Assembly: GCF_000744825.1 (NCBI RefSeq)
Contig: NZ_JQMR01000001.1
Coordinates: 620,001 to 684,000 of the forward strand
Reading direction: 5' to 3'
DNA from: Carnobacterium mobile DSM 4848
GTDB taxonomy: Bacteria > Bacillota > Bacilli > Lactobacillales > Carnobacteriaceae
DNA: 64,000 bases
The notes under the pieces were generated by a model. It did no database searches and had not been told where the DNA came from. It saw only the letters and a program-made list of their open reading frames with translations. Below are positions 1-64,000 of the stretch, piece after piece; the first letter of the stretch is position 1, and every line of letters starts with the position of its first letter. Made by a program: the position numbers and the translations under genes.

Positions 1-248
1 TTTTCTTCATCCGGCTTTAATTCTTCTGCTTGACTGCCGCTATTAACATACCAAAGATAAGTTGCTACTGGCAAAATGATCAGCAAAGCTAAAAATATAA
101 ACAGCGAAGTTACTATCGGAGAAATTCCTCCTTTGGCTTTTTTACGAGCTATTCTTGACTGATTATCGCTCTCTAAGCCGTCATCGTTATCAAATTTACG
201 AGACCAAATTTCATCATTCTGGTTTTTTTTAGATTTTTTTCCAGCCAT
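1..248 (-). CDS. Membrane-anchored protein, N-terminal part (YpbE-like), cut by window edge
   Basis: The gene begins at an ATG at 248, behind a good AGGAGG site near 256-262, and runs off the left edge; 82 residues are visible. The first 50 residues are charged and rich in Lys, Asp and Ser. One membrane segment follows (about residues 48-66), then an acidic stretch that should lie outside the cell. In Bacillus the gene after recQ is ypbE, a membrane protein with a C-terminal LysM domain; position and topology fit. The LysM domain itself would lie outside the window, so the family call rests on context. Confidence 0.65.
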   Translation of the reverse strand, partial: MAGKKSKKNQNDEIWSRKFDNDDGLESDNQSRIARKKAKGGISPIVTSLFIFLALLIILPVATYLWYVNSGSQAEELKPDEE

Positions 249-310
249 CAACTATTCCTCCTAAAGATAATTCGCTTTTATTGTAACATATTTTAATTCA
301 ACTTGCTTTA

Positions 311-1756
311 TTAATTCGTTAACAAAAATAATTTTGTTAGCGCTTTTTCCCAATTTTTCTCTTTGGTCATTTTACTTTGAAGGTATTCTTCTTGATTGCT
401 CCAAAAACATTCTTCATCTAAACCACAGCTGGAACAACAGTTGAACGGTTTCTCCATTAAAGACTCATTAAAATAATGAAGAATATGGACTCGTTTGCAT
501 TCCGTTGTTTGAGCATAGTGGACCATGTAGTCTAGTTGTCTTTCTTTTTGTATTTTCCGTCCCATTATTTGTGATTTAGCTTCTTCTAATGGAACATGTG
601 ATAGCAGATAATTTTCAATGATTTGTTTCTGTGTACTGCTGCAACTTCCTTCAATGATTTTTTTATGCCGGTAAGCATACTCTAACATAGCCGAAGTGGG
701 TAAGCCATCTTCTTGCAAGCGCAACTGTAAAAACTGATCTCCAGCTTCGAATAATAAGATAGCCACACTTGGTTTCCCATCCCGGCCGCTTCTACCTACT
801 TCTTGCAGATACGCTTCAACGCTGGCTGGTAAATGATAATGGATAACAAAGCGAATATTTTCTTTGTTGATTCCCATTCCAAAAGCACTAGTGGCACAAA
901 TAATATCAATTTCATTTTGGATAAATTGTTGCTGTATTTTTATTTTATCATCATTTTCAATATCAGAATGGTAACTTTCAACTGAAAATCCAGTTTTACT
1001 TTTGAGCCAACCCGCTACTTCATCCGCTTTTTTCTTACTAGAAAAATAAATAATGCCCGGTTTAGTCAACTGGTTGATTTGGTTTAAGAGTTGTTCGTTT
1101 TTATCTTGATAACAGCTAATAGTAGAATAGGCAATATTAGGACGGTCCACAGAATAAAGGATTTGTTTTGTTTTAGTTTTATCTAAAAATAAAGAGGTTA
1201 AAATCTCTTCACGAACGATTTCAGTTGCAGTAGCCGTTAAAGCCATTGTTAAAGGTTCTCCTAATTCTTTACGCGATTTTCCCAATTCTAAATAGTCCAA
1301 ACGAAAGTCCATCCCCCATTGAGAGATACAATGTGCCTCATCAATAGCTAATAACGAAATTTCTTGCTGTTTAAGCTGGTTCAACACATATTTTTGCTGA
1401 AGCATTTCTGGAGAAAGAAAAATAAATTTATATTGAGGCAAATGATTTAATATCCATTCTTTTTCTCGTTTATTCATTAAACTATTGATAGCCGCTACTC
1501 TTTTTTCTCCCATCATTTTCATTTGTTCTACTTGATCTTGCATTAAAGACAATAATGGAGAGACAATCAGAACAATTCCATCCAAACAATAACCAGTGAG
1601 TTGGTAACAAATTGATTTTCCGGTACCTGTAGGCAGCATCACTAAGGTATTGTCGCCTGATAATGCAGCTAAGATGGCTTCTTCTTGCCCTTCACGAAAG
1701 GAGGTATAGCCAAAACGCTGATACAACATTTCTTTGATTTGTGTGTGTTTATTCAT
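311..1756 (-). CDS. recQ: ATP-dependent DNA helicase RecQ, short form
   Basis: A superfamily 2 DNA helicase that unwinds DNA 3'-5' in recombination and repair. Visible motifs are Walker A GTGKS (residues 44-48), the DEAH box (139-142, within AIDEAHCISQWG), and the motif VI region QEVGRSGRDG. Near the C-terminus a cysteine cluster (CKR, then CCSSCG) marks the RecQ zinc-binding subdomain. At 481 residues it lacks the HRDC domain, as do the short RecQ forms of Bacillus. It overlaps the upstream YpbB-like gene by 8 bp, so the two are co-transcribed. The start is the ATG at 1756. Confidence 0.93.
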   Translation of the reverse strand: MNKHTQIKEMLYQRFGYTSFREGQEEAILAALSGDNTLVMLPTGTGKSICYQLTGYCLDGIVLIVSPLLSLMQDQVEQMKMMGEKRVAAINSLMNKREKEWILNHLPQYKFIFLSPEMLQQKYVLNQLKQQEISLLAIDEAHCISQWGMDFRLDYLELGKSRKELGEPLTMALTATATEIVREEILTSLFLDKTKTKQILYSVDRPNIAYSTISCYQDKNEQLLNQINQLTKPGIIYFSSKKKADEVAGWLKSKTGFSVESYHSDIENDDKIKIQQQFIQNEIDIICATSAFGMGINKENIRFVIHYHLPASVEAYLQEVGRSGRDGKPSVAILLFEAGDQFLQLRLQEDGLPTSAMLEYAYRHKKIIEGSCSSTQKQIIENYLLSHVPLEEAKSQIMGRKIQKERQLDYMVHYAQTTECKRVHILHYFNESLMEKPFNCCSSCGLDEECFWSNQEEYLQSKMTKEKNWEKALTKLFLLTN

Positions 1757-2867
1757 TGCGGTGGTTCCTTTCTATCTGAGCTAATCGATACCACAAAAAA
1801 AGAATTTCAGGTCTTTTCTCTACAACTTCATGATACGCAATTGTCGGTTGCTCTTCCAAAAGTTGTTTTACTGTATTAAAATTTTTTTCAGACAAAACCA
1901 AGGATAAGTCGAATGCCGGTTCCACAATATACAGTTCAATGGTATGTTCCGATACTGTACTAAATTTTAACTGGCGTAATTTGGCTGTTTCTTCGAGAGA
2001 ATGTCCCTCTAATAGATAGCTTTCGGTAACGATTGCGCTTTGCGTGATCCCGCGGTATTCTTTATTGATTGCTTGATAAATGGAATGAAATAAAGGAACC
2101 TCTTGCTGCTGTTCTTCTATTACTTTCCAGATCCAAGATAGAGAATCTAGTAAAAGCAATTCAATCTCAAATGAATCTAACTGATAAGAATCAGCTAATT
2201 GTTGTCGTGTCTTGCCGATTTTATGATGGCCTGACAGACAATCCACAATTAGTTCAGCATTTAATGATGGCAACTGCTTCAATAGCAAGATCCATTCTTT
2301 ACCAAATTGTTCAGCCAGCTCTTGTTTGTTTTTTGATTGCTGTTTCAGCCATTTTTTTAACCACATTTGTTTTTCCCACTCTTTTTCAATCGGCAAATAA
2401 TGACTGTTGTGGTAGCGTGACTCAGATAGCACTTGCGTAATCAGCAGAATAATCCGCCAAAATTGTTTAAGCGCTGTACCGTTTGACAATAGGTTTAGGT
2501 GAACAGGATACGTATGATCCGAAAAGTATTGTTGACAATACAGCCAGCCTTCTTCTGTTAAATAATACTCTTCTTTAACTTCAGCTTTTTTGATCAGTCC
2601 TAAGCGGTCTAATTTCTCTATTATGTAGTTGAATTGTTCTCTCTTAAGTTTTGGAAACAAAGAAAAGTAAGAACTCAATTTATAGTGCTGGGCATTATAA
2701 AGAATAGAAGCGGTTCTCTTCCCCGTAACGATATGGTAAAGCGTTGCGCCTTTTTTTGAAATCGTTCTAGAAAATAAGGATAAACAGAAACTTTCAAGAT
2801 AGGTTAATTTATGCAAATTTTCTAGCCTCCTTCTACTGGTTCTTTTAAACCAGTTACTTTTTGCCAA
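1749..2867 (-). CDS. YpbB-like helix-turn-helix protein
   Basis: A 372-residue protein of unknown function that precedes recQ in many Firmicutes. The C-terminal third (about residues 270-340) looks like a helix-turn-helix: SLEETAKLRQLKFSTVSEH resembles the HTH found at the end of YpbB and some RecQ helicases. The start chosen is TTG at 2867, with a weak GGGG stretch about 9 bases upstream; no better ATG is near. It overlaps recQ and probably works with it, but this is inferred from context only. Confidence 0.7.
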   Translation of the reverse strand: MAKSNWFKRTSRRRLENLHKLTYLESFCLSLFSRTISKKGATLYHIVTGKRTASILYNAQHYKLSSYFSLFPKLKREQFNYIIEKLDRLGLIKKAEVKEEYYLTEEGWLYCQQYFSDHTYPVHLNLLSNGTALKQFWRIILLITQVLSESRYHNSHYLPIEKEWEKQMWLKKWLKQQSKNKQELAEQFGKEWILLLKQLPSLNAELIVDCLSGHHKIGKTRQQLADSYQLDSFEIELLLLDSLSWIWKVIEEQQQEVPLFHSIYQAINKEYRGITQSAIVTESYLLEGHSLEETAKLRQLKFSTVSEHTIELYIVEPAFDLSLVLSEKNFNTVKQLLEEQPTIAYHEVVEKRPEILFLWYRLAQIERNHRNE

Positions 2868-2950
2868 GTTATATTATCCCCAATAACTCATCTGGTAAAC
2901 ATAATATACCAAAAAACGGTTCTGAATACTTTATAATTCTTTAGAACATC

Positions 2951-2987
2951 AAAAAATGATTCCGCAATTTTTCACGAAATCATTTTT
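2951..2987 (-). terminator. Rho-independent terminator after ribU
   Basis: Read on the minus strand, AAAATGATT pairs with AATCATTTT around an AT-rich loop and is followed by a T run. It lies 16 bp past the ribU stop. Confidence 0.75.
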
Positions 2988-3003
2988 AGTAAGACAAATG
3001 AAG

Positions 3004-3588
3004 TTATTTCAGACAACTTGCTTCAGATAATTGATTTTTAAAAATCCAAGGTTTCATTTTAGCAAAGAGAGCTACAAATACAGTGCTGACAATAATTCCT
3101 TTACTTATATTGAATGGAACAACACCATAAAAAACGTATTGTTGTACTGGCCCAACGTTAAAGTTTAACACCGCAAAATAAAGCGGGATTAACACATAGG
3201 CGTTTAAAAATGACAAAATGGTAGTCAATGAAACAGTTCCTAGTACATTTGCCAAAACAATATTTTTAGTTGTTTCCGTTTTATTGCGCATCACGTAATA
3301 GATCGGTAAGCAATAAGCAATGGAAGCTATTAAACTTGCAGTATCTCCAATCGGATATCCTGCATCTCCACCAGTTTGAATATAATGAAGAATGGTTCGT
3401 ATGAAAGCTACTCCTATTCCGGCACTTGGTCCGTAAATAAACATTCCAAGTAAAACAGGTATATCGCTAAAATCGATTTTCAAAAAAGAAACACCTGGAA
3501 TAATTGGAAAAGCAAAAAACATTAAAACAAAGGCTACAGCAGCCAGCATTGAAACCCCGACTAACTTTTTTGTACGACTATTTTGCAT
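3004..3588 (-). CDS. ribU: Riboflavin ECF transporter, substrate-binding S component
   Basis: A 194-residue membrane protein with about six hydrophobic segments. It binds riboflavin and works with the shared ECF module (EcfA, EcfA', EcfT), which is encoded elsewhere. The N-terminus (KKLVGVSMLAAVAFVLMFF) and the motif GDTASLIAS fit RibU. The strongest support is the FMN riboswitch and attenuator directly upstream, so expression should fall when FMN is plentiful. In Bacillus ribU (ypaA) is also near ypbB and recQ. Confidence 0.93.
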   Translation of the reverse strand: MQNSRTKKLVGVSMLAAVAFVLMFFAFPIIPGVSFLKIDFSDIPVLLGMFIYGPSAGIGVAFIRTILHYIQTGGDAGYPIGDTASLIASIAYCLPIYYVMRNKTETTKNIVLANVLGTVSLTTILSFLNAYVLIPLYFAVLNFNVGPVQQYVFYGVVPFNISKGIIVSTVFVALFAKMKPWIFKNQLSEASCLK

Positions 3589-3652
3589 AGTAAATCCTCC
3601 TGAAAGGATTCATCAGCATGAGCATTCTTGGGCTTACTTAAGAATTTGATCC

Positions 3653-3702
3653 AAAAAAATATGCTCGTCTAATTTCTCTTCAGAAAATTAAACAGAGCAT
3701 AT
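3653..3702 (-). terminator. Riboswitch-controlled attenuator before ribU
   Basis: On the minus strand ATATGCTC (3702-3695) pairs with GAGCATAT (3666-3659), followed by seven or more T. It lies between the FMN aptamer and the ribU start, so it is the expected expression platform: FMN binding would favour termination. Confidence 0.8.
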
Positions 3703-3728
3703 GAACACGTTCGAATTCAAATAAGCCC

Positions 3729-3846
3729 CATCTTCTTTATCCAGACTTTACTGTCGGTACTGGAATTAAACCAGTTCAACCAGATAATGCTATCTAGCTC
3801 GTGGACTATACCACCGGTCGGGAATTACACCCTGCCCCTGAAGACG
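3729..3846 (-). promoter_or_regulatory. FMN riboswitch (RFN element)
   Basis: The minus strand carries the conserved RFN core: AGGGGCAGGGTG, then ATTCCCGACCGGTGGT, then CCAGTACCGACAGTAAAGTC and GGAT. P1 is formed by TCTTC near 3844-3840 and GAAGA near 3735-3731. The aptamer is complete. Confidence 0.96.
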
Positions 3847-3883
3847 AATCTATTATTTTTTTAGTACTTTTCTGTACTATTAA

Positions 3884-3912
3884 AGTATACAATGCTTTGT
3901 TTCAATTTGCAA
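3884..3912 (-). promoter_or_regulatory. Promoter of the ribU leader
   Basis: Minus-strand -35 TTGCAA (3912-3907) and -10 TATACT (3889-3884) with a 17-bp spacer. Transcription would start some 30 bp before the FMN aptamer. Confidence 0.75.
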
Positions 3913-3925
3913 GGCTTACTTTCTT

Positions 3926-5740
3926 TTAGTCAGCTTCATCAAGTTCTTCTATATAAGGAAAGTGAATCCTAAAACTGGTGACTTTGTTAGGCACGCTGAT
4001 AACTTCAATATATCCGCCATGTTCCTCAACGATATTCTTGACAATAGACAACCCAATTCCAGTACCTGTTTGGCTGCTTTTGCTAACGGTTCTTGACTTA
4101 TCTGCTTTATAAAAGCGGTCAAAGATATAAGGTATATCTGCTTCTGCAATACCCGGACCATTATCAATTACTTCCATTTGTACCTCATCCGTGATTTTAT
4201 CTTCATGCACCCATAGTTTCACATGAGCATCATTTCGTTCGGACAAAGATGCGTGACGGATGGCATTATTGATTAAATTAACAAATACTTGGTTCATTTT
4301 ATCTTCATCCATATAATATTTTTTTACAGAAGGTTCAATTTCCAAGCTCAAATGAACTTGATTTTTTTCTGCCATTCTATTGAAACGAGACAAAATTTTC
4401 ATGAAAAAGGCTTCTAAATCTACTTCAACTGGAACTAAATCAATGTATCCTGCTTCCATTCTAGATAAATCGAGCATCTCATTAACTAAACGGTTCATTC
4501 GTTTAGATTCATCTCCGATAATACTAGCCATTTCATGTTTTTCTTCATCTGTTTCCGCTACATCATCTAGAATGGCTTCACTATACCCTTGAATCATCAC
4601 TAAAGGTGTCCGTAATTCATGAGAGACATTATTAATAAAGTCGACCCGCATTTTATCTAAACGACGTTCTTTTGTTAAATCTTGCAGGGATACTAAAACA
4701 CCACGAACATTTTCTAAGTCTTCATCAAATAAAGGAACCAATGAGATTTGAAAATAAAAGTCATTGATCATCGTGTCATGATAAACCTTTTCTGATTTGT
4801 TAATGACTTCATCAATTTTGTCTGCTAAAAAATCGGGTAAAGACTGTTCCTCAGTCCCCTCACCATTGTTCCAATTACGCAAAAAGTTTTCGCCTAATGG
4901 ATTGGACATCAATAGGGTCTTATCTTGATTGTAATAAAGAATTCCGGTAGAAATAGAAGAAACAATATTTTCTAATAATTCTTTTTCTTGGCGCGTTGCA
5001 GTTCCAGTAGTTTCTAATGATTTGCGCATTTTATTCATTGCTAACGCCAATTGTGAGAGCTCGTCCTTGAAGTTTATAGGAGCTTCTTGTGAAAAGTCGT
5101 TTTTAGCGTATTCAAACGCGATATCTCTTAACGTATTTAACGGTTTGCCTAAACGTTTTTGTAAATAGTAGAAAAATAAAACAGATAATATTCCATAAAA
5201 AATAAAATTAATTAGGGTCCACTGGTTCATTTTTTTCTCAGTTTCGTTTAAAGAAGCTAAATCAACAAAAGAATACAACGCACCTTTTTTTCCATCTAAC
5301 GTAAAATTCTTTATCCGAAACATAAAAAGAGTGTTTTGATTCGAACCAATTTTAGTCTTGCTAATTATCTGAGTATCTCTTCCCATATTTACCGCCTGTG
5401 TTACATCTTCATTAGCTAACAACTTCTTTTTGGTAGTGGGCACTGAGGGATCAGTGCCAGTATAGGAATCCGTTACGAGTTGGCCATCTAGATAAACCTC
5501 CATAAATAAGTGAGTATCATGTGCTTTAAGTTTGTCTAAATTTTCAATCAAAAAATGTGGTTCTTTTTCTAGATACCCCTCTATTGATTCAATGGACTGT
5601 TCATAATCTGCTAGATAGTTTTTTTCTATGTTATTTTGATAAATTCGTCCATATATCTCATTAGTTGTAATAAAACAAAAACCAATGATAAACATTGTGA
5701 TGCCCCATGTTCGAATCGTAATGCTGTTTAATTTACTCAT
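3926..5740 (-). CDS. resE: Sensor histidine kinase, ResE/SrrB type
   Basis: A 604-residue membrane kinase. Membrane segments lie at about residues 10-28 and 174-192 and enclose an extracellular sensor of about 145 residues. HAMP (about 193-245), a PAS-like domain (about 255-355), HisKA with phospho-acceptor His374 (SHELRTP) and HATPase_c (DNGPGI, then GTGIGLSIVK) follow. It starts 8 bp after the stop of resD and is surely its partner. ResE in Bacillus responds to oxygen limitation and nitric oxide; the signal here is unknown, since resABC are absent. Confidence 0.9.
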   Translation of the reverse strand: MSKLNSITIRTWGITMFIIGFCFITTNEIYGRIYQNNIEKNYLADYEQSIESIEGYLEKEPHFLIENLDKLKAHDTHLFMEVYLDGQLVTDSYTGTDPSVPTTKKKLLANEDVTQAVNMGRDTQIISKTKIGSNQNTLFMFRIKNFTLDGKKGALYSFVDLASLNETEKKMNQWTLINFIFYGILSVLFFYYLQKRLGKPLNTLRDIAFEYAKNDFSQEAPINFKDELSQLALAMNKMRKSLETTGTATRQEKELLENIVSSISTGILYYNQDKTLLMSNPLGENFLRNWNNGEGTEEQSLPDFLADKIDEVINKSEKVYHDTMINDFYFQISLVPLFDEDLENVRGVLVSLQDLTKERRLDKMRVDFINNVSHELRTPLVMIQGYSEAILDDVAETDEEKHEMASIIGDESKRMNRLVNEMLDLSRMEAGYIDLVPVEVDLEAFFMKILSRFNRMAEKNQVHLSLEIEPSVKKYYMDEDKMNQVFVNLINNAIRHASLSERNDAHVKLWVHEDKITDEVQMEVIDNGPGIAEADIPYIFDRFYKADKSRTVSKSSQTGTGIGLSIVKNIVEEHGGYIEVISVPNKVTSFRIHFPYIEELDEAD

Positions 5741-5748
5741 ATATTAGC

Positions 5749-6471
5749 CTACTTTTTTTCTTCCGAATAAGAATTAAATTTATAACCTAATCCCCAGACA
5801 GTCACAATCATTTTTGCAGCTTCTTCAGATTGTTTAGATAGTTTTTCGCGTAAGCGCTTAATGTGGGTATCAACTGTTCTTAAATCACCAAAAAATTCGT
5901 ATTTCCATACTTCACGCAAAAGCTGTTCTCGTCCAAATATCTGATCGGGTGATTGAATAAGATACAACAAAAGATCGTATTCTTTCGGTGTTAAGTTAAC
6001 CGGCTTGCCCTCTGCTAAAACACGATGAGATTGATTATCAATTTCAATATTAGGCGTAACAATTAAATTAGGATTTTCTTTTTCTTTCTCTTTCTCCACA
6101 TGTGTTCTTTTTAAGACAGCAGAGACGCGCAAAACGACTTCTCGTGGGCTAAAAGGTTTTACGATATAATCATCTGCACCTACTTCGAATCCTTGGATCC
6201 GATTAATTTCTTCTCCTTTAGCAGTCAAAATCATAATAGGCGTTTCTTTGTGTTCGCGTAATTTTTCCGCAAATTCAATGCCATCCATTTTAGGCATCAT
6301 AAGATCCAAAAGGATTAAATCATAGTCATTTTCCAATGCCAATTCCAATGCTGCTTCTCCATTTTCTGCTTCAGTGATCACATAGTTTTCGCGCTCTAAA
6401 TACATTTTTAATAAGCGGCGAATCCTTTCTTCATCGTCTACAATCATTAAGTTTAGTGTTTCGTTTTCCAC
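5749..6471 (-). CDS. resD: OmpR-family response regulator, ResD type
   Basis: A receiver domain with acidic pair Asp12/Asp13 and phospho-acceptor Asp56 (LLDLMMP), then a winged-helix DNA-binding domain (RTVDTHIKRLREKL, TVWGLGYKF). I place the start at GTG 6471, which has GGAGGT about 10 bases upstream; an in-frame ATG at 6546 has no ribosome site and would add 25 atypical residues. It is phosphorylated by the kinase encoded downstream. As in Bacillus, it follows the scpA-scpB-rluB block, but without resABC. Confidence 0.92.
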   Translation of the reverse strand: MENETLNLMIVDDEERIRRLLKMYLERENYVITEAENGEAALELALENDYDLILLDLMMPKMDGIEFAEKLREHKETPIMILTAKGEEINRIQGFEVGADDYIVKPFSPREVVLRVSAVLKRTHVEKEKEKENPNLIVTPNIEIDNQSHRVLAEGKPVNLTPKEYDLLLYLIQSPDQIFGREQLLREVWKYEFFGDLRTVDTHIKRLREKLSKQSEEAAKMIVTVWGLGYKFNSYSEEKK

Positions 6472-6576
6472 TGTTTCTGCACCTCCAACATTAAATCCCT
6501 TACCAATCTGTTCAATCTTAATTATACACAACTTCCATTTTTGCATATAGTCATAAGTCTTTTTATATGTAGTTTT

Positions 6577-6625
6577 AGCCCCAGACTAAGAACATGAATA
6601 GTGCTATCGCTAGTCTGGAGCAGCT
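6577..6625. repeat. Inverted repeat between rluB and resD
   Basis: CAGACTA (6582-6588) pairs with TAGTCTG (6611-6617), extended by partly matching flanks AGCCC and GGAGCAGCT. On the plus strand it ends in TTTT, but both neighbours run on the minus strand, where no T run follows. It may be an RNA-processing hairpin or a weak terminator; the role is unclear. Confidence 0.5.
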
Positions 6626-6631
6626 TTTATA

Positions 6632-7369
6632 TTAGTTTATTTCTTTTTTATTTTGCTCCACTAAATTGCGTAGTTGATTAATTTCAAATGATTTCAGCTC
6701 ACGCCATTCTCCTGGACGTAATCCAGACAAATTCAAAGTTCCGTATGTTTCTCTTTTTAATTTTTGAACAGGGTGTCCGACGGCTTTAAACATATTTTTT
6801 ACTTGTTGGTTCCGTCCCTCATGGATCGTTAATTCCACCATGGAAACATTTTTGATTTTATCAGCAGAAAGCAGTTTAACTTTTGCCGGCGCTGTCTTTC
6901 TCCCCTCGATCACGATCCCTTTTTCTAGTTTGCTTAATGATCGGTTATTAATCAATCCCTCAACTTTTGCAACATATGTTTTATCAATATGAAATTTTGG
7001 ATGCATCAGCATTTGCGAAAGCTCTCCGTCATTCGTTAAGATCAATGCTCCAGTTGTGTCGTAATCCAAGCGGCCAACTGGATAAATACGTTGTTCCACT
7101 TGAGGAAATAAATCAGTGACAACCTGCCGATCTTTATCATCAGAAACAGCTGAAATCATATTTCTCGGTTTATTCAGTAAGAAGTAAACCGGTTCTTCCC
7201 GGTCGATTGGAATACCGTCGACTTCTACTTTGTCTGAATTTCCTACTTGCGTTCCTAATTCTGTCACTACTTTACCATTTACTTTAACATGCCCTTTAAG
7301 AATAAGTTCTTCCGACTTTCGCCTAGAAGCTACTCCAGCATGAGCCATTACTTTTTGCAATCTTTCCAT
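6632..7369 (-). CDS. rluB: Ribosomal large-subunit pseudouridine synthase B
   Basis: A 245-residue protein with an N-terminal S4 RNA-binding domain (residues 1-60, starting MERLQKVMAHAGVASRR) and an RsuA-family catalytic domain with GRLDYDTTGALILTNDGEL, whose Asp is the catalytic residue. It makes pseudouridine in 23S rRNA. It lies 32 bp downstream of scpB, as in Bacillus. Confidence 0.93.
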   Translation of the reverse strand: MERLQKVMAHAGVASRRKSEELILKGHVKVNGKVVTELGTQVGNSDKVEVDGIPIDREEPVYFLLNKPRNMISAVSDDKDRQVVTDLFPQVEQRIYPVGRLDYDTTGALILTNDGELSQMLMHPKFHIDKTYVAKVEGLINNRSLSKLEKGIVIEGRKTAPAKVKLLSADKIKNVSMVELTIHEGRNQQVKNMFKAVGHPVQKLKRETYGTLNLSGLRPGEWRELKSFEINQLRNLVEQNKKEIN

Positions 7370-7400
7370 ATTTACCAGCTACCCCTTAACGATCAATTTT

Positions 7401-7988
7401 TTATTCATTATCTGTTTCTGAAAATTGTTGACTAAATCGTTCGAAAAATAAGTCGGATTCAGTTTCAGCAGAATGTTCTTCTATTTCTGTTAGTTTTGGC
7501 AAATCAGCTAATTCCTTTAATCCAAAGTAGTCTAAGAAATAACGGGAGGTTCCATATAATATCGCCCGGCCCGGCCCATCAACTCTACCTTTTTCTTCGA
7601 TCAAGTCTCTGATCACCAGCTTTTGGATCGCCCCGCTTGTTTGTACTCCCCGTATTTCATCAATTTCCATTCGAGTTAATGGTTGTTTATACGCAATGAT
7701 CGCTAATGTTTCTAACGCAGCCTGCGATAAATTAGTTGACAATGGCGAAACTGCATATGACTTGATCACGTCAGCGTATTCTTTTTTGGTTGCCAGCTGG
7801 TATTGCTCCCCAACTTCTAACAACATTAAGCCTCGTGTCAGCGAGGTATCGCATTCTTTTTGCAGTTGCATTAAGAGTTGATAGGCTTCTTGTGTCGAAC
7901 AAGATAGAATCGAAGCAATCTCTGCTAAAGATAATCCTTCATCTCCTGCAACAAAAAGCAAGGCTTCAATAGCTGCTGTTTCATTCAT
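7401..7988 (-). CDS. scpB: Segregation and condensation protein B
   Basis: A kleisin-associated winged-helix protein that forms the bacterial condensin with SMC and ScpA. The start is ATG 7988 (MNETAAIEALLF), 9 bases after AAGGAG; the in-frame ATG at 8018 lies inside scpA and is less likely. The motif LAIIAYKQPLTRMEIDEIRGV is diagnostic. The gene begins 4 bp after the scpA stop. Confidence 0.94.
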   Translation of the reverse strand: MNETAAIEALLFVAGDEGLSLAEIASILSCSTQEAYQLLMQLQKECDTSLTRGLMLLEVGEQYQLATKKEYADVIKSYAVSPLSTNLSQAALETLAIIAYKQPLTRMEIDEIRGVQTSGAIQKLVIRDLIEEKGRVDGPGRAILYGTSRYFLDYFGLKELADLPKLTEIEEHSAETESDLFFERFSQQFSETDNE

Positions 7989-7992
7989 CCTC

Positions 7993-8751
7993 TCACACTC
8001 CTTGTTCTTTTGCTGCATATATCAAGATTTCTCCGTATTTTTCTGCTTGCTGAAATGAAACGGTTTGTTCTTTGATTAGTTCAAGCAATGCCATGAAAGT
8101 TGTTACCATATCTTTCTTTGTTGGTTCTGTAAAAAGATCGGTAAATCGTATTCCTGTTTTGCTTGAAGATGAAGACACACTAGTTAAAATAAACGCCATT
8201 TTTTCACTGATCGTCACCTCTTCAGCCATGACTTTAGTTTGGAGAGGTGCTTTATTCAGCCGCTTTGTCACTAATTTTTGAAAAGCTACTACTAAATCCA
8301 ATGTACTGATTTTCAATGGTTCAAGTGGAACATTCTTTTGTAATTGGTCTAAATTTTGCGGTTCTTTTGTATAATACTGACTGCGTTCTTCTTCTTTTGT
8401 CTTTAAGACCGCAGCAGCTTTTTTATACTTTTGGTATTCCAATAACTGTTCAACTAAGGCGTCTCGAGGATCTTCTCCTTCTTCAATCAATTCAAGCTCC
8501 GTATCTAAAACTAGTTCTTGTTTCGGCAAAAGCAGTTTACTTTTTATTGCCATCAAGGTTGCAGCCATAACTAAATAATCGCCTGCAATATCCAGCTCCA
8601 ACACTTTCATCGTTTGAATATACGTTAAATATTGAGAAGTGACTTCAGCTATAGGAATATCATAAATATCGATCTCTAAATGCTGAATCAAATGAAGCAG
8701 TAAATCAAGCGGTCCTTCAAAAGCGTCAATTTTTACATTTATCTCCGACAT
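7993..8751 (-). CDS. scpA: Segregation and condensation protein A
   Basis: The kleisin subunit of the SMC-ScpAB condensin, 252 residues. The N-terminal motif FEGPLDLLLHLI (residues 9-20) and DIYDIPIAEVT are typical, and the C-terminal winged helix (FTDLFTEPTKKDMVTTFMALLEL) binds the SMC head. It starts 3 bp after the stop of the acetyltransferase gene, so translation is coupled. smc lies about 40 kb away in this window. Confidence 0.95.
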   Translation of the reverse strand: MSEINVKIDAFEGPLDLLLHLIQHLEIDIYDIPIAEVTSQYLTYIQTMKVLELDIAGDYLVMAATLMAIKSKLLLPKQELVLDTELELIEEGEDPRDALVEQLLEYQKYKKAAAVLKTKEEERSQYYTKEPQNLDQLQKNVPLEPLKISTLDLVVAFQKLVTKRLNKAPLQTKVMAEEVTISEKMAFILTSVSSSSSKTGIRFTDLFTEPTKKDMVTTFMALLELIKEQTVSFQQAEKYGEILIYAAKEQGV

Positions 8752-8754
8752 CGC

Positions 8755-9180
8755 TCAGTCTTCTTTCTTTGGGTGTTCCGCATTTTCTACTCGTTCATTG
8801 GATTCAGTCTGGTTTTGTTTTTTAGCTTTTTCGTGCTCCCATTTAACAATTAACGGACTTGTTTCCAATGTTCCGATCACCTTTTTTTGAGGAAAACTTT
8901 CATCCAATGCTTCAAAGATTTTGTAGCTGAGGCCTTCATTGCGAAATGACGGATTGATAGAGATGTGTCGCAACAAAATCAATTCTTCGCCCATTTCTAC
9001 ACCGGCAACTGCAATAATATCTTGCGTTTCTTCTCCGCGCCATAGATAAAGTTTGCGATTTTCTTCTTGCTGATACCATTCCAATTCAGACTGTAAACGC
9101 GAGACATCTTTCAAGTCAGGTATAAAAGAAAGTAGTCCCATAGTAATCTTTTCATAGTCATTTTTGTATTCGATTAACAT
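8755..9180 (-). CDS. ribT: GNAT-family acetyltransferase, RibT type
   Basis: A 141-residue GNAT-fold protein. The acetyl-CoA site region reads ISINPSFRNEGLSYKIFEAL. RibT lies before scpA in Bacillus; its substrate is not known. The start chosen is ATG 9180, 6 bases after AGGAGG; an ATG two codons upstream abuts the ribosome site. The C-terminal 25 residues are charged and likely unstructured. Confidence 0.75.
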   Translation of the reverse strand: MLIEYKNDYEKITMGLLSFIPDLKDVSRLQSELEWYQQEENRKLYLWRGEETQDIIAVAGVEMGEELILLRHISINPSFRNEGLSYKIFEALDESFPQKKVIGTLETSPLIVKWEHEKAKKQNQTESNERVENAEHPKKED

Positions 9181-9234
9181 TTCCATCCTCCTAGAGATCT
9201 TCGAGGTTCAAAAAGCAAGACGTGAAGAAATGCT

Positions 9235-10548
9235 TTAAATTAGCGAACGTTCTAATCTCATTAAATCTCTATAGCTTTCTCTTTCAATTGCTAAGAATTC
9301 TGATCCATCTTCAACAAACACAACAGGCGGTCTAGGAATTCGATTGTAGTTACTGGCCATTGCGTATCCATATGCACCTGTGCTGAAAACAGCTAAAATA
9401 TCTTTAGACTGGACTTTAGGCAAAGGCAGATTCCAAATCAGCATATCTCCAGATTCACAGCATTTTCCAGCAATTGAATACAACTCATCAATTTGATCAT
9501 TCACACGATTAGCGAATACGCCGGTATATTTAGCATTGTACAATGCAGGTCGGATATTATCTGACATTCCTCCATCAATCGCTAAATAATTGCGTACATC
9601 AGGAATGGACTTTTGCGAACCGGTTTGATACAACGTGATTCCAGCATCGCCGACTAAACTTCTGCCAGGCTCGATCCAGATTTCCGGCATATCCAAATTC
9701 AAGTTTTCTGTCAACATTTCAACTTCATCAATAATTGTATGAATGTATGTGTCAATCGGCAAAGGTTTATCTTCACTCGTATAACGGATCCCGAAACCAC
9801 CGCCTACATTCAATACTTTTAAGTCAAAGTTTAATGCGCTTTTCCATTTTGCTGCTTGCGTTAAAACTTTATCAATAGCTAGATTAAACCCTTGTGTCTC
9901 AAAAATCTGAGAACCAATATGACTGTGTAATCCAATTACCTCAATAAACGGCATATTTATGGCTTGTTTAACTGCCGCTTCTGCTTGTCCATTTTCTAGA
10001 TCAAAACCAAATTTCGAATCATTTTGCCCTGTAGAAATATAGTCATGTGTATGTGCTTCTACACCAGGTGTCACTCGGATCAGTATGTTCGTTTTCTGTT
10101 TACGTTCAGCAGTCAATTCATCTAACCTATACAATTCATGAAAATTATCAACTACAAAACAGCCGACATGATAATCCAAACCTGCAATAAGTTCATCATC
10201 TGATTTATTATTGCCATGGAAATGGATTTTTTCACTAGGATAATCTGCTTGAATGGCCGTATAAAGCTCTCCTCCTGATACTACATCAAGAGACATCTTT
10301 TCTTGTGCCATCAATTGATAAATAGCTAAGCAGGAAAAAGCTTTACTTGCATATGCCACTTGGGCAGCTACTTTTCTTTTAGCAAAAGCTGCTTTGAATG
10401 CACGCGTCTTCGTTTTAATATAGGCTGTATCATAAATGTAGACTGGCGTGCCATACTTTTCAGCCAAATCAACACAATCGACGCCGCCAATCTCCAAGTG
10501 ATTTTTTTCGTTTATTTTCATTGTGCCTGTTAATAAATTTCCATCCAT
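9235..10548 (-). CDS. lysA: Diaminopimelate decarboxylase
   Basis: Catalyses the last step of lysine synthesis, meso-diaminopimelate to lysine plus CO2. It is a PLP enzyme of the alanine-racemase fold; Lys69 (VAYASKAFSC) should bind PLP, and HSHIGSQI, the glycine-rich NVGGGFGIRY and GKCCESGDML form the active site. Its 437 residues are full length. The ATG at 10548 follows GAGG by 7 bases. It stands alone between a terminator and the ribT start, and no lysine riboswitch was found upstream. Confidence 0.94.
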   Translation of the reverse strand: MDGNLLTGTMKINEKNHLEIGGVDCVDLAEKYGTPVYIYDTAYIKTKTRAFKAAFAKRKVAAQVAYASKAFSCLAIYQLMAQEKMSLDVVSGGELYTAIQADYPSEKIHFHGNNKSDDELIAGLDYHVGCFVVDNFHELYRLDELTAERKQKTNILIRVTPGVEAHTHDYISTGQNDSKFGFDLENGQAEAAVKQAINMPFIEVIGLHSHIGSQIFETQGFNLAIDKVLTQAAKWKSALNFDLKVLNVGGGFGIRYTSEDKPLPIDTYIHTIIDEVEMLTENLNLDMPEIWIEPGRSLVGDAGITLYQTGSQKSIPDVRNYLAIDGGMSDNIRPALYNAKYTGVFANRVNDQIDELYSIAGKCCESGDMLIWNLPLPKVQSKDILAVFSTGAYGYAMASNYNRIPRPPVVFVEDGSEFLAIERESYRDLMRLERSLI

Positions 10549-10626
10549 TTATTGTCCTCATTTCAACTTTTCCCGGAATTTTGCTCTTCCTACTTTAACA
10601 CAAAATTTATTTTTTCTCAACGCAAC

Positions 10627-10664
10627 AAAAAGAACCCTGCTTCCTAAAAAGAGGGCTCCTTTTG
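10627..10664 (-). terminator. Terminator after punA
   Basis: Minus-strand stem AAAGGAGCCCT with AGGGTTCTTT, followed by more T; it separates punA from lysA. Confidence 0.7.
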
Positions 10665-10718
10665 ACCTTTTCAATATAAAACCGAATCGAAAAGCAAATT
10701 TAGTTAATAGAACACGGG

Positions 10719-11540
10719 TTACAAAGCTGCTAATATGTTTTTGATAAATAATTTAAATGTTACTTTCACACGTTCCGTTGTCTCAACGACTTCTTCATGA
10801 TTAAGAGAAGCTTGCATACCTGCTGCCAAGTTGGTAATACATGAAACGCCTAATACTCGTAAGCCAGCGTGTTTAGCAACGATTACTTCAGGAACAGTCG
10901 ACATGCCGACTGCATCTGCTCCTAACAACCGAGCCATTTTTATTTCTGCTGGTGTTTCATAAGTAGGACCAGAAAAACCGATATAAACGCCTTCTTTTAA
11001 ATCTAACGCCATTTTTGCAGCGACCTCTCTAGCAGTTTCTTGATAAGCTTTGTCATAAGGTTCGCTCATGTCCGTGAAACGTACCCCTAACGACTCATCG
11101 TTAGGGCCCATTAGAGGATTTGCACCTGTATAATTGATTTGATCGGTGATCATCATCAATTCTCCCTGAGTAAATTGTGTATTGATACCGCCTGCCGCAT
11201 TAGTGACGATCAGTGAATGTACTCCTAACTCTTTCATTACTCTGATTGGAAAAGTAACTTCTTGTAAAGAATACCCTTCATAATAATGGAATCGGCCTTG
11301 CATCGCTAAAACATATTTACCGCTTAATTTGCCATAAACCAATTGTCCGGCATGTCCGGTAACAGTCGATACAGGAAAATGCGGAATATCTCCATATGAA
11401 ATGATAATGGGATTCTCAATCTCATCGGCTAATTCGCCTAAACCTGAGCCAAGAATCAAACCAAATTCAAGTGTTTGAATCCCTTGTTCTTTAATAAATA
11501 AAGCTGCTTGTTGAATTTTTTCTCGTAAAGTTGCTGTCAT
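10719..11540 (-). CDS. punA: Purine nucleoside phosphorylase, trimeric class
   Basis: Splits (deoxy)inosine and (deoxy)guanosine with phosphate into free base and (deoxy)ribose-1-phosphate. Its 273 residues carry GSGLGELAD (phosphate loop), RFHYYEGY, TNAAGGIN and SGPTYETPAEIKMARLLGAD, which mark the low-mass class (PunA/PupG). It has AAAGGAG 7 bases before ATG 11540 and follows deoB by 28 bp; deoB uses its sugar product, so the pair forms a salvage operon. Confidence 0.94.
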   Translation of the reverse strand: MTATLREKIQQAALFIKEQGIQTLEFGLILGSGLGELADEIENPIIISYGDIPHFPVSTVTGHAGQLVYGKLSGKYVLAMQGRFHYYEGYSLQEVTFPIRVMKELGVHSLIVTNAAGGINTQFTQGELMMITDQINYTGANPLMGPNDESLGVRFTDMSEPYDKAYQETAREVAAKMALDLKEGVYIGFSGPTYETPAEIKMARLLGADAVGMSTVPEVIVAKHAGLRVLGVSCITNLAAGMQASLNHEEVVETTERVKVTFKLFIKNILAAL

Positions 11541-11568
11541 GATGACACTCCTTTTTTCCTATTCTCTC

Positions 11569-12738
11569 TTACACTAAATGCTTTAAAAAGCTTTCGCCGA
11601 ATCCGGTGCTCTCCACGCCAAAATTATCAGCAATCGTTGTGCCAATGTCAGCAAAATGTCCTTGAGGTAATTCTCCCCGTTCTTTCATTGATGGAGAGTA
11701 AGCCAATAGCGGAACATATTCTCGAGTATGGTCCGTCCCCGGAGCGATTGGGTCATTTCCGTGATCTGCAGTAATCAGCAATAAATCGTCTTCTCTTAAC
11801 TGTCCGACAATTTCTTCCAACCGCATATCAAATTCTTCAATGGCTTTACCATATCCTGCTACATCACGGCGATGGCCGAATAAAGCATCGAAATCAACTA
11901 AGTTTAAGAAACTTAACCCTTCAAAATCTTGGGTCATCACTTTCAACAATTGGTCGACTCCATCCATATTACTCGTCGTTCTAACAGCTTCTGTTACTCC
12001 TTCGCCGTTATAGATATCATTGATTTTACCAATAGCAATAACATCTTTTCCTGCTTCACTCAAATAGTTTAACACTGTTTTTCCAAATGGATTTAATGCA
12101 TAATCATGACGTCCGCTTGTTCGCTTAAAGTTTCCTGGTTCTCCTACAAACGGGCGAGCAATGATACGTCCAATCATATAGGGGTCTTCTTTCGTTATAT
12201 CCCGAACATACTGACAAATTTTATATAGTTCTTCTAATGGAATAATTTCTTCGTGTGCTGCAATCTGTAAAACAGGGTCAGCAGAAGTATAAATAATCAG
12301 ATCTCCTGTCTTCATTTGGTGTTCACCGTATTCGTCAATGATTGCCGTTCCGCTGGCAGGTTTGTTCGCTACGATTTTACGCCCTGAAAAGTCCTCGATT
12401 TTTTGCAATAATTCTTCTGGAAATCCATTAGGGAAAACGCGGAATGGTGTTTGGATATTTAAACCCATGATTTCCCAATGTCCTGTCATGGTATCTTTAC
12501 CAACCGATACTTCTTCCAACTTCGTATAGTATCCGACACTGTCTGTTACACTGCGGACTCCTTTTAGCGGACGAATGTTTCCTAGTCCTAATTCTTCTAG
12601 ATGCGGAATAGTTAATCCTACTTCTTGAGCGATATGACCTAATGTGTCGCTGCCCACATCATTAAATTTTTCAGCATCAGGAGCTTCACCTATTCCGACA
12701 GAGTCCATGACGATTAAATGTATTCTTTTATAAGACAC
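11569..12738 (-). CDS. deoB: Phosphopentomutase
   Basis: Interconverts ribose- or deoxyribose-1-phosphate and the 5-phosphate, feeding nucleoside sugars into central metabolism. It is a 389-residue alkaline-phosphatase-superfamily enzyme with metal-site motifs [11 protein letters not shown] (residues 11-21), KDTMTGHWE with the phosphorylated Thr, and TADHGNDP. The start is GTG 12738 with AGGGGG 9 bases upstream. It is the first gene of the deoB-punA unit. Confidence 0.95.
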
Positions 12739-12810
12739 GATGTTTATCCCCCTTATTCTTGAATATCTACGCCTTTTATTATAATCAATAAACTTGAAGA
12801 ATGCGAGAGA

Positions 12811-12840
12811 AAACTAAAAGAACTTGTTTCTTTTCAAGTT
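12811..12840 (-). terminator. Terminator after xerD
   Basis: Minus-strand stem AACTTG with CAAGTT around AAAAGAAA, followed by CTTTTAG. It is short, and lies just after the xerD stop. Confidence 0.5.
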
Positions 12841-12874
12841 TGCCGCTACACATCGTTCGTCTAAACTGAGTGCT

Positions 12875-13765
12875 TCAAGCACGTGGATGGTATGTTTTAT
12901 AAACAGATGACATCCGGTGCGTTGTGATATGCGTATAGATTTGTGTAGTTGATATATCAGAATGTCCCAACAATTCTTGAACTGTCCGTAAATCTGCTCC
13001 ATTTTCTAATAAATGCGTGGCAAAAGAATGACGTAAAGTATGTGGAGTCACTTCTTTTTCAATGCCTGCTTTTTGAACCATAGCTTTTAGATTTTTCCAT
13101 ATTCCTTGTCTAGTCAATTTTTGTCCATGGTGATTTAAAAAGACATATGACGAACGATTATTAGGTCGTTCTAGTCGGTTTCGACTATGCTGCAAATAAG
13201 TTTCAATCCATTTAATGGCTAAATCTCCTAATGGTATAATGCGTTCTTTATCGCCTTTTCCAATAGTTTGGATCAAACCAAGCGAAAGATGCAAATCATC
13301 TAATTTCAACTCGGTCAATTCTGAAACACGTAAGCCTGTTGCATACATGGTTTCAAGGATCGCTCTGTCTCTAATCCCTAACGTTTCACTCGTATTTGGG
13401 GTTTCAATCAGCCGTTCTACTTCCTTCATCGATAAGATTTTCGGCAATGTCTGTGCTTTTTTAGGCGTATCAATGTGCAGCATTGGATCCACCGAAGACT
13501 TTTTTTCTTGCTTTAAAAATTGATGGAATTGTCTAAGAGTTGAAACCATCCTAATAATAGTACCCGCTGATTTTTCTTCTTCTTTCATTTGTTGTAAAAA
13601 GGCTAATACGGTATATCGGTCTATATCATTCCATTGATCCAACTTTTGTTCTTTTAAAAAGCAGGTATATTGCTTTAAGTCACGTTGATAACTTTGCGTT
13701 GTGTTTTTGGATAAACCGCGTTCAATTGTCAAAAAACGAATATATTCTGCTAACTCTTCTTCCAT
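12875..13765 (-). CDS. xerD: Tyrosine recombinase XerD
   Basis: Acts at dif with XerC (or XerS) to resolve chromosome dimers. Start ATG 13765 (MEEELAEYIRFL) follows AAAGGA and gives 296 residues, the normal XerD length; an upstream in-frame ATG at 13813 is not needed. The N-terminal SAM-like domain is followed by the catalytic core: Arg in ATGLRVSEL, HTLRHSFATHLL (His and Arg), LGHSDISTTQIYTH (His and nucleophile Tyr). In Bacillus ripX (xerD) also lies before drm (deoB). Confidence 0.92.
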   Translation of the reverse strand: MEEELAEYIRFLTIERGLSKNTTQSYQRDLKQYTCFLKEQKLDQWNDIDRYTVLAFLQQMKEEEKSAGTIIRMVSTLRQFHQFLKQEKKSSVDPMLHIDTPKKAQTLPKILSMKEVERLIETPNTSETLGIRDRAILETMYATGLRVSELTELKLDDLHLSLGLIQTIGKGDKERIIPLGDLAIKWIETYLQHSRNRLERPNNRSSYVFLNHHGQKLTRQGIWKNLKAMVQKAGIEKEVTPHTLRHSFATHLLENGADLRTVQELLGHSDISTTQIYTHITTHRMSSVYKTYHPRA

Positions 13766-13854
13766 TTTAAATTTTCCTTTCAACCAATTTTTTATTTCAG
13801 ATGAGCGAGACAAGTTCGTCCTATCTCAAAAGAAATGTATACCTTCCAGTCGTA

Positions 13855-13886
13855 TAAAAAAGAGCAAAAACGTTTGCCCTTTTTAT
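13855..13886 (-). terminator. Terminator after cvfB
   Basis: Minus-strand stem AAAAGGGCAAA with TTTGCTCTTTT, then a T run. Confidence 0.8.
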
Positions 13887-13915
13887 TTTTTATTCAATTT
13901 TACCTTAGCTGGTTC

Positions 13916-14794
13916 TTATTTTTGGTCTTCATTCGTTGCTTCAACTAATCTTGTTTCGCCATCTTGTTGAACAATTTTTCTTTGTTTCATCAGATTCCCT
14001 AAAGCACGTTTAAATTGAGCCTTGCTAATGCCGAAACGTTCTCTAATTTCATTTGCATCGCTTTTATCTGTATAAGGGAAACTTCCAGTAGGTGTACGTT
14101 CCAAAATAGCCAACAACATTCCTGCATCATCACTGATTGCTTCATGAGCACGCGGCATGAGTGAAACATTCAAGATTCCGTCGCTTCTGACTCCGATTAC
14201 ACGACCTGAAACAACTTCCCCCAAACGCGGTTCATCTTTTCTTTCAGATGGATGGACAAACCCTAAATAATTGTCTGAGGTAAGGATATAGGTTCCAACT
14301 AATTTCAAGCGATAAGCAGTACCTGTAATGTTCTTATTGTTTAATCCTTCATCTCCTTTTTGAGATAAAGATTCGAAAACAGATTCAGGTGCTTGTTTTC
14401 CCCACATGCGATCTTTTTCATCGACTTGAATAGTGATCAATAAACGATCCCCTTTTTTTGGCCAAAGGTGTTTAAGTGTCGGCAGTTCATCCAACGAAAC
14501 AACTACTTCTTTATCCGGCAATCCAATATCCATAAAAACGCCTAAATCTTTACGTGTTTCACTCACTGTAGCCCAGCCAAATTCGCCAACTCGTACGGCT
14601 GGTATCTCTTGAGTGAGCATGGTATCTTTGTTCATCGCTACATAAGCAAAACCTTCAACTGTGTCTCCTAATTGGTAATCCATTGTTTCAGTTTTCGGCA
14701 GTTTATAAGTTACGCCGTCTTTTTGAATAAAATAAGCTTTTTCATTTATATCAGTCACAAGTCCTGTGATAACATTTCCTAAAGATTTGTTCAT
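13916..14794 (-). CDS. cvfB: S1-domain RNA-binding protein CvfB
   Basis: A 292-residue protein of the CvfB/YitL family, with successive S1-like RNA-binding domains (VGEFGWATVSETRKDLGVFMD; LGEVVSGRVIGVRSDGILNVSL) and a C-terminal winged helix (about residues 225-280). In Staphylococcus CvfB affects virulence-gene expression through RNA; its job here is likely mRNA regulation. It is a single-gene unit between pyk and xerD. Confidence 0.88.
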   Translation of the reverse strand: MNKSLGNVITGLVTDINEKAYFIQKDGVTYKLPKTETMDYQLGDTVEGFAYVAMNKDTMLTQEIPAVRVGEFGWATVSETRKDLGVFMDIGLPDKEVVVSLDELPTLKHLWPKKGDRLLITIQVDEKDRMWGKQAPESVFESLSQKGDEGLNNKNITGTAYRLKLVGTYILTSDNYLGFVHPSERKDEPRLGEVVSGRVIGVRSDGILNVSLMPRAHEAISDDAGMLLAILERTPTGSFPYTDKSDANEIRERFGISKAQFKRALGNLMKQRKIVQQDGETRLVEATNEDQK

Positions 14795-14933
14795 TTATTT
14801 TTCCTCCATATTGGTCAAACGTTTTTTTACTCTTTTTTTTCTAATCCACTCGCTAAATGAATAAAAGTTCTTCATTTAACTTACGTCCCTAACTAGTTTA
14901 CCATAATTTTATTATGTCATCTAGAAAAGGAAT

Positions 14934-14980
14934 TAAAAAAGCTCATAAAAAGATGTCGTATTCATCTTTTTACGAGCCCT
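14934..14980 (-). terminator. Terminator after pyk
   Basis: Minus-strand stem GCTCGTAAAAAGATG with CATCTTTTTATGAGC, followed by TTTTTT; a strong 15-bp hairpin. Confidence 0.92.
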
Positions 14981-15005
14981 TTCTTTAAAGTTTTTTATTT
15001 TTACA

Positions 15006-16763
15006 TTAGATAGCTGTTGTCGCTCCACGATAGACAATTCCACGACGAGAATCAACTGTAATCAATTCATCTGATAGAATAAGTTTAGTAGCGTCTTCTG
15101 CTCCTACGATCACTGGGATTCCCATAGCAATTCCAATAACAGCTGCATGGCTTGTTAAACCGCCATTTTCTACAACAATCGCTGCAGATTTTTCAATAGC
15201 TGGCAAGTATTCTTTGTCTGTTGTTTTCACTACTAATATTCCACCTTCAACAGCTTTTACATTAGCTTCTTCGGCAGAAGATACAACAACTGCTTTACCA
15301 ATAACTGCTTCAGAACCCACACCTTGGCCGTTTACTAATTTAGAACCAATTAATTGGATCTTCATTAAGTTAGTTGTACCACGTTCTCCAACCGGCACAC
15401 CAGCTGTAATGATAATCAAGTCTCCTTCTTTAGCAAAGCCGCCTTCTTGAGCGATAGTCGTTGCTAAATTAAACATATCATCAGTAGACGATGGTTTTTT
15501 AGAAACTGTTGGGTAAACGCCCCATGAAAGAGCTAATCCGCGCATTTGACGTTCAGAGAATGTCACTGCTACAATGCTAGATTTCGGACGGTATTTAGAA
15601 ATCATTCGAGCTGTATGGCCAGATTCTGTAGCTGCAACGATAGTATGGATATCCAAATTACGTGCTGTGTGGCCAACTGATTGTCCAATCGCTTCAGTCA
15701 TGTCTGTTTGGCTATATGCTTTCAAAGCAAATGCATCTTGATTGACCAATGCTTCTTCTGTTCGAACTGCAATGCGTGACATAGTTTGAACAGCTTCAAT
15801 TGGATATTTACCTGCAGCTGTTTCACCTGAAAGCATAACTGCATCACTGCCGTCAAAGATAGCATTTGCAACGTCATTTGCTTCTGCACGAGTCGGACGC
15901 GGGTTTTCTTGCATTGAGTCTAACATTTGTGTAGCTGTAATAACAGGTTTACCTACTTGGTTACATTTTTGGATAAGCGCTTTTTGAACGATAGGAACTT
16001 CTTCTGTAGGAATTTCAACTCCTAGGTCTCCACGTGCAACCATTAAACCATCTGAAACTTTTAAGATTTCGTCAATGTTATCAACGCCTTCTTGGTTTTC
16101 AATCTTAGGAATGATTTGAACATGTGTCATATCTTCTTCTTCAAGAATTTCAGTGATTTCTAATACGTCACTAGCACGACGTACGAAACTTGCTGCAATA
16201 TAATCAATATCATTTTTCAGACCAAAACGAATGTCAGCAGCATCTTTGTCAGTGATTCCTGGCAAGTTAACGGATACCCCTGGGACGTTAACTCCTTTTT
16301 TATTTTTTAATACTCCAGCATTTTTAACTACAGATACTAATTCATTGTTGTCATGATCAATATCCGTAATTTCTAAGTCGATCAAACCATCATCCAAAAG
16401 GACATGAGAACCAGGATGTACATCGTTGATTAAATCAGCATACGTAATGGAGAATTTTTCTTTTGTTCCTTCAACTTCGTTCATCGCTATACGAACAACA
16501 TCACCAGTAGCGAATTCTACACGGCCGTCTTTCATGTTATGTGTCCGAATTTCCGGTCCTTTAGTATCTAATAAAATAGCTACCATTTTTCCGGTAATAT
16601 TAGAAGCTTCGCGAATATTTTTAATACGCGCACCATGTTCTTCGAAATCGCCATGTGAAAAATTTAACCGTGCAACGTTCATTCCAGCTTCAATCATTTC
16701 TACTAAAAATTCAACGGATTCACTAGCTGGTCCAATCGTACATACTATTTTTGTCTTTTTCAT
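15006..16763 (-). CDS. pyk: Pyruvate kinase with C-terminal PEP-utilising domain
   Basis: Converts PEP and ADP to pyruvate and ATP. The 585 residues comprise the TIM barrel and lid ([38 protein letters not shown]), the allosteric C domain, and an extra C-terminal domain of about 110 residues like the swivelling His domain of PEP synthase ([21 protein letters not shown]). This extended form is normal in Bacillus and lactic acid bacteria. It follows pfkA by 48 bp; the two form the usual glycolytic operon. Confidence 0.96.
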
Positions 16764-16811
16764 TCTGTAATCTCTCCCAATAATCGTTTTTTTAGATATT
16801 ATCTACATTTA

Positions 16812-17843
<1,032 letters not shown>

Positions 17844-17974
17844 TTACATGTTTTCCAGTGTTTATTGAATAAATCCATAAAAAACTCATTCAATTATTAA
17901 GCCCACAAAATGATTTTACCATTTTTAGTTGGAATTGTCCTAGTAAAATGATAAAAACCTCTAAAAAATTGTTT

Positions 17975-20900
17975 TTATTCTTTTTTTTGAAATACTATAT
18001 TTCCTGAACCGATGATTTCTTCTAAAGCCTTTTGTAATTTCTCTGTTCCATCGACCCATTCACTTTGGTTCAAAACCATTTTTTTATTAGTAGATGCGTA
18101 AAATAAAATAACCGGAATGTTTCCCACATACGTTTTTAAGACCTCTTTCAGTTCTTGCAAGGTTTGAGCATCACTTTTGTCAGCGGGTATGCGAATAAAA
18201 CATTTATCAGAATTAAGCGTTTGATGCAAGACTTTTACATCCTCCATTTGGTCCACTAACACCTGTTTCATTTGATCGCGATTGTTTTCTACTTTCCCTT
18301 CTACGTAAAGAATTTCTCCTTTTTCAAGTAAACGACTATATTGCCGATACTTGACCGGGAAAAGTGTCAAGGAGCAATCTCCAGAAGAATCATTTAGGGT
18401 TACAAAGGCCATCGGTTCTCCTTTTTTAGTTCGAATACGCCGGACAGATTTCACGAGACCAATTATTTTTCCATATTCACCAACGTGTAAATCTTGAATG
18501 AACACCGTCTCTTTTACCGAACTGATTGCTTCATATTGCTCAGTAGGATGCCCTGATAAATACATTCCTAAGTAAAATTCTTCCGTTTCCAGCTTTTCTT
18601 CCAAACTTAAGTCTTCAGCCATCTCATATTTAGGTTTTAGAATATCAAATAAGCCAATATTATTTCCGCTTAATTTAAGGCTCGATAGAATTCCTTCCAA
18701 TGAAGCAATCAATGTTCCTCTTGAAAAGCCTAAGGAATCAAATGCACCAGCATAAATCAACGGTTTAATATGATCTGTTTTCAGCCATTTCGTTTCTAGA
18801 CGACGAAGAAAATCAACTAAATCACGAAATTTTCCCGATTCTTTTCGTATCTGGATAATTTCCATAATCATTTCTCTTCTTATTCCCTTAATGGTTCCCA
18901 GACCAAATTGAATTTGATTTCCGTTCAATGAAAAAGCAAAAAAACTTTTATTAATATCAGGAGGAGAAAAACTGATTTTACGCTTTTTAATCTCCAATAC
19001 AAGTTCTTTTAATTTAGCCGGATTATTTGAAACTGAATTTAACAAGGCAACAAAAAAGGGTTCAGGATAATGAGCTTTTAAATAAGCCATTTGATAAGCA
19101 ATAAACGCATACGCTACTGCATGTGACCGATTAAAACCATAATTTGCAAAATGTTCAATATAATCATAAACCTGTGCAGCTGTGTCTTCTTGGTAACCGA
19201 GCTCTTTTGCTCCATTAATAAAATGGACCCGTTCTTTATCAATAACATCCTTTTGTTTTTTCCCAATCGCTCGGCGTAAAATATCGGCTTGTCCTAAAGT
19301 ATATCCTCCCATTTTAGAAGCGACTTGCATGACTTGTTCTTGATAAACCATTACTCCATACGTGACTCCTAAGATACCTTTTAAACTTTCATCTGGGTAG
19401 AGAATCGGAACTTCTCCTTTTTTCCGCTGGATAAACAAATCAATTTGTTCCATCGGACCGGGCCGATACAAGGCATTGACGGCTGCAACATCTTCTATTG
19501 AAGTAGGACCTAACTTACGCAGCACATTTTTTATGCCTGCCGACTCAAATTGAAATATCCCGATAGTCTCTGCTTTTGAGAAAATTTCCAATGTTGCTGG
19601 ATCATCCATAGGGATAGACAGCAAATCGAGTTCTATTTTTTTTTCACGTTTGATGAGCTTTAGTGTATGGTCAATGATCGATAAGTTTTTCAACCCTAAA
19701 AAATCGATTTTTAATAACCCGATTTCTTCTACGTTCCCCATTGCATATTGCGTTAAATAAATAGATCCGCTGCCTTGTTGCAATGGAAGATACTGACTTA
19801 AAGGCTGGTCGCTGATCACGACTCCAGCTGCATGAGTAGAAACATGTCTGGGTAATCCTTCAATTTTTTTTGCAGTTTCAAACAGCAGTTGGTTTTTTTC
19901 ACTCTTTTGTACTAATTCTCTTAATTCTTTCGATTGTTGGTAAGCCGATTGCAATGTGATACCGGCTATTTTTGGAATCGCATTCGACCAAGTACCGGCT
20001 TCGGCTTGGCTCAGTTCAAATACACGAGCCACATCACGCAAAGCCATTTTTGCTGCTAATGTTCCAAAAGTAGCAATTTGGGCGACGTGTTCTTGGCCGT
20101 ATTTTGTTTTTACATATTGCAGCATTTCTTCACGCCGGTTATCTGGAAAATCCAAGTCTATGTCCGGCATCGTATAGCGCTCTTCATTTAAAAACCGCTC
20201 AAATAACAAGTCATACTCTATTGGGTCTACGTCTGTGATACCCAAAACATAGGCGACTAAAGAACCGGCTGCAGATCCTCTGCCGGCACCTGTGACAATG
20301 TTTATTTGGTGAGCATAGGCCATTAAGTCCCAGACAATCAGAAAATAATCTTCAAACCCCATTTTATGAATAATGCTTAATTCATAGTTAAGCCGGTCCT
20401 GGTATTCTTGAGCAGAGTTGGGTTTTCTTTGCTCCAAACCTTCAAAGCAACGTTCTTCTAAGTACCGTTTTGTGTCCGTTTGAGCGGGTAATGGGTACTT
20501 AGGCAAGAGCTGCTGGTGCAATTCAATATCGATATGTGTCATTTCTGCGATTTCCACAGTCTGTTCAACAGCTTTCTGCAAACCAGCTGCTTTAAATTGA
20601 GCTGCTACTTGTTCGCTGTTAGGTAAGCTGTAAGGCCCTTCCATAGTTGGAGATGAGGTTAACGAAATATTTTCACCAGAATCAATTGCTCTTAAGACCT
20701 TGGTGCTAAAATCGTCTGCTGGATCTAAATAGCGGATATCTCCTAAAGCCGCAGTTGGGATTTGCAGTTGTTTAGCTAAACTTATCACGTTTTCTTGAAT
20801 AGGTACTAACTCTGGCTGCAATTGTATGCCAAAGAAAAAATGTTCTTTTTCAAAAACAGATCGGTAAGCTGCTGCTGCTGCTTGAGCTTGATCCATTTCT

Positions 20901-21316
20901 TCTTTTAACAGAAGTGATTCCACTTCGCCATCCATTCCTGGTGTGACAGCTATTAGGTCTTTGCTGTATTTTTTTATCTGTTCAATGTTTAATTTGTTCG
21001 TTTTCTCCAGCATTTTTTCACTAGATAGTCTCATTAGATTCTTATATCCTGCTTTATTCTTAGCCAGTAACACAAGCGAATAATCCTGCTGCTTATCTAT
21101 TGCCCCTTCAAACGCTAAAACCATTCCAATGATTGGTTTGATGCCGTGTTTTTTACACGCTTTATAAAAATCTACAGCACCGTACATAACATTATGATCG
21201 GTCAATGCTATGGCCGTATAACCGCGTTCTTTAGCTGTTATTACTAGTTGTTCAATTGATATTGTGCTTTTTAATAAACTGTAGGCACTAATGACTTGCA
21301 AATGTACAAAAGACAT
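17975..21316 (-). CDS. dnaE: DNA polymerase III subunit alpha DnaE
   Basis: The Gram-positive DnaE polymerase, thought to extend primers for the lagging strand. Domains in order: PHP (residues 1-70 and beyond, with LTDHNVMYG), the polymerase core with PDIDLDFPDNRREEML carrying two catalytic Asp, fingers (GAGRGSAAGSLVAY), a helix-hairpin-helix region and a C-terminal OB fold (GLVKSVRRIRTKKGEPMAF). I choose ATG 21316 with GGAG 8 bases upstream, giving 1113 residues; a GTG 3 codons earlier overlaps that site. Confidence 0.95.
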   Translation of the reverse strand: MSFVHLQVISAYSLLKSTISIEQLVITAKERGYTAIALTDHNVMYGAVDFYKACKKHGIKPIIGMVLAFEGAIDKQQDYSLVLLAKNKAGYKNLMRLSSEKMLEKTNKLNIEQIKKYSKDLIAVTPGMDGEVESLLLKEEMDQAQAAAAAYRSVFEKEHFFFGIQLQPELVPIQENVISLAKQLQIPTAALGDIRYLDPADDFSTKVLRAIDSGENISLTSSPTMEGPYSLPNSEQVAAQFKAAGLQKAVEQTVEIAEMTHIDIELHQQLLPKYPLPAQTDTKRYLEERCFEGLEQRKPNSAQEYQDRLNYELSIIHKMGFEDYFLIVWDLMAYAHQINIVTGAGRGSAAGSLVAYVLGITDVDPIEYDLLFERFLNEERYTMPDIDLDFPDNRREEMLQYVKTKYGQEHVAQIATFGTLAAKMALRDVARVFELSQAEAGTWSNAIPKIAGITLQSAYQQSKELRELVQKSEKNQLLFETAKKIEGLPRHVSTHAAGVVISDQPLSQYLPLQQGSGSIYLTQYAMGNVEEIGLLKIDFLGLKNLSIIDHTLKLIKREKKIELDLLSIPMDDPATLEIFSKAETIGIFQFESAGIKNVLRKLGPTSIEDVAAVNALYRPGPMEQIDLFIQRKKGEVPILYPDESLKGILGVTYGVMVYQEQVMQVASKMGGYTLGQADILRRAIGKKQKDVIDKERVHFINGAKELGYQEDTAAQVYDYIEHFANYGFNRSHAVAYAFIAYQMAYLKAHYPEPFFVALLNSVSNNPAKLKELVLEIKKRKISFSPPDINKSFFAFSLNGNQIQFGLGTIKGIRREMIMEIIQIRKESGKFRDLVDFLRRLETKWLKTDHIKPLIYAGAFDSLGFSRGTLIASLEGILSSLKLSGNNIGLFDILKPKYEMAEDLSLEEKLETEEFYLGMYLSGHPTEQYEAISSVKETVFIQDLHVGEYGKIIGLVKSVRRIRTKKGEPMAFVTLNDSSGDCSLTLFPVKYRQYSRLLEKGEILYVEGKVENNRDQMKQVLVDQMEDVKVLHQTLNSDKCFIRIPADKSDAQTLQELKEVLKTYVGNIPVILFYASTNKKMVLNQSEWVDGTEKLQKALEEIIGSGNIVFQKKE

Positions 21317-21348
21317 TTTGGTCACTCCATTCTGATTCCATCTCTTTT

Positions 21349-21378
21349 ATTATAACCTTATCCCTTAGTAATTCGCAA
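21349..21378 (-). promoter_or_regulatory. Promoter of dnaE
   Basis: Minus-strand -35 TTGCGA (21378-21373), 18-bp spacer, -10 TATAAT (21354-21349), about 30 bp before the dnaE start. It lies inside the possible gene remnant next to the TnpB element. Confidence 0.65.
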
Positions 21379-21499
21379 ACTGTTTCAGTCCTCTTTTTAT
21401 CAATTCCTGACAGAAGACTCCCTCTTCTCTAAGGGGGAGATGAATGTCGTTTGAACGTTGTTCAACAAGTTGTATCGTTTTTTGTTCCCATTCAGGCAT
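21365..21499 (-). pseudogene. Possible 3' remnant of a gene cut by the TnpB element
   Basis: Between the left end of the TnpB element and dnaE, the minus strand keeps an open frame whose last 44 residues (from MPEWEQKTIQLVEQ to KRGLKQFANY) look like ordinary protein. The frame continues leftward-end-first into transposon DNA with a clearly different composition. There is no ribosome site before the Met, so this may be the tail of a gene broken by the insertion, or chance. I do not recognise the family. Confidence 0.3.
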
Positions 21500-22861
21500 A
21501 AAAAATAAACCCGAAAATGTAAGCGTTACTATTGAAGCGGGACTCTTTTTAGAGTATACTAACAGCACAAGGAGGGGGAACAGATGTTCAAGTACAAAAC
21601 TTATCGCTACCGGATTTACCCAAACAAGAAACAACAACAGTCCATCAACCAGACGATCGGTTGTGCTCGTTTTGTCTTCAATCATTTCTTACACCAGTGG
21701 ACTGAAACCTACCAAGAAACAGGCAAAGGATTATCGTACAGTACGTGTTCCTCCCTCCTCACACGGCTCAAAAAAGAAACTGAAACTCTTTGGTTGAAAG
21801 AAGTTGACAGTATTGCGCTTCAGTCTTCTCTTGAACATCTGGCGGATGGCTTCGAGCGTTTCTTCAAGAAACAAACCAAGTACCCGCGATTCAAAAGTAA
21901 AAAGAACCTTGTCCAATCTTATACCACTAAACAAACGAATGGAAACATCGCTATTTCAGGAAACCAATTGAAACTCCCTAAGATAGGATGGATTCGTTTT
22001 GCGAAAAGCAGAGAAGTTGCTGGCAGAATAGTGAGAGCTGCTATTCGGAAAAATCCTTCTGGAAAGTGTTTTGTCTCGCTTTTGTGCGAAGTGGACATTC
22101 ATCCCTTTCACAAGACGGGTTCTGCCGTAGGCATTGATCTGGGAATAACAGATTTTGCCATTTTGTCCACCGGAAAAAAGAGAGACAACCAACGGTTTAC
22201 TGCTCAGATGGATAAGAAATTGAAGCGGGAACAACGGAAACTCTCCCGAAAATACGAACAAGCGAAAAAAGACGGGAAAGAGTTGTGGGAAGCCAAAAAC
22301 TATCAGAAACAGAAACAAAAAACAGCAAAACTCCATGAGAAAGTTGCCAATCAACGAGAAGACTTCTTAAACAAGCTCAGTACAGAGATCATCAAAAACC
22401 ACGATATCATCTGTATCGAAGACCTGAATGTGCAAGGCATGAAAAGGAACCATAAACTCGCCAAAAGTATTTCCGATGTGTCGTGGTCGGCTTTTGTACA
22501 AAAATTGACCTACAAAGCAGATTGGTATGGAAAGAAAGTCATTAAAGTCAGTCGGTGGTTCCCTTCCAGTCAGATCTGTTCCGCATGTGGCCATCGGGAC
22601 GGAAAGAAACCCTTGAACATACGAGCATGGATCTGCCCGGAATGTGGGATACTTCATGACCGAGATATCAATGCGAGTATCACTATTCTGCAAGAGGGAT
22701 TGAGATCCTTACAACTTGTATAAAAAACAAAACCGCAGGTACTGCGGGGATAGCTTGGTCCATAAAAGCAACCTCTGACAGTAAAGACATCCGCTGTTAA
22801 GTCTACTTTGTTCCCAAGAATCTCCCACTTCTAAGCGACTGCGTAAGTGGGAGTAGTTCAA
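21500..22861 (+). mobile_element. IS200/IS605-type element carrying only tnpB (IS1341-like)
   Basis: The left end holds small hairpins (GTAA/TTAC at 21519-21529; ACTCT/AGAGT at 21542-21555). tnpB follows. The right end has the stem CTCCCACTT/AAGTGGGAG (22822-22853) and then TCAA (22858-22861), the sequence at which IS608-type right ends are cut. There is no tnpA, so it would need a transposase in trans. Base content is higher in GC than the flanks. The left boundary is approximate; the right one is likely within a base or two. Confidence 0.8.
21584..22723 (+). CDS. tnpB: RNA-guided nuclease TnpB
   Basis: A 379-residue TnpB, ancestor family of Cas12. N-terminal wedge/REC-like part (MFKYKTYRYRIYPNKKQQ), then the RuvC nuclease with Asp185 (GIDLGITDFA), Glu279 (IEDLNVQGM) and the final Asp at 359 or 361 (HDRDINAS). 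The inserted zinc finger has Cys332, Cys335, Cys351 and Cys354. All key residues are present, so it looks active. The RBS is AGGAGGGGG. Such proteins cut DNA matching the flank-derived guide and help retain the element. Confidence 0.93.
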   Translation: MFKYKTYRYRIYPNKKQQQSINQTIGCARFVFNHFLHQWTETYQETGKGLSYSTCSSLLTRLKKETETLWLKEVDSIALQSSLEHLADGFERFFKKQTKYPRFKSKKNLVQSYTTKQTNGNIAISGNQLKLPKIGWIRFAKSREVAGRIVRAAIRKNPSGKCFVSLLCEVDIHPFHKTGSAVGIDLGITDFAILSTGKKRDNQRFTAQMDKKLKREQRKLSRKYEQAKKDGKELWEAKNYQKQKQKTAKLHEKVANQREDFLNKLSTEIIKNHDIICIEDLNVQGMKRNHKLAKSISDVSWSAFVQKLTYKADWYGKKVIKVSRWFPSSQICSACGHRDGKKPLNIRAWICPECGILHDRDINASITILQEGLRSLQLV

Positions 22862-22877
22862 CGTTCTTGCTTTACAA
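22600..22877 (+). ncRNA. Predicted omega-RNA (reRNA) of TnpB
   Basis: In known TnpB systems the 3' end of tnpB and the right end form the guide RNA, with the guide taken from the bases past the element. Here the region after the stop has stems CCGCAG/CTGCGG (near 22730), GACAG/CTGT (near 22777-22798) and CTCCCACTT/AAGTGGGAG. The guide would begin at 22862 (CGTTCTTGCTTTACA), which is the promoter region of the next gene. The 5' limit is a guess. Confidence 0.6.
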
Positions 22878-22898
22878 TCTGATTAAACGTGATAAAAT
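22871..22898 (+). promoter_or_regulatory. Promoter of the DUF2929 gene
   Basis: -35 TTTACA, 16-bp spacer, -10 TAAAAT, 30 bp before the start. It lies just outside the right end of the TnpB element. Confidence 0.6.
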
Positions 22899-22927
22899 TA
22901 ACTTGTACGAGGAGAGGTGTTGAACTA

Positions 22928-23119
22928 ATGAAATATTTTGTAACTTTGTTTTGGGGTTTTTGTATAGGACAAGCCATTAATTACATTGGCAGTTCATTAA
23001 CAGGTAGTACCTATGACTTTATGACTGCTACCCTTATTGGGCTGATTTCAGCAGTTGTTGTTCTGTTGATCGGACAAGTTCTTCCAAAAACTGTCCACGC
23101 AAATACTACAAATGAATAA
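22928..23119 (+). CDS. Small membrane protein, DUF2929 (YjzD-like)
   Basis: A 63-residue protein with two membrane segments (about residues 3-20 and 31-53) joined by GSSLTGSTYDF, the pattern of the DUF2929 family. The start is ATG 22928 with AGGAGAGG upstream. The function is unknown. It faces clpB and shares a two-way terminator with it. Confidence 0.8.
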   Translation: MKYFVTLFWGFCIGQAINYIGSSLTGSTYDFMTATLIGLISAVVVLLIGQVLPKTVHANTTNE

Positions 23120-23125
23120 AAAATA

Positions 23126-23166
23126 AAAAGCCTTCTTATCTGAATTATAAGAAGGCTTTTTATTTT
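23126..23166. terminator. Bidirectional terminator between DUF2929 gene and clpB
   Basis: AAAAAGCCTTCTTAT pairs with ATAAGAAGGCTTTTT; T runs follow on both strands. Confidence 0.92.
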
Positions 23167-23167
23167 T

Positions 23168-25780
23168 TTATTCTTCTATCGGCTGGTAATCAAAGGCCAG
23201 CTCTTCTTGTTTCAAGGCAATGGTAACTTTTGTGTTTGGCAATATTTTTCCAGCAATGATTTCTCTTGCAAGTGGTGTTTCAATAGCTTTAGTTAAATAA
23301 CGTTTTAATGGCCGAGCACCATACATTGGATCATATGCGTTTTGTGCTATCCAAGTTTGGGCTTCTTCTGAAATAGTCAGCTCAATTTCTTGATCTGCTA
23401 ATCGCTCAGCCAAATCATGTGTTAATTTTAAGATAATCTTTTTCACAACTTCAAGACTAAGCGGAGCAAACAAGACGGTATCGTCAATACGGTTTAAAAA
23501 TTCTGGTTTAAAATGAGTAGTGAGTAAGGACATGACTTGTTCTTTAACCGATTCTTCAATATGGCCGGTTTGATCCGTTCCTTCTAATAATAGAGATGAA
23601 CCTAAATTACTGGTCATAATGAGAACAGTATTTTTAAAATCTACTATTCGTCCTTTTCCATCAGTCAAACGTCCGTCATCTAACACTTGTAACAAAATAT
23701 TAAAAACATCCGGATGAGCTTTTTCAATCTCATCCAGCAACACAATACTGTAGGGATTACGACGGATCGCTTCAGTTAGTTGTCCGCCTTCTTCGTAACC
23801 TACATAACCTGGAGGAGCTCCTACCAAGCGAGAAACAGAATGTTTTTCCATATATTCGCTCATATCGATACGAACCATGCGTTCTTGAGAATCAAATAGA
23901 TTTTCAGCCAACGCTTTAGCCAATTCCGTTTTCCCTACACCAGTCGGACCTAAAAATAAGAATGAACCCAGCGGCCGGTTTGGATCTTGCAAGCCAGCCC
24001 GTGCGCGAATAACCGCATCTGTTACGCTGTCTACTGCCTCGTCTTGTCCGATAACGCGTTCGTGTAAGGTATCTGCTAGGTGCAACAGTTTTTCTCGTTC
24101 GCCTTTAACCAATCGTGTCACTGGGATACCGGTCATCCGGCCTACCACTGAGGCAATTTCATTTTCAGTAACAGACTCTTGAACCAATCGAGGGGTCTGT
24201 TGTTTTTCTTCCGAATTCTCTGCTTCTAATGCTTTTAATTCTTTTTCTAAAGCCGGTATTTTTCCGTGCCGTAATACAGCAGCTTTTTCCAAATCATAAT
24301 TGCTTTCAGCATCTTCTAATTCACGACGTGTTTGTTCGATTTCAGCTCGCTTGTCACGCAATTTGGAAACTTCTTCTTTTTCAGTCTCCCATTTCATTTT
24401 CAATAAATTAGCTTCTTCACGTAAATCAGCTAATTCTTCCCGCAGATTCTCTAATCTCCGCTTACTAGCTTCATCTTTTTCTTTTTTCAAAGCTGCTTCT
24501 TCAATTTCCAACTGCATTAATCGGCGCGTTACTTGGTCCAATTCTGTTGGCATTGAATTCATTTCAACTCGAATTGTCGCGCAAGCTTCATCTACTAAAT
24601 CAATCGCTTTATCTGGCAAGTACCGATCTGTAATATAACGATCAGAAAGAGTTGCTGCTGCCACTAAAGCATTATCATGGATGTTAACACTATGGTGAAT
24701 TTCAAAGCGTTCTTTTAATCCCCGTAAAATACTGATGGTATCTTCAACAGTCGGTTCATCAACTTGTACTCTTTGAAAACGACGCTCTAAAGCCTTATCT
24801 TTTTCCATATATAACCGGTATTCATCTAAAGTAGTTGCCCCGATACAATGTAATTCTCCACGAGCCAGCATAGGTTTCAATAAGTTTCCTGCATCCATAC
24901 TGCCTTCCGTTTTTCCGGCTCCTACGATATTATGAATTTCATCAATAAATAAAATGATCCTGCCGTCACTTTTTTTCACTTCTTTTAAAACTGCTTTTAA
25001 GCGCTCTTCAAATTCTCCGCGGAATTTCGCTCCTGCAATCAAAGCGCCCATATCTAATGAAAAAATCGTTTTGTCTTTTAAATTTTCAGGAACGTCTTTA
25101 CGGACAATTCGTTGAGCCAATCCTTCAACAATGGCTGTTTTCCCTACACCTGGTTCACCGATTAAAATGGGGTTGTTCTTCGTTTTGCGCGACAAAATCC
25201 GAATAACGTTGCGAATTTCTTCATCACGCCCAATAACCGGGTCTTGTTTGCCGCTTTTAACCGCTTGAACAAGATCAATCCCATACTTTTCCAGTGCTTG
25301 GTAACTTTCTTCTTGATTTTGCGAAGTCACACGATCGCCGCCTCTCATTTCTTCAATGGCTGTTTTAAGTTGCATTTCGTTTATCCCGTTTGATAAAAGA
25401 TACGTTGTTAAAACATAATTTTTTAATTTCATTAAAGCCAATAGGACAATTTCTGTAGCCAAATAGTCATCTTGAAAGGATTCGCGCAATTTGTCTGCTT
25501 CCGACAATAAGCGGAATAAATTTTGACTCATTGCTTGGCCGTAATTGACTGAACTACCTTCAATAACAGGTAACTTATCTAACTCTTCATCAATTTTATG
25601 TTCAAATTCTGCTGTATCCAGACCAACCGTTTGATAAAAATTGTGGGCAAAACTATCTGGCGCCATAAATACTTTCCACAAATGCACAATGTCTATTTCT
25701 TGGTGTTGTCTTACTATCGCAATTTGTTGAGCTTCAGCCAACGCCTGCTGCATTGTGGTGGTTAATTTTTCACTATCCAA
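23168..25780 (-). CDS. clpB: ATP-dependent disaggregase ClpB
   Basis: A Hsp100 chaperone that pulls proteins out of aggregates with DnaK. Domains: Clp N domain (residues 1-150), AAA1 with Walker [10 protein letters not shown], the long coiled-coil middle domain (about 405-525), AAA2 with GPTGVGKTE and [15 protein letters not shown]. At about 870 residues it is full length. The start is TTG 25780, 8 bases after AAAGGAGG; a GTG at 25804 lies upstream of that site and would place it inside the gene. A CtsR-like operator overlaps the promoter. Confidence 0.93.
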
Positions 25781-25816
25781 ATTCTGCTCCTCCTTTTTGT
25801 TCACTTCTTTATCTTT

Positions 25817-25846
25817 ATTATATTCCTTTGGTCAGAATTAATCAAA
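25817..25846 (-). promoter_or_regulatory. clpB promoter with CtsR-like operator
   Basis: Minus-strand -35 TTGATT (25845-25840), 17-bp spacer, -10 TATAAT (25822-25817). On the plus strand GGTCAGA-ATT-AATCAAA (25830-25846) matches the CtsR heptad repeat (A/GGTCAAA, 3 bp, A/GGTCAAA) at 12 of 14 positions and covers the -35 box and spacer. Heat-shock derepression by CtsR is predicted. Confidence 0.75.
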
Positions 25847-25849
25847 CAA

Positions 25850-26034
25850 ATGTTCTCGCTTTGAAAACCTGCCTGTTCAGTTATTCTATCAAAAAAAGTA
25901 GATGCAGTGAGCTTTTTTTCTCTATCCCAACTCTTACTATAAAGAGGAGGAAAACGTGTGTCAATTATGATGCCTTAAAAATGTCTCCTCTTCTACTTAA
26001 GCACTTAAAAGAGCAAGTGACCTATTTCTTTGTA
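25850..26034. other. Gene-free stretch upstream of clpB
   Basis: No convincing gene. A good ribosome site AGAGGAGG near 25943 precedes only very short frames (a GTG frame of 6 codons, then a 19-codon ATG frame ending at 26040). They could be the worn remains of a small plus-strand gene. Confidence 0.35.
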
Positions 26035-26036
26035 AA

Positions 26037-26082
26037 TTAAAAGACTGTTTCTTATTCATAAAATGAATGAAAAACAGTCCTT
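26037..26082 (-). terminator. Terminator after the Fe-S assembly factor gene
   Basis: Minus-strand stem GGACTGTTTTTCATTCAT with ATGAATAAGAAACAGTC, followed by TTTTAATT. Confidence 0.85.
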
Positions 26083-26096
26083 AAAATTCTATGCAA

Positions 26097-26438
26097 TTAA
26101 CGGATGCCTAAAGCAATCCGAGCATAACGGCTCATTTTTGAAGGGTCCCAAACAGGATACCAAACCAATTTAACTTCTGTGGCAGTCACTTCAGGAATAT
26201 CTTTCATAGCTGTGATAATGTCATCTGTGATCACATCGACAAGCGGACATCCCATGGTAGTAAGCGTCATTTCTACTACACACAATCCCGTTTCATATAA
26301 ATAAGCATGGTAAACAAGACCTAAATTAACGATATCGATTCCTAACTCTGGATCAATCACTTGTTCTAAAGCAGTCATGATCCGTTCATAAATCTCAGAT
26401 GCAGCTTCCGGCTCCCACAGTTTAGCTTCATTTTCCAT
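26097..26438 (-). CDS. MIP18/PaaD-type metal-sulfur cluster assembly factor (YitW-like)
   Basis: A 113-residue DUF59 protein, a family that helps mature iron-sulfur proteins (SufT/MIP18). Typical motifs are VIDPELGIDIVNLGLVY and MTLTTMGCPLVDVI, with the conserved Cys near the centre. The start ATG is at 26438 with GAGG upstream. It follows a hydrolase gene by 84 bp; in Bacillus yitV and yitW are likewise neighbours. Confidence 0.85.
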   Translation of the reverse strand: MENEAKLWEPEAASEIYERIMTALEQVIDPELGIDIVNLGLVYHAYLYETGLCVVEMTLTTMGCPLVDVITDDIITAMKDIPEVTATEVKLVWYPVWDPSKMSRYARIALGIR

Positions 26439-26522
26439 CAGTATTCCTCCTCGTATTTATACGGCTAGTCTACCGGTTCTAATGCAAAAAGTAAATACGT
26501 TCAAGATGATTTTGTGAAAAAA

Positions 26523-27287
26523 TTATAAATGTTTAGAAAAGAAGTCAGACATTTCCACAGAAATTAAATAAGGTACTTTGTGGCCTGCCCCAACGGTAGT
26601 CGTCAAACTAACATTATTAGCATATGGTTGGCCTTTGATGTGCTGATAAAAATCAAACGTCATCTGATACGGTACAAGCTCATCTTTGGTACCGTGCCAA
26701 AAATGTACAGGGCGCTTATTAATAGATTCAGGGTGTTCTGCCAATGAAATAGGATCGAGAGCAGCCAGTTCTTTTGTATATGCCGCTTTCTCGTCAGATG
26801 ATGCTGCTATCCCTTCAACCCATGTGGAGGATAACAACCATTCAGAAAATGCAATCGGATCAGGGCTGCCCATTAATACAACAGCTGATTTGATCCAGGG
26901 AAATTGGGTCAATGCGGCGCACGTTGTTATTCCACCCATTGAAAGACCAGCTACACCAAACCGTTCTGGATCAGAAAGACCCGCTTCAACATAATGGTCT
27001 CGAAGTTCCGGCAATTCTTCTAAGCTTTTGGTAACAACATCCCAAAATACAGTTTCTTTTCCTGTTACTCCCTCTTCACTCTTTCGTTCTCCATGCAGAT
27101 AAGCATCTGGCAGCAACGCTCTATAACCTTTTTTTGCCAATTCATATCCATTGACTAAGCTGCTTTCTTTGCAGCTGGTCCACCCATGGTAAAAGACCAC
27201 TGTCGGCAGCTGGTTCATTTCTTGACCGGAAGGAGCAATTTCTAATAGGGGCAAACCTGCTATGGCAGTTGATTTGATTGAGATCAT
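26523..27287 (-). CDS. Alpha/beta-hydrolase, YitV-like esterase
   Basis: A 254-residue serine hydrolase of the prolyl-oligopeptidase-like fold. The nucleophile elbow GLSMGG lies at about residues 118-123, the acid in GTKDELVPY and the histidine in GAGHKVPY; FYHGWTSCKES forms the oxyanion region. It has no signal peptide, so it acts in the cytoplasm. The substrate is unknown. It is probably co-transcribed with the YitW-like gene. Confidence 0.82.
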   Translation of the reverse strand: MISIKSTAIAGLPLLEIAPSGQEMNQLPTVVFYHGWTSCKESSLVNGYELAKKGYRALLPDAYLHGERKSEEGVTGKETVFWDVVTKSLEELPELRDHYVEAGLSDPERFGVAGLSMGGITTCAALTQFPWIKSAVVLMGSPDPIAFSEWLLSSTWVEGIAASSDEKAAYTKELAALDPISLAEHPESINKRPVHFWHGTKDELVPYQMTFDFYQHIKGQPYANNVSLTTTVGAGHKVPYLISVEMSDFFSKHL

Positions 27288-27411
27288 TTTAATTTCCTCA
27301 CTTTATTAAGCATTTATTTTTTTATTATTTATGGTACAGTAAGAATACAGTGTTTTATTCTTTTTAGTTTAACATAAATTAAACAAGGACAGTAAATAAT
27401 TGGAGGAACCT

Positions 27412-28224
27412 ATGAATAAAAAATTAATCGCCATTGACTTAGATGGCACTACTTTAAATCAACAATCAAAAATCACTTCTAAAACTCAACGAGTTTTTCA
27501 AAAGGCCAAAGAAGCAGGCCACATCATTTCAATAGCCACTGGTCGGCCTTACCGCAACAGTAAATATTACTATTCGCAATTAAAAATGGATACTCCGATG
27601 ATTAACTTTAATGGAGCTTTATGCCACTTGCCGAATGAAACAAGTTGGTCAGATCAATACCATAAAACAATCAGTCGTGAACTTGCTATTGATATGCTCG
27701 ACTTAAAGAAAGATTTTGATATTCAATTGATTGCAGCTGAATTACTCGATACTGTGTACGCCGATGAAGATTTCTTGCCTTATCCGGATTTTTTTCCAAA
27801 TGGACAGCAAGATACTCAAAAATTATCAGCTGCTAATTTAAAAAGCGATCCTACCTCGGTTTGTGTCTTTACTGCACAAGAAAACCAAGAACTTATTATC
27901 AATAAAATTATTCAGCGTTATGGCGATTTAGTTGAAGTTAGAACATGGGGCGGCCAAACTCCCTGTTTAGAAATTGTTTCAGCCGGAGTTCAAAAAGCTC
28001 TTGGCGTTGAGCGTGTCGCCAGCGTTTATGGAATAAAGCAACAAGACATCGTCGCTTTTGGAGATGAAGACAACGATTACGAAATGATCCAATATGCCGG
28101 CCATGGAGTCGTGATGCAGAACGGCATTAAGGCTTTAAAAGATATTGCCAATGACATTACTGAAAAAACGAACGAAGAAGACGGATTGGCTCTTTACCTT
28201 GAAAACTACCTCGGACTTGCTTAA
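27412..28224 (+). CDS. Cof-type HAD-IIB sugar phosphatase
   Basis: A 270-residue HAD hydrolase. Motif I DLDGT (residues 8-12), motif II in ATGRP, motif III Lys in GVQKALGV, motif IV GDEDNDYEM. The type-IIB cap lies between motifs II and III. Members dephosphorylate sugar phosphates, pyridoxal phosphate or FMN; the substrate cannot be read from sequence. Start ATG 27412 has TTGGAGGA 6 bases upstream. The gene is single and ends at a strong terminator. Confidence 0.85.
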   Translation: MNKKLIAIDLDGTTLNQQSKITSKTQRVFQKAKEAGHIISIATGRPYRNSKYYYSQLKMDTPMINFNGALCHLPNETSWSDQYHKTISRELAIDMLDLKKDFDIQLIAAELLDTVYADEDFLPYPDFFPNGQQDTQKLSAANLKSDPTSVCVFTAQENQELIINKIIQRYGDLVEVRTWGGQTPCLEIVSAGVQKALGVERVASVYGIKQQDIVAFGDEDNDYEMIQYAGHGVVMQNGIKALKDIANDITEKTNEEDGLALYLENYLGLA

Positions 28225-28227
28225 GCC

Positions 28228-28268
28228 AAAAGCCGCAAATCAACTTTTCAGTTGATTTGCGGCTTTTC
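28228..28268. terminator. Bidirectional terminator
   Basis: AAAAGCCGCAAATCAAC pairs with GTTGATTTGCGGCTTTT: a perfect 17-bp stem between the HAD gene (plus) and the YitT gene (minus). Confidence 0.93.
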
Positions 28269-28276
28269 CTATTTAT

Positions 28277-29173
28277 TTAAGAACGGTGTCTTCTGGCTTT
28301 TTGCTGGTCTGAATTTAAAAATTCTCCCAACACTTTGTTCGTTCCCATAAAGTTCACGAAAGCTGCTGCATCTGCTTCTTTTACGGCTTGTTCTAAATCA
28401 TACATTTCATAATTGCTAATGACAATCATTAAGATAGAACGATCGATTCCTGTATAACCGCCTTTGGCAGGAATAATGGTAATACCGCGAATCAGCTTAG
28501 CGTGAATAGCTTTCACTAAAGCGTCTGGATCATTTGTCACAATCATGGCGGTTACTTTTTGATGGCTTGTATGAATCATATCCACTACACGTGTCATGAC
28601 ATAAATAGACAACAACGTATACATGGCATATTGCCAGCCATTTAAAAAACCAGCAGCAATCACAATCAAACCATTGATCGTCAATAACAAACTGCCTACT
28701 GACCTTTCAGTTGTTTTAGCCAAAACCATAGAAATAATATCTATCCCGCCGGTTGAAAACCCGTATTTTAAAGCGAAGCCGATTCCAGCACCTCCGATAA
28801 CGCCTCCGAAGATAGCATTCATAATAGGGTCAGTCGTCAACGGACTGATGGGCAGAACAATGGTGAAAAAAGAAATCATTACAGAAGTTAAAAAACTATA
28901 CAACGTAAAATCTTTTCCTATTTTAAACCATCCTAATAAAGCAATTGGTATGTTGATCAATAAGATAAACACACCCGTATCTATACTGATATGTAACCCA
29001 TTATTTATTAGATTTGACAGCAATTGTGAGATCCCATTTACACCTGGTGCATAAATATTTGAAGGGATCAAGAAGCTATTCAAAGCAAATGAATTTGTAA
29101 TCGATGCAAATAAGACAATTACTATTTTTTTTAATTGTTCTTTCCAAAAAATAGGCGTTTTTAACTTTTTCAC
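28277..29173 (-). CDS. YitT-family membrane protein (DUF161/DUF2179)
   Basis: A 298-residue protein with five or six membrane segments in the first 200 residues, containing GGVIGGAGIGFALKYGFSTGGIDI, quoted here as the glycine-rich centre, and a C-terminal soluble DUF2179 domain (GITIIPAKGGYTGIDR). The family is common in Firmicutes and poorly understood. It is a single-gene unit. Confidence 0.85.
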   Translation of the reverse strand: MKKLKTPIFWKEQLKKIVIVLFASITNSFALNSFLIPSNIYAPGVNGISQLLSNLINNGLHISIDTGVFILLINIPIALLGWFKIGKDFTLYSFLTSVMISFFTIVLPISPLTTDPIMNAIFGGVIGGAGIGFALKYGFSTGGIDIISMVLAKTTERSVGSLLLTINGLIVIAAGFLNGWQYAMYTLLSIYVMTRVVDMIHTSHQKVTAMIVTNDPDALVKAIHAKLIRGITIIPAKGGYTGIDRSILMIVISNYEMYDLEQAVKEADAAAFVNFMGTNKVLGEFLNSDQQKARRHRS

Positions 29174-29343
29174 TTTTCCGGCCTCCTTTATTTCCTTATA
29201 CAGATTAACAAGATTTCACGGATAAAGAAAGAAGAATTCGCTTGCATAAAAAATATTTTTTTAAAGCGTTCTCTTTAGCCCACTCGTCAGTTATGGTACA
29301 CTGAATTTACTATACGTTAACAATAGATATTGGAGGAGAAAAT

Positions 29344-29835
29344 ATGGCAAAAGAGGCAAGTTTTGATATTGTATCTGAAACCGATCTGGAAGAAGTAAAA
29401 AATGCTATTCAAATGACAAAAAAAGAAATTGCTACTCGTTTTGATTTCAAAGGAACGATAAGCGATATTAACCTTGAAAAAGATCAATTGGTGTTTCTTT
29501 CAGAAAGCGAATTTAAATTAGAACAAGTAAAAGATATCTTAACTGGAAAATTAATCAAACGAAATGTTTCATCTAAAAATCTTCAGTTTGGAAAAGTTGA
29601 AAAAGCCTTTGGTGGAAACGTGCGCCAAGCTGCTGATTTGGTGAATGGAATCAATAAAGAACACGCTAAAACGATCACACAACTAATCAAGCAATCTGGC
29701 GTCAAAGTCAAATCGCAGATACAAGAAGACCAAATACGTGTGACTGGTAAAAACAGAGACGATTTACAAAAAGTCATTTCTATTTTACGTGAAGCTAAAT
29801 TACCAATCGCTCTACAATTCACTAATTATCGTTAA
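29344..29835 (+). CDS. yajQ: YajQ-family nucleotide-binding protein (UPF0234)
   Basis: A 163-residue protein with two ferredoxin-like domains: [16 protein letters not shown] at the start and [16 protein letters not shown] at the end. Homologues bind RNA, and in Xanthomonas cyclic-di-GMP. GGAGGA lies 7 bases before ATG 29344. The role in lactic acid bacteria is unknown. Confidence 0.9.
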
Positions 29836-29842
29836 ACACCAA

Positions 29843-29876
29843 TAAAGAGGTTGGGGCTTTTGTCCCAACCTCTTTC
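29843..29876 (+). terminator. Terminator after yajQ
   Basis: AAAGAGGTTGGGG pairs with CCCAACCTCTTT; only a short T run follows. Confidence 0.8.
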
Positions 29877-30030
29877 CTACGTTTAGTCAAGAGAAATATC
29901 ATCAATAAATACAGATCGTTTTTACTTCGTTGCATTCTCCCTTGGAGAATGAAGATATTGGGAGCTATTTTAGAAAATAAGAACATGACAAATAAACATC
30001 CCTTTTCCTATTTTTTTGAAGAGGGTTATG

Positions 30031-31260
30031 TTATATTAATGTTATAGATTGGCTCTTAGAGGCCGTGTACGCATAGTCGTACTTGGTATGGTTCCTCACC
30101 ATGGAATGCATACATTTCAGTAGTTTGTTCATGCAGGCTACGACTGCAACCTTGTCCTTCTTGGGGACGGGTTGCTTTTTTAATTTATAATAATAATCTA
30201 CGATATGATTCGGTGCAGATTTCTGTTGGCGTATCATATTGCGCACGCTAAAAAACAAAATTTTCCTCCCTTTCGGATTGCCACGTTTATTGATATGGTC
30301 CTTGCCTGTATAATTGCCAGATTGGTACCTGCGGATATCAATGCCCACAAAGGCATTCAGCTGATTGGACGTTTCAAATCGCCGCACGTCGCCCAGTTCC
30401 CCGATCAATAAGGCTGAGGACAGTTCACCAATCCCTGGAATTGTGATGTATAAATCGTGTTCAGGCAGTTCTCTCGCCATATCTATCATCTGGTCTTGGA
30501 GTGCTTCCTTTTGGAGGAGTAGGTCCTGAAGTCTTTCCGCATAATAAATGGTCTTTTGACAATGGACACTATTTTCGGTCACAGCTGGATAAGCATCCTG
30601 TGCCAAATTGATTAATTCTTCCGCCTTCTTGCGGGCCCGATTTTCAGAGATGTTTTTCCGGGTAGATTTAAGGAATAAGTTTTTTATTTTAGTCGGTGTG
30701 GACCGCAAGACGAGGTCGGGGTGTGGGAACAGACTAATCAACGTCAAGGCGTAAGAGTTGATCCGGCTCGAGAAAAACTGTTCCAGCTCTGGGAATACCA
30801 GTTGGAGACAGTTGTGCAAGTGCATACGCATTCGTTTGACTTCTTCCTCCACCTCTTGATAGAAGCGGGATAAATCGCGCAGGTCTTGGTAGACATCTTT
30901 CTGCACCACCTTCGATGTCCGTCTTTTCCCGGCATGGGTTTGCGCCAACTTGTGGGCGTCTTGTTTGTCGGTCTTCCAGCTCCTCAAAGTATCTTCTTCC
31001 AGTTGTTTCTTGGCCTGAAGCGGGTTTAGCAGGGCATAGGGCAGATCGTTCTTTTGACAGAAGGATTCTACCGGTCGTGAATAGACGCCTGTAGCTTCAA
31101 AAACCACTTCCGGAGTCTGCGGCAGATTCTGTATTTCATTCAACAGGATGTCAAAACCTGTTCTTGTGTGTGCAACGATGCCTTCCCATAAGCAAGTGTT
31201 GCTTTCATAGATTACAGCGTAGCTTTTCTTCATGGAAACGTCTAGCGCTACTACAAACAT
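30031..31260 (-). CDS. IS110-family transposase (DEDD recombinase)
   Basis: A 409-residue recombinase. The RuvC-like domain has Asp7 (VALDVSMKK), Glu55 (VFEATGVY), Asp98 and Asp101 (TDKQDAHKL), the full DEDD set. A coiled-coil middle (about 130-270) leads to the Transposase_20 domain with IPGIGELSSALLIGELGD and the candidate catalytic Ser314 (RRYQSGNYTGK). It is full length and intact. Such enzymes use a bridge RNA made from the element's non-coding end to choose target and donor. Confidence 0.93.
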   Translation of the reverse strand: MFVVALDVSMKKSYAVIYESNTCLWEGIVAHTRTGFDILLNEIQNLPQTPEVVFEATGVYSRPVESFCQKNDLPYALLNPLQAKKQLEEDTLRSWKTDKQDAHKLAQTHAGKRRTSKVVQKDVYQDLRDLSRFYQEVEEEVKRMRMHLHNCLQLVFPELEQFFSSRINSYALTLISLFPHPDLVLRSTPTKIKNLFLKSTRKNISENRARKKAEELINLAQDAYPAVTENSVHCQKTIYYAERLQDLLLQKEALQDQMIDMARELPEHDLYITIPGIGELSSALLIGELGDVRRFETSNQLNAFVGIDIRRYQSGNYTGKDHINKRGNPKGRKILFFSVRNMIRQQKSAPNHIVDYYYKLKKQPVPKKDKVAVVACMNKLLKCMHSMVRNHTKYDYAYTASKSQSITLI

Positions 31261-31450
31261 GTTTTTCTCCTCGCTTTCTTTTTGTTTGAAAGACCCTCAC
31301 TGATTCATTTCGATTCCCATTTCCTTTACACGGACTCACGGTCCCACATACTTAAAACTGATTCTGAAATGACAGTGAAGGAGCTCGGTTTTTGATTCGG
31401 ACTCGAAGTCCTGGAGGCTACGGTCGAGCTTCCTTTCACCACTACTATAT
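31261..31450 (-). ncRNA. Candidate bridge RNA region of the IS110 element
   Basis: Non-coding leader of the transposase. Minus-strand transcript: an outer stem GAAGCTCG/CGAGCTCCTTC (about 31431-31377) enclosing hairpin GGACTTCGAGTCC (31411-31399), then hairpin GGACCGTGAGTCC (31344-31332). Two hairpins with a shared GGAC/GTCC stem and different loops fit the two-loop plan of IS110 bridge RNAs, but guide loops were not matched to the element ends. Confidence 0.5.
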
Positions 31451-31479
31451 CCCAAAAAAAGAAAATAGCAGGCAGGAAC

Positions 31480-31790
31480 CCCCGTCGGGGTTTCTACCTA
31501 CTAATCTTAGTATGTTTTGCATATCCGAATGTTTATGCTAGAACGTGTTCCAAAAAGCAGGTCCAACGTCCACTTTGTCATGCCTGTAGTAGCTTTAGCT
31601 ACGTACAGATTTGATACACTTAGGCGCTAGCTTAAAGTGATTCTATTAAATACTCGGTTGTCGTGTGACCATACTGCGCTTATTCGTTCCAGTTGCCTTA
31701 GTCCTTGCAGCTTTAGCTGCTTAGGGATACGGTATGCGAGGTAGAAGATTCGGGTCTAAACGCTTTTTGTCTTACTCCCTTTATTTGGAT
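31480..31790. other. Structured intergenic region of unknown kind
   Basis: No gene. It holds a GC-rich hairpin AACCCC/GGGGTT (near 31479-31495) and three further stems: CTGTAGTAGC/GCTACGTACAG around TTTA (31584-31608), CACTT/AAGTG (31617-31639) and CCTTGCAGC/GCTGCTTAGG around TTTA (31703-31725). Two stems share the core AGCTTTAGCT. It may be a non-coding RNA or a dispersed genomic repeat. Confidence 0.5.
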
Positions 31791-31792
31791 CT

Positions 31793-32221
31793 TTAAAGAG
31801 TATCATCAGCGATTGTTTTGATCGTTACCGTCTGGCTGCCAATCAGTAATTTAGAGACAGGGCAGCGTTTTTCAGCTTCTTTTATAAGGTTATCGGCTTC
31901 ATCGAATGGCATACCTTTCACTTGTGCTAAAGCAAGAACATTAAAGTAAAAGCCAATTCCTGAAGGTTCTCGCATAAAATCAACTTGTACTTCTACACGA
32001 CTCTGATTCTTTTTCCCTCTAGCTTTTAATAGGGATTGAATCGTAGCGTTTAGACAAGTACTTAAAGAAAGACCTAATAGTTCTTCAGGGTTTGTTCCTG
32101 GAGCAGATGAAGTTGGACTTGAAACTGTTACTTTCAATTCATCATTTTTAACATATGCAACTCCGTTTACACCATCTTCGTTCACCATTTCGGCATGAAA
32201 TAAGCTGCCGGATTGCCCCAT
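31793..32221 (-). CDS. OsmC/Ohr-family peroxide-reducing protein
   Basis: A 142-residue OsmC-fold protein with both conserved cysteines: one in LSTCLNATI (about residue 57) and one in KRCPVSKLL (about residue 121). OsmC and Ohr proteins reduce organic hydroperoxides with these thiols. It lies 29 bp after a YbjN-like gene and is likely co-transcribed. Confidence 0.85.
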   Translation of the reverse strand: MGQSGSLFHAEMVNEDGVNGVAYVKNDELKVTVSSPTSSAPGTNPEELLGLSLSTCLNATIQSLLKARGKKNQSRVEVQVDFMREPSGIGFYFNVLALAQVKGMPFDEADNLIKEAEKRCPVSKLLIGSQTVTIKTIADDTL

Positions 32222-32250
32222 AGTCTCACTCCTTTTACAGTTAGTCTTCT

Positions 32251-32688
32251 TTATTCAGATTTAGTCGGGTTAATGACTGCTTCAATATGTGGAATAACAG
32301 CTTTTGCTATGGTAGATCCTGTTACCAGCATTTCATAGAGAGGCTGAACATCAGTGGAAGTTCTGCTGAGCAATCGCATATAAATCTCTCCATCGCCGCC
32401 CATGCACACGCGGTAATAACCGGAACGCAGCTCATTCAGTTCATTGAGCCCTTCTAAAACAGCAGCTTTTTTATTAAAATCTGATACAAATGCTAATTGG
32501 TGATAAACGATTTGATAATCTATAATGCCTTCTCCTGTATCAAAGACGATCCCAAATGGTAAAGCTTGCTGTTTAGTGATTTGAAACTTACCATTATATA
32601 ACGTTTGGCCATTATCAATTACTTTTTTTGCTAAAGGAATTTGTTTCTCTTTTAAAATCATTTCGAATTGATCTGTAATTTTAGACAA
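32251..32688 (-). CDS. YbjN-like protein of unknown function
   Basis: A 145-residue soluble protein. Its layout (alternating strands and helices, FQITKQQALPFGIVFD, YRVCMGGDGEIYMRL) resembles the YbjN / type III chaperone-like fold, but the match is by eye. It leads the osmC-like gene, which hints at a role in stress response; no catalytic motif was seen. Confidence 0.6.
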   Translation of the reverse strand: MSKITDQFEMILKEKQIPLAKKVIDNGQTLYNGKFQITKQQALPFGIVFDTGEGIIDYQIVYHQLAFVSDFNKKAAVLEGLNELNELRSGYYRVCMGGDGEIYMRLLSRTSTDVQPLYEMLVTGSTIAKAVIPHIEAVINPTKSE

Positions 32689-32974
32689 TTGAATACCTCA
32701 TTTCATTTTCCTAATCGTATTTTCATCATAAGTATAACGTATATAATCAAGGAAATACAAGTTTATCAAAGAAGTTTTCAAAAACAAAAAATGACTCAAT
32801 ACTTTAAGAAAGTCCGCATTTACAGCAACAACAAACGTTTGTTGTTGTTTATTCCATTGCATCTTCTTTTAACGTTGTATTCCTATGAAGTGCAACGTTA
32901 GCTTGTTTTTCCGTAACAGCATTTTTCTCGCCTCTTTTATGTAGACACCCTATCAGGATTAATTTTTAAAGGCT
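32689..32974. other. Intergenic region with two palindromes
   Basis: Apart from the promoter zone of the YbjN-like gene this stretch holds a perfect 22-bp palindrome at 32826-32847 (arm CAACAACAAAC) and an 8-bp inverted repeat TAACGTTG/CAACGTTA at 32870-32900. Neither is a convincing terminator for the minus-strand gene on its right. A 77-codon plus-strand frame here has no ribosome site. Confidence 0.5.
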
Positions 32975-33544
32975 TTATTTTTTTAGACTTTCTAAAATAC
33001 TCATAGCTTGCAGATAATCCGGATTGATAGATCCATCTATATTTTCTTTCACAAGTTGGTAGCCAAATGATTCGTATAGACCGACCGCCGCATGACTCCA
33101 GGTTTGCGTATGTAGATAAATCGGTTGGTCCTCACCGTATTGTTGTAATAATTTGGTCGCTTCGCTGACTAGAATAGTAGCCAAACCGTGCCCTTGAAAT
33201 TCTGGTTTGACTGCTAACCAATGAAGAAGCGGAACGCTCTTTCCTGCGACTTCTTTCCACCAAGCACTGCAAGTAGCTACTTTTTCGCCGTTTTCTGTTT
33301 CGATAAATAGCATTCTTTTTCTTAATTCTTCAGGGTAAGGAGCAAAAGCTTTATCAAAATATGCATGTGCAGCATTTACTTCGTCAAATTCTAAAACTGA
33401 ACACTCAATTTCAGCCCAGGCCTTTTCATCTTCTGGTTGGTAAGTAGTGATTTTAAACTCTGCTGGCAGTTTTTTTTCCCTTATGGGCAAACCAGCTGGA
33501 CGTTTCATCCAAAATTCAACATATGGAATTGTTTTATCTAACAT
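32975..33544 (-). CDS. GNAT-family N-acetyltransferase
   Basis: A 189-residue acetyltransferase with the acetyl-CoA loop VKPEFQGHGLATILVSEA and a following helix. The start is ATG 33544, 8 bases after AAGGAG; a reading that begins 22 codons earlier lacks such a site. The substrate is unknown. Confidence 0.82.
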   Translation of the reverse strand: MLDKTIPYVEFWMKRPAGLPIREKKLPAEFKITTYQPEDEKAWAEIECSVLEFDEVNAAHAYFDKAFAPYPEELRKRMLFIETENGEKVATCSAWWKEVAGKSVPLLHWLAVKPEFQGHGLATILVSEATKLLQQYGEDQPIYLHTQTWSHAAVGLYESFGYQLVKENIDGSINPDYLQAMSILESLKK

Positions 33545-33703
33545 TTTCACAGCTCCTTCAATATTTATCGCTTTTATTTTCATCTGTTTTTGGATAATAC
33601 TACTCAGCAAGAATCACAACCTGGAGTATTTCATTCCAAACATATTCTAGCAGTTTCACGAGGAGTTGTCACATTTTCTCTGTATTCCGGAGAATAGGGT
33701 ATC

Positions 33704-33768
33704 TAAAAAAAACACAAAATGATCTTTAATCCGTTAGCAAAGTAACAAAGAAAAGATCATTCGTTTTA
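33704..33768 (-). terminator. Terminator after the metal ATPase gene
   Basis: Minus-strand stem AATGATCTTT with AAAGATCATT around a loop of 24 bases, followed by a T-rich run. Confidence 0.8.
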
Positions 33769-33835
33769 TTCATATAAAGTAAAAATCTATGTGCCTAGCC
33801 TAAAAACAATTTATCTGATTTTTTGAACAGTTCAG

Positions 33836-35770
33836 TTACTTTTTAGATACCAACATCCGAAGCCCATTTAGTATAACGACTAACGTACTCCCTTCATGAA
33901 TAATCACACTGATTGCAATATTTGATAATCCTAAGAAATTGGCTACGACTAAAAAGATAACAACCGCCATTGAAAAGATAATATTTTGCCAAATAATACG
34001 GCTCATTTTTGAAGAAGTTTTATGAGATTGTACCAACTTAGATAAATCATTTTGCATCAAGACTAGATCAGAGACATCTACGGCCACATCTGTACCATCT
34101 CCCATCGCAATTCCGACATCTGCGTTGACTAAAGCAGGTGCATCGTTCACGCCATCTCCAACCATGGCCGTCACACCATATTTTTCTTTTTGCTCGTCTA
34201 TAATTCTAGATTTGTCTTCCGGCATGACATTAGCAATAACTTCATCTATCCCTAACTGTTTGGCGACAGCTTTTCCAGTCATTTCCGAATCGCCTGTAAT
34301 TAAAGTAGTGTGTATCCCTTGTTGTTTAAAGTAATCAATCGTTGCTTTTGCCTGTTTATTCGGCACATCCATCAGAGCTATCAGGCCGAGAACTTTATTA
34401 TCTTCAGCTACATATACAACCGTCTTTCCTTCAGTAGCCCATTCAGTATTTAGACGGGTATATTCATCAGAGACACCCTCAAACGAAGTAGGCTTGCCTA
34501 TACGATAGGTATGTCCGTCATACTCTCCTTCCAAGCCTTTTCCGAGCTGGTTATTTGCTTGGATGTTTAATTTGTTTTTAGCTTTGAACTTATTTAAAAT
34601 GGCGTCTGCTAAAGGATGATTTGATTCTTTTTCAAGAGCTACGACGATATCGATCATCTTTTCTTGGTTTACAGCATCGGAAAAATAAGCATTTGTTACT
34701 ACGGGTTTTCCGCTAGTAAGCGTCCCCGTTTTATCAAAAGCAATTGCATCAATCCCAGCTAATTGAGACAGATAGGAACTTCCTTTTGACAGCACTCCTT
34801 TTTTAGCTAGATTAGAAGTTGCAGACAAAGTTGCAGATACAGTAGCTGCAGCTAAAGCACAAGGTGAAGCTGCAACTAAAAGTACTAAGCCTTTATACAG
34901 ACTTTCAGACCATGTCCAATTAAACAGGAACGGAGATAGCACAACCACTAACACTATAGCAACTAAAACAAATGTCACATATTTGGGCTCAAATTTTTGG
35001 ATAATACTAGCAGCTTTTGTCTGGTTGTTTTGGTTTTGGTTTACTAATTGTAAGATTTTTGAAAAAACTGTATCCTTGTTTTCTTTTGTTACTTCCATTG
35101 TAAAAGAACCTGTTCCATTAATCGTGCTTCCAAAAACCCCATCGCCTTTTGTTTTCTCCTTGGCGATACTTTCGCCATTAATAGAAGATTCATCAATCGA
35201 AGTAGTACCAGATACAATAATTCCATCAATTGGTATTTGATCCCCATTTAATACTTGAAGTCGGTCTCCAACTTTTAATGTGCTGACGTCTACAATTTTT
35301 GTGTCTCCATTAGGCATCATCAACCTAGCAGTTGTCGGGTTCATTTCAAGTAACTTTGTAATTTCTCTTTTGCTTCTTCCTTCAGCATACTCTTCTAGAA
35401 AATGAGCACCAGAAAAAATAAGAATCAATAGTGTTCCTTCCCAGAAATTTCCGATCAACGAAGCTCCAATCGCAGCTAAACCCATTAAAAGATGGGAGTT
35501 AGGTGCAAATCTTTTTTGAGCTTTAGTGTTTTCAATCGTTTCTCCGATTCCTTCAAGCACAACAACGTGATAACCAGCTGTGATCGTAGCCATTAAAAAG
35601 AGACTATTTTGCACTAGTTCTAAATCATTATTTAAAACTAACGCAATAAGTGCTAATACTAAACCAGAAAAATACAAAATAATCGGCATTTTCCCATGAT
35701 TATGGTTATGTGTGTGATCGTGATCATGACTATGTTTTTCTTGTGACGGGTTTTTTTGAATAGTATCCAT
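33836..35770 (-). CDS. P1B-4-type heavy-metal-exporting ATPase
   Basis: A 644-residue P-type ATPase. A His-rich tail (residues 13-25, His and Asp alternating) precedes six membrane segments. The metal site in the membrane is SPC (302-304), not CPC, and HEGST at about 625 lies in the last segments; this pair marks the P1B-4 group (Co, Fe(II), Zn or Cd export, as in PfeT and FrvA). Phosphorylated Asp346 (FDKTGTLT) and hinge GDGVNDAP are intact. Export of ferrous iron or zinc is the likely role; the exact metal cannot be read here. Confidence 0.88.
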   Translation of the reverse strand: MDTIQKNPSQEKHSHDHDHTHNHNHGKMPIILYFSGLVLALIALVLNNDLELVQNSLFLMATITAGYHVVVLEGIGETIENTKAQKRFAPNSHLLMGLAAIGASLIGNFWEGTLLILIFSGAHFLEEYAEGRSKREITKLLEMNPTTARLMMPNGDTKIVDVSTLKVGDRLQVLNGDQIPIDGIIVSGTTSIDESSINGESIAKEKTKGDGVFGSTINGTGSFTMEVTKENKDTVFSKILQLVNQNQNNQTKAASIIQKFEPKYVTFVLVAIVLVVVLSPFLFNWTWSESLYKGLVLLVAASPCALAAATVSATLSATSNLAKKGVLSKGSSYLSQLAGIDAIAFDKTGTLTSGKPVVTNAYFSDAVNQEKMIDIVVALEKESNHPLADAILNKFKAKNKLNIQANNQLGKGLEGEYDGHTYRIGKPTSFEGVSDEYTRLNTEWATEGKTVVYVAEDNKVLGLIALMDVPNKQAKATIDYFKQQGIHTTLITGDSEMTGKAVAKQLGIDEVIANVMPEDKSRIIDEQKEKYGVTAMVGDGVNDAPALVNADVGIAMGDGTDVAVDVSDLVLMQNDLSKLVQSHKTSSKMSRIIWQNIIFSMAVVIFLVVANFLGLSNIAISVIIHEGSTLVVILNGLRMLVSKK

Positions 35771-36100
35771 TTCTAGTGTCCTCCTATGAAATTATAATTA
35801 TGTACTCATTTGCCGTCAGACTATTATTCAGCAAATACCTCTTTATAAACTGCTACGCTTCTCCCCGTTTTTCCTAAAGCGTAATAGTTTTGGTTTACAT
35901 ATGAATGAATTTTCATATGAATATATGTTCATTATATCAATTTATGCTATTTTGTCAAGAGATTCGCTGGATAAAAAACAACTTAGAGGATAAGTTCATT
36001 CTGTAAAATTATCTGTAGACCAGCTCAACTTTAAAAGAAATTGGATAGTAGTTTACTGCTAGAGTGTGGAAACCAAACAGGATGCATCAGTTTTTTCAAT
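35771..36100. other. Intergenic region between metal ATPase and hydrolase genes
   Basis: Contains a leader of about 150 bases for the ATPase mRNA, with possible stems (ATTTGC/GCAAAT near 35810-35840) and an AGGAGG ribosome site, then the promoter and operator listed separately, then about 140 bp in which I see no feature. Confidence 0.4.
35900..35958 (-). promoter_or_regulatory. Metal ATPase promoter with two overlapping palindromes
   Basis: Minus-strand -35 TTGACA (35958-35953), 16-bp spacer, -10 TATAAT (35936-35931). Just downstream lie TATGAA-N6-TTCATA (35900-35917) and ATGAA-N6-TTCAT (35917-35932), both perfect and in the form bound by ArsR/SmtB-type metal sensors. Metal-induced expression is predicted. 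No sensor gene is nearby. Confidence 0.7.
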
Positions 36101-36102
36101 AC

Positions 36103-36152
36103 AAAAAACAGCTATTCTATTTCGTACAAGTACAATAGAATGGCTGTTTTTA
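36103..36152. terminator. Bidirectional terminator
   Basis: AAAACAGCTATTCTATT pairs with AATAGAATGGCTGTTTT with T runs on both sides; it ends the hydrolase transcript. Confidence 0.88.
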
Positions 36153-36173
36153 TTTGTTTACGTTAATAGGTCG

Positions 36174-36716
36174 TTAGTCAATCACTTCAGTATGGAAACA
36201 CCGTTTCATATGATTTAGCATTGTCTCTCCAAGATCGGTAAATGTGGCTGCACCTTGTTTGTGAATGACCGTTTTAAATCCTTCTGCATCTGCTCCTGAA
36301 ACCGTTAAAAAGTCACAAATATCTGTCGTGACCCCAACAACATGAACTTTTTCTACTTCTAATTTTCTTAGTTTTTCAGCTAAGTCAGTTTTAAAAAATG
36401 CATTATAGTTTGTTTTGGGCATATACATTACATTTTTATTTCCATTGTTGTCTTGGAACCACTCATTTAAATCTCCATACAACTCTTGCCCTTTTGTACC
36501 TATAATGTTATGAGGCGGCCACAGTTCAAAGTGTGAATCATTTGGATGGTGTGCATCCATCGATACAACAACAACATTTTCCTCTGCTAAAAATCTTGTT
36601 GCTAACTCCTGAATATAAGGCACTATTTTTTGTGCTGGCTTACCAACAGTTAATGTTCCTTCATCCGCTACAAAATCATTACTCATATCCACAATTAATA
36701 AAGCTTCTTTTCCCAT
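36174..36716 (-). CDS. Isochorismatase-family cysteine hydrolase, nicotinamidase-like
   Basis: A 180-residue protein with the family's triad: Asp in LLIVDMSNDFV (about residue 10), Lys in MPKTNYNAFFKTDL and Cys in VTTDICDFLTVSGA. The metal-site pattern DAHHPNDSHFELWPPH is like that of nicotinamidases, which turn nicotinamide into nicotinate for NAD salvage. The start is ATG 36716 with AGGAG 10 bases upstream. Confidence 0.8.
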   Translation of the reverse strand: MGKEALLIVDMSNDFVADEGTLTVGKPAQKIVPYIQELATRFLAEENVVVVSMDAHHPNDSHFELWPPHNIIGTKGQELYGDLNEWFQDNNGNKNVMYMPKTNYNAFFKTDLAEKLRKLEVEKVHVVGVTTDICDFLTVSGADAEGFKTVIHKQGAATFTDLGETMLNHMKRCFHTEVID

Positions 36717-36729
36717 TATCAATCAACTC

Positions 36730-36970
36730 CTAAAAGTATTATGGTTTCACTATTCATACTATTTTCTAAAATAAGTATACCATAAGTAAAGATATCTTCA
36801 TGCACGTCAGGGAGAAGAGTACAAAAATAAAAAATTGTCGAAATACTGCAGCTAACAGGCAATGGAACTCAGCTTTACCTTAAAAGAAATACAGTTGGAT
36901 GGGATGTTCCATCATGAGAATCTGTAGCTGAAAATCCAACACATTGACATTATTTTTTCTCTTAAACTAT
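36730..36970. other. Intergenic region before the rplS terminator
   Basis: About 240 bp with no gene. It should hold the promoter of the hydrolase. A stretch near 36869-36905 (CAGCTTTACCTTAAAAGAAA) loosely resembles one near 36016-36045 (CAGCTCAACTTTAAAAGAAA), which may be chance or an old repeat. Confidence 0.3.
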
Positions 36971-36971
36971 T

Positions 36972-37024
36972 AAAAAAAGACAAAGAAAAAAGCCCTTGTA
37001 TCACAAGGACTTTTTTCTTTGTCT
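36972..37024 (-). terminator. Terminator after rplS
   Basis: Minus-strand GACAAAGAAAAAAGTCCTTG pairs with CAAGGGCTTTTTTCTTTGTC, followed by TTTTTTT; a very strong hairpin that ends the ribosomal block. Confidence 0.92.
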
Positions 37025-37053
37025 CAAACTTAGACAGTAAATCAAAAAATGGA

Positions 37054-37398
37054 TTATCTTCTGATTTCTTTAATACGAGCTGCTTTACCATGTAATGCAC
37101 GTAAGTAGTACAATTTAGCACGACGTACTTTACCAAAGCGGACAACTTCGATTTTTGCAACACGTGGAGTGTGTAATGGGAATGTACGCTCAACGCCTAC
37201 ACCATTAGAAATTTTACGAACTGTATACGTTTCGCTAATTCCTGCACCACGACGTTTGATTACCACGCCTTCAAATAATTGGATACGTTCTCTAGTACCC
37301 TCAACGATTCTTGCGTGAACACGGACAGTATCTCCTGGACGGAAAGCTGGAATATCTTCGCGCAATTGTTCGCTTGTAATTGATTCGATTAAGTTCAT
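37054..37398 (-). CDS. rplS: 50S ribosomal protein L19
   Basis: A 114-residue L19 at the 30S-50S interface. The start is ATG 37398 (MNLIESIT), behind AAGGAG; motifs [16 protein letters not shown] and [22 protein letters not shown] are typical. It is last in the block rimM-trmD-rplS. The 137-bp gap after trmD may hold a leader that regulates it, but I could not confirm one. Confidence 0.96.
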
Positions 37399-37535
37399 TA
37401 TTTTTTTCTCCTTCCAACAACTATTCATATATCTCTATTCAGACACAGCGGAATACCGTTATTTCAGCAGGCTTTACCCACTCACCAAAATAGTTTACCA
37501 TATTCAAAAATAGGTGTAAAGTAAATTTCCTTTTT

Positions 37536-38279
37536 TTAACCTATTTCTTGTTCTTTTTTTATTTCATCCAGCCATTTTGTTTGTTCTGTTGTCAATTCCA
37601 GATTTTCGAGCATATCTGGACGTCTCAAATAAGTACGGCGTAAGGATTCTTTTTCCTGCCATTCGGCAATGTTTTTATGGTTTCCACTGAGTAAAACATC
37701 TGGAACTTTCATGCCGCGGTAATCTGCTGGTCTCGTATATTGCGGATGTTCCAATAACCCGGTAGAGTGTGAATCTGTTTTAGCAGACTCTTCATTTCCA
37801 AGTACTTCCGGCAGCAAGCGAACTGTGGCGTCAATCATGACCATTGCCCCTAATTCGCCACCTGTCAACACATAGTCGCCTAAAGAAATCTCATCCGTGA
37901 CTAAAGAGCGAATGCGTTCATCGTATCCTTCATAATGACCGCAGATGAAAACCAAATGTTCTTCTTCGGCTAGCTCTTCTGCTACTGATTGGGTAAAAGG
38001 CACACCAGCTGGATCTAGTAGTATCACTCTTTTTTTTGTTTCTGGAGTTTCTGATTGAATCGTATCTAATGCACTGAAAATCGGTTGGGCCGTTAATAAC
38101 ATACCCGCTCCGCCGCCATAAGGGTAGTCGTCTACATTACGGTGTTTGTTTTCTGAAAAATCACGAAAGTTCATCACAGAAATGGCTAATAAATTTTTAT
38201 CAATGGCTTTTCCTATGATCGATTCAGATAATGGCCCTTCAAACATTCTGGGAAATAAAGTCAAAATATCAATTTTCAT
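37536..38279 (-). CDS. trmD: tRNA (guanine-N1)-methyltransferase
   Basis: Methylates G37 of tRNAs that read CNN codons and so prevents frameshifts. It is a 247-residue SPOUT (knotted) enzyme; the AdoMet site reads [12 protein letters not shown] and [15 protein letters not shown]. Its ATG overlaps the rimM stop by one base (TAATG), showing coupled translation. Confidence 0.97.
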
Positions 38280-38806
38280 TAATCTAATAATCCTTCCATA
38301 ATATGGATCGTGACTAATTTTTTTTCTAAATCAACTTTTAATACGACTTCTTCGATATAAGGAATCAATAAATCCTTTTCGCCTTTACGTTGTACGACCC
38401 ACACATCATTTGCTCCTGGTGACAAAACTTCCGAAACTTTTCCTATTTCTGTTCCTTCTTCATCTTCAACCGTTAAACCAATAATTTGATGAAGATAATA
38501 TTCATTTTCTGGTAATTCTTTCAGCTGTTCTGAGCTTATTTTTAAAATGCCGTCCCGATACTTTTCTACATCATTAATATTCGGATGGTTTTCAAAAGAT
38601 AATAAATCGAATGTTTTGTGTTTGCGATGACTGGCAACAGTTAACTCAATCATTTTTTTCCCCGGCTGATCTAAAAATAATTTGGCTCCTTTTTTGTAAC
38701 GTTCTTCTGGAAAATCGGTTCTTGAAATTACCCGGACTTCGCCTTTGATCCCTTGTGTATTTACGATTTTTCCTACATTGTATAATTCTGCCACATTATC
38801 CCTCAT
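38279..38806 (-). CDS. rimM: Ribosome maturation factor RimM
   Basis: A 175-residue 16S rRNA processing factor that binds S19 in the maturing 30S head. N-terminal RimM barrel ([18 protein letters not shown]) and C-terminal PRC barrel ([18 protein letters not shown]) are present. An extended -10 (TGGTACAAT at 38835 down to 38827) precedes it, after the khpA terminator. Confidence 0.96.
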
Positions 38807-38826
38807 TCTCTTTTATTTTTGTCTTA

Positions 38827-38838
38827 TTTATTGTACCA
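38827..38838 (-). promoter_or_regulatory. Possible extended -10 promoter of rimM
   Basis: Minus strand TGG-TACAAT (-10 at 38835-38830), with only a weak -35. Being just after a terminator supports it. Confidence 0.4.
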
Positions 38839-38881
38839 TATGTTCTCGTTCAATAAAGCGAGTTAATGAAGCAAGAGAAAT

Positions 38882-38911
38882 AAAAAAAACCATCTCTTTT
38901 AGAAATGGTTT
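38882..38911 (-). terminator. Terminator after khpA
   Basis: Minus-strand stem AACCATTTCT with AGAGATGGTT and eight T. It splits the block into ylxM-ffh-rpsP-khpA and rimM-trmD-rplS, though some read-through is likely. Confidence 0.85.
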
Positions 38912-38927
38912 ACTTATTTTAAGAATT

Positions 38928-39170
38928 TTAGCTATTGACAATCGTTAATCTAATACGCTTTGGTCCAGAGACTCTAACGCTGTAAACGATTGTCCGAATA
39001 GCTTTTGCTACGCGACCTTTTTTCCCGATTACACGTCCAATATCATCAGGGTGAACAGATAGATGATATTCTGAAAAATCTTTTGATTCTTTGATATCAA
39101 GTACTAGTTCCTCCGGGTGATTAACAAGAGGACGAATAATGGTAAGAATTAATTCATTCATGTCAGCCAT
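38928..39170 (-). CDS. khpA: KH-domain RNA-binding protein KhpA
   Basis: An 80-residue single KH domain with the signature GRVIGKKGRVAKAIRTIV. With KhpB (Jag) it binds many small RNAs and affects cell division in streptococci. The start is ATG 39170 (MADMNEL), with AAAGGA 8 bases upstream; the ATG three codons earlier touches that site. It follows rpsP by 14 bp. Confidence 0.93.
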   Translation of the reverse strand: MADMNELILTIIRPLVNHPEELVLDIKESKDFSEYHLSVHPDDIGRVIGKKGRVAKAIRTIVYSVRVSGPKRIRLTIVNS

Positions 39171-39184
39171 AGTTCTCATCCTTT

Positions 39185-39457
39185 TTACTTAGTGTTTTTT
39201 GAATCGTGGAATTTTTTCATAATGCCTTCTTTTGAAAGGATGTTACGAACTGTATCAGAAGGTTGAGCGCCATCGGCTAACCATTTTAATACTAATTCTT
39301 CGTCCAATTTAACTTCAGCTGGTTCAACAACTGGGTTGTATGTGCCAACAGGCTCGATGAAACGTCCATCACGTGGAGCACGAGCATCTGCAACTACAAT
39401 ACGGTAAAAAGGATTTCTTTTAGAACCCATACGTTTTAAACGGATTTTTACTGCCAT
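39185..39457 (-). CDS. rpsP: 30S ribosomal protein S16
   Basis: A 90-residue S16 beginning [26 protein letters not shown] in outline, with [14 protein letters not shown]. It is needed for 30S assembly. It sits between ffh and khpA, as in most Firmicutes. Confidence 0.97.
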
Positions 39458-39562
39458 ATTTCTTACACCTCCATTAACTATCTTTCACTAAGTATATTAA
39501 CAGGAATTTACATCCTTGTAAAGTGTTTTTTCTTTACACTCTATTTTTTTAAGAAACTTCTC

Positions 39563-40987
39563 TTAGCGTTTCTTTTTATTTTTCTTTTTAGCTTTTTTCT
39601 TATTCTTCCGCACCATTGAGTTCATCGCCATTTTGCCTATTTTACCTTTGACCCCTTGCCCAAACATACCGTCTAATCCATCAAGATTTCCTTTAGACAT
39701 TTTACTCATCATTTTTTTCGATTCGTTAAATTGTTTGATTAAGCGGTTTACTTCAGCTATTGGACGTCCTGAACCTCTAGCGATCCGACGTCTTCTGCTT
39801 TGTGATAAAAGATCAGGATTTTCACGTTCTTTTGGTGTCATAGATAATACAATGGCTTTCATGCGAGCCATGTCTTTTGGATCAATTTGCAGGTTTTCTA
39901 AGCCTGGAGCATTGCTCATGCCTGGAATCATTTTTAAGATGTCTTCTATTGGTCCCATATTGCTGACTTGGTCCATTTGTTCAATGAAATCATTAAAATC
40001 AAAACTGTTCTCTTTAAGCTTTTTAGCCATTTCTTCATTCTTTTTCTCATCAAAATCTTGTTGGGCTTTTTCAATCAATGTCAGCATGTCGCCCATACCT
40101 AAGATACGATTAGCCATCCGGTCTGGATAGAAGGGCTCTAAAGCGTCTAACTTTTCTCCTTGACCGACAAATTTAATTGGCTTGCCTGTAACGGAACGAA
40201 TAGAAAGAGCTGCCCCGCCACGAGTATCCCCATCTAATTTTGTTAAAATTACTCCGGTAATGTCTAGTTGTTGATTAAAGGAATCAGCTACATTCGCAGC
40301 CTCTTGTCCTGTCATTGCATCTACTACTAAGAAAATCTCAGTCGGATCGACAGTAGCCTTAATATCGGATAATTCAGTCATCAATGTTTCATCGATTTGC
40401 AAACGTCCTGCTGTATCGATAATAACAAAATCACGGTGTTCTTCTTTAGCCTTTTGAATCCCTTGTTTAGCAATTTCTACTGGACTTACTTTATCTCCCA
40501 TTGAAAAAACAGGGATATCTAATTGTTCTCCTAATGTTTCCAATTGTTGAATAGCTGCAGGACGATAAATATCTGCAGCAACCATTAAAGGTCGTTTATT
40601 CTGTGTTTTTCTTAAGTGATTAGCTAGCTTCCCAGCCGTAGTTGTTTTACCTGCACCTTGTAACCCTACCATCATCACTACAGTAGGAGCTTTTGCAGCC
40701 ATTTGAATCGTGCTTTGTTCGCCACCCATTAAATTAGTCAGTTCCTCACTAACAATTTTAATGATTTGTTGGCTAGGAGAAAGGCTTTCTAATACTTCTG
40801 ATCCTACTGCACGGTTGCTAACTGTCTTCACAAAGTCTTTTACAACTTTGAAGTTAACGTCCGCTTCTAATAAAGCAAGGCGCACTTCGCGCATCATTTC
40901 TTTTACGTCTGCTTCCGAAACTTTGCCTTTGCGACGCATTTTTGCCATCGCATTTTGCAGGCGTTCTGATAATCCTTCAAATGCCAT
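39563..40987 (-). CDS. ffh: Signal recognition particle protein Ffh (SRP54)
   Basis: The GTPase that, with 4.5S/6S-like SRP RNA, targets membrane proteins. N domain (1-90), G domain with GLQGAGKTTTAGK, DTAGRLQID and TKLDGDTRGG, then the methionine-rich M domain (about 300-450) with the RNA-binding SRRRRIARGSG. The tail is a run of Lys. It follows ylxM by 17 bp, and the receptor FtsY is encoded in this same window. Confidence 0.97.
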   Translation of the reverse strand: MAFEGLSERLQNAMAKMRRKGKVSEADVKEMMREVRLALLEADVNFKVVKDFVKTVSNRAVGSEVLESLSPSQQIIKIVSEELTNLMGGEQSTIQMAAKAPTVVMMVGLQGAGKTTTAGKLANHLRKTQNKRPLMVAADIYRPAAIQQLETLGEQLDIPVFSMGDKVSPVEIAKQGIQKAKEEHRDFVIIDTAGRLQIDETLMTELSDIKATVDPTEIFLVVDAMTGQEAANVADSFNQQLDITGVILTKLDGDTRGGAALSIRSVTGKPIKFVGQGEKLDALEPFYPDRMANRILGMGDMLTLIEKAQQDFDEKKNEEMAKKLKENSFDFNDFIEQMDQVSNMGPIEDILKMIPGMSNAPGLENLQIDPKDMARMKAIVLSMTPKERENPDLLSQSRRRRIARGSGRPIAEVNRLIKQFNESKKMMSKMSKGNLDGLDGMFGQGVKGKIGKMAMNSMVRKNKKKAKKKNKKKR

Positions 40988-41004
40988 TTAATTCACCATT
41001 CCTT

Positions 41005-41349
41005 TTATTCTTCATTTGTTTCTTTTTTAAGCTTTTGGATAAACCTTTGCAGTACTTCATCTTTTGGGTAGTGGTCATTTACATAAACAGAAAATTCATC
41101 AAGGGTTTCTTCTAACTGAGTGAAATTTTCTACTAAATGAAGCTTGCGTTCATAATCTGTCAGTATCTGCTCTGTTCGTCGGATATTATCATAAATAGCT
41201 TGCCGGCTCACTTCAAAATCCTCTGCAATTTCTCCTAAAGAATAATCATCTGCAAAATACAATAACATATAACTTCGTTGTTTTTCAGTTAGCAAAGATC
41301 CATAAAAATCGAATAATCTATTCATACGATTCGTTCTTTCTATTTCCAC
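41005..41349 (-). CDS. ylxM: YlxM/p13-like DNA-binding protein
   Basis: A 114-residue helix-turn-helix protein ([23 protein letters not shown]) that always precedes ffh in Firmicutes and stimulates the SRP cycle in streptococci. The start is GTG 41349, matching the usual N-terminus of the family. Confidence 0.92.
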
Positions 41350-41409
41350 TTTTACCCTTCTTTCTTTATCTCAACTGATGTCAAGTGTTTCTCGTTTACA
41401 CACCTCTTA

Positions 41410-41438
41410 AGCGTACTCATTATCGCTTGATTAGTCAA
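41410..41438 (-). promoter_or_regulatory. Possible promoter of ylxM-ffh
   Basis: Minus-strand -35 TTGACT (41438-41433), 17-bp spacer, -10 TACGCT (41415-41410). The -10 is weak. Confidence 0.4.
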
Positions 41439-41504
41439 TAGCTTTAGCGTGTTTTATCGATATTTTGAGTTAATTGAAACTGCAAATACAGCTTTTTTGT
41501 TTCA

Positions 41505-41540
41505 TAAAGAAAGAGGACAAGACAAAAGTCTCATCCTCTT
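41505..41540 (-). terminator. Terminator after the PTS permease gene
   Basis: Minus-strand GAGGATGAGACTTTT pairs with GTCTTGTCCTC, followed by TTTCTTT. Confidence 0.7.
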
Positions 41541-41611
41541 CCTTCTTCTTCATCATTTTTTTGATACGAGCTCTAAAAGTCAGGAACACTATCCCACTTT
41601 CTTTATAGCAT

Positions 41612-43498
41612 TTATTTGTTTCGGTATTCTTCAATATTTGACTTAATATTGGATACTTTTGGTCCATAAATGACTTGAGCATTATTGCCTTTAACGACAA
41701 CTCCAGCTGCTCCTGTTGATTTCAATTGGTTTTGATCAACTAAACCGCCGTCTTTTACGGTTACTCTTAAACGTGTGGCACAGTTATCAACTTCTATTAA
41801 ATTATCTTCGCCGCCTAGTCCTTCAATAATGGTTTTAGACAATTGGTCTTCTGGACTAACGAGTGTTTCAGAAGTGCTTGAAGCTGTTGCTTCATTAGGA
41901 CTCGTTGCTAAATATTCATCAATATTTGATTTGATATTAGATACTTTTGGTCCATAAATAACTTGAGCATTATTGCCTTTAACGACAACTCCAGCTGCTC
42001 CTGTTGATTTCAATTGGTTTTGGTTAACTAAGTTGCCGTCTTTAACGGTCACTCTTAAGCGAGTAGCACAGTTTCCAACTTCAATTAAGTTATCAGCACC
42101 GCCAAGACCCGTTACGATATCATGAGATAGTTCATCTTGAACAGGTACGTTTGCTTTTTCCCCAGCTTTTTTAGCTTGATAATCAGCTTTCGTATACATC
42201 TTAGATTCAACTACATCATCTTCACGTCCCGGTGTCTTCAAATCGAATTTTTTAATAAAGAACGTAAAGACAAAGTAATAAACAAATGCGTAAACGATTC
42301 CGACAAGAACCACTGGGATCCAGTTTGTTATCCCTTGTCCAGGTAATATACCATATAATACAAAATCAAGTAGTCCACCTGAGAAAGTCAACCCAACACC
42401 GACCTGTAGAAAATGCATTAATACAAATGAAAATGCAGCTAGGACACAATGCACGCCAAAATATAAGAATGGCGAAGCAAACAAGAATGAGAACTCAAGA
42501 GGTTCTGTGATTCCTGTAAAAATCGACGTTAGAGACGAAGACATCATAAGTCCTTTAACATCTTTTTTGCGTTCTGGTTTAGCTTGCTGGTACATGGCAA
42601 ATGCTGCTGCTGGGAACCCAAAAATCATAAATGGGAACATTCCAGAGAAAAATTTGGCAGCTTCAGGATCAACCACTTGACCATTACCTAATTGAGTAAA
42701 GACAATATTTTGAGCTCCTTCTACTACATGACCACCAATCGTTGCTGTTCCTCCAAGTGCTGTTTGCCAAAATGGCAAGTAAAAAACATGGTGCAGACCT
42801 AAAGGAATCAGAGCCCGGTAAATAAACCCATATAAAAAGGTACCAACATAGCCTAAATCAGCTACAACAGAACCTAACCAGGCAATTCCTGAACCGGCAT
42901 AAGGCCATAGGAAAGAAAGAACCATGCCTGTTAAAACAGCCGCAAATGCTGATATAATTGGAACAAAACGAGTTCCTGCAAAGAATGACAAAGCGTCCGG
43001 AAACTCTACTTTATAGAAACGGTTATGTAGATAAGCTACAATTAAACCAATAATAATCCCACCGAAAACCCCGGTATTCATTGTTTCTGAAAATCCTAGT
43101 ACAGAACCAATCAGGCCAGGAGTTTCTTTTAACTTTTCAAGGTTGCCAAAGTTTACAATGGTACTTGTCATTGAGGCATACATCATAAAGTAAGCAACAA
43201 CAGCTGATAATGCCGCAACTTCTTTTGCAGCTTTTGCCATACCCAATGCTACAGCTACTGCGAAAAGCAACGGTAAGTTATCAAATATAATTTGACCACA
43301 GTCTTTAAAAACCGTTAGAACATTATAAAGAACCGTCCCTTCTCCTAATAACCAATCTAAATCGTACATGTTTACAAAAGAGTCACCTGTAAAAGATGAG
43401 CCGACTCCTAACATCAATCCGGCTACAGGCAGCAATGCGATCGGCAACATAAATGTTTTACCCATCTTTTGCAGCGTCTCGAATAATTTGTCTTTCAA
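41612..43498 (-). CDS. Sugar PTS permease EIICBB, glucose/maltose/GlcNAc family, with two EIIB domains
   Basis: A 628-residue PTS enzyme that brings a hexose or maltose-type sugar into the cell as its phosphate. The EIIC channel (residues 1-420) has ten or so membrane segments and the family motif SIFTGITEPLEFSF. A linker leads to EIIB copy 1 (about 454-530, phospho-Cys477 in GNCATRLRV) and EIIB copy 2 (about 550-628, phospho-Cys573 in DNCATRLRV). The copies are almost identical. No EIIA domain is present, so it must use one from elsewhere. The sugar is not certain. A possible antitermination leader lies upstream. Confidence 0.88.
   Translation of the reverse strand: MKDKLFETLQKMGKTFMLPIALLPVAGLMLGVGSSFTGDSFVNMYDLDWLLGEGTVLYNVLTVFKDCGQIIFDNLPLLFAVAVALGMAKAAKEVAALSAVVAYFMMYASMTSTIVNFGNLEKLKETPGLIGSVLGFSETMNTGVFGGIIIGLIVAYLHNRFYKVEFPDALSFFAGTRFVPIISAFAAVLTGMVLSFLWPYAGSGIAWLGSVVADLGYVGTFLYGFIYRALIPLGLHHVFYLPFWQTALGGTATIGGHVVEGAQNIVFTQLGNGQVVDPEAAKFFSGMFPFMIFGFPAAAFAMYQQAKPERKKDVKGLMMSSSLTSIFTGITEPLEFSFLFASPFLYFGVHCVLAAFSFVLMHFLQVGVGLTFSGGLLDFVLYGILPGQGITNWIPVVLVGIVYAFVYYFVFTFFIKKFDLKTPGREDDVVESKMYTKADYQAKKAGEKANVPVQDELSHDIVTGLGGADNLIEVGNCATRLRVTVKDGNLVNQNQLKSTGAAGVVVKGNNAQVIYGPKVSNIKSNIDEYLATSPNEATASSTSETLVSPEDQLSKTIIEGLGGEDNLIEVDNCATRLRVTVKDGGLVDQNQLKSTGAAGVVVKGNNAQVIYGPKVSNIKSNIEEYRNK
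41615..42139. repeat. Tandem duplication of the EIIB coding region
   Basis: Copies at about 42139-41903 and 41851-41615, offset 288 bp (96 codons). A core of some 60 bp is identical in both, for example ACTTGAGCATTATTGCC at 41673 and at 41961. The linker between them is rich in Ser, Thr, Ala and Glu. Confidence 0.92.
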
Positions 43499-43573
43499 TT
43501 TGTTTCCTCCTCTATAAATGCTTGCTTTTCAGCAAATGAAAATAATAGCTTGTGTTTTCAAAAAAGACCAATC

Positions 43574-43617
43574 AAAAAGTCTCTGACCTCTTGCAAAACA
43601 AGAGATTAGAAACTTTA
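43574..43617 (-). terminator. Terminator after ftsY / in the PTS gene leader
   Basis: Minus-strand AAAGTTTCT pairs with AGAGACTTT, with an inner stem CTCTTG/CAAGAG; TTTTT and a later TTTTTT follow. It ends the smc-ftsY transcript and may also act as the attenuator of the PTS gene. Confidence 0.85.
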
Positions 43618-43647
43618 GGTTTTGAAAACACGTTTATCATCGTAACA
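43613..43647 (-). promoter_or_regulatory. Possible ribonucleic antiterminator (RAT) site
   Basis: The minus strand reads ATGTTAC, then after about 16 bases TTTTCAAAACCTAAAG. LicT/SacT-type RATs contain TTGTTACTG and end in GGCAAAACC. It overlaps the first arm of the terminator by about 5 bases, as in BglG-type control. The stem itself is imperfect. Confidence 0.4.
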
Positions 43648-43680
43648 TATCTTCTACAAAAAAGCTACTTGCTAACGGTT

Positions 43681-44679
43681 TTAAATCGTTTCTTGGATAA
43701 GCTCACTGAATAATCCATAAACATATTCTCCAGGTTCGAATTCCTGTAAATCATCAACGCCTTCGCCTAACCCAACAAACTTAACAGGGATGTCCAATTC
43801 TTTCCGAATGGCTAAAACAATTCCGCCTTTAGCTGTTCCATCCAGTTTAGTTAAAACAATTCCTGAGACATTAGTAGTTTGTTTGAACTGTTTAGCTTGA
43901 ATCATGGCGTTTTGACCAGTTGTGGCATCAAGTACCAATAAAACTTCATGCGGGCCTCCAGGGACTTCCTTTTCAATCACACGTTTCATTTTTTCCAATT
44001 CATTCATTAAATTCACTTTGTTTTGCAAGCGTCCTGCTGTATCCACTATTAAAACATCTGCTTCTTGTTGTTTCGCTTGTCGTACAGCATCAAAAACAAC
44101 CGCTGCTGGATCTCCGCCAGCTTTTCCAGTAACGACATCAACATCTACTCTTTCGCCCCATACGACTAGTTGTTCTATTGCTCCTGCCCGAAAAGTATCT
44201 CCGGCTGCTAATAGCACTTTTTTTCCTTCGTTTTGAAAACGTTTTGCCATTTTTCCTATAGTGGTTGTTTTTCCAACACCGTTTACACCAACTACTAAAA
44301 TAACAGTCAACCCATTTTCATTAAATAAAACTTCAGGCTTTTCAGTATTGTCTTTTTCGTAAATTTCCACCATCTTTTCAATGATTACATTCTGAACTTC
44401 GCCTTCGCTTTTAGCATTTTTTAGTTTTACTTCTTGACGCAAAGCATCACTGATCTCCATAGAAGCTTCATAGCCGACATCTGCACCAATTAAAATTTCT
44501 TCCAACTCTTCAAAAAAATCTTCGTCGACAGTTCTGAAGTTAGCAAATAATTCATTCATCCGTTGAGAGAAAGACTTACGCGTTTTTTCTAACCCTTTTT
44601 CGTATTTTTCAGTTATTTCTGTCTGTTCAACTTTCTCTTCTCCCGTAAAAGCACGTTTTATTTTATCAAATAATCCCAT
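43681..44679 (-). CDS. ftsY: Signal recognition particle receptor FtsY
   Basis: The membrane-associated SRP receptor, 332 residues. A short charged N-terminal part (1-40) is followed by the NG GTPase domain with GVNGVGKTTTIGK, DTAGRLQNK, TKLDGTAKGG and the closing GLGEGVDDLQEF. The short A domain is normal in Gram-positives. It is the last gene in rnc-smc-HAD-ftsY. Confidence 0.96.
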   Translation of the reverse strand: MGLFDKIKRAFTGEEKVEQTEITEKYEKGLEKTRKSFSQRMNELFANFRTVDEDFFEELEEILIGADVGYEASMEISDALRQEVKLKNAKSEGEVQNVIIEKMVEIYEKDNTEKPEVLFNENGLTVILVVGVNGVGKTTTIGKMAKRFQNEGKKVLLAAGDTFRAGAIEQLVVWGERVDVDVVTGKAGGDPAAVVFDAVRQAKQQEADVLIVDTAGRLQNKVNLMNELEKMKRVIEKEVPGGPHEVLLVLDATTGQNAMIQAKQFKQTTNVSGIVLTKLDGTAKGGIVLAIRKELDIPVKFVGLGEGVDDLQEFEPGEYVYGLFSELIQETI

Positions 44680-44705
44680 TAGCTTACCCCATTTCTTATT
44701 AATTT

Positions 44706-45544
44706 TCAGTCGGATGTAGTTGTCCAGACTGGTTGGTCTTGTAAAGCAAACTTACGGATCGCATGAGCAACACCATGGTCATCATTATTTTTCGTAATAA
44801 ATTGGGCAATTTCTTTTATTTCAGGTACGGCTTTTCCATAGCTACTCCGATTCCTGCATATTCAATCATTGCTTGATCGTTTGCTTCATCTCCCAAGGCC
44901 ATAACTTCATCTGATTCAATTCCTAATAAATCGCATAACACCGCAATCCCTTTTCCTTTATCTACTTCTTTATTCATCATTTCAAGTAGAATTGGCCTAG
45001 ATTTCATTATTGTATATTTTTTATAATAACTAGCCGGAATAGTCGCAATAGCCTTATCTAAAACTTCTTGGTCGCAACAAAAAACAACTTTATTGATTGC
45101 TGCATCTTCAGGTAGTTCAGCCAATGTAATCGACATGTAGGGCAAAGCATTCATTACAGTGGGGTATAACGAATCTCGGCCTTTAGGATAAGGCGGTTCA
45201 TAAATTTTTTCTAAATCTATAAAATTACAAGGGACATTTATTGCTTGGCTTAACTCATATAATTCCTGGGTTTCTTCACGAGTTAATGTTTTTTGCGATA
45301 AAATTTCTCCAGTATCTGTTTTTTGTACTAAACCACCGTTATAAGTGATGCCGTAATCACCCGGCTCTCTTAAGCCCAGTTCTTCTAAAAAGTGGATCAT
45401 GCCTAACAATGGTCTTCCTGTGCACAAAACCACTTTGATTCCTTGAGCTTTTGCTTCTTTTATAGCTGCTTTGTTTTCTGGAGAAATGGTTCGATCTTTC
45501 GTTAATAACGTACCATCTAAATCAATAGCAATCAATTTGATCAT
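44706..45544 (-). pseudogene. Cof-type HAD-IIB phosphatase with a -1 frameshift near the end
   Basis: The frame from ATG 45544 gives 242 residues: motif I DLDGT (8-12), CTGRP, Lys in DKGKGIAV and motif IV GDEANDQAM. It then stops early (MEKPYLK, stop). Adding one base at the AAAA run near 44832-44835 restores the family's normal end: AVPEIKEIAQFITKNNDDHG and on to TGA at 44706, about 279 residues. All catalytic motifs come before the break, so activity may remain. It is a real mutation or a sequencing error. It has AAAGGAG upstream and sits between smc and ftsY. Confidence 0.85.
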
Positions 45545-45586
45545 TTAACTTACTCCTTTTTTAGCTGTTCTGCAGCCTAAACTCAT

Positions 45587-48500
45587 TTATTTAACCGATA
45601 ATTTTTCTTTTTCTTCAACTTCTTCTAAGCGAACAGAGACCAGTTTAGAAACACCTGATTCTTGCATGGTAACGCCATATAAAACATTGGCTTCTTCCAT
45701 CGTTCCTTTACGATGAGTGATCACAATAAATTGAGTATCCCCTTCGAATTTTCTTAAATAACGCCCAAAACGAGCCACATTTGCTTCATCAAGAGCTGCC
45801 TCTACCTCATCTAAAATACAAAAAGGCACCGGCTTGACTTGAATAATAGCAAATAATAAAGCAATAGCTGTAAAAGCACGCTCTCCTCCAGACAATAAAC
45901 TCAACTGTTGCAGTTTTTTGCCGGGTGGCTGAGCAATGATTTCAATTCCTGTCGTCAATAAATTAGTAGGATCGGTTAACTGCAATTCAGCTGTTCCGCC
46001 ACCGAACAGTTGTGGAAAGACTTGACTAAAACGAACACGAATAGCTTCAAAAGTTTCTGAAAAACGCAGTTTAACTTCTTCATCCATTTCATCCATTGTT
46101 TCATATAAACTTTCTTTTGCTTCTAACAAATCATTTCGTTGTTCTGTCAGAAAAGTATAGCGTTCATAAATACGCTCAAATTCTTCAATGGCACCAACAT
46201 TGACATTTCCTAATTCTTTAATGCTTTGTTTCAGCAGTTTCACTTTTTGAGCAGCCTCTTCAACTGAAATATCTAATGGGTATTCTTTTTCAGCCATTTC
46301 ATAATTCAACTGATACTCTTCATTTAAATAAACTAAATGATTTTCAATCATCGTTTCGTTTCGATTAAAAGCAATTTCCACTTTCGTTTTTTGCTCTATT
46401 ATATATTGTTGCTGGTTTTGTTTAATGGTGCCTTTCTGTTCTAGTTGATCCAATTGTTCTTGTACTAGTCGCTGCTGCTCTTTATTGTGAAGCAACGCTC
46501 GCTCGCATTTCGTTTTTTGTTCTTTTAAATCAGCTAATTTTGCTACTATCTCTTTCTGCGTCAATTTTTGACTGCCATCTGATTGAGACATGTGTTGCAG
46601 GTGCAGTTCAAGCTTCGTTAGTTCTTGTTGTTCATTCGTTAATTGTCCATTAAACAGATCGTGTTCTTTTTTTAAGCTGGTAACTTGTTCTTTAATCGTT
46701 GCCAGCTCTGTCATCCGTTGTTGGACTGTCTCATTAGCTGCAAGCTGTAATTGCTCTCTTTCTACATTCTTTGAAGAAGCTATTTCTATGCGGTGATTGA
46801 TTTGTTCCATTTCTTCTTGGAGAATGGAAAGTTCTTCTGTTATTATCTGAATGCGTTGGTTATACTCTTCAGCTTCTTGTTGAGCTTCTTGTGCTTCAAA
46901 CTGATAAGCTTTTAGTTCTCTTTGTAAACGAGAATGTTTTTCAGTATTGATTTCAGCAGCATTTTTCAGCTCTTGTTCTTCCAACCGCTGTTGTTCGCCT
47001 GATTTTCTAAGTTCCTCAAGTTTTTGTTCTTCTTTTCTGACTGTTTGTTTAAGTGTTCGAACTTCAACTTCTTTAGCTGTTAGTGTTTGTTCCATTTGAC
47101 TAATTTGCTGTGTCAAAGAAGATAGCTCGTTTTTACGTGAAAAAAGGCTGCTTTGATTTCCTTTTTTATTTGCTCCACCAGTCATAGAACCACCAGCATT
47201 CATGACATCTCCTTCAAGTGTCACCACCCGATAACTATATTGAAGCAGTTTAGCTATTTCGTTAGCTGCTTTTAAATTATGAGCCACAATAGTTGTTCCG
47301 AGTAAATTCTGAACAATCGAAGCAATTTCGTCCGGGTATTGAACAATGTCACTAGCAATCCCAATAAAACCTGTTTGATTTTTAACTTTCCCTTCAACAG
47401 CAGCAGGTAGTCTGCGCGGCTTAATAGTAGACAAAGGTAAAAATGTCGCTCGGCCAGAATGCTTTTGCTTTAAATATTGAATAGCTTTACGTCCGCTTTC
47501 TTCATTCTGTACGATAATATTTTGCGAGGCAGCTCCTAACGCAATATCAATAGCGATTTCACTTTCTTTTGGAACAACGATCAACTCAGCCACGGCTCCA
47601 ACGATTCCGCCAATCTGTTTTTTATGTTTAAGGACTTCTTTGACCCCTTGATAAAAACCAGTATAATCATCTTTCAATTCTTGTAAACTCTCTTTTTTAG
47701 CTTTCGCTTGCTGTACAACCCGTAAAGCGTCATACATCATTTTTTCTTTTTTTTCTAAGTGAGTGTATTGTTTTTGAATAGTTGCCTGTTGTTCTTGATA
47801 CTGCAAGAGTTTTTTCGCTATTTCTTGTTGACTGGCCGTTCTATCAGCGGTCACTGCGGTAAGTTGGCTAGCAACTTCTTTTAATTCCTTTTCTAATGCA
47901 GTCATAATAGCTGATGTTTTCATTCTTCTTTGGGCAGACTGACTAAAGGTCCTATCTAAATAGCTTTGTTCATTGCGTAAACTAGTTTGCTGCTGCATCA
48001 AATCTATATAGTGATCACGTAATTGTTCGATGGTCTCTTTGCTGTTAGCAGAAAGCATCAAGCGTTCATTTTCCGCTGTTTCAAGTTGTTTTTTTAATTC
48101 TTTTTGTTTCTGTATTTTCTCATCGGTCAATGTCTTTACTTGAGTTATTTTTTTTTCTAAGTCAGCTATTTTATTTAATGTTTGACGCTTTGACTGTTCG
48201 TATTGTTCTCTATTTTCTTTCGTATGCTTGGTTTGTTCATTTAAAACTTGTTTTTGACCTTCTAATTGTTCATATTGCTGAATGGCTTGTACCAATTGAG
48301 CTTGTTCGTTATCAAAAGCATCCGTAAACTGCTGCTTTTGCTGCTTTAACAGCTGCAGGTGTTGCTCAATTTCGTTAGTTTCAGCTTTCATTTGGTTTAA
48401 TTGCTGATTAAAAGCAGCTATTTCCAATTGCTGAACAGCCCATTGTTCCTTTAGTTGACTAATTTCAACTACCGTTAAAGCTATTTCAACATCCTTTAAT

Positions 48501-49162
48501 TGTTCTTTTTGCAGTAAGTAATCTTTCGCAATACTACTTTGTATTTGAAGCGGTTCAATTTGGCTATCTAGTTCATACACAATATCTTGAACGCGATTTA
48601 AGTTATCTTCCGTTTCAAATAATTTTTGCTCTGCTTTTTTCTTGCGTGTTTTATATTTAAACACTCCTGCAGCTTCTTCAAAAATAGAACGGCGGTCTTC
48701 CGGCTTACTATTAAAAATAGCTTCCACTTTCCCTTGAGAAATAATAGAAAAAGATTCTTTGCCTAAACCAGAATCCATAAACAATTCAATAATATCTCTT
48801 AACCGGCAAGCCTGCCTATTTAAATAAAATTCACTCTCGCCATTTCTATGAAGTCTTCTTGTAATGCTGATTTCCGAAAAATCTAACGGCAGAAAATGAT
48901 CTTCATTTTCTAATATTAAAGAGACTTCCGCGATATTCAATGGTTTTCGCATATCGGTTCCAGAGAAAATAATGTCATTCATTTTCCCGCCTCGTAAACT
49001 TTTAGCTGATTGTTCTCCTAATACCCAACGTATCGCTTCAATAATATTGCTTTTTCCACTGCCATTCGGCCCCACAACTGCGGTTACTCCTTCATGAAAC
49101 TCAATGGTCGTTTTTTCTGCGAATGATTTGAAACCAGCGATTTCGATTCTTTTTAATTGCAC
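45587..49162 (-). CDS. smc: Chromosome partition protein SMC
   Basis: The condensin ATPase. Walker A GPNGSGKSN at residues 32-40, two long coiled-coil arms (about 170-500 and 670-1000) around a hinge (about 505-660, with GGSMTGG), then the signature LLSGGERAFTAIALLFAI and Walker B FCILDEVEAALDEAN. It has about 1191 residues from GTG 49162; an ATG 9 codons upstream gives a start unlike other SMCs. It works with ScpA and ScpB, encoded at 8 kb. Confidence 0.95.
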   Translation of the reverse strand: MQLKRIEIAGFKSFAEKTTIEFHEGVTAVVGPNGSGKSNIIEAIRWVLGEQSAKSLRGGKMNDIIFSGTDMRKPLNIAEVSLILENEDHFLPLDFSEISITRRLHRNGESEFYLNRQACRLRDIIELFMDSGLGKESFSIISQGKVEAIFNSKPEDRRSIFEEAAGVFKYKTRKKKAEQKLFETEDNLNRVQDIVYELDSQIEPLQIQSSIAKDYLLQKEQLKDVEIALTVVEISQLKEQWAVQQLEIAAFNQQLNQMKAETNEIEQHLQLLKQQKQQFTDAFDNEQAQLVQAIQQYEQLEGQKQVLNEQTKHTKENREQYEQSKRQTLNKIADLEKKITQVKTLTDEKIQKQKELKKQLETAENERLMLSANSKETIEQLRDHYIDLMQQQTSLRNEQSYLDRTFSQSAQRRMKTSAIMTALEKELKEVASQLTAVTADRTASQQEIAKKLLQYQEQQATIQKQYTHLEKKEKMMYDALRVVQQAKAKKESLQELKDDYTGFYQGVKEVLKHKKQIGGIVGAVAELIVVPKESEIAIDIALGAASQNIIVQNEESGRKAIQYLKQKHSGRATFLPLSTIKPRRLPAAVEGKVKNQTGFIGIASDIVQYPDEIASIVQNLLGTTIVAHNLKAANEIAKLLQYSYRVVTLEGDVMNAGGSMTGGANKKGNQSSLFSRKNELSSLTQQISQMEQTLTAKEVEVRTLKQTVRKEEQKLEELRKSGEQQRLEEQELKNAAEINTEKHSRLQRELKAYQFEAQEAQQEAEEYNQRIQIITEELSILQEEMEQINHRIEIASSKNVEREQLQLAANETVQQRMTELATIKEQVTSLKKEHDLFNGQLTNEQQELTKLELHLQHMSQSDGSQKLTQKEIVAKLADLKEQKTKCERALLHNKEQQRLVQEQLDQLEQKGTIKQNQQQYIIEQKTKVEIAFNRNETMIENHLVYLNEEYQLNYEMAEKEYPLDISVEEAAQKVKLLKQSIKELGNVNVGAIEEFERIYERYTFLTEQRNDLLEAKESLYETMDEMDEEVKLRFSETFEAIRVRFSQVFPQLFGGGTAELQLTDPTNLLTTGIEIIAQPPGKKLQQLSLLSGGERAFTAIALLFAIIQVKPVPFCILDEVEAALDEANVARFGRYLRKFEGDTQFIVITHRKGTMEEANVLYGVTMQESGVSKLVSVRLEEVEEKEKLSVK

Positions 49163-49197
49163 AATAGACTGGCCCCTTTCCTTAAACATGTCATTAA

Positions 49198-49232
49198 TTG
49201 AGGATAAGCTCGTGCACGCAGCTTATCCTCAA
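49198..49232. repeat. Perfect 13-bp hairpin between rnc and smc
   Basis: TTGAGGATAAGCT (49198-49210) pairs exactly with AGCTTATCCTCAA (49220-49232). On the transcribed (minus) strand no T run follows, so it is not a normal terminator. A duplex like this could be an RNase III cutting site. Confidence 0.75.
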
Positions 49233-49239
49233 CGTATTT

Positions 49240-49935
49240 TTATTTGTCTTCTAAAATCAGTAAAGCATTTTCTGCAGCTACTTGTTCAGCTGCTTTTTTT
49301 GTTTTTCCTTGTCCTTGCCCCAGTACTTGGCCTTCTGCACTGACCTCAACAACAAACATTTTTTGATGAGCCGGACCAACTTCTTCAACTAAACGGTAAT
49401 CAATGGTAATTTCGCCTTTTTTTTGTAAATATTCTTGTAAATTTGTTTTGTGATCCATCACATGTGAGAAAGCACCGGATTGAATTTTAGGGAAAATAGT
49501 TTGTTTCAAAAAAGCCAACACACTGTCGATCCCTTGATCCAAATATAAAGCTCCAATAAAAGATTCGAATAAATCGCAAAGCAAAGCTGGTCTTTTACGA
49601 CCATCCATTCGTTCTTCGCCTTTGCCTAAACGTATATAACGGTCAAAGCCGCATTCTTTTGCAAATAAGCTTAAACTTGCTTCACAAACAATTGCAGCTC
49701 TTAGTTTAGTTAATTTGCCTTCGGGCAGTTTTGGATAATGCTCAAATAAATACCTTGAAATGATTAATTCCAATACCGCATCTCCCAGAAATTCGATTCG
49801 TTCGTTATCTTTTAAATGTTGGTTCCTGTGCTCATTCACATATGATGAATGCGTGAAAGCTTCTTCTAAATAGGCAGTATTTTGAAATGTAATATCATAT
49901 TTTCTTTTGATCTCTTTTAAAAATGATTCATTCAT
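49240..49935 (-). CDS. rnc: Ribonuclease III
   Basis: A 231-residue double-strand RNA endonuclease that processes rRNA and some mRNAs. The catalytic domain holds NERIEFLGDAVLELII (signature, residues 41-56 region) and LCDLFESFIGALYLDQG; the dsRNA-binding domain (about 155-228) ends GQGKTKKAAEQVAAENAL. It lies just before smc. Confidence 0.96.
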   Translation of the reverse strand: MNESFLKEIKRKYDITFQNTAYLEEAFTHSSYVNEHRNQHLKDNERIEFLGDAVLELIISRYLFEHYPKLPEGKLTKLRAAIVCEASLSLFAKECGFDRYIRLGKGEERMDGRKRPALLCDLFESFIGALYLDQGIDSVLAFLKQTIFPKIQSGAFSHVMDHKTNLQEYLQKKGEITIDYRLVEEVGPAHQKMFVVEVSAEGQVLGQGQGKTKKAAEQVAAENALLILEDK

Positions 49936-50061
49936 TTTTTTTCTCCTCTCGACCAGACTTGTCCAATCATTCTTATTATACTGTGTTTTACAGTAAAAAT
50001 AAATAGTTTCACTGTTTAGCTGTTCAAATCAGCTTATTCTTCTTTCGAAAAAAGCTTAAAT

Positions 50062-50112
50062 AAAAAATCCGGTTCTTAAGAAATGTGTTTTCCTTAAGAA
50101 CCGGCGGTTTTT
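50062..50112. terminator. Terminator after acpP
   Basis: CCGGTTCTTAAG (50069-50080) pairs with CTTAAGAACCGG (50093-50104), with a T run after it on the minus strand. Confidence 0.9.
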
Positions 50113-50119
50113 TATGAAC

Positions 50120-50362
50120 TTAGTTTAAGTTAGCTTCGATGTAATCTACTGCGTCTCCAACTGAAGAGATATTTTCTGCATCATCATCAGAAATTTCTGT
50201 TCCAAAAACGTCTTCTAATTCCATGACTAATTCTACGATATCTAGTGAGTCTGCACCTAAATCATCTTTAAATGTCATTTCATTGGTCACTTTTTCTTCG
50301 TCTATTCCAAAACGTTCAACGATTATTTTTTTTATTTTTTCAAAAGTTTCGTTTTTTGACAA
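50120..50362 (-). CDS. acpP: Acyl carrier protein
   Basis: An 80-residue acidic four-helix protein. Ser39 in [15 protein letters not shown] takes the 4'-phosphopantetheine. It carries acyl chains in fatty acid synthesis and donates them to PlsX. It lies 109 bp after plsX. Confidence 0.95.
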
Positions 50363-50471
50363 TCTTTACACCTCCGTTTGGCTTTTCCATTATGACTTAC
50401 TTTTCACATCTGAACATACTTATTTTACAGATACTTTTTCAGAATGTCTAGACCTTTTTATGAATTGCTTT

Positions 50472-51494
50472 TTATCCTTCTAAATTATCCAAATCTGCTT
50501 GTTTAGCTTCAAACTGATTGACAAGGTCATCAATTACTTTTGAAGCCAACATTTCATGAATTTGCTTAATAGTATAATAAACTGCTTCTTTTCCAGTAGA
50601 ACCGTGTGTTTTAACCACAGGTGCTTTGACTCCAAATAAAACTGATCCCCCATGTTTAGAGTAATCCAGCACATCTTTCATGCCGGATAAACTATCTTTC
50701 AACAAAAGACCGCCTACTTTAGCCTTTGGTCCATTATCATACACCGCTTTTTTCAGCAATTGCATCATGGATAATGCCGTTCCTTCAATTGTTTTTAACA
50801 CAGCATTTCCAGTATACCCATCTGTTACAACAACATCCGCTACGCCGCTTAACAATTCACGCGCCTCCACATTGCCAATAAAGTTAATACTTGGCTCAGC
50901 CTTCAATAATTGATGCGCTCTTTTAGTGATGTCATTTCCTTTATTTTCTTCTGTTCCATTATTCAATAAACCAACAGTAGGGTTGGAAATACCTTGGACA
51001 AACTTAGCATACTCACTCCCTAAGATGGCATATTGGTGAATATTCTCTGGTTTAGTATCCGCATTTGCTCCAACATCCATTAAATTAAACGTCTTTTCTG
51101 CTTCTGTAATGACTGGCATTGTTACCAATAAACCAGGGCGGTCGATTCCTTTGATGCGTCCGATGATCAGCAATCCTGCTGTCAATAGTGCTCCTGTATT
51201 ACCTGCTGAAAAAAGAGCATCTGCTTCTTTGTTTTTTACGGCTTGCGCAGCTAAAACCATTGAAGCATTTTTCTTGCGTCGTACTGAGCGAACAGGATCA
51301 TCTTCACTGTTTATTTTTTCATCTGTATGCACAATTTTAATATTAGGTTCACCTGTTAAGTACTGTTTGATGGCTGTTTCATTTCCATATAAAATGAATT
51401 CCATCTCCTTGAATTCCTTGGCTGCTAACACGACTCCCTCTACTATTGCTTTAGGAGCGTTATCTCCGCCCATTGCATCTACTGCAATTCTCAT
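50472..51494 (-). CDS. plsX: Phosphate acyltransferase PlsX
   Basis: Makes acyl-phosphate from acyl-ACP, the first step of phosphatidic acid synthesis through PlsX and PlsY. It has 340 residues with [20 protein letters not shown] in the N-terminus, DVGANAD and YGGSVLFG-like [14 protein letters not shown]. In many Firmicutes it lies before fabD; here only acpP follows. Confidence 0.95.
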
Positions 51495-51574
51495 ACTGCT
51501 GGCCTCCCTATAATTTTCCGCTTTGTCTTTTTAGTTGTTTTGATCGTAGTTTTAAACCTGTTTTTTGCCCATTG

Positions 51575-53626
51575 TTAGTTAAAGTTGACTCCCGTTAAAT
51601 TTTCTAATCCAATAGCCTGTCGTAATTCATGATAGGCAGGATTCGTTAAAAAGTCAGGTTGGTTGACTAATGCTGTCGCTTCTTCTCTCGCAGCTTCCAA
51701 AGCACCAAAATCACCAATAATGTCGCCAACTTTAAAATCAGGCAAACCAGATTGCTTGGATCCAAATAGATCTCCTGAACCTCTTAATTCTAAATCTTTT
51801 TCGCTTAAAATAAAACCATCGTTTGTTTCCGTCATAATCTTCATTCGCTCAATCCCAGTTTCACTTTTTGGATTGGCCACTAAAATACAATAAGATTCTT
51901 TATGCCCTCTTCCGACTCTTCCTCTCAATTGGTGCAATTGAGATAAGCCAAATCGATCAGCATCGTAAATCACCATTGTCGTAGCATTCGGCACATTCAC
52001 TCCAACTTCGATCACGGTAGTTGAAACCAGGACCTGTAATTTATTTTCTTTGAACTCTTGCATAATGGCTTCTTTTTCGGCCGGCTTCATTTTACCATGC
52101 AGCAAACCTACCCGGTAGCGCGTTGCGTAGTAAGAAGAAAGATTATTATAAATGTCTGTAGCATTCTTAACATCTAGACTTTCAGACTCTTCAATCAAAG
52201 GACAAATTACATAGGCTTGTGACCCTGCTTGTAATTGTCGTTCTATGAACTCTAAGGTTCCTTCAAAATTTTTAGGTCTCGTCCATATCGTTTCAATAGG
52301 AATACGACCAGCAGGCAATTCATCAATAACGGAAACATCCATTTCACCATAAGTCGTGATGGCTAATGTCCTGGGTATAGGCGTTGCGGTCATGAATAAA
52401 ACATCAGGTTCTTTGCCTTTGCTTCGCAACGTTTTTCTTTGATTTACCCCAAAACGATGTTGCTCGTCTGTAATCACTAATCCTAGATTTGCAAAATGAA
52501 CATCTTCTTGAATCAACGCATGAGTGCCAATGATAACATCTAACTGACCTGTAGCCAATTCTTCTAAAAGAATACGCCGCTCTTTTGCTTTGGTTGAGCC
52601 TGTCAATAAGGCTATTCGAACTTCTAAAGGATCAAATAATTGGCTTAAACTTTCCATATGTTGTTCAGCTAAAATCTCAGTTGGAATCATCAATGCCGAT
52701 TGGTACCCTGCATTGGCAGCAGCAAATAATGCAATAGCCGCTACAATTGTTTTTCCACTGCCCACATCTCCTTGTAATAACCGGTGCATATGTCTTGCTT
52801 CTTTCAAATCATTACAAATTTCATTAACGACTCTTTTTTGGGCCGTAGTTAATTCAAAAGGCAGTGTTTTTATAAAGCGGCGTAAGTCTGCTACATCATA
52901 CTTAATTTGTGTCCCGTGTCCGCTTGCTGTTTGTTTTTTTCGTAAACTTTGTAATTTAAGCTGATACAATAAAAACTCTTCAAAAATAACTTCTCTTCTA
53001 GCTTGTCTCGTTTGTTCTTCTGTTGCAGGAAAATGCATTCCATAAATTGCGGCTTGATGAGAAACCAGTCGGTACTTCTTTCTTAAAAAATCCGGCAGCG
53101 TTTCCGGTATCAGCTCGTGGTATTCTTGGTACGCTTTTGTGACCAAATCGAACAGTGTTTTTTGTTTGATTCCTTTATTTGTACGGTAAATAGATTCGAA
53201 ATCCCCGCCATCTTGATTTGCAGAAGCTGTCCCGAGTATCTTGATGCCTGTCAGACTTTTTCGCTTGGCATCCCATTTCCCAAAAACTGCTAATTCTTCC
53301 CCTGCAATAATTTTACTTTTTAAATAAGGTTGGTTAAAAAAAGTAATTGAAATAACAGCATGGTCAATTACTAGTCGAAAAGATAAACGGTTTTTTTTAG
53401 GACCAAAACGACTTACTACTGCTTCAGAAACCACATTCCCTTTCAAGGTAACTTTTTCTTGATCTTCTATTTCTAATAAATTTTTTTCTTGAATGTCTTC
53501 ATATCGAAATGGATAATGCGAAAGCAAATCTAGAATAGTAAAGATACCCAATTGGTGTAATGCTTCAAGCCGCTTTTCACCTACAGAAGGAAGAACAGAC
53601 ACTGGATCATAAATTGATTTCCCCAT
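51575..53626 (-). CDS. recG: ATP-dependent DNA helicase RecG
   Basis: A branch-migrating helicase that rescues stalled forks. The N-terminal wedge domain with OB fold (about 60-160) is followed by the SF2 core: GDVGSGKTIVA, the DEQH box in VITDEQHRFG, TATPIPRTL and QLRGRVGRG. Start ATG 53626 (MGKSIYDPV) gives 683 residues, the family length; its ribosome site is weak, and an in-frame start 39 codons earlier adds an odd N-terminus. Confidence 0.94.
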   Translation of the reverse strand: MGKSIYDPVSVLPSVGEKRLEALHQLGIFTILDLLSHYPFRYEDIQEKNLLEIEDQEKVTLKGNVVSEAVVSRFGPKKNRLSFRLVIDHAVISITFFNQPYLKSKIIAGEELAVFGKWDAKRKSLTGIKILGTASANQDGGDFESIYRTNKGIKQKTLFDLVTKAYQEYHELIPETLPDFLRKKYRLVSHQAAIYGMHFPATEEQTRQARREVIFEEFLLYQLKLQSLRKKQTASGHGTQIKYDVADLRRFIKTLPFELTTAQKRVVNEICNDLKEARHMHRLLQGDVGSGKTIVAAIALFAAANAGYQSALMIPTEILAEQHMESLSQLFDPLEVRIALLTGSTKAKERRILLEELATGQLDVIIGTHALIQEDVHFANLGLVITDEQHRFGVNQRKTLRSKGKEPDVLFMTATPIPRTLAITTYGEMDVSVIDELPAGRIPIETIWTRPKNFEGTLEFIERQLQAGSQAYVICPLIEESESLDVKNATDIYNNLSSYYATRYRVGLLHGKMKPAEKEAIMQEFKENKLQVLVSTTVIEVGVNVPNATTMVIYDADRFGLSQLHQLRGRVGRGHKESYCILVANPKSETGIERMKIMTETNDGFILSEKDLELRGSGDLFGSKQSGLPDFKVGDIIGDFGALEAAREEATALVNQPDFLTNPAYHELRQAIGLENLTGVNFN

Positions 53627-53804
53627 AATATAGCAACCATTATTTAAAACAACAGCTGGAGTGATTAAATACTGGTTGTTTTTCTTCTCTCCCTTCTCTG
53701 GTTGTATTTTAGGCTGCTTAATAAACACTTGAAAAATAGACAAAAATAAGTAAAAATAAAAAATTATTTTTATTATTTCTGTCTATTTTCATTGGATTAT
53801 CAAA

Positions 53805-55484
53805 TTACTCTACTGAAAGCAAATAAGGATAAACAGGTTGCTGTCCTTCATGTATCTCTACTTCTACGTCTGGATAGTCTTGGCTGATTTCAGCAGCAAT
53901 TGCTTCTGCTTCAGTCATATCTGCTCCTTCGCCTAATAAAATCGTAACGATTTCACTATCTTCAGAAATCATTTTCTTAAGCGTATCTAGCACAGCTTCT
54001 TTACGATTGGTTGTGGACACTTTGATTTTCCCGTCAATGATTCCCATATAATCGTCTTTCTTAATGCTGATTCCTTCAATTTCAGTGTCTCGAACAGCAG
54101 TTGTGATTTGTCCACTGATGACATTTTCCAACTCTGCACTCATTTCTTTTTTGTTTGTTTCTAAATCATTCAGCTCATTAAAGGCTAACATAGCAGACAT
54201 TCCTTGAGAAACGGTTCTGCTAGGCACCACAACAACAGGTAATTCACTAACTTCTGCAGCTTGATCAGCAGCCATAAAAATATTTTTGTTGTTTGGTAAA
54301 ATGATGACTTTTTCAGCATGAATGGCTTCAATGGCTTTTAAGATATCTTCGGTACTAGGATTCATTGTTTGGCCACCGCTGATAACATAATTGACACCTA
54401 AGCTCTTAAACAGGCTTTGAACACCTTCGCCTGCAGCAACAGCTATCACACCATAAGGTTTTTTCTCAGCAGAAGCTGTATGATCAGCATGAGCTTCTTC
54501 ATTTTCTAAAATAGTTTCATGTTGTAACCGCATGTTGTCTACTTTAATTTTTACTAATGAGCCGAATTCTTGTCCATAATTCATTACCTCTCCTGGTTGT
54601 TCAGTATGGACATGAACTTTGACAATTTCGTCATCAGAGACAACTAAAAGAGAATCACCTATTTCATTTAGATGATTACGGAAAGTGTCATAATCGAACT
54701 CTTGCTTAACTGTTTCTCCTTCACCTATTTTAACCATAATTTCAGTACAGTAGCCATATTTGATGTCTTCTGTTGCAATATGATTAGAAACACTGCGATG
54801 GTGTTCAGCATTTACCATTTCTGTCATTTCCTGAGGAGATGGTTGATAAACTTCCACTTCACTAATTTTTCCAGATAATACTTCTAAAAATCCTTCATAA
54901 ATAAATAGTAGTCCTTGTCCGCCACTATCGACAACGCCTACTTCTTTTAAGACTGGTAATAAATCAGGAGTTCTATCTAGAGATTTTTTAGCTTCGCGTA
55001 CGATGGCTTCCATCACTTCAACGATATTCTCAGTGGTCTTAGCTTGCTTTTCACCAGCTTTTGCTGATTCACGCGCCACAGTTAAAATGGTTCCTTCAAC
55101 TGGTTTCATTACAGCTTTATAAGCGGTTTGGACTCCATTTGTAAAAGCAGCAGCAAACTCTTTTGCTGTTAACGTTTCTTTACCTTCAATTGCTTTTCCA
55201 AACCCTCTGAACAATTGAGATAAAATTACTCCAGAATTTCCCCGGGCTCCCATTAATAATCCTTTTGATAGAGCCGCAGCTAATTGATCGATATGATCTG
55301 AAGTCGTATTGTCTATCGATTTAACTCCACTAGCTAATGATAAATTCATATTTGTTCCTGTGTCTCCATCTGGAACAGGAAAAACATTTAAAGAGTTAAC
55401 ATATTCTGCATTTGTATCCAACCGTTTGGCTCCTACTGAAACCATTTTGCGGAATTGCTTCCCTTCTAACTTTGTAACATTCAC
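53805..55484 (-). CDS. fakA: Fatty acid kinase, catalytic subunit FakA (DAK2 domain, YloV)
   Basis: Phosphorylates fatty acids held by FakB so that they can enter phospholipids. The N-terminal DhaL/DAK2 domain (about 1-200) has NVFPVPDGDTGTNM and GARGNSGVILSQ; the middle and C-terminal parts (about 300-559) form the FakB-binding region. Start is the second of two GTG codons, 55484, 8 bases after AAGGAGG. FakB is not in the window. In Firmicutes the gene typically follows an Asp23 gene and precedes recG, as here. Confidence 0.92.
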   Translation of the reverse strand: MNVTKLEGKQFRKMVSVGAKRLDTNAEYVNSLNVFPVPDGDTGTNMNLSLASGVKSIDNTTSDHIDQLAAALSKGLLMGARGNSGVILSQLFRGFGKAIEGKETLTAKEFAAAFTNGVQTAYKAVMKPVEGTILTVARESAKAGEKQAKTTENIVEVMEAIVREAKKSLDRTPDLLPVLKEVGVVDSGGQGLLFIYEGFLEVLSGKISEVEVYQPSPQEMTEMVNAEHHRSVSNHIATEDIKYGYCTEIMVKIGEGETVKQEFDYDTFRNHLNEIGDSLLVVSDDEIVKVHVHTEQPGEVMNYGQEFGSLVKIKVDNMRLQHETILENEEAHADHTASAEKKPYGVIAVAAGEGVQSLFKSLGVNYVISGGQTMNPSTEDILKAIEAIHAEKVIILPNNKNIFMAADQAAEVSELPVVVVPSRTVSQGMSAMLAFNELNDLETNKKEMSAELENVISGQITTAVRDTEIEGISIKKDDYMGIIDGKIKVSTTNRKEAVLDTLKKMISEDSEIVTILLGEGADMTEAEAIAAEISQDYPDVEVEIHEGQQPVYPYLLSVE

Positions 55485-55541
55485 CACTATATCCTCCTTC
55501 GTCACTTTTTAAAACAAGTGACTATGACAATTTCTTTTTAT

Positions 55542-55904
55542 TTAGTCTTTTAAAACACGTACCCCTTGCACATAAACATTTACTGCATCAGCAGATATGC
55601 CCAGCATGGTTTCTAAATCATATTTCACTCTTTCTTGTACATTACGGCTCACTTCAGAAATTTTTGTTCCGTAACTAACAACAATATAAACATCCACCAT
55701 TACGTTATTGTCTTCTTGTCGAACAACTACGCCGCGCGAATAATTTTCTTTTTTAAGTATATCATTTAAATTATCACGAATTTGGTTTTTACTTGCCATA
55801 CCAACAATTCCAAAGATCTCAGTTGCGGCTCCTCCTACAACTGTTGCAATTACTTCGTTTGAAATATCAATAACGCCAAATTGTGTTTTGATTTTAACTG
55901 CCAT
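55542..55904 (-). CDS. Asp23/Gls24-family protein (YloU)
   Basis: A 120-residue Asp23-domain protein: ISNEVIATVVGGAATEIFGIVGMAS and VDVYIVVSYGTKISEV, quoted in parts, are typical. The family is linked to cell-envelope stress. It has AGGAGG upstream, faces rpmB, and leads the fakA-recG group. Confidence 0.9.
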   Translation of the reverse strand: MAVKIKTQFGVIDISNEVIATVVGGAATEIFGIVGMASKNQIRDNLNDILKKENYSRGVVVRQEDNNVMVDVYIVVSYGTKISEVSRNVQERVKYDLETMLGISADAVNVYVQGVRVLKD

Positions 55905-56227
55905 GGTAAAAATCCTCCTTTTGGCTAGTCAGCCATGAATTACTCCTTCACATTTTATCATAGCCAGCAGAATAAGAAAAGGTTAATAGGAAAACTCCCC
56001 ACTTCTTTCTTTTGAAATTCATCCCATTTGTTTGTTTCACAAGTACTTTTTCAATAACAGGGCTTTTTAAAAGAAAACAAACTTTTTTCTTTTAAAAAAG
56101 AATGCTGTCAAGTAAAATTCCTTGAAAGAAAGATGTTGCAAATGTTGTCTAATTATGATAAATTATCAAAGTATGAGTGTATAGATTGAAGCCTTGCTTC
56201 GAGATATCGGCAAAGGAGGAAAGAATA
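55905..56227. other. Divergent promoter region between the Asp23 gene and rpmB
   Basis: A 13-bp inverted repeat TTTTAAAAGAAAA/TTTTCTTTTAAAA lies at 56065-56097. For rpmB a likely promoter is TTGCAA near 56134 with TAAATT about 17 bp on. The minus-strand promoter of the Asp23 gene was not clear. Confidence 0.45.
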
Positions 56228-56416
56228 ATGGCTAAAGTATGTGTCGTAACAGGACGTAAAGCAAAAAGTGGTAACAACCGTTCTCACGCTTTAAACAAAA
56301 CAAAACGTACATGGGGTGCTAACTTACAAAAAGTTCGCATTTTAGTTGATGGAAAACCTAAAAAAGTTTGGGTTTCTGCTCGCGCTCTTAAATCAGGTAA
56401 AGTTGAACGCGTGTAA
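56228..56416 (+). CDS. rpmB: 50S ribosomal protein L28
   Basis: A 62-residue L28 starting [23 protein letters not shown] 56228 follows AAAGGAGG by 9 bases. It is on the plus strand, opposite its neighbours, as it is in Bacillus relative to the yloU group. This form has only the N-terminal Cys and no full zinc set. Confidence 0.96.
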
Positions 56417-56426
56417 TTTCAATAAT

Positions 56427-56464
56427 AAAAAAGAGGTTGAGACTTTGTCTCTACCTCTTTTTTG
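56427..56464. terminator. Terminator after rpmB
   Basis: AAAAAAGAGGTTGAGAC pairs with GTCTCTACCTCTTTTTT; also placed to end the thiN transcript. Confidence 0.9.
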
Positions 56465-56509
56465 TTCTATTTTATATGCAGCAGATCTAACTGTTCTTGG
56501 GCCTAACTC

Positions 56510-57157
56510 TTAATCTTTACTTTGAATGACTGCAATTAAACCCGTTTGAAATGAAAAAAGAGTGGTATCTGATACAAATTCATTACTAGCTAATGAAGTG
56601 GGGTAAGCAAAATCTGCTTCTTTCAATTGGTATTTGGCATCAAACAAAGTCAGCTTTTCAACAGCTGTCAGACAAATAAAAGCCAAGTATTTTTTATCTT
56701 CTTCTTTTTTTAACTCGTATATCCCTGGTTGATAGTAAGAAATACTATTTTGACGATCAGAAATCTGTAACTTTGCAAGATGCGGCCGCACTTTCGGTTG
56801 AAAAACCAGCCATAAATTATTCAATAGATGATCCAATCTTCCGCCAGTTGCTCCATAGATCGTCACCTTTTCTGGAACAAATTCAGTAAAAGCCGCTTCT
56901 ACAGCAATTTCCGTATCCGTGGAATCCTTTTCCGCTTTAAAACGGCGAACATCTTTAACTTCTTTTTTTATCCACTCGAACTCGTCTTTAGAAACAGAAT
57001 CAAAATCCCCTAAAGCAATGTACGGTTTAATCCCTAATTCCAATAATCTCACTGCTCCCCGATCAACACCAATCCAAAGAAGCCCATCGCGATTCAGCTT
57101 ATTGAGATCAGGAAGCGTCATTTCCGGTCCTCCAACCAGGATCGCTATTTCAACCAT
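56510..57157 (-). CDS. thiN: Thiamine pyrophosphokinase
   Basis: Makes thiamine pyrophosphate from thiamine and ATP. It has 215 residues with GVDRGAVRLLELGIKPYIALGDFDS and GATGGRLDHLLNNLWL, quoted in outline, the two conserved active-site regions. It starts 1 bp after the rpe stop. No TPP riboswitch was found, as expected from its place in the rsgA-rpe-thiN unit. Confidence 0.93.
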   Translation of the reverse strand: MVEIAILVGGPEMTLPDLNKLNRDGLLWIGVDRGAVRLLELGIKPYIALGDFDSVSKDEFEWIKKEVKDVRRFKAEKDSTDTEIAVEAAFTEFVPEKVTIYGATGGRLDHLLNNLWLVFQPKVRPHLAKLQISDRQNSISYYQPGIYELKKEEDKKYLAFICLTAVEKLTLFDAKYQLKEADFAYPTSLASNEFVSDTTLFSFQTGLIAVIQSKD

Positions 57158-57158
57158 C

Positions 57159-57809
57159 TTAACAAAGCGCTTCTTTCAATGCTTTTATCTGCTCTGACGG
57201 TTGATCAGCTCCATAAATATACGAACCGGCAACAAAAACGCTTGCTCCTGCAGCTTTACATAGTTTCGCTGTTTCAGGAATAATGCCGCCGTCCACTTCT
57301 ATTTCATAATGGTAGCCTTTGTCTTTCTTCAATTCAGTTAATTGGGTAATTTTATTTACTGCCCCTTTGATGAAACTTTGCCCGCCAAAACCGGGATTAA
57401 CCGTCATCACCAATACCATATCGACCTCATCTAAAACCGGCATGATTGCTTCTACAGGCGTTCCCGGATTGATCACAACACCCGCTTTAACCCCTTGAGT
57501 TTTGATAAGTTGAATAGCACGATGGATGTGATGAGTACTTTCAACATGAACCGTAATAATATCTGCACCTGCTTTAGCAAAAGCTTCAATATACTTTTCA
57601 GGATCTTCAATCATCAAATGACAATCCAAAGGTAATTTTGTAATAGGACGAATAGCTGAAACAATATTGGGTCCAAAAGTTAAATTAGGCACAAAGTGTC
57701 CATCCATTACATCAACATGGATGTAGTCTGCCCCTCCTGCTTCAACGACTTGTATATCTCTTTCTAAATTGGCAAAATCTGCACTTAAAATTGATGGCGC
57801 TATTTTCAT
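57159..57809 (-). CDS. rpe: Ribulose-phosphate 3-epimerase
   Basis: Links ribulose-5-phosphate and xylulose-5-phosphate in the pentose phosphate pathway. A TIM barrel of 216 residues with APSILSADFANL, HVDVMDGHFVPNLTFG, NPGFGGQSF and EVDGGI. Start ATG 57809 follows GAGG by 6 bases. It lies 8 bp after rsgA. Confidence 0.96.
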   Translation of the reverse strand: MKIAPSILSADFANLERDIQVVEAGGADYIHVDVMDGHFVPNLTFGPNIVSAIRPITKLPLDCHLMIEDPEKYIEAFAKAGADIITVHVESTHHIHRAIQLIKTQGVKAGVVINPGTPVEAIMPVLDEVDMVLVMTVNPGFGGQSFIKGAVNKITQLTELKKDKGYHYEIEVDGGIIPETAKLCKAAGASVFVAGSYIYGADQPSEQIKALKEALC

Positions 57810-57817
57810 TTTTTTCC

Positions 57818-58717
57818 TCACTTTTCTTTTTTTGTGTATTTTGGTTTTCGACTTTCAATTTCTTCTAAAAATTGTAAATAATGCTGATAACGATACTCTT
57901 GAATGAGGCCTTCTCCAACTTCTTTTTGAACTTGACAGCCAGGTTCTTTGCGGTGCATGCATCCTCTGAAGCGACAACGGTCTTGTGCTTCTACAAATTC
58001 TGGAAATAATTCAGGCAATTGGTCTGCTTCTATCTCCAAAAAATCAACTGAACTAAATCCTGGCGTATCCGCTACCAGTCCTTGATACAATGGAATCAAT
58101 TCCACATGACGCGTCGTGTGCTTTCCTCTGCCAAGCGACATAGAAATCTTCCCCGTCTCCAAATTCAATTCAGGAGCAATTTGATTTAACAACGTAGATT
58201 TCCCTGCACCGGATTGACCGATAAAAACAGTTAAGCGATTCGAAAAGTAACGGGTCAACTCTTTTTTAGACTGCTCATTGCCCTCAATAGTTGGCAGAAT
58301 GACTGGATACCCAATAGCTTGGTACTGCTTTTTTAAAGAAACCATTTTTTCTAATGCTTGTTCAGTTAATAAATCCGTTTTCGTAATGTAAATAACTGCT
58401 TCAATTGCTTTATGCTCTAGGGTTACTAAAAAACGATCGAGCAAATTGGTTGAGAAGTCAGGTTCGATCGCTGACATGATAATAACTCCCAAATCAACAT
58501 TTGCCACTGTCGGTCGTATCAATTCATTTTTACGCGGCAACAACTCTTTGAGAATGCCATCTTCTTTACTGCTGCTCTCGAACTCTACGTAATCGCCTAC
58601 CATTGGAGTTAGTTTGCGTTTTCTAAAATTCCCTCTGCCACGCGTTTGATAGGTTTCTCCATCAACATAAACATAATAAAATCCGCTTAATGCTTTTCTA
58701 ATTTGTCCTTTTGTCAC
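57818..58717 (-). CDS. rsgA: Ribosome small-subunit GTPase RsgA
   Basis: A circularly permuted GTPase that checks late 30S assembly. The OB fold (1-65) comes first, then G4 TKTD, G1 GQSGAGKSTLLN, G3 DTPGFSS, and a zinc site CRFRGCMHRKEPGC. It has 299 residues and a strong ribosome site GGGAGGG. A TATAAT 16 bp before that site may be its own -10; it follows the prkC terminator. Confidence 0.96.
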   Translation of the reverse strand: MTKGQIRKALSGFYYVYVDGETYQTRGRGNFRKRKLTPMVGDYVEFESSSKEDGILKELLPRKNELIRPTVANVDLGVIIMSAIEPDFSTNLLDRFLVTLEHKAIEAVIYITKTDLLTEQALEKMVSLKKQYQAIGYPVILPTIEGNEQSKKELTRYFSNRLTVFIGQSGAGKSTLLNQIAPELNLETGKISMSLGRGKHTTRHVELIPLYQGLVADTPGFSSVDFLEIEADQLPELFPEFVEAQDRCRFRGCMHRKEPGCQVQKEVGEGLIQEYRYQHYLQFLEEIESRKPKYTKKEK

Positions 58718-58798
58718 ATGATCCCTCCCATTATAGCTATTCCTTTACATTGAAAAACACTAAAATCCTTCACTTTACTTCATGTTCTATTTTAACAT

Positions 58799-58838
58799 CA
58801 AAAAACCTGAAAGACTAGTTTACTTATCTTTCAGGTTC
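58799..58838 (-). terminator. Terminator after prkC
   Basis: Minus-strand AACCTGAAAGA pairs with TCTTTCAGGTT, followed by TTTT. Confidence 0.88.
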
Positions 58839-58857
58839 CCTGTATGCTGTATTTATT

Positions 58858-60855
58858 TTAGGGTGTTACTTCTGTGTTTTCTTCAATCATTTCTCCATCT
58901 CTGATAATGCGGTAACTTCCTTTTTTCCCTTCTTGTAAAACAAAAGGTATTTCTATTTCTGTATTTTCGGATATTTCAAATTGTTGATAAATTGTGCCCA
59001 ACTTATGCTCTTCATCATCAATATAAACAGTGATTGAGTTAGGAACTAGCTGCATTTCTGTACTTTCTCCAGTACTGATAGATGAAGAAACTTTTTCTTC
59101 CGATTTTTTATAAGGAATCTCAACCTTTTTTGTAAATGTTTTTAAAGGAATTTCTTCAGGCCCTTGTGAAATCACCACAGAAATATTCGAACCTCCGTAT
59201 AGAATCTCACCGGCAGTTGGTTCTTGTGAAATGACTTGTCCATCTGCTATATCATTAGAATATTCTTTCGTGATCGTTACATTCAAATTGTTGTCATCTA
59301 CGTAATCTTGTACTCCTTTTTCGGAATAGCCGCTCAGATCTCGCATTTCAAAGCCAGCTTTCCCCGTACTGACAGTAAATGTGATTGTCGTTTCCTCAGG
59401 AATAACCTCTTCATCTTCGTCAATATCTTGAGAAAGGATCAAGCCAGCTTCCACGGTATCACTGCTTTCATCTACTCGTTTAACTGTAAATTTTTGTTCA
59501 ATTAATTGCGCACGAACTTCTTCATATGATTTGCCAGTATAATCTGAAAAGGCCACTGTCTCTTTTCCTGAACTAACCAGTAAATCGACTGTAGAGTCCT
59601 CTTTGATCGTTGCCCCTGTTTTAGGATCCGTACGAATAACTAATCCTTTTTCAACTTCATTATTAGCTTCTTCAACAACGTCTCCTAAGGCCAAATTATA
59701 GGCTGATAAGGCTTTAGTCGCCTCGTTTTTTGTCATACCCGTTAAATCAGGCACACTAATATCTTTAGGACTGCTAAACACTAGTACAGCAAATACAATT
59801 GCCCCTACTAAAAACAACCCCAATAAAGTCAGCCATAGAGCCTTAGCTTTTTTATTTTTTGGTTTTTTCTCGTTTTTTATTTCATCTTTGTTTGTCTCTG
59901 TTCCTTTTTCTGGCAATTCTTTCGATTCGGCTAAAGAACTGTCTGTTACAACTGCTTCTTTTGGTTTGATCGGCTCTAGTACTTTTGTATTTTCCAACAT
60001 GCTGGCTGGAACAAATTTAGGCTCATTGCTTCTTTGCGGTAACAAAGACGTTGCCAAATCATTCTGCATTTCATGTACAGTACGGTAACGATCTGCCACT
60101 TCTTTAGCGGTAGCTTTCAAGACCACATTTTCTAAAGCTTGCGGTATCCGTTGATCATATTCTTTTACAAAAGGAACACTTTCTTGGAAATGTTTCAAAG
60201 CGATTGAAACTGCTGATTCTCCATCAAAGGGAACATGACCTGTCAATAATTCATACAGGATAATACCCAAAGAATAAATATCTGATTGATTAGTAGCCAT
60301 TCCGCCACGTGCTTGTTCTGGCGAGAGATAGTGAACCGAGCCCAAAAGAGAATTCGTTTGAGTAATAGACGTTTGAGACAATGCCACAGCGATCCCAAAA
60401 TCAGTAATCTTCACTACTCCATCTTCATCAATCAAAATATTTTGCGGTTTTAAATCTCGGTGAATAATGCGATTGTGATGTGCAGTAGCTACTGCGGATA
60501 ACACCTGATCCATAATATCAATTACTTTTTGGTAAGGAATCGGGAAATGGTTATGAATATATTTTTTTAAATCCGTTCCTTTAACATATTCCATCACAAT
60601 GTATTGATTGTTGTCTTCTTCTCCAATATCATAAACACTTACAATATTAGGATGGACCATCTCAGTTGCCGCAAGTGCTTCACGCTTAAATCGACGGATA
60701 GTATCTTGGTCGTCTCGGAAATCATAGCGCAAAACTTTAACTGCTACATCCCGATCTAAAATTAAATCATGTGCTAAGTATACGTGAGCCATACCTCCAC
60801 CGCCAACAGTTCCTGTAATCTTATAGCGGCCGTTTAGTTTTCTACCAATCTCCAT
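58858..60855 (-). CDS. prkC: Ser/Thr protein kinase PrkC with PASTA domains
   Basis: A membrane kinase that senses muropeptides or lipid II. The kinase domain (residues 1-270; Lys40 in VAVKVL, HRDLKPQN, DFGIA) is followed by a Lys-rich stretch, one membrane segment (about 337-359), three extracellular PASTA domains (about 364-560) and a C-terminal domain of about 100 residues. Start ATG 60855 has AAGGAGG upstream. It overlaps prpC by 14 bp; the phosphatase opposes it. Confidence 0.95.
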   Translation of the reverse strand: MEIGRKLNGRYKITGTVGGGGMAHVYLAHDLILDRDVAVKVLRYDFRDDQDTIRRFKREALAATEMVHPNIVSVYDIGEEDNNQYIVMEYVKGTDLKKYIHNHFPIPYQKVIDIMDQVLSAVATAHHNRIIHRDLKPQNILIDEDGVVKITDFGIAVALSQTSITQTNSLLGSVHYLSPEQARGGMATNQSDIYSLGIILYELLTGHVPFDGESAVSIALKHFQESVPFVKEYDQRIPQALENVVLKATAKEVADRYRTVHEMQNDLATSLLPQRSNEPKFVPASMLENTKVLEPIKPKEAVVTDSSLAESKELPEKGTETNKDEIKNEKKPKNKKAKALWLTLLGLFLVGAIVFAVLVFSSPKDISVPDLTGMTKNEATKALSAYNLALGDVVEEANNEVEKGLVIRTDPKTGATIKEDSTVDLLVSSGKETVAFSDYTGKSYEEVRAQLIEQKFTVKRVDESSDTVEAGLILSQDIDEDEEVIPEETTITFTVSTGKAGFEMRDLSGYSEKGVQDYVDDNNLNVTITKEYSNDIADGQVISQEPTAGEILYGGSNISVVISQGPEEIPLKTFTKKVEIPYKKSEEKVSSSISTGESTEMQLVPNSITVYIDDEEHKLGTIYQQFEISENTEIEIPFVLQEGKKGSYRIIRDGEMIEENTEVTP

Positions 60856-61606
60856 TGTTCTCTCCCTCCTTCCTGTCAAAAAAATCGATCAGCAGTACTG
60901 TTATATTATCGTAACCACCGCGTGCATTAGCAAGCGAGATTAAACTCGTTACTTTTTCTTCAAGTGATGCGCTTCGTTCCTTTAAGATTTCTGCGATTTC
61001 CACATCTTTCACCATATTCGTCAATCCGTCCGAACAAAGCAGCAATTGATCTTCTTTTAGAACAGAAACGACCATTAAATCCACTTCTACTTTTTCAGAA
61101 GCACCTAAAGAACGCGTTAAGACATTTTTTTGAGGATGCTTTAAAGCAGCTTCATTTGATAGTTCACCGCTTTTGACTAATTCATTAACCAAAGAATGAT
61201 CATCGGTTATTTGTTTTAATGTTCCATCTGCATAATGGTATCCGCGACTGTCTCCTATATTGGCTACGACTAGCTGATTATCGATGTAAACAGCAGCTAC
61301 CAGAGTCGTTCCCATCCCTTCTAAATCAGGAAATTGATGAGATTTTTCAACGATCCGCTTATTTTCTGTATTAATATTGTTTAACATCCACTGTCTGACA
61401 GCTTCTAATTCATTTACTCCTGTTTCTTCCCAAGCATTTCCTAAATGAGAAACGGCCATTTCACTTGCGACATCTCCAGCTTTGTGACCGCCCATGCCAT
61501 CACATAAGACGGCTAGCGTGATTCCTTGTTTATTTGTAAAATAACCAGCAAAATCCTGATTATTTTTACGTTTTTTTCCTACATCACTACAAAAAACAAT
61601 ATGCAT
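60842..61606 (-). CDS. prpC: PP2C-type phosphatase PrpC (Stp)
   Basis: A 254-residue PPM phosphatase that removes phosphate from PrkC and its targets. Metal-site motifs: SDVGKKRKNNQDF, LCDGMGGHKAGDVAS, NIGDSRGYHY and RGGYDNITVLLI. Start ATG 61606 has GAGGTG upstream. It is coupled to prkC by overlap. Confidence 0.95.
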   Translation of the reverse strand: MHIVFCSDVGKKRKNNQDFAGYFTNKQGITLAVLCDGMGGHKAGDVASEMAVSHLGNAWEETGVNELEAVRQWMLNNINTENKRIVEKSHQFPDLEGMGTTLVAAVYIDNQLVVANIGDSRGYHYADGTLKQITDDHSLVNELVKSGELSNEAALKHPQKNVLTRSLGASEKVEVDLMVVSVLKEDQLLLCSDGLTNMVKDVEIAEILKERSASLEEKVTSLISLANARGGYDNITVLLIDFFDRKEGENNGDW

Positions 61607-61642
61607 TTCTTCACCTCGCATAACTTCAAAAGTTTCAACTAT

Positions 61643-63013
61643 TTATTTTTTTCTTAAACAACTGATAAAAAAACCGTCTGTTCCAAAATCATGTGGATAG
61701 ATTTGCAATAACTGATCGTGAATATTATCCTCTAAATTTTTGTTTACAGCAATCGAAACTTTTTCAAAATCAGTATGGGTTGCCAAGAAAGATTCTACTG
61801 TTCCTTGATTTTCTTCTTTTGTGATCGTACAAGTACTATACACCAATAGACCATTTACTTTTAATTTAGGCGCTACACTAGACAATATCGCTAACTGAAT
61901 TTCTTTTAATCGCTCTAAATCTTGCAGCTCTTTGGTATATTTAATATCTGGTTTTCTTCTCATCAAGCCTAGCCCTGAACAAGGTGCATCCACTAAAATT
62001 CGGTCAAAGCTTTCATCTTCAAAAACATCTTCAACTTTTCTAGCATCTAAAGTCCGGCCTTCAACGACTTCTTCTACATGCAGTCGTTTAGCATTGTCTT
62101 GCACTAATTTTACTTTGTGGGAATGCAAATCAAGTGCTGTGACTTTGCCACCAGCTGCTGCTGAGAGATAAGAAGCAATGTGCGTTGTTTTCCCTCCAGG
62201 AGCTGCACAAGCATCCAACACTTGATGATGAGGCTCAATTTGCATCACTGGAGCAACCAACATTGAAGTTTCATCTTGCACAGTCAATTGACCAGATTGA
62301 AATAAAGGCGATGATGCAAAATGCCCACCATTACTGATAACTCCTACAGGCGAAACTTCACTAGCTCGTACATCAAAGCCTTCCTCTTCCAGCGCTTCTA
62401 CTGCTTCTGCTACAGACAAAAATTTTTCATTTACACGTGCACTGGCATGGCTAGGATTTAAGATAGCCTCTCCTAACTCTTTCGTCTCTGCCAAACCTAT
62501 TTCATCTACAAACTTTTTAACTAACCATTTTGGCATGCTGATTTCAATACTTAACCGTTCAATAGGGTCTTCCAGAACTTCAAGCGACTTAAACCCTTTA
62601 CGCTCAGCATTACGTAACACACCATTAACAAATTTACTCACACCAATATGTCCTTTTTTCTTAGCTATTTCTGCTGCTTCAAATAAAATAGCATGAGCTG
62701 GGATTTTGTCTAAATAAATCATCTGATAAATCGATAACCGCAATAAATTTTTTACCCAAATATCCACTTTTTTATCTTCACTCAAAAAATCGGATAAATA
62801 ATAATCTAACGTTAACTTGCGTTGCAAAACTCCATAAACTAATTCTGTTAACAAACGCGCATCTGCAGAAGTCAAATTATTTTTTTGAATGGCTTCATTC
62901 AGTAATAAATTAGAATAAGAATGATTTTTTTCTGTTTTTTCTAAAATCGACATCGCAAGATAACGACTCGTTTTTTTAATGTTTCTCTTTTGCGGATTTT
63001 GATTATTTTCCAT
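61643..63013 (-). CDS. rsmB: 16S rRNA (cytosine-967-C5)-methyltransferase
   Basis: A 456-residue enzyme with an N-terminal NusB-like RNA-binding domain (10-140) and a C-terminal AdoMet domain: LDACAAPGGKTTHIA, DAPCSGLGLMRRKPD (one catalytic Cys) and YSTCTITKEENQ (the other). It overlaps the end of fmt by 11 bp. Confidence 0.95.
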   Translation of the reverse strand: MENNQNPQKRNIKKTSRYLAMSILEKTEKNHSYSNLLLNEAIQKNNLTSADARLLTELVYGVLQRKLTLDYYLSDFLSEDKKVDIWVKNLLRLSIYQMIYLDKIPAHAILFEAAEIAKKKGHIGVSKFVNGVLRNAERKGFKSLEVLEDPIERLSIEISMPKWLVKKFVDEIGLAETKELGEAILNPSHASARVNEKFLSVAEAVEALEEEGFDVRASEVSPVGVISNGGHFASSPLFQSGQLTVQDETSMLVAPVMQIEPHHQVLDACAAPGGKTTHIASYLSAAAGGKVTALDLHSHKVKLVQDNAKRLHVEEVVEGRTLDARKVEDVFEDESFDRILVDAPCSGLGLMRRKPDIKYTKELQDLERLKEIQLAILSSVAPKLKVNGLLVYSTCTITKEENQGTVESFLATHTDFEKVSIAVNKNLEDNIHDQLLQIYPHDFGTDGFFISCLRKK

Positions 63014-63956
63014 TATAGCCTACCTTTTCTCCAACTGTTAATTGGCTGCCGACTCCGCTTAAGAAAGCTTTCGCAGTCATTTTACTTTTCCCGGCTGGTT
63101 GCAGCTCATTTAATTGAAGCACTGTATTTTCTCCACAAGCAACAAAAATGGCTTCTTTTTCAATGCGGATAATGATTCCTGGCAACTCAGACGTCTGCTC
63201 TTCTAAAGGCGTTACGTCCCATATTTTTAGCCGCTTATCTTTTAGAAAAGTATACGCACCCGGCCAAGGACGCATTCCCCGCACTTTCCAGTCAATTTCT
63301 TTTGCCGTTTTAGTCCACTCAATGATTTCTTCTTCGGCTTTAATATTCGGGGAATAAGTAACTTTTTCTTCATCTTGCTGAATGGGAGTAATTTTCCCTG
63401 CCAATAAATCCGGCAAAGTATCCATCAGTAAGTCTCTGCCCAAACGACTTAACCGTTTGAATAAAGTTCCTACATCATCTTTTTCTGTTATTTCCAATGA
63501 ACGTTGGCTTAAAATAGCACCAGCATCCATTTTCTTTTCCATATACATAATCGTTACACCGGTCTCTTTTTCTCCTCTGATTAGAGCATAATGAACGGGT
63601 GCCCCGCCACGATATTTTGGCAAAAGTGAAGCATGTACATTGATTGCTCCATATGTGGGAACATCTAATAACTTTTGCGGCAAAAATTGCCCAAAGGCAG
63701 CCGTTACAAGTAAGTCTGGTTGCAACTCAATGATTTTAGCTAATTCTTCAGAACCAGAAATTTTTTCAGGTTGTAAAACTAAAAGCCCATGCTTTAAAGC
63801 AGCTTCTTTTACCGGTGTAGGTGTCAATATCTTTTTGCGCCCGACTGGACGATCCGGTTGTGTCACTACAGCTGCGATCTCATAATCAGCAGCAATCAAT
63901 GCTTCTAAGATAGGTACAGAAAAATCAGGAGTACCCATAAAAATTAGTTTGGTCAT
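63003..63956 (-). CDS. fmt: Methionyl-tRNA formyltransferase
   Basis: Adds the formyl group to initiator Met-tRNA. Its 317 residues hold the catalytic Asn-His-Asp set in INVHASLLPKYRGGAPVHYAL and IMYMEKKMDAGA, with a C-terminal OB-like domain. Its ATG overlaps the stop of the upstream gene (ATGA). Confidence 0.96.
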   Translation of the reverse strand: MTKLIFMGTPDFSVPILEALIAADYEIAAVVTQPDRPVGRKKILTPTPVKEAALKHGLLVLQPEKISGSEELAKIIELQPDLLVTAAFGQFLPQKLLDVPTYGAINVHASLLPKYRGGAPVHYALIRGEKETGVTIMYMEKKMDAGAILSQRSLEITEKDDVGTLFKRLSRLGRDLLMDTLPDLLAGKITPIQQDEEKVTYSPNIKAEEEIIEWTKTAKEIDWKVRGMRPWPGAYTFLKDKRLKIWDVTPLEEQTSELPGIIIRIEKEAIFVACGENTVLQLNELQPAGKSKMTAKAFLSGVGSQLTVGEKVGYNGK

Positions 63957-64000
63957 TTTATATTTTCCTCCATATAGGTTTCTAAATCTTCAGGCAGAAT
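63953..64000 (-). CDS. 3' end of an upstream gene (probably def or priA), cut by window edge
   Basis: The last 15 codons and TGA of a gene whose stop overlaps the fmt start by 4 bases. The peptide ends PEDLETYMEENIK. In Firmicutes the gene before fmt is def (peptide deformylase) or priA; too little is visible to choose. Confidence 0.5.
   Translation of the reverse strand: MLPEDLETYMEENIK

What the first reader, a model, noticed from the sequence alone, without database searches (positions are those of the whole stretch)
31261..31450. IS110 transposase leader with paired hairpins: candidate bridge RNA
The transposase (30031-31260) keeps the full DEDD set and the C-terminal Ser. The non-coding stretch before it folds into two hairpins with the same GGAC/GTCC stem and different loops, inside or next to an outer stem. 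Established knowledge: IS110-group elements encode a bridge RNA, in the non-coding left end, that pairs with both target and donor DNA. The fit here is inferred.
Basis: partly seen in the sequence, partly recalled or inferred. Interest (0 to 1): 0.6.

Follow-up and report, generated by a model that had tools for sequence, protein, structure and literature searches.

The report
Terminator-targeting insertion sequence's guide RNA
This is a jumping gene that carries its own two-loop guide RNA; the RNA steers it into the base of transcription terminators, and it is wired in the opposite direction to the best-studied relative, IS621.

Summary
A 1,640-bp IS110-family element (window 29876-31515, minus strand) has a 255-nt non-coding left end upstream of an intact 409-aa DEDD/Ser transposase, with two GGAC-N5-GTCC hairpins. 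Empty copies of the host repeat in the same genome and about 50 insertions in relatives define the ends (core AA in an A-run). Across 34 related left ends, all four guide segments pair with their predicted DNA: right target, left target and left element end with 0 of 20,000 shuffles as good, right end with 53 of 20,000. The three re-tested within clades (all but the right-end guide) still hold (0, 0 and 23 of 20,000). The hairpins and loop stem covary. So the stretch encodes a bridge RNA (seekRNA). Corrections: both loops are wired the IS1111 way (5' strand reads the right side, 3' strand the left), opposite to IS621, and there is an IS1111-like subterminal inverted repeat with 7/3-bp extensions; yet the RNA lies upstream of the transposase as in the IS110 group. 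Targets are often the 5' base of intrinsic terminators. The closest named relative is ISSep2. I call it a new variant of a known kind. In the window copy alone only the left-end guide beats chance; the rest rests on comparison.

The parts
29876..31515 (-). IS110-family element, 1,640 bp, flanked on each side by core AA within an A-run
   Evidence: empty sites in the own genome; ends shared by multi-copy relatives with different flanks
30031..31260 (-). transposase, 409 aa, D7/E55/D98 and S314 conserved
31261..31515 (-). left end (non-coding), encodes the predicted bridge RNA
31500..31510 (-). left subterminal inverted repeat CTAAGATTAGT (7 bp AAACATA outside it)
   Evidence: 9/11 match to the right copy, 0-5 out of register
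29877..29887 (-). right subterminal inverted repeat ACTAAACGTAG (3 bp GAA outside it)
29885..29890 (-). TTGACT, would be the -35 box at the circle junction (18-nt spacer)
   Evidence: by inspection; conserved in relatives
31504..31509 (-). TAAGAT, would be the -10 box at the circle junction
   Evidence: by inspection
31466..31503 (-). 5' stem-loop
   Evidence: fold; compensated in relatives by eye
31425..31429 (-). target-loop stem, 5' strand GCUCG
   Evidence: covariation
31412..31424 (-). right-target guide; UAGCCUC (31414-31420) pairs with top-strand GAGGTTG
   Evidence: 0/20,000; within clades: 0/20,000
31399..31411 (-). target-loop hairpin GGAC-UUCGA-GUCC
   Evidence: covariation
31386..31398 (-). 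[quoted passage not shown]
   Evidence: 0/20,000
31383..31387 (-). target-loop stem, 3' strand CGAGC
   Evidence: covariation
31346..31353 (-). donor guide for the left end: AGUAUGU pairs with top-strand ACATACT
   Evidence: compensatory changes in L058, L068, L070, L051
31332..31344 (-). donor-loop hairpin GGAC-CGUGA-GUCC
   Evidence: covariation
31318..31326 (-). donor guide for the right end: AGGAAA, same sense as right end TAGGAA
   Evidence: weakest of the four (53/20,000)
29844..29875 (-). target: A-run plus 12-bp stem of a terminator-type hairpin, AAAGAGGTTGGGACAAAAGCCCCAACCTCTTT; its 5' arm is the right target
31516..31781 (-). left flank: a roughly 270-bp dispersed repeat whose other copies run straight into the terminator

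Best explanation
The left end encodes a bridge RNA (seekRNA) that the element's transposase uses for cut-and-paste insertion through a circular intermediate. [quoted passage not shown] The second loop (about 31318-31353) reads the element's own joined ends the same way: its 5' strand pairs with the left end, its 3' strand with the right end. Recombination takes place in the shared AA. Relative to IS621 the RNA-DNA complex sits the other way round on the element, as described for IS1111 elements, although the RNA gene is upstream of the transposase. Shown here: ends, guides, covariation, terminator targets. Inferred: transcription from the TTGACT-18-TAAGAT circle-junction promoter, binding to the transposase, and the chemistry.
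For: Ends and empty sites. Guide pairing over 34 left ends and 41 insertions: right-target guide 6.82 against 4.51 +/- 0.24 shuffled (0/20,000; wrong strand not significant), left-target guide 6.90 against 5.67 +/- 0.17 (0/20,000; wrong strand not significant), left-end guide 8.21 against 7.38 +/- 0.13 (0/20,000), right-end guide 5.26 against 4.91 +/- 0.12 (53/20,000). The first three hold when shuffling only within clades: 0, 0 and 23 of 20,000; the right-end guide was not re-tested that way. Compensatory donor changes: ACATATT with AATATGT, ACTTACT with AGTAAGT, ACAGACT with AGTCTGT. Structure covariation. Catalytic residues. Terminator-type hairpin directly to the right of 18 of 46 insertions against 2.6% of control positions.
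Against: In the window copy taken alone only the left-end guide is beyond chance (5/5,000); right-target guide 323/5,000, left-target 1,650/5,000, right-end 1,131/5,000. The window's right-target guide would fit GAGGCT better than its actual GAGGTT (one G-T wobble more). Close relatives' guides are not perfectly private: L072's guide scores higher on L043's site than L043's own guide does. No transcript data. The shuffles do not fully remove relatedness.
Confidence: 0.93

Rival explanations
1. The left end is a standard IS621-type bridge RNA in which the 5' strand of each loop reads the left side and the 3' strand the right side.
For: Position upstream of the transposase is the IS110-group position.
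Against: Right-target guide against the bottom strand and left-target guide against the top strand show no signal, while the reversed assignment gives 0/20,000.
Confidence: 0.03
2. The structured leader is mainly a regulator of transposase expression (attenuator or translation switch), and the loop complementarities are incidental.
For: A GC-rich 5' stem-loop is followed by a T-rich run (31450-31503); three partly exclusive helices are all supported by covariation, own pairings better than shuffled with 0/5,000 each.
Against: It does not explain why loop sequences change together with target flanks and with the element's own ends. A regulatory role could coexist with the guide role.
Confidence: 0.03
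3. Terminator preference comes from DNA hairpin recognition by the transposase (as in IS200/IS605 elements) and not from RNA pairing.
For: 18 of 46 right flanks are hairpins against 2.6% of controls.
Against: Relatives of the same clade insert at non-hairpin sites that match their guides (L056 CTCGTTT with AAACGAG, L058 AATAACCAT with ATGGTTATT).
Confidence: 0.02

Closest known systems
ISSep2 (IS110-family element of staphylococci, as named in NCBI annotation)
   Same: 41% identical transposase; the same left tip AAACATACTAAGATTAG, two-hairpin left end, right tip TTGACTAATCGTAGGAA, inserted at a terminator-like hairpin AAAGAGCATATGATATATGCTCTTTTTTT
   Different: different guides and host; no bridge RNA description of ISSep2 was seen in the papers searched (titles and abstracts only)
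IS621 bridge RNA (PMC11208160, PMC11208158)
   Same: upstream RNA, two loops with a hairpin each, target loop then donor loop, -35/-10 boxes split between the two ends, DEDD plus Ser
   Different: guide order reversed in both loops; core AA instead of CT; 11-bp subterminal repeat instead of 2-3 bp; transposase about 80 aa longer and very distant
IS1111-group elements and seekRNA (PMC11187229; IS4321 used here as reference)
   Same: top-strand complement precedes bottom-strand match; subterminal inverted repeat with 7-bp and 3-bp extensions
   Different: RNA upstream rather than downstream of the transposase; transposase falls in a separate well-supported clade (100/100)

Membership tests
IS110 family in the wide sense | RuvC-like DEDD domain (PF01548) plus PF02371 domain with catalytic Ser | tested here: met
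   (NF033542 above cut-off)
IS110 family in the wide sense | no target duplication; joins restore the empty site; circular intermediate | tested here: inconclusive
   empty sites fit a core of AA within an A-run; the circle itself was not testable
bridge RNA / seekRNA | two internal loops complementary to target and donor DNA on both sides of the core | tested here: met
bridge RNA / seekRNA | RNA transcribed and bound by the transposase | not testable with these tools
   needs RNA sequencing and pull-down
IS110 group (IS621-like) | bridge RNA in a left end longer than the right end | tested here: met
   left end 255 nt, right end 155 nt
[quoted passage not shown]
   reverse order
IS1111 group | subterminal inverted repeats of about 11-13 bp with 7-bp left and 3-bp right extensions | tested here: met
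   9/11 in the window, 7-10/11 in most relatives, weaker (3-6/11) in L048, L068 and L071
IS1111 group | top-strand complement precedes bottom-strand match in the RNA | tested here: met
   rule from PMC11187229
IS1111 group | RNA downstream of the transposase | tested here: not met
   RNA lies upstream; exceptions such as ISMtsp17 are reported
IS1111 group | transposase groups with IS1111-type transposases | tested here: inconclusive
   separate clade of 13 rows, 100/100, on a long stem; deep placement unresolved, IS621 and ISCro4 only as partial sequences

The most novel reading that the evidence does not exclude
Guide polarity and RNA position are uncoupled in the IS110 family: this ISSep2-like clade carries an upstream bridge RNA with IS1111-type polarity and IS1111-type ends, so guide polarity goes with the end structure and not with where the RNA gene sits. 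In IS621 terms the complex would sit inverted on the element (its AA core reads TT on the other strand, a core that IS621 tolerates), and the first strand exchanged would be the bottom strand.
Probability: 0.6. Interest if true: 0.6.

Novelty: new variant of a known kind. Interest (0 to 1): 0.5.

Why it matters
It adds a large, natural set of guide-target pairs in Bacillota, with natural re-aiming among elements about 90% identical in transposase (L021, L043, L044, L072). It breaks the simple rule that an upstream RNA means IS621-type guide order, which bears on how the IS110 and IS1111 groups arose. Landing at the base of terminators is a plausible way to spare genes: 18 of 46 insertions sit directly 5' of a strong hairpin.

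Tried and rejected
Rfam: no family matches the left end. Megablast of the element against plasmids and phages: no match. A scan of the genus for the element by DNA gave only fragments. Pairwise scores could not decide between IS1111 and IS621 kinship (55.5 bits to IS4321, 52.3 to IS621). The energy of the 180-nt stretch alone is not significant. RNAalifold on the MAFFT alignment recovered only the two hairpins and part of the target-loop stem, because the outer stems shift by a base between clades. I considered a terminator/attenuator-only role and a DNA-hairpin-recognition model and kept them as rivals.

Full report
What is there. The window lies at G000:C1:620001-684000 of a 2.63-Mb genome whose species I did not identify; relatives of the element found in the same order and by name are Enterococcus, Lacticigenium and other Bacillota. 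On the minus strand, the ORF 30031-31260 encodes a 409-aa transposase with PF01548 and PF02371 domains. D7, E55, D98 and the second D of KTDKQDA, and S314 in RYQSG align with the catalytic residues of IS4321 (Thr at the Ser position), ISCro4 and IS621; IS621 was available only as fragments starting at residue 36, so its first D is not covered.

Ends. The left flank of the element is a roughly 270-bp repeat present elsewhere in the same genome. Its other copies run directly from CGGATATGC into an A-run and GAGGTTGGGAC...GTCCCAACCTC, a terminator-type hairpin. In the window that junction is interrupted: CGGATATGC-AAA-ACATACTAAG on the left and CGTAGG-AAA-GAGGTTGGG on the right. Relatives with several copies in one genome (G306, G073, G109, G298) give the same ends at different flanks: AAACATAC (AAACAACC in G073) on the left and GTAGGAA or GTAGAAA on the right. 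The element is therefore 29876-31515 with a shared AA; the exact dinucleotide cannot be fixed inside the A-run.

Guides. I took 13-14 nt on either side of each hairpin in 34 distinct left ends and scored ungapped pairing (G-U allowed) with the predicted DNA, against 20,000 re-dealings of DNA among elements. The segment 5' of the first hairpin pairs with the top strand right of the core (6.82 against 4.51 +/- 0.24; 0/20,000) and not with the bottom strand. The segment 3' of it pairs with the bottom strand left of the core (6.90 against 5.67 +/- 0.17; 0/20,000) and not with the top strand. The segment 5' of the second hairpin pairs with the element's left end (8.21 against 7.38 +/- 0.13; 0/20,000), with compensatory pairs in L058, L068, L070 and, with one mismatch, L051. 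The segment 3' of it matches the right end (5.26 against 4.91 +/- 0.12; 53/20,000). Shuffling only within three clades leaves the first three intact: 0, 0 and 23 of 20,000; I did not repeat that control for the right-end guide, which is the weakest of the four. Good single cases are L054 (GAGGCTTTTT with AAAAAGCCTC), L058 (ATGGTTATT with AATAACCAT), L082 and L083 (GGGCTTTTT with AAAAAGCCC) and L061 (left target TAAACTAAAC). In the window copy taken alone only the left-end guide is beyond chance, so the case rests on comparison.

Structure. Both hairpins and the base stem of the first loop covary: 91.7% of cells paired, 61 double-changed cells against 16.8 +/- 3.3, covariation score 0.592 against 0.234, no shuffle of 500 as high on these three measures, and sliding the partner by one base collapses the signal. 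The outer stems are more complicated. The strand 31373-31383 can pair with 31432-31439 or with 31294-31302, and 31432-31439 can also pair with 31288-31293; all three pairings beat shuffled partners (0/5,000 each). They are partly exclusive, so the RNA may switch; this is an observation without a tested function.

Polarity. [quoted passage not shown] For IS1111 elements the order is reversed (PMC11187229). Here the order is the IS1111 one in both loops. The ends also carry an 11-bp subterminal inverted repeat with 7 bp outside on the left and 3 bp on the right (9/11 in the window, 10/11 in several relatives, weaker in L048, L068 and L071), the IS1111 hallmark given in PMC11187229. Yet the RNA is upstream, as in the IS110 group. 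The transposase clade (with ISSep2) is separate from IS4321 and from IS621/ISCro4 at 100/100 support, with unresolved deep placement.

Targets. Directly right of 18 of 46 insertions is a hairpin with a stem of at least 8 bp, against 33 of 1,288 control positions. The window element sits at the base of a 12-bp terminator stem just past the ORF 29344-29835. Other clade members insert at non-hairpin sites that still match their guides, so pairing and not the hairpin is the likely determinant.

Mechanism. Inferred from the anatomy and from IS621 and seekRNA work: joining the ends in a circle would bring TTGACT (29885-29890) and TAAGAT (31504-31509) to an 18-nt spacing, giving a promoter for the RNA and the transposase; the ribonucleoprotein then recombines circle and target at AA. 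None of this was measured here.

Status. ISSep2 shows the same anatomy, and I saw no description of its RNA in the papers listed, though ISfinder-wide predictions in PMC11208160 may include it. I rate it a new variant of a known kind.

Noticed in passing
G000:C1:1902906-1903100 (L015, L027): A left end with a complete-looking bridge RNA but no transposase directly after it; its left-target guide ATGTCAAAC matches its own left flank TTATGTCAAA. A second, decayed left end lies at G000:C1:1203962-1204066.
   Followed up: partly
window 31516-31781 and about nine other places in the genome: Dispersed intergenic repeat of up to 270 bp that ends in a terminator-type hairpin; copies vary by internal deletions.
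   Followed up: partly
window 31288-31439: Three partly exclusive helices in the leader RNA, each supported by covariation, suggest two conformations.
   Followed up: partly
G000:C1:1160969-1161934 and 1804750-1805715 (L022, L023): Two copies of another IS110-family transposase, 24% identical to this one; its RNA was not examined.
   Followed up: no
L063 and L066: Left ends of 180 nt lacking the stretch from the first hairpin to the second, that is most of both loops, so perhaps defective elements.
   Followed up: no
window 3726-3849: FMN riboswitch on the minus strand.
   Followed up: no
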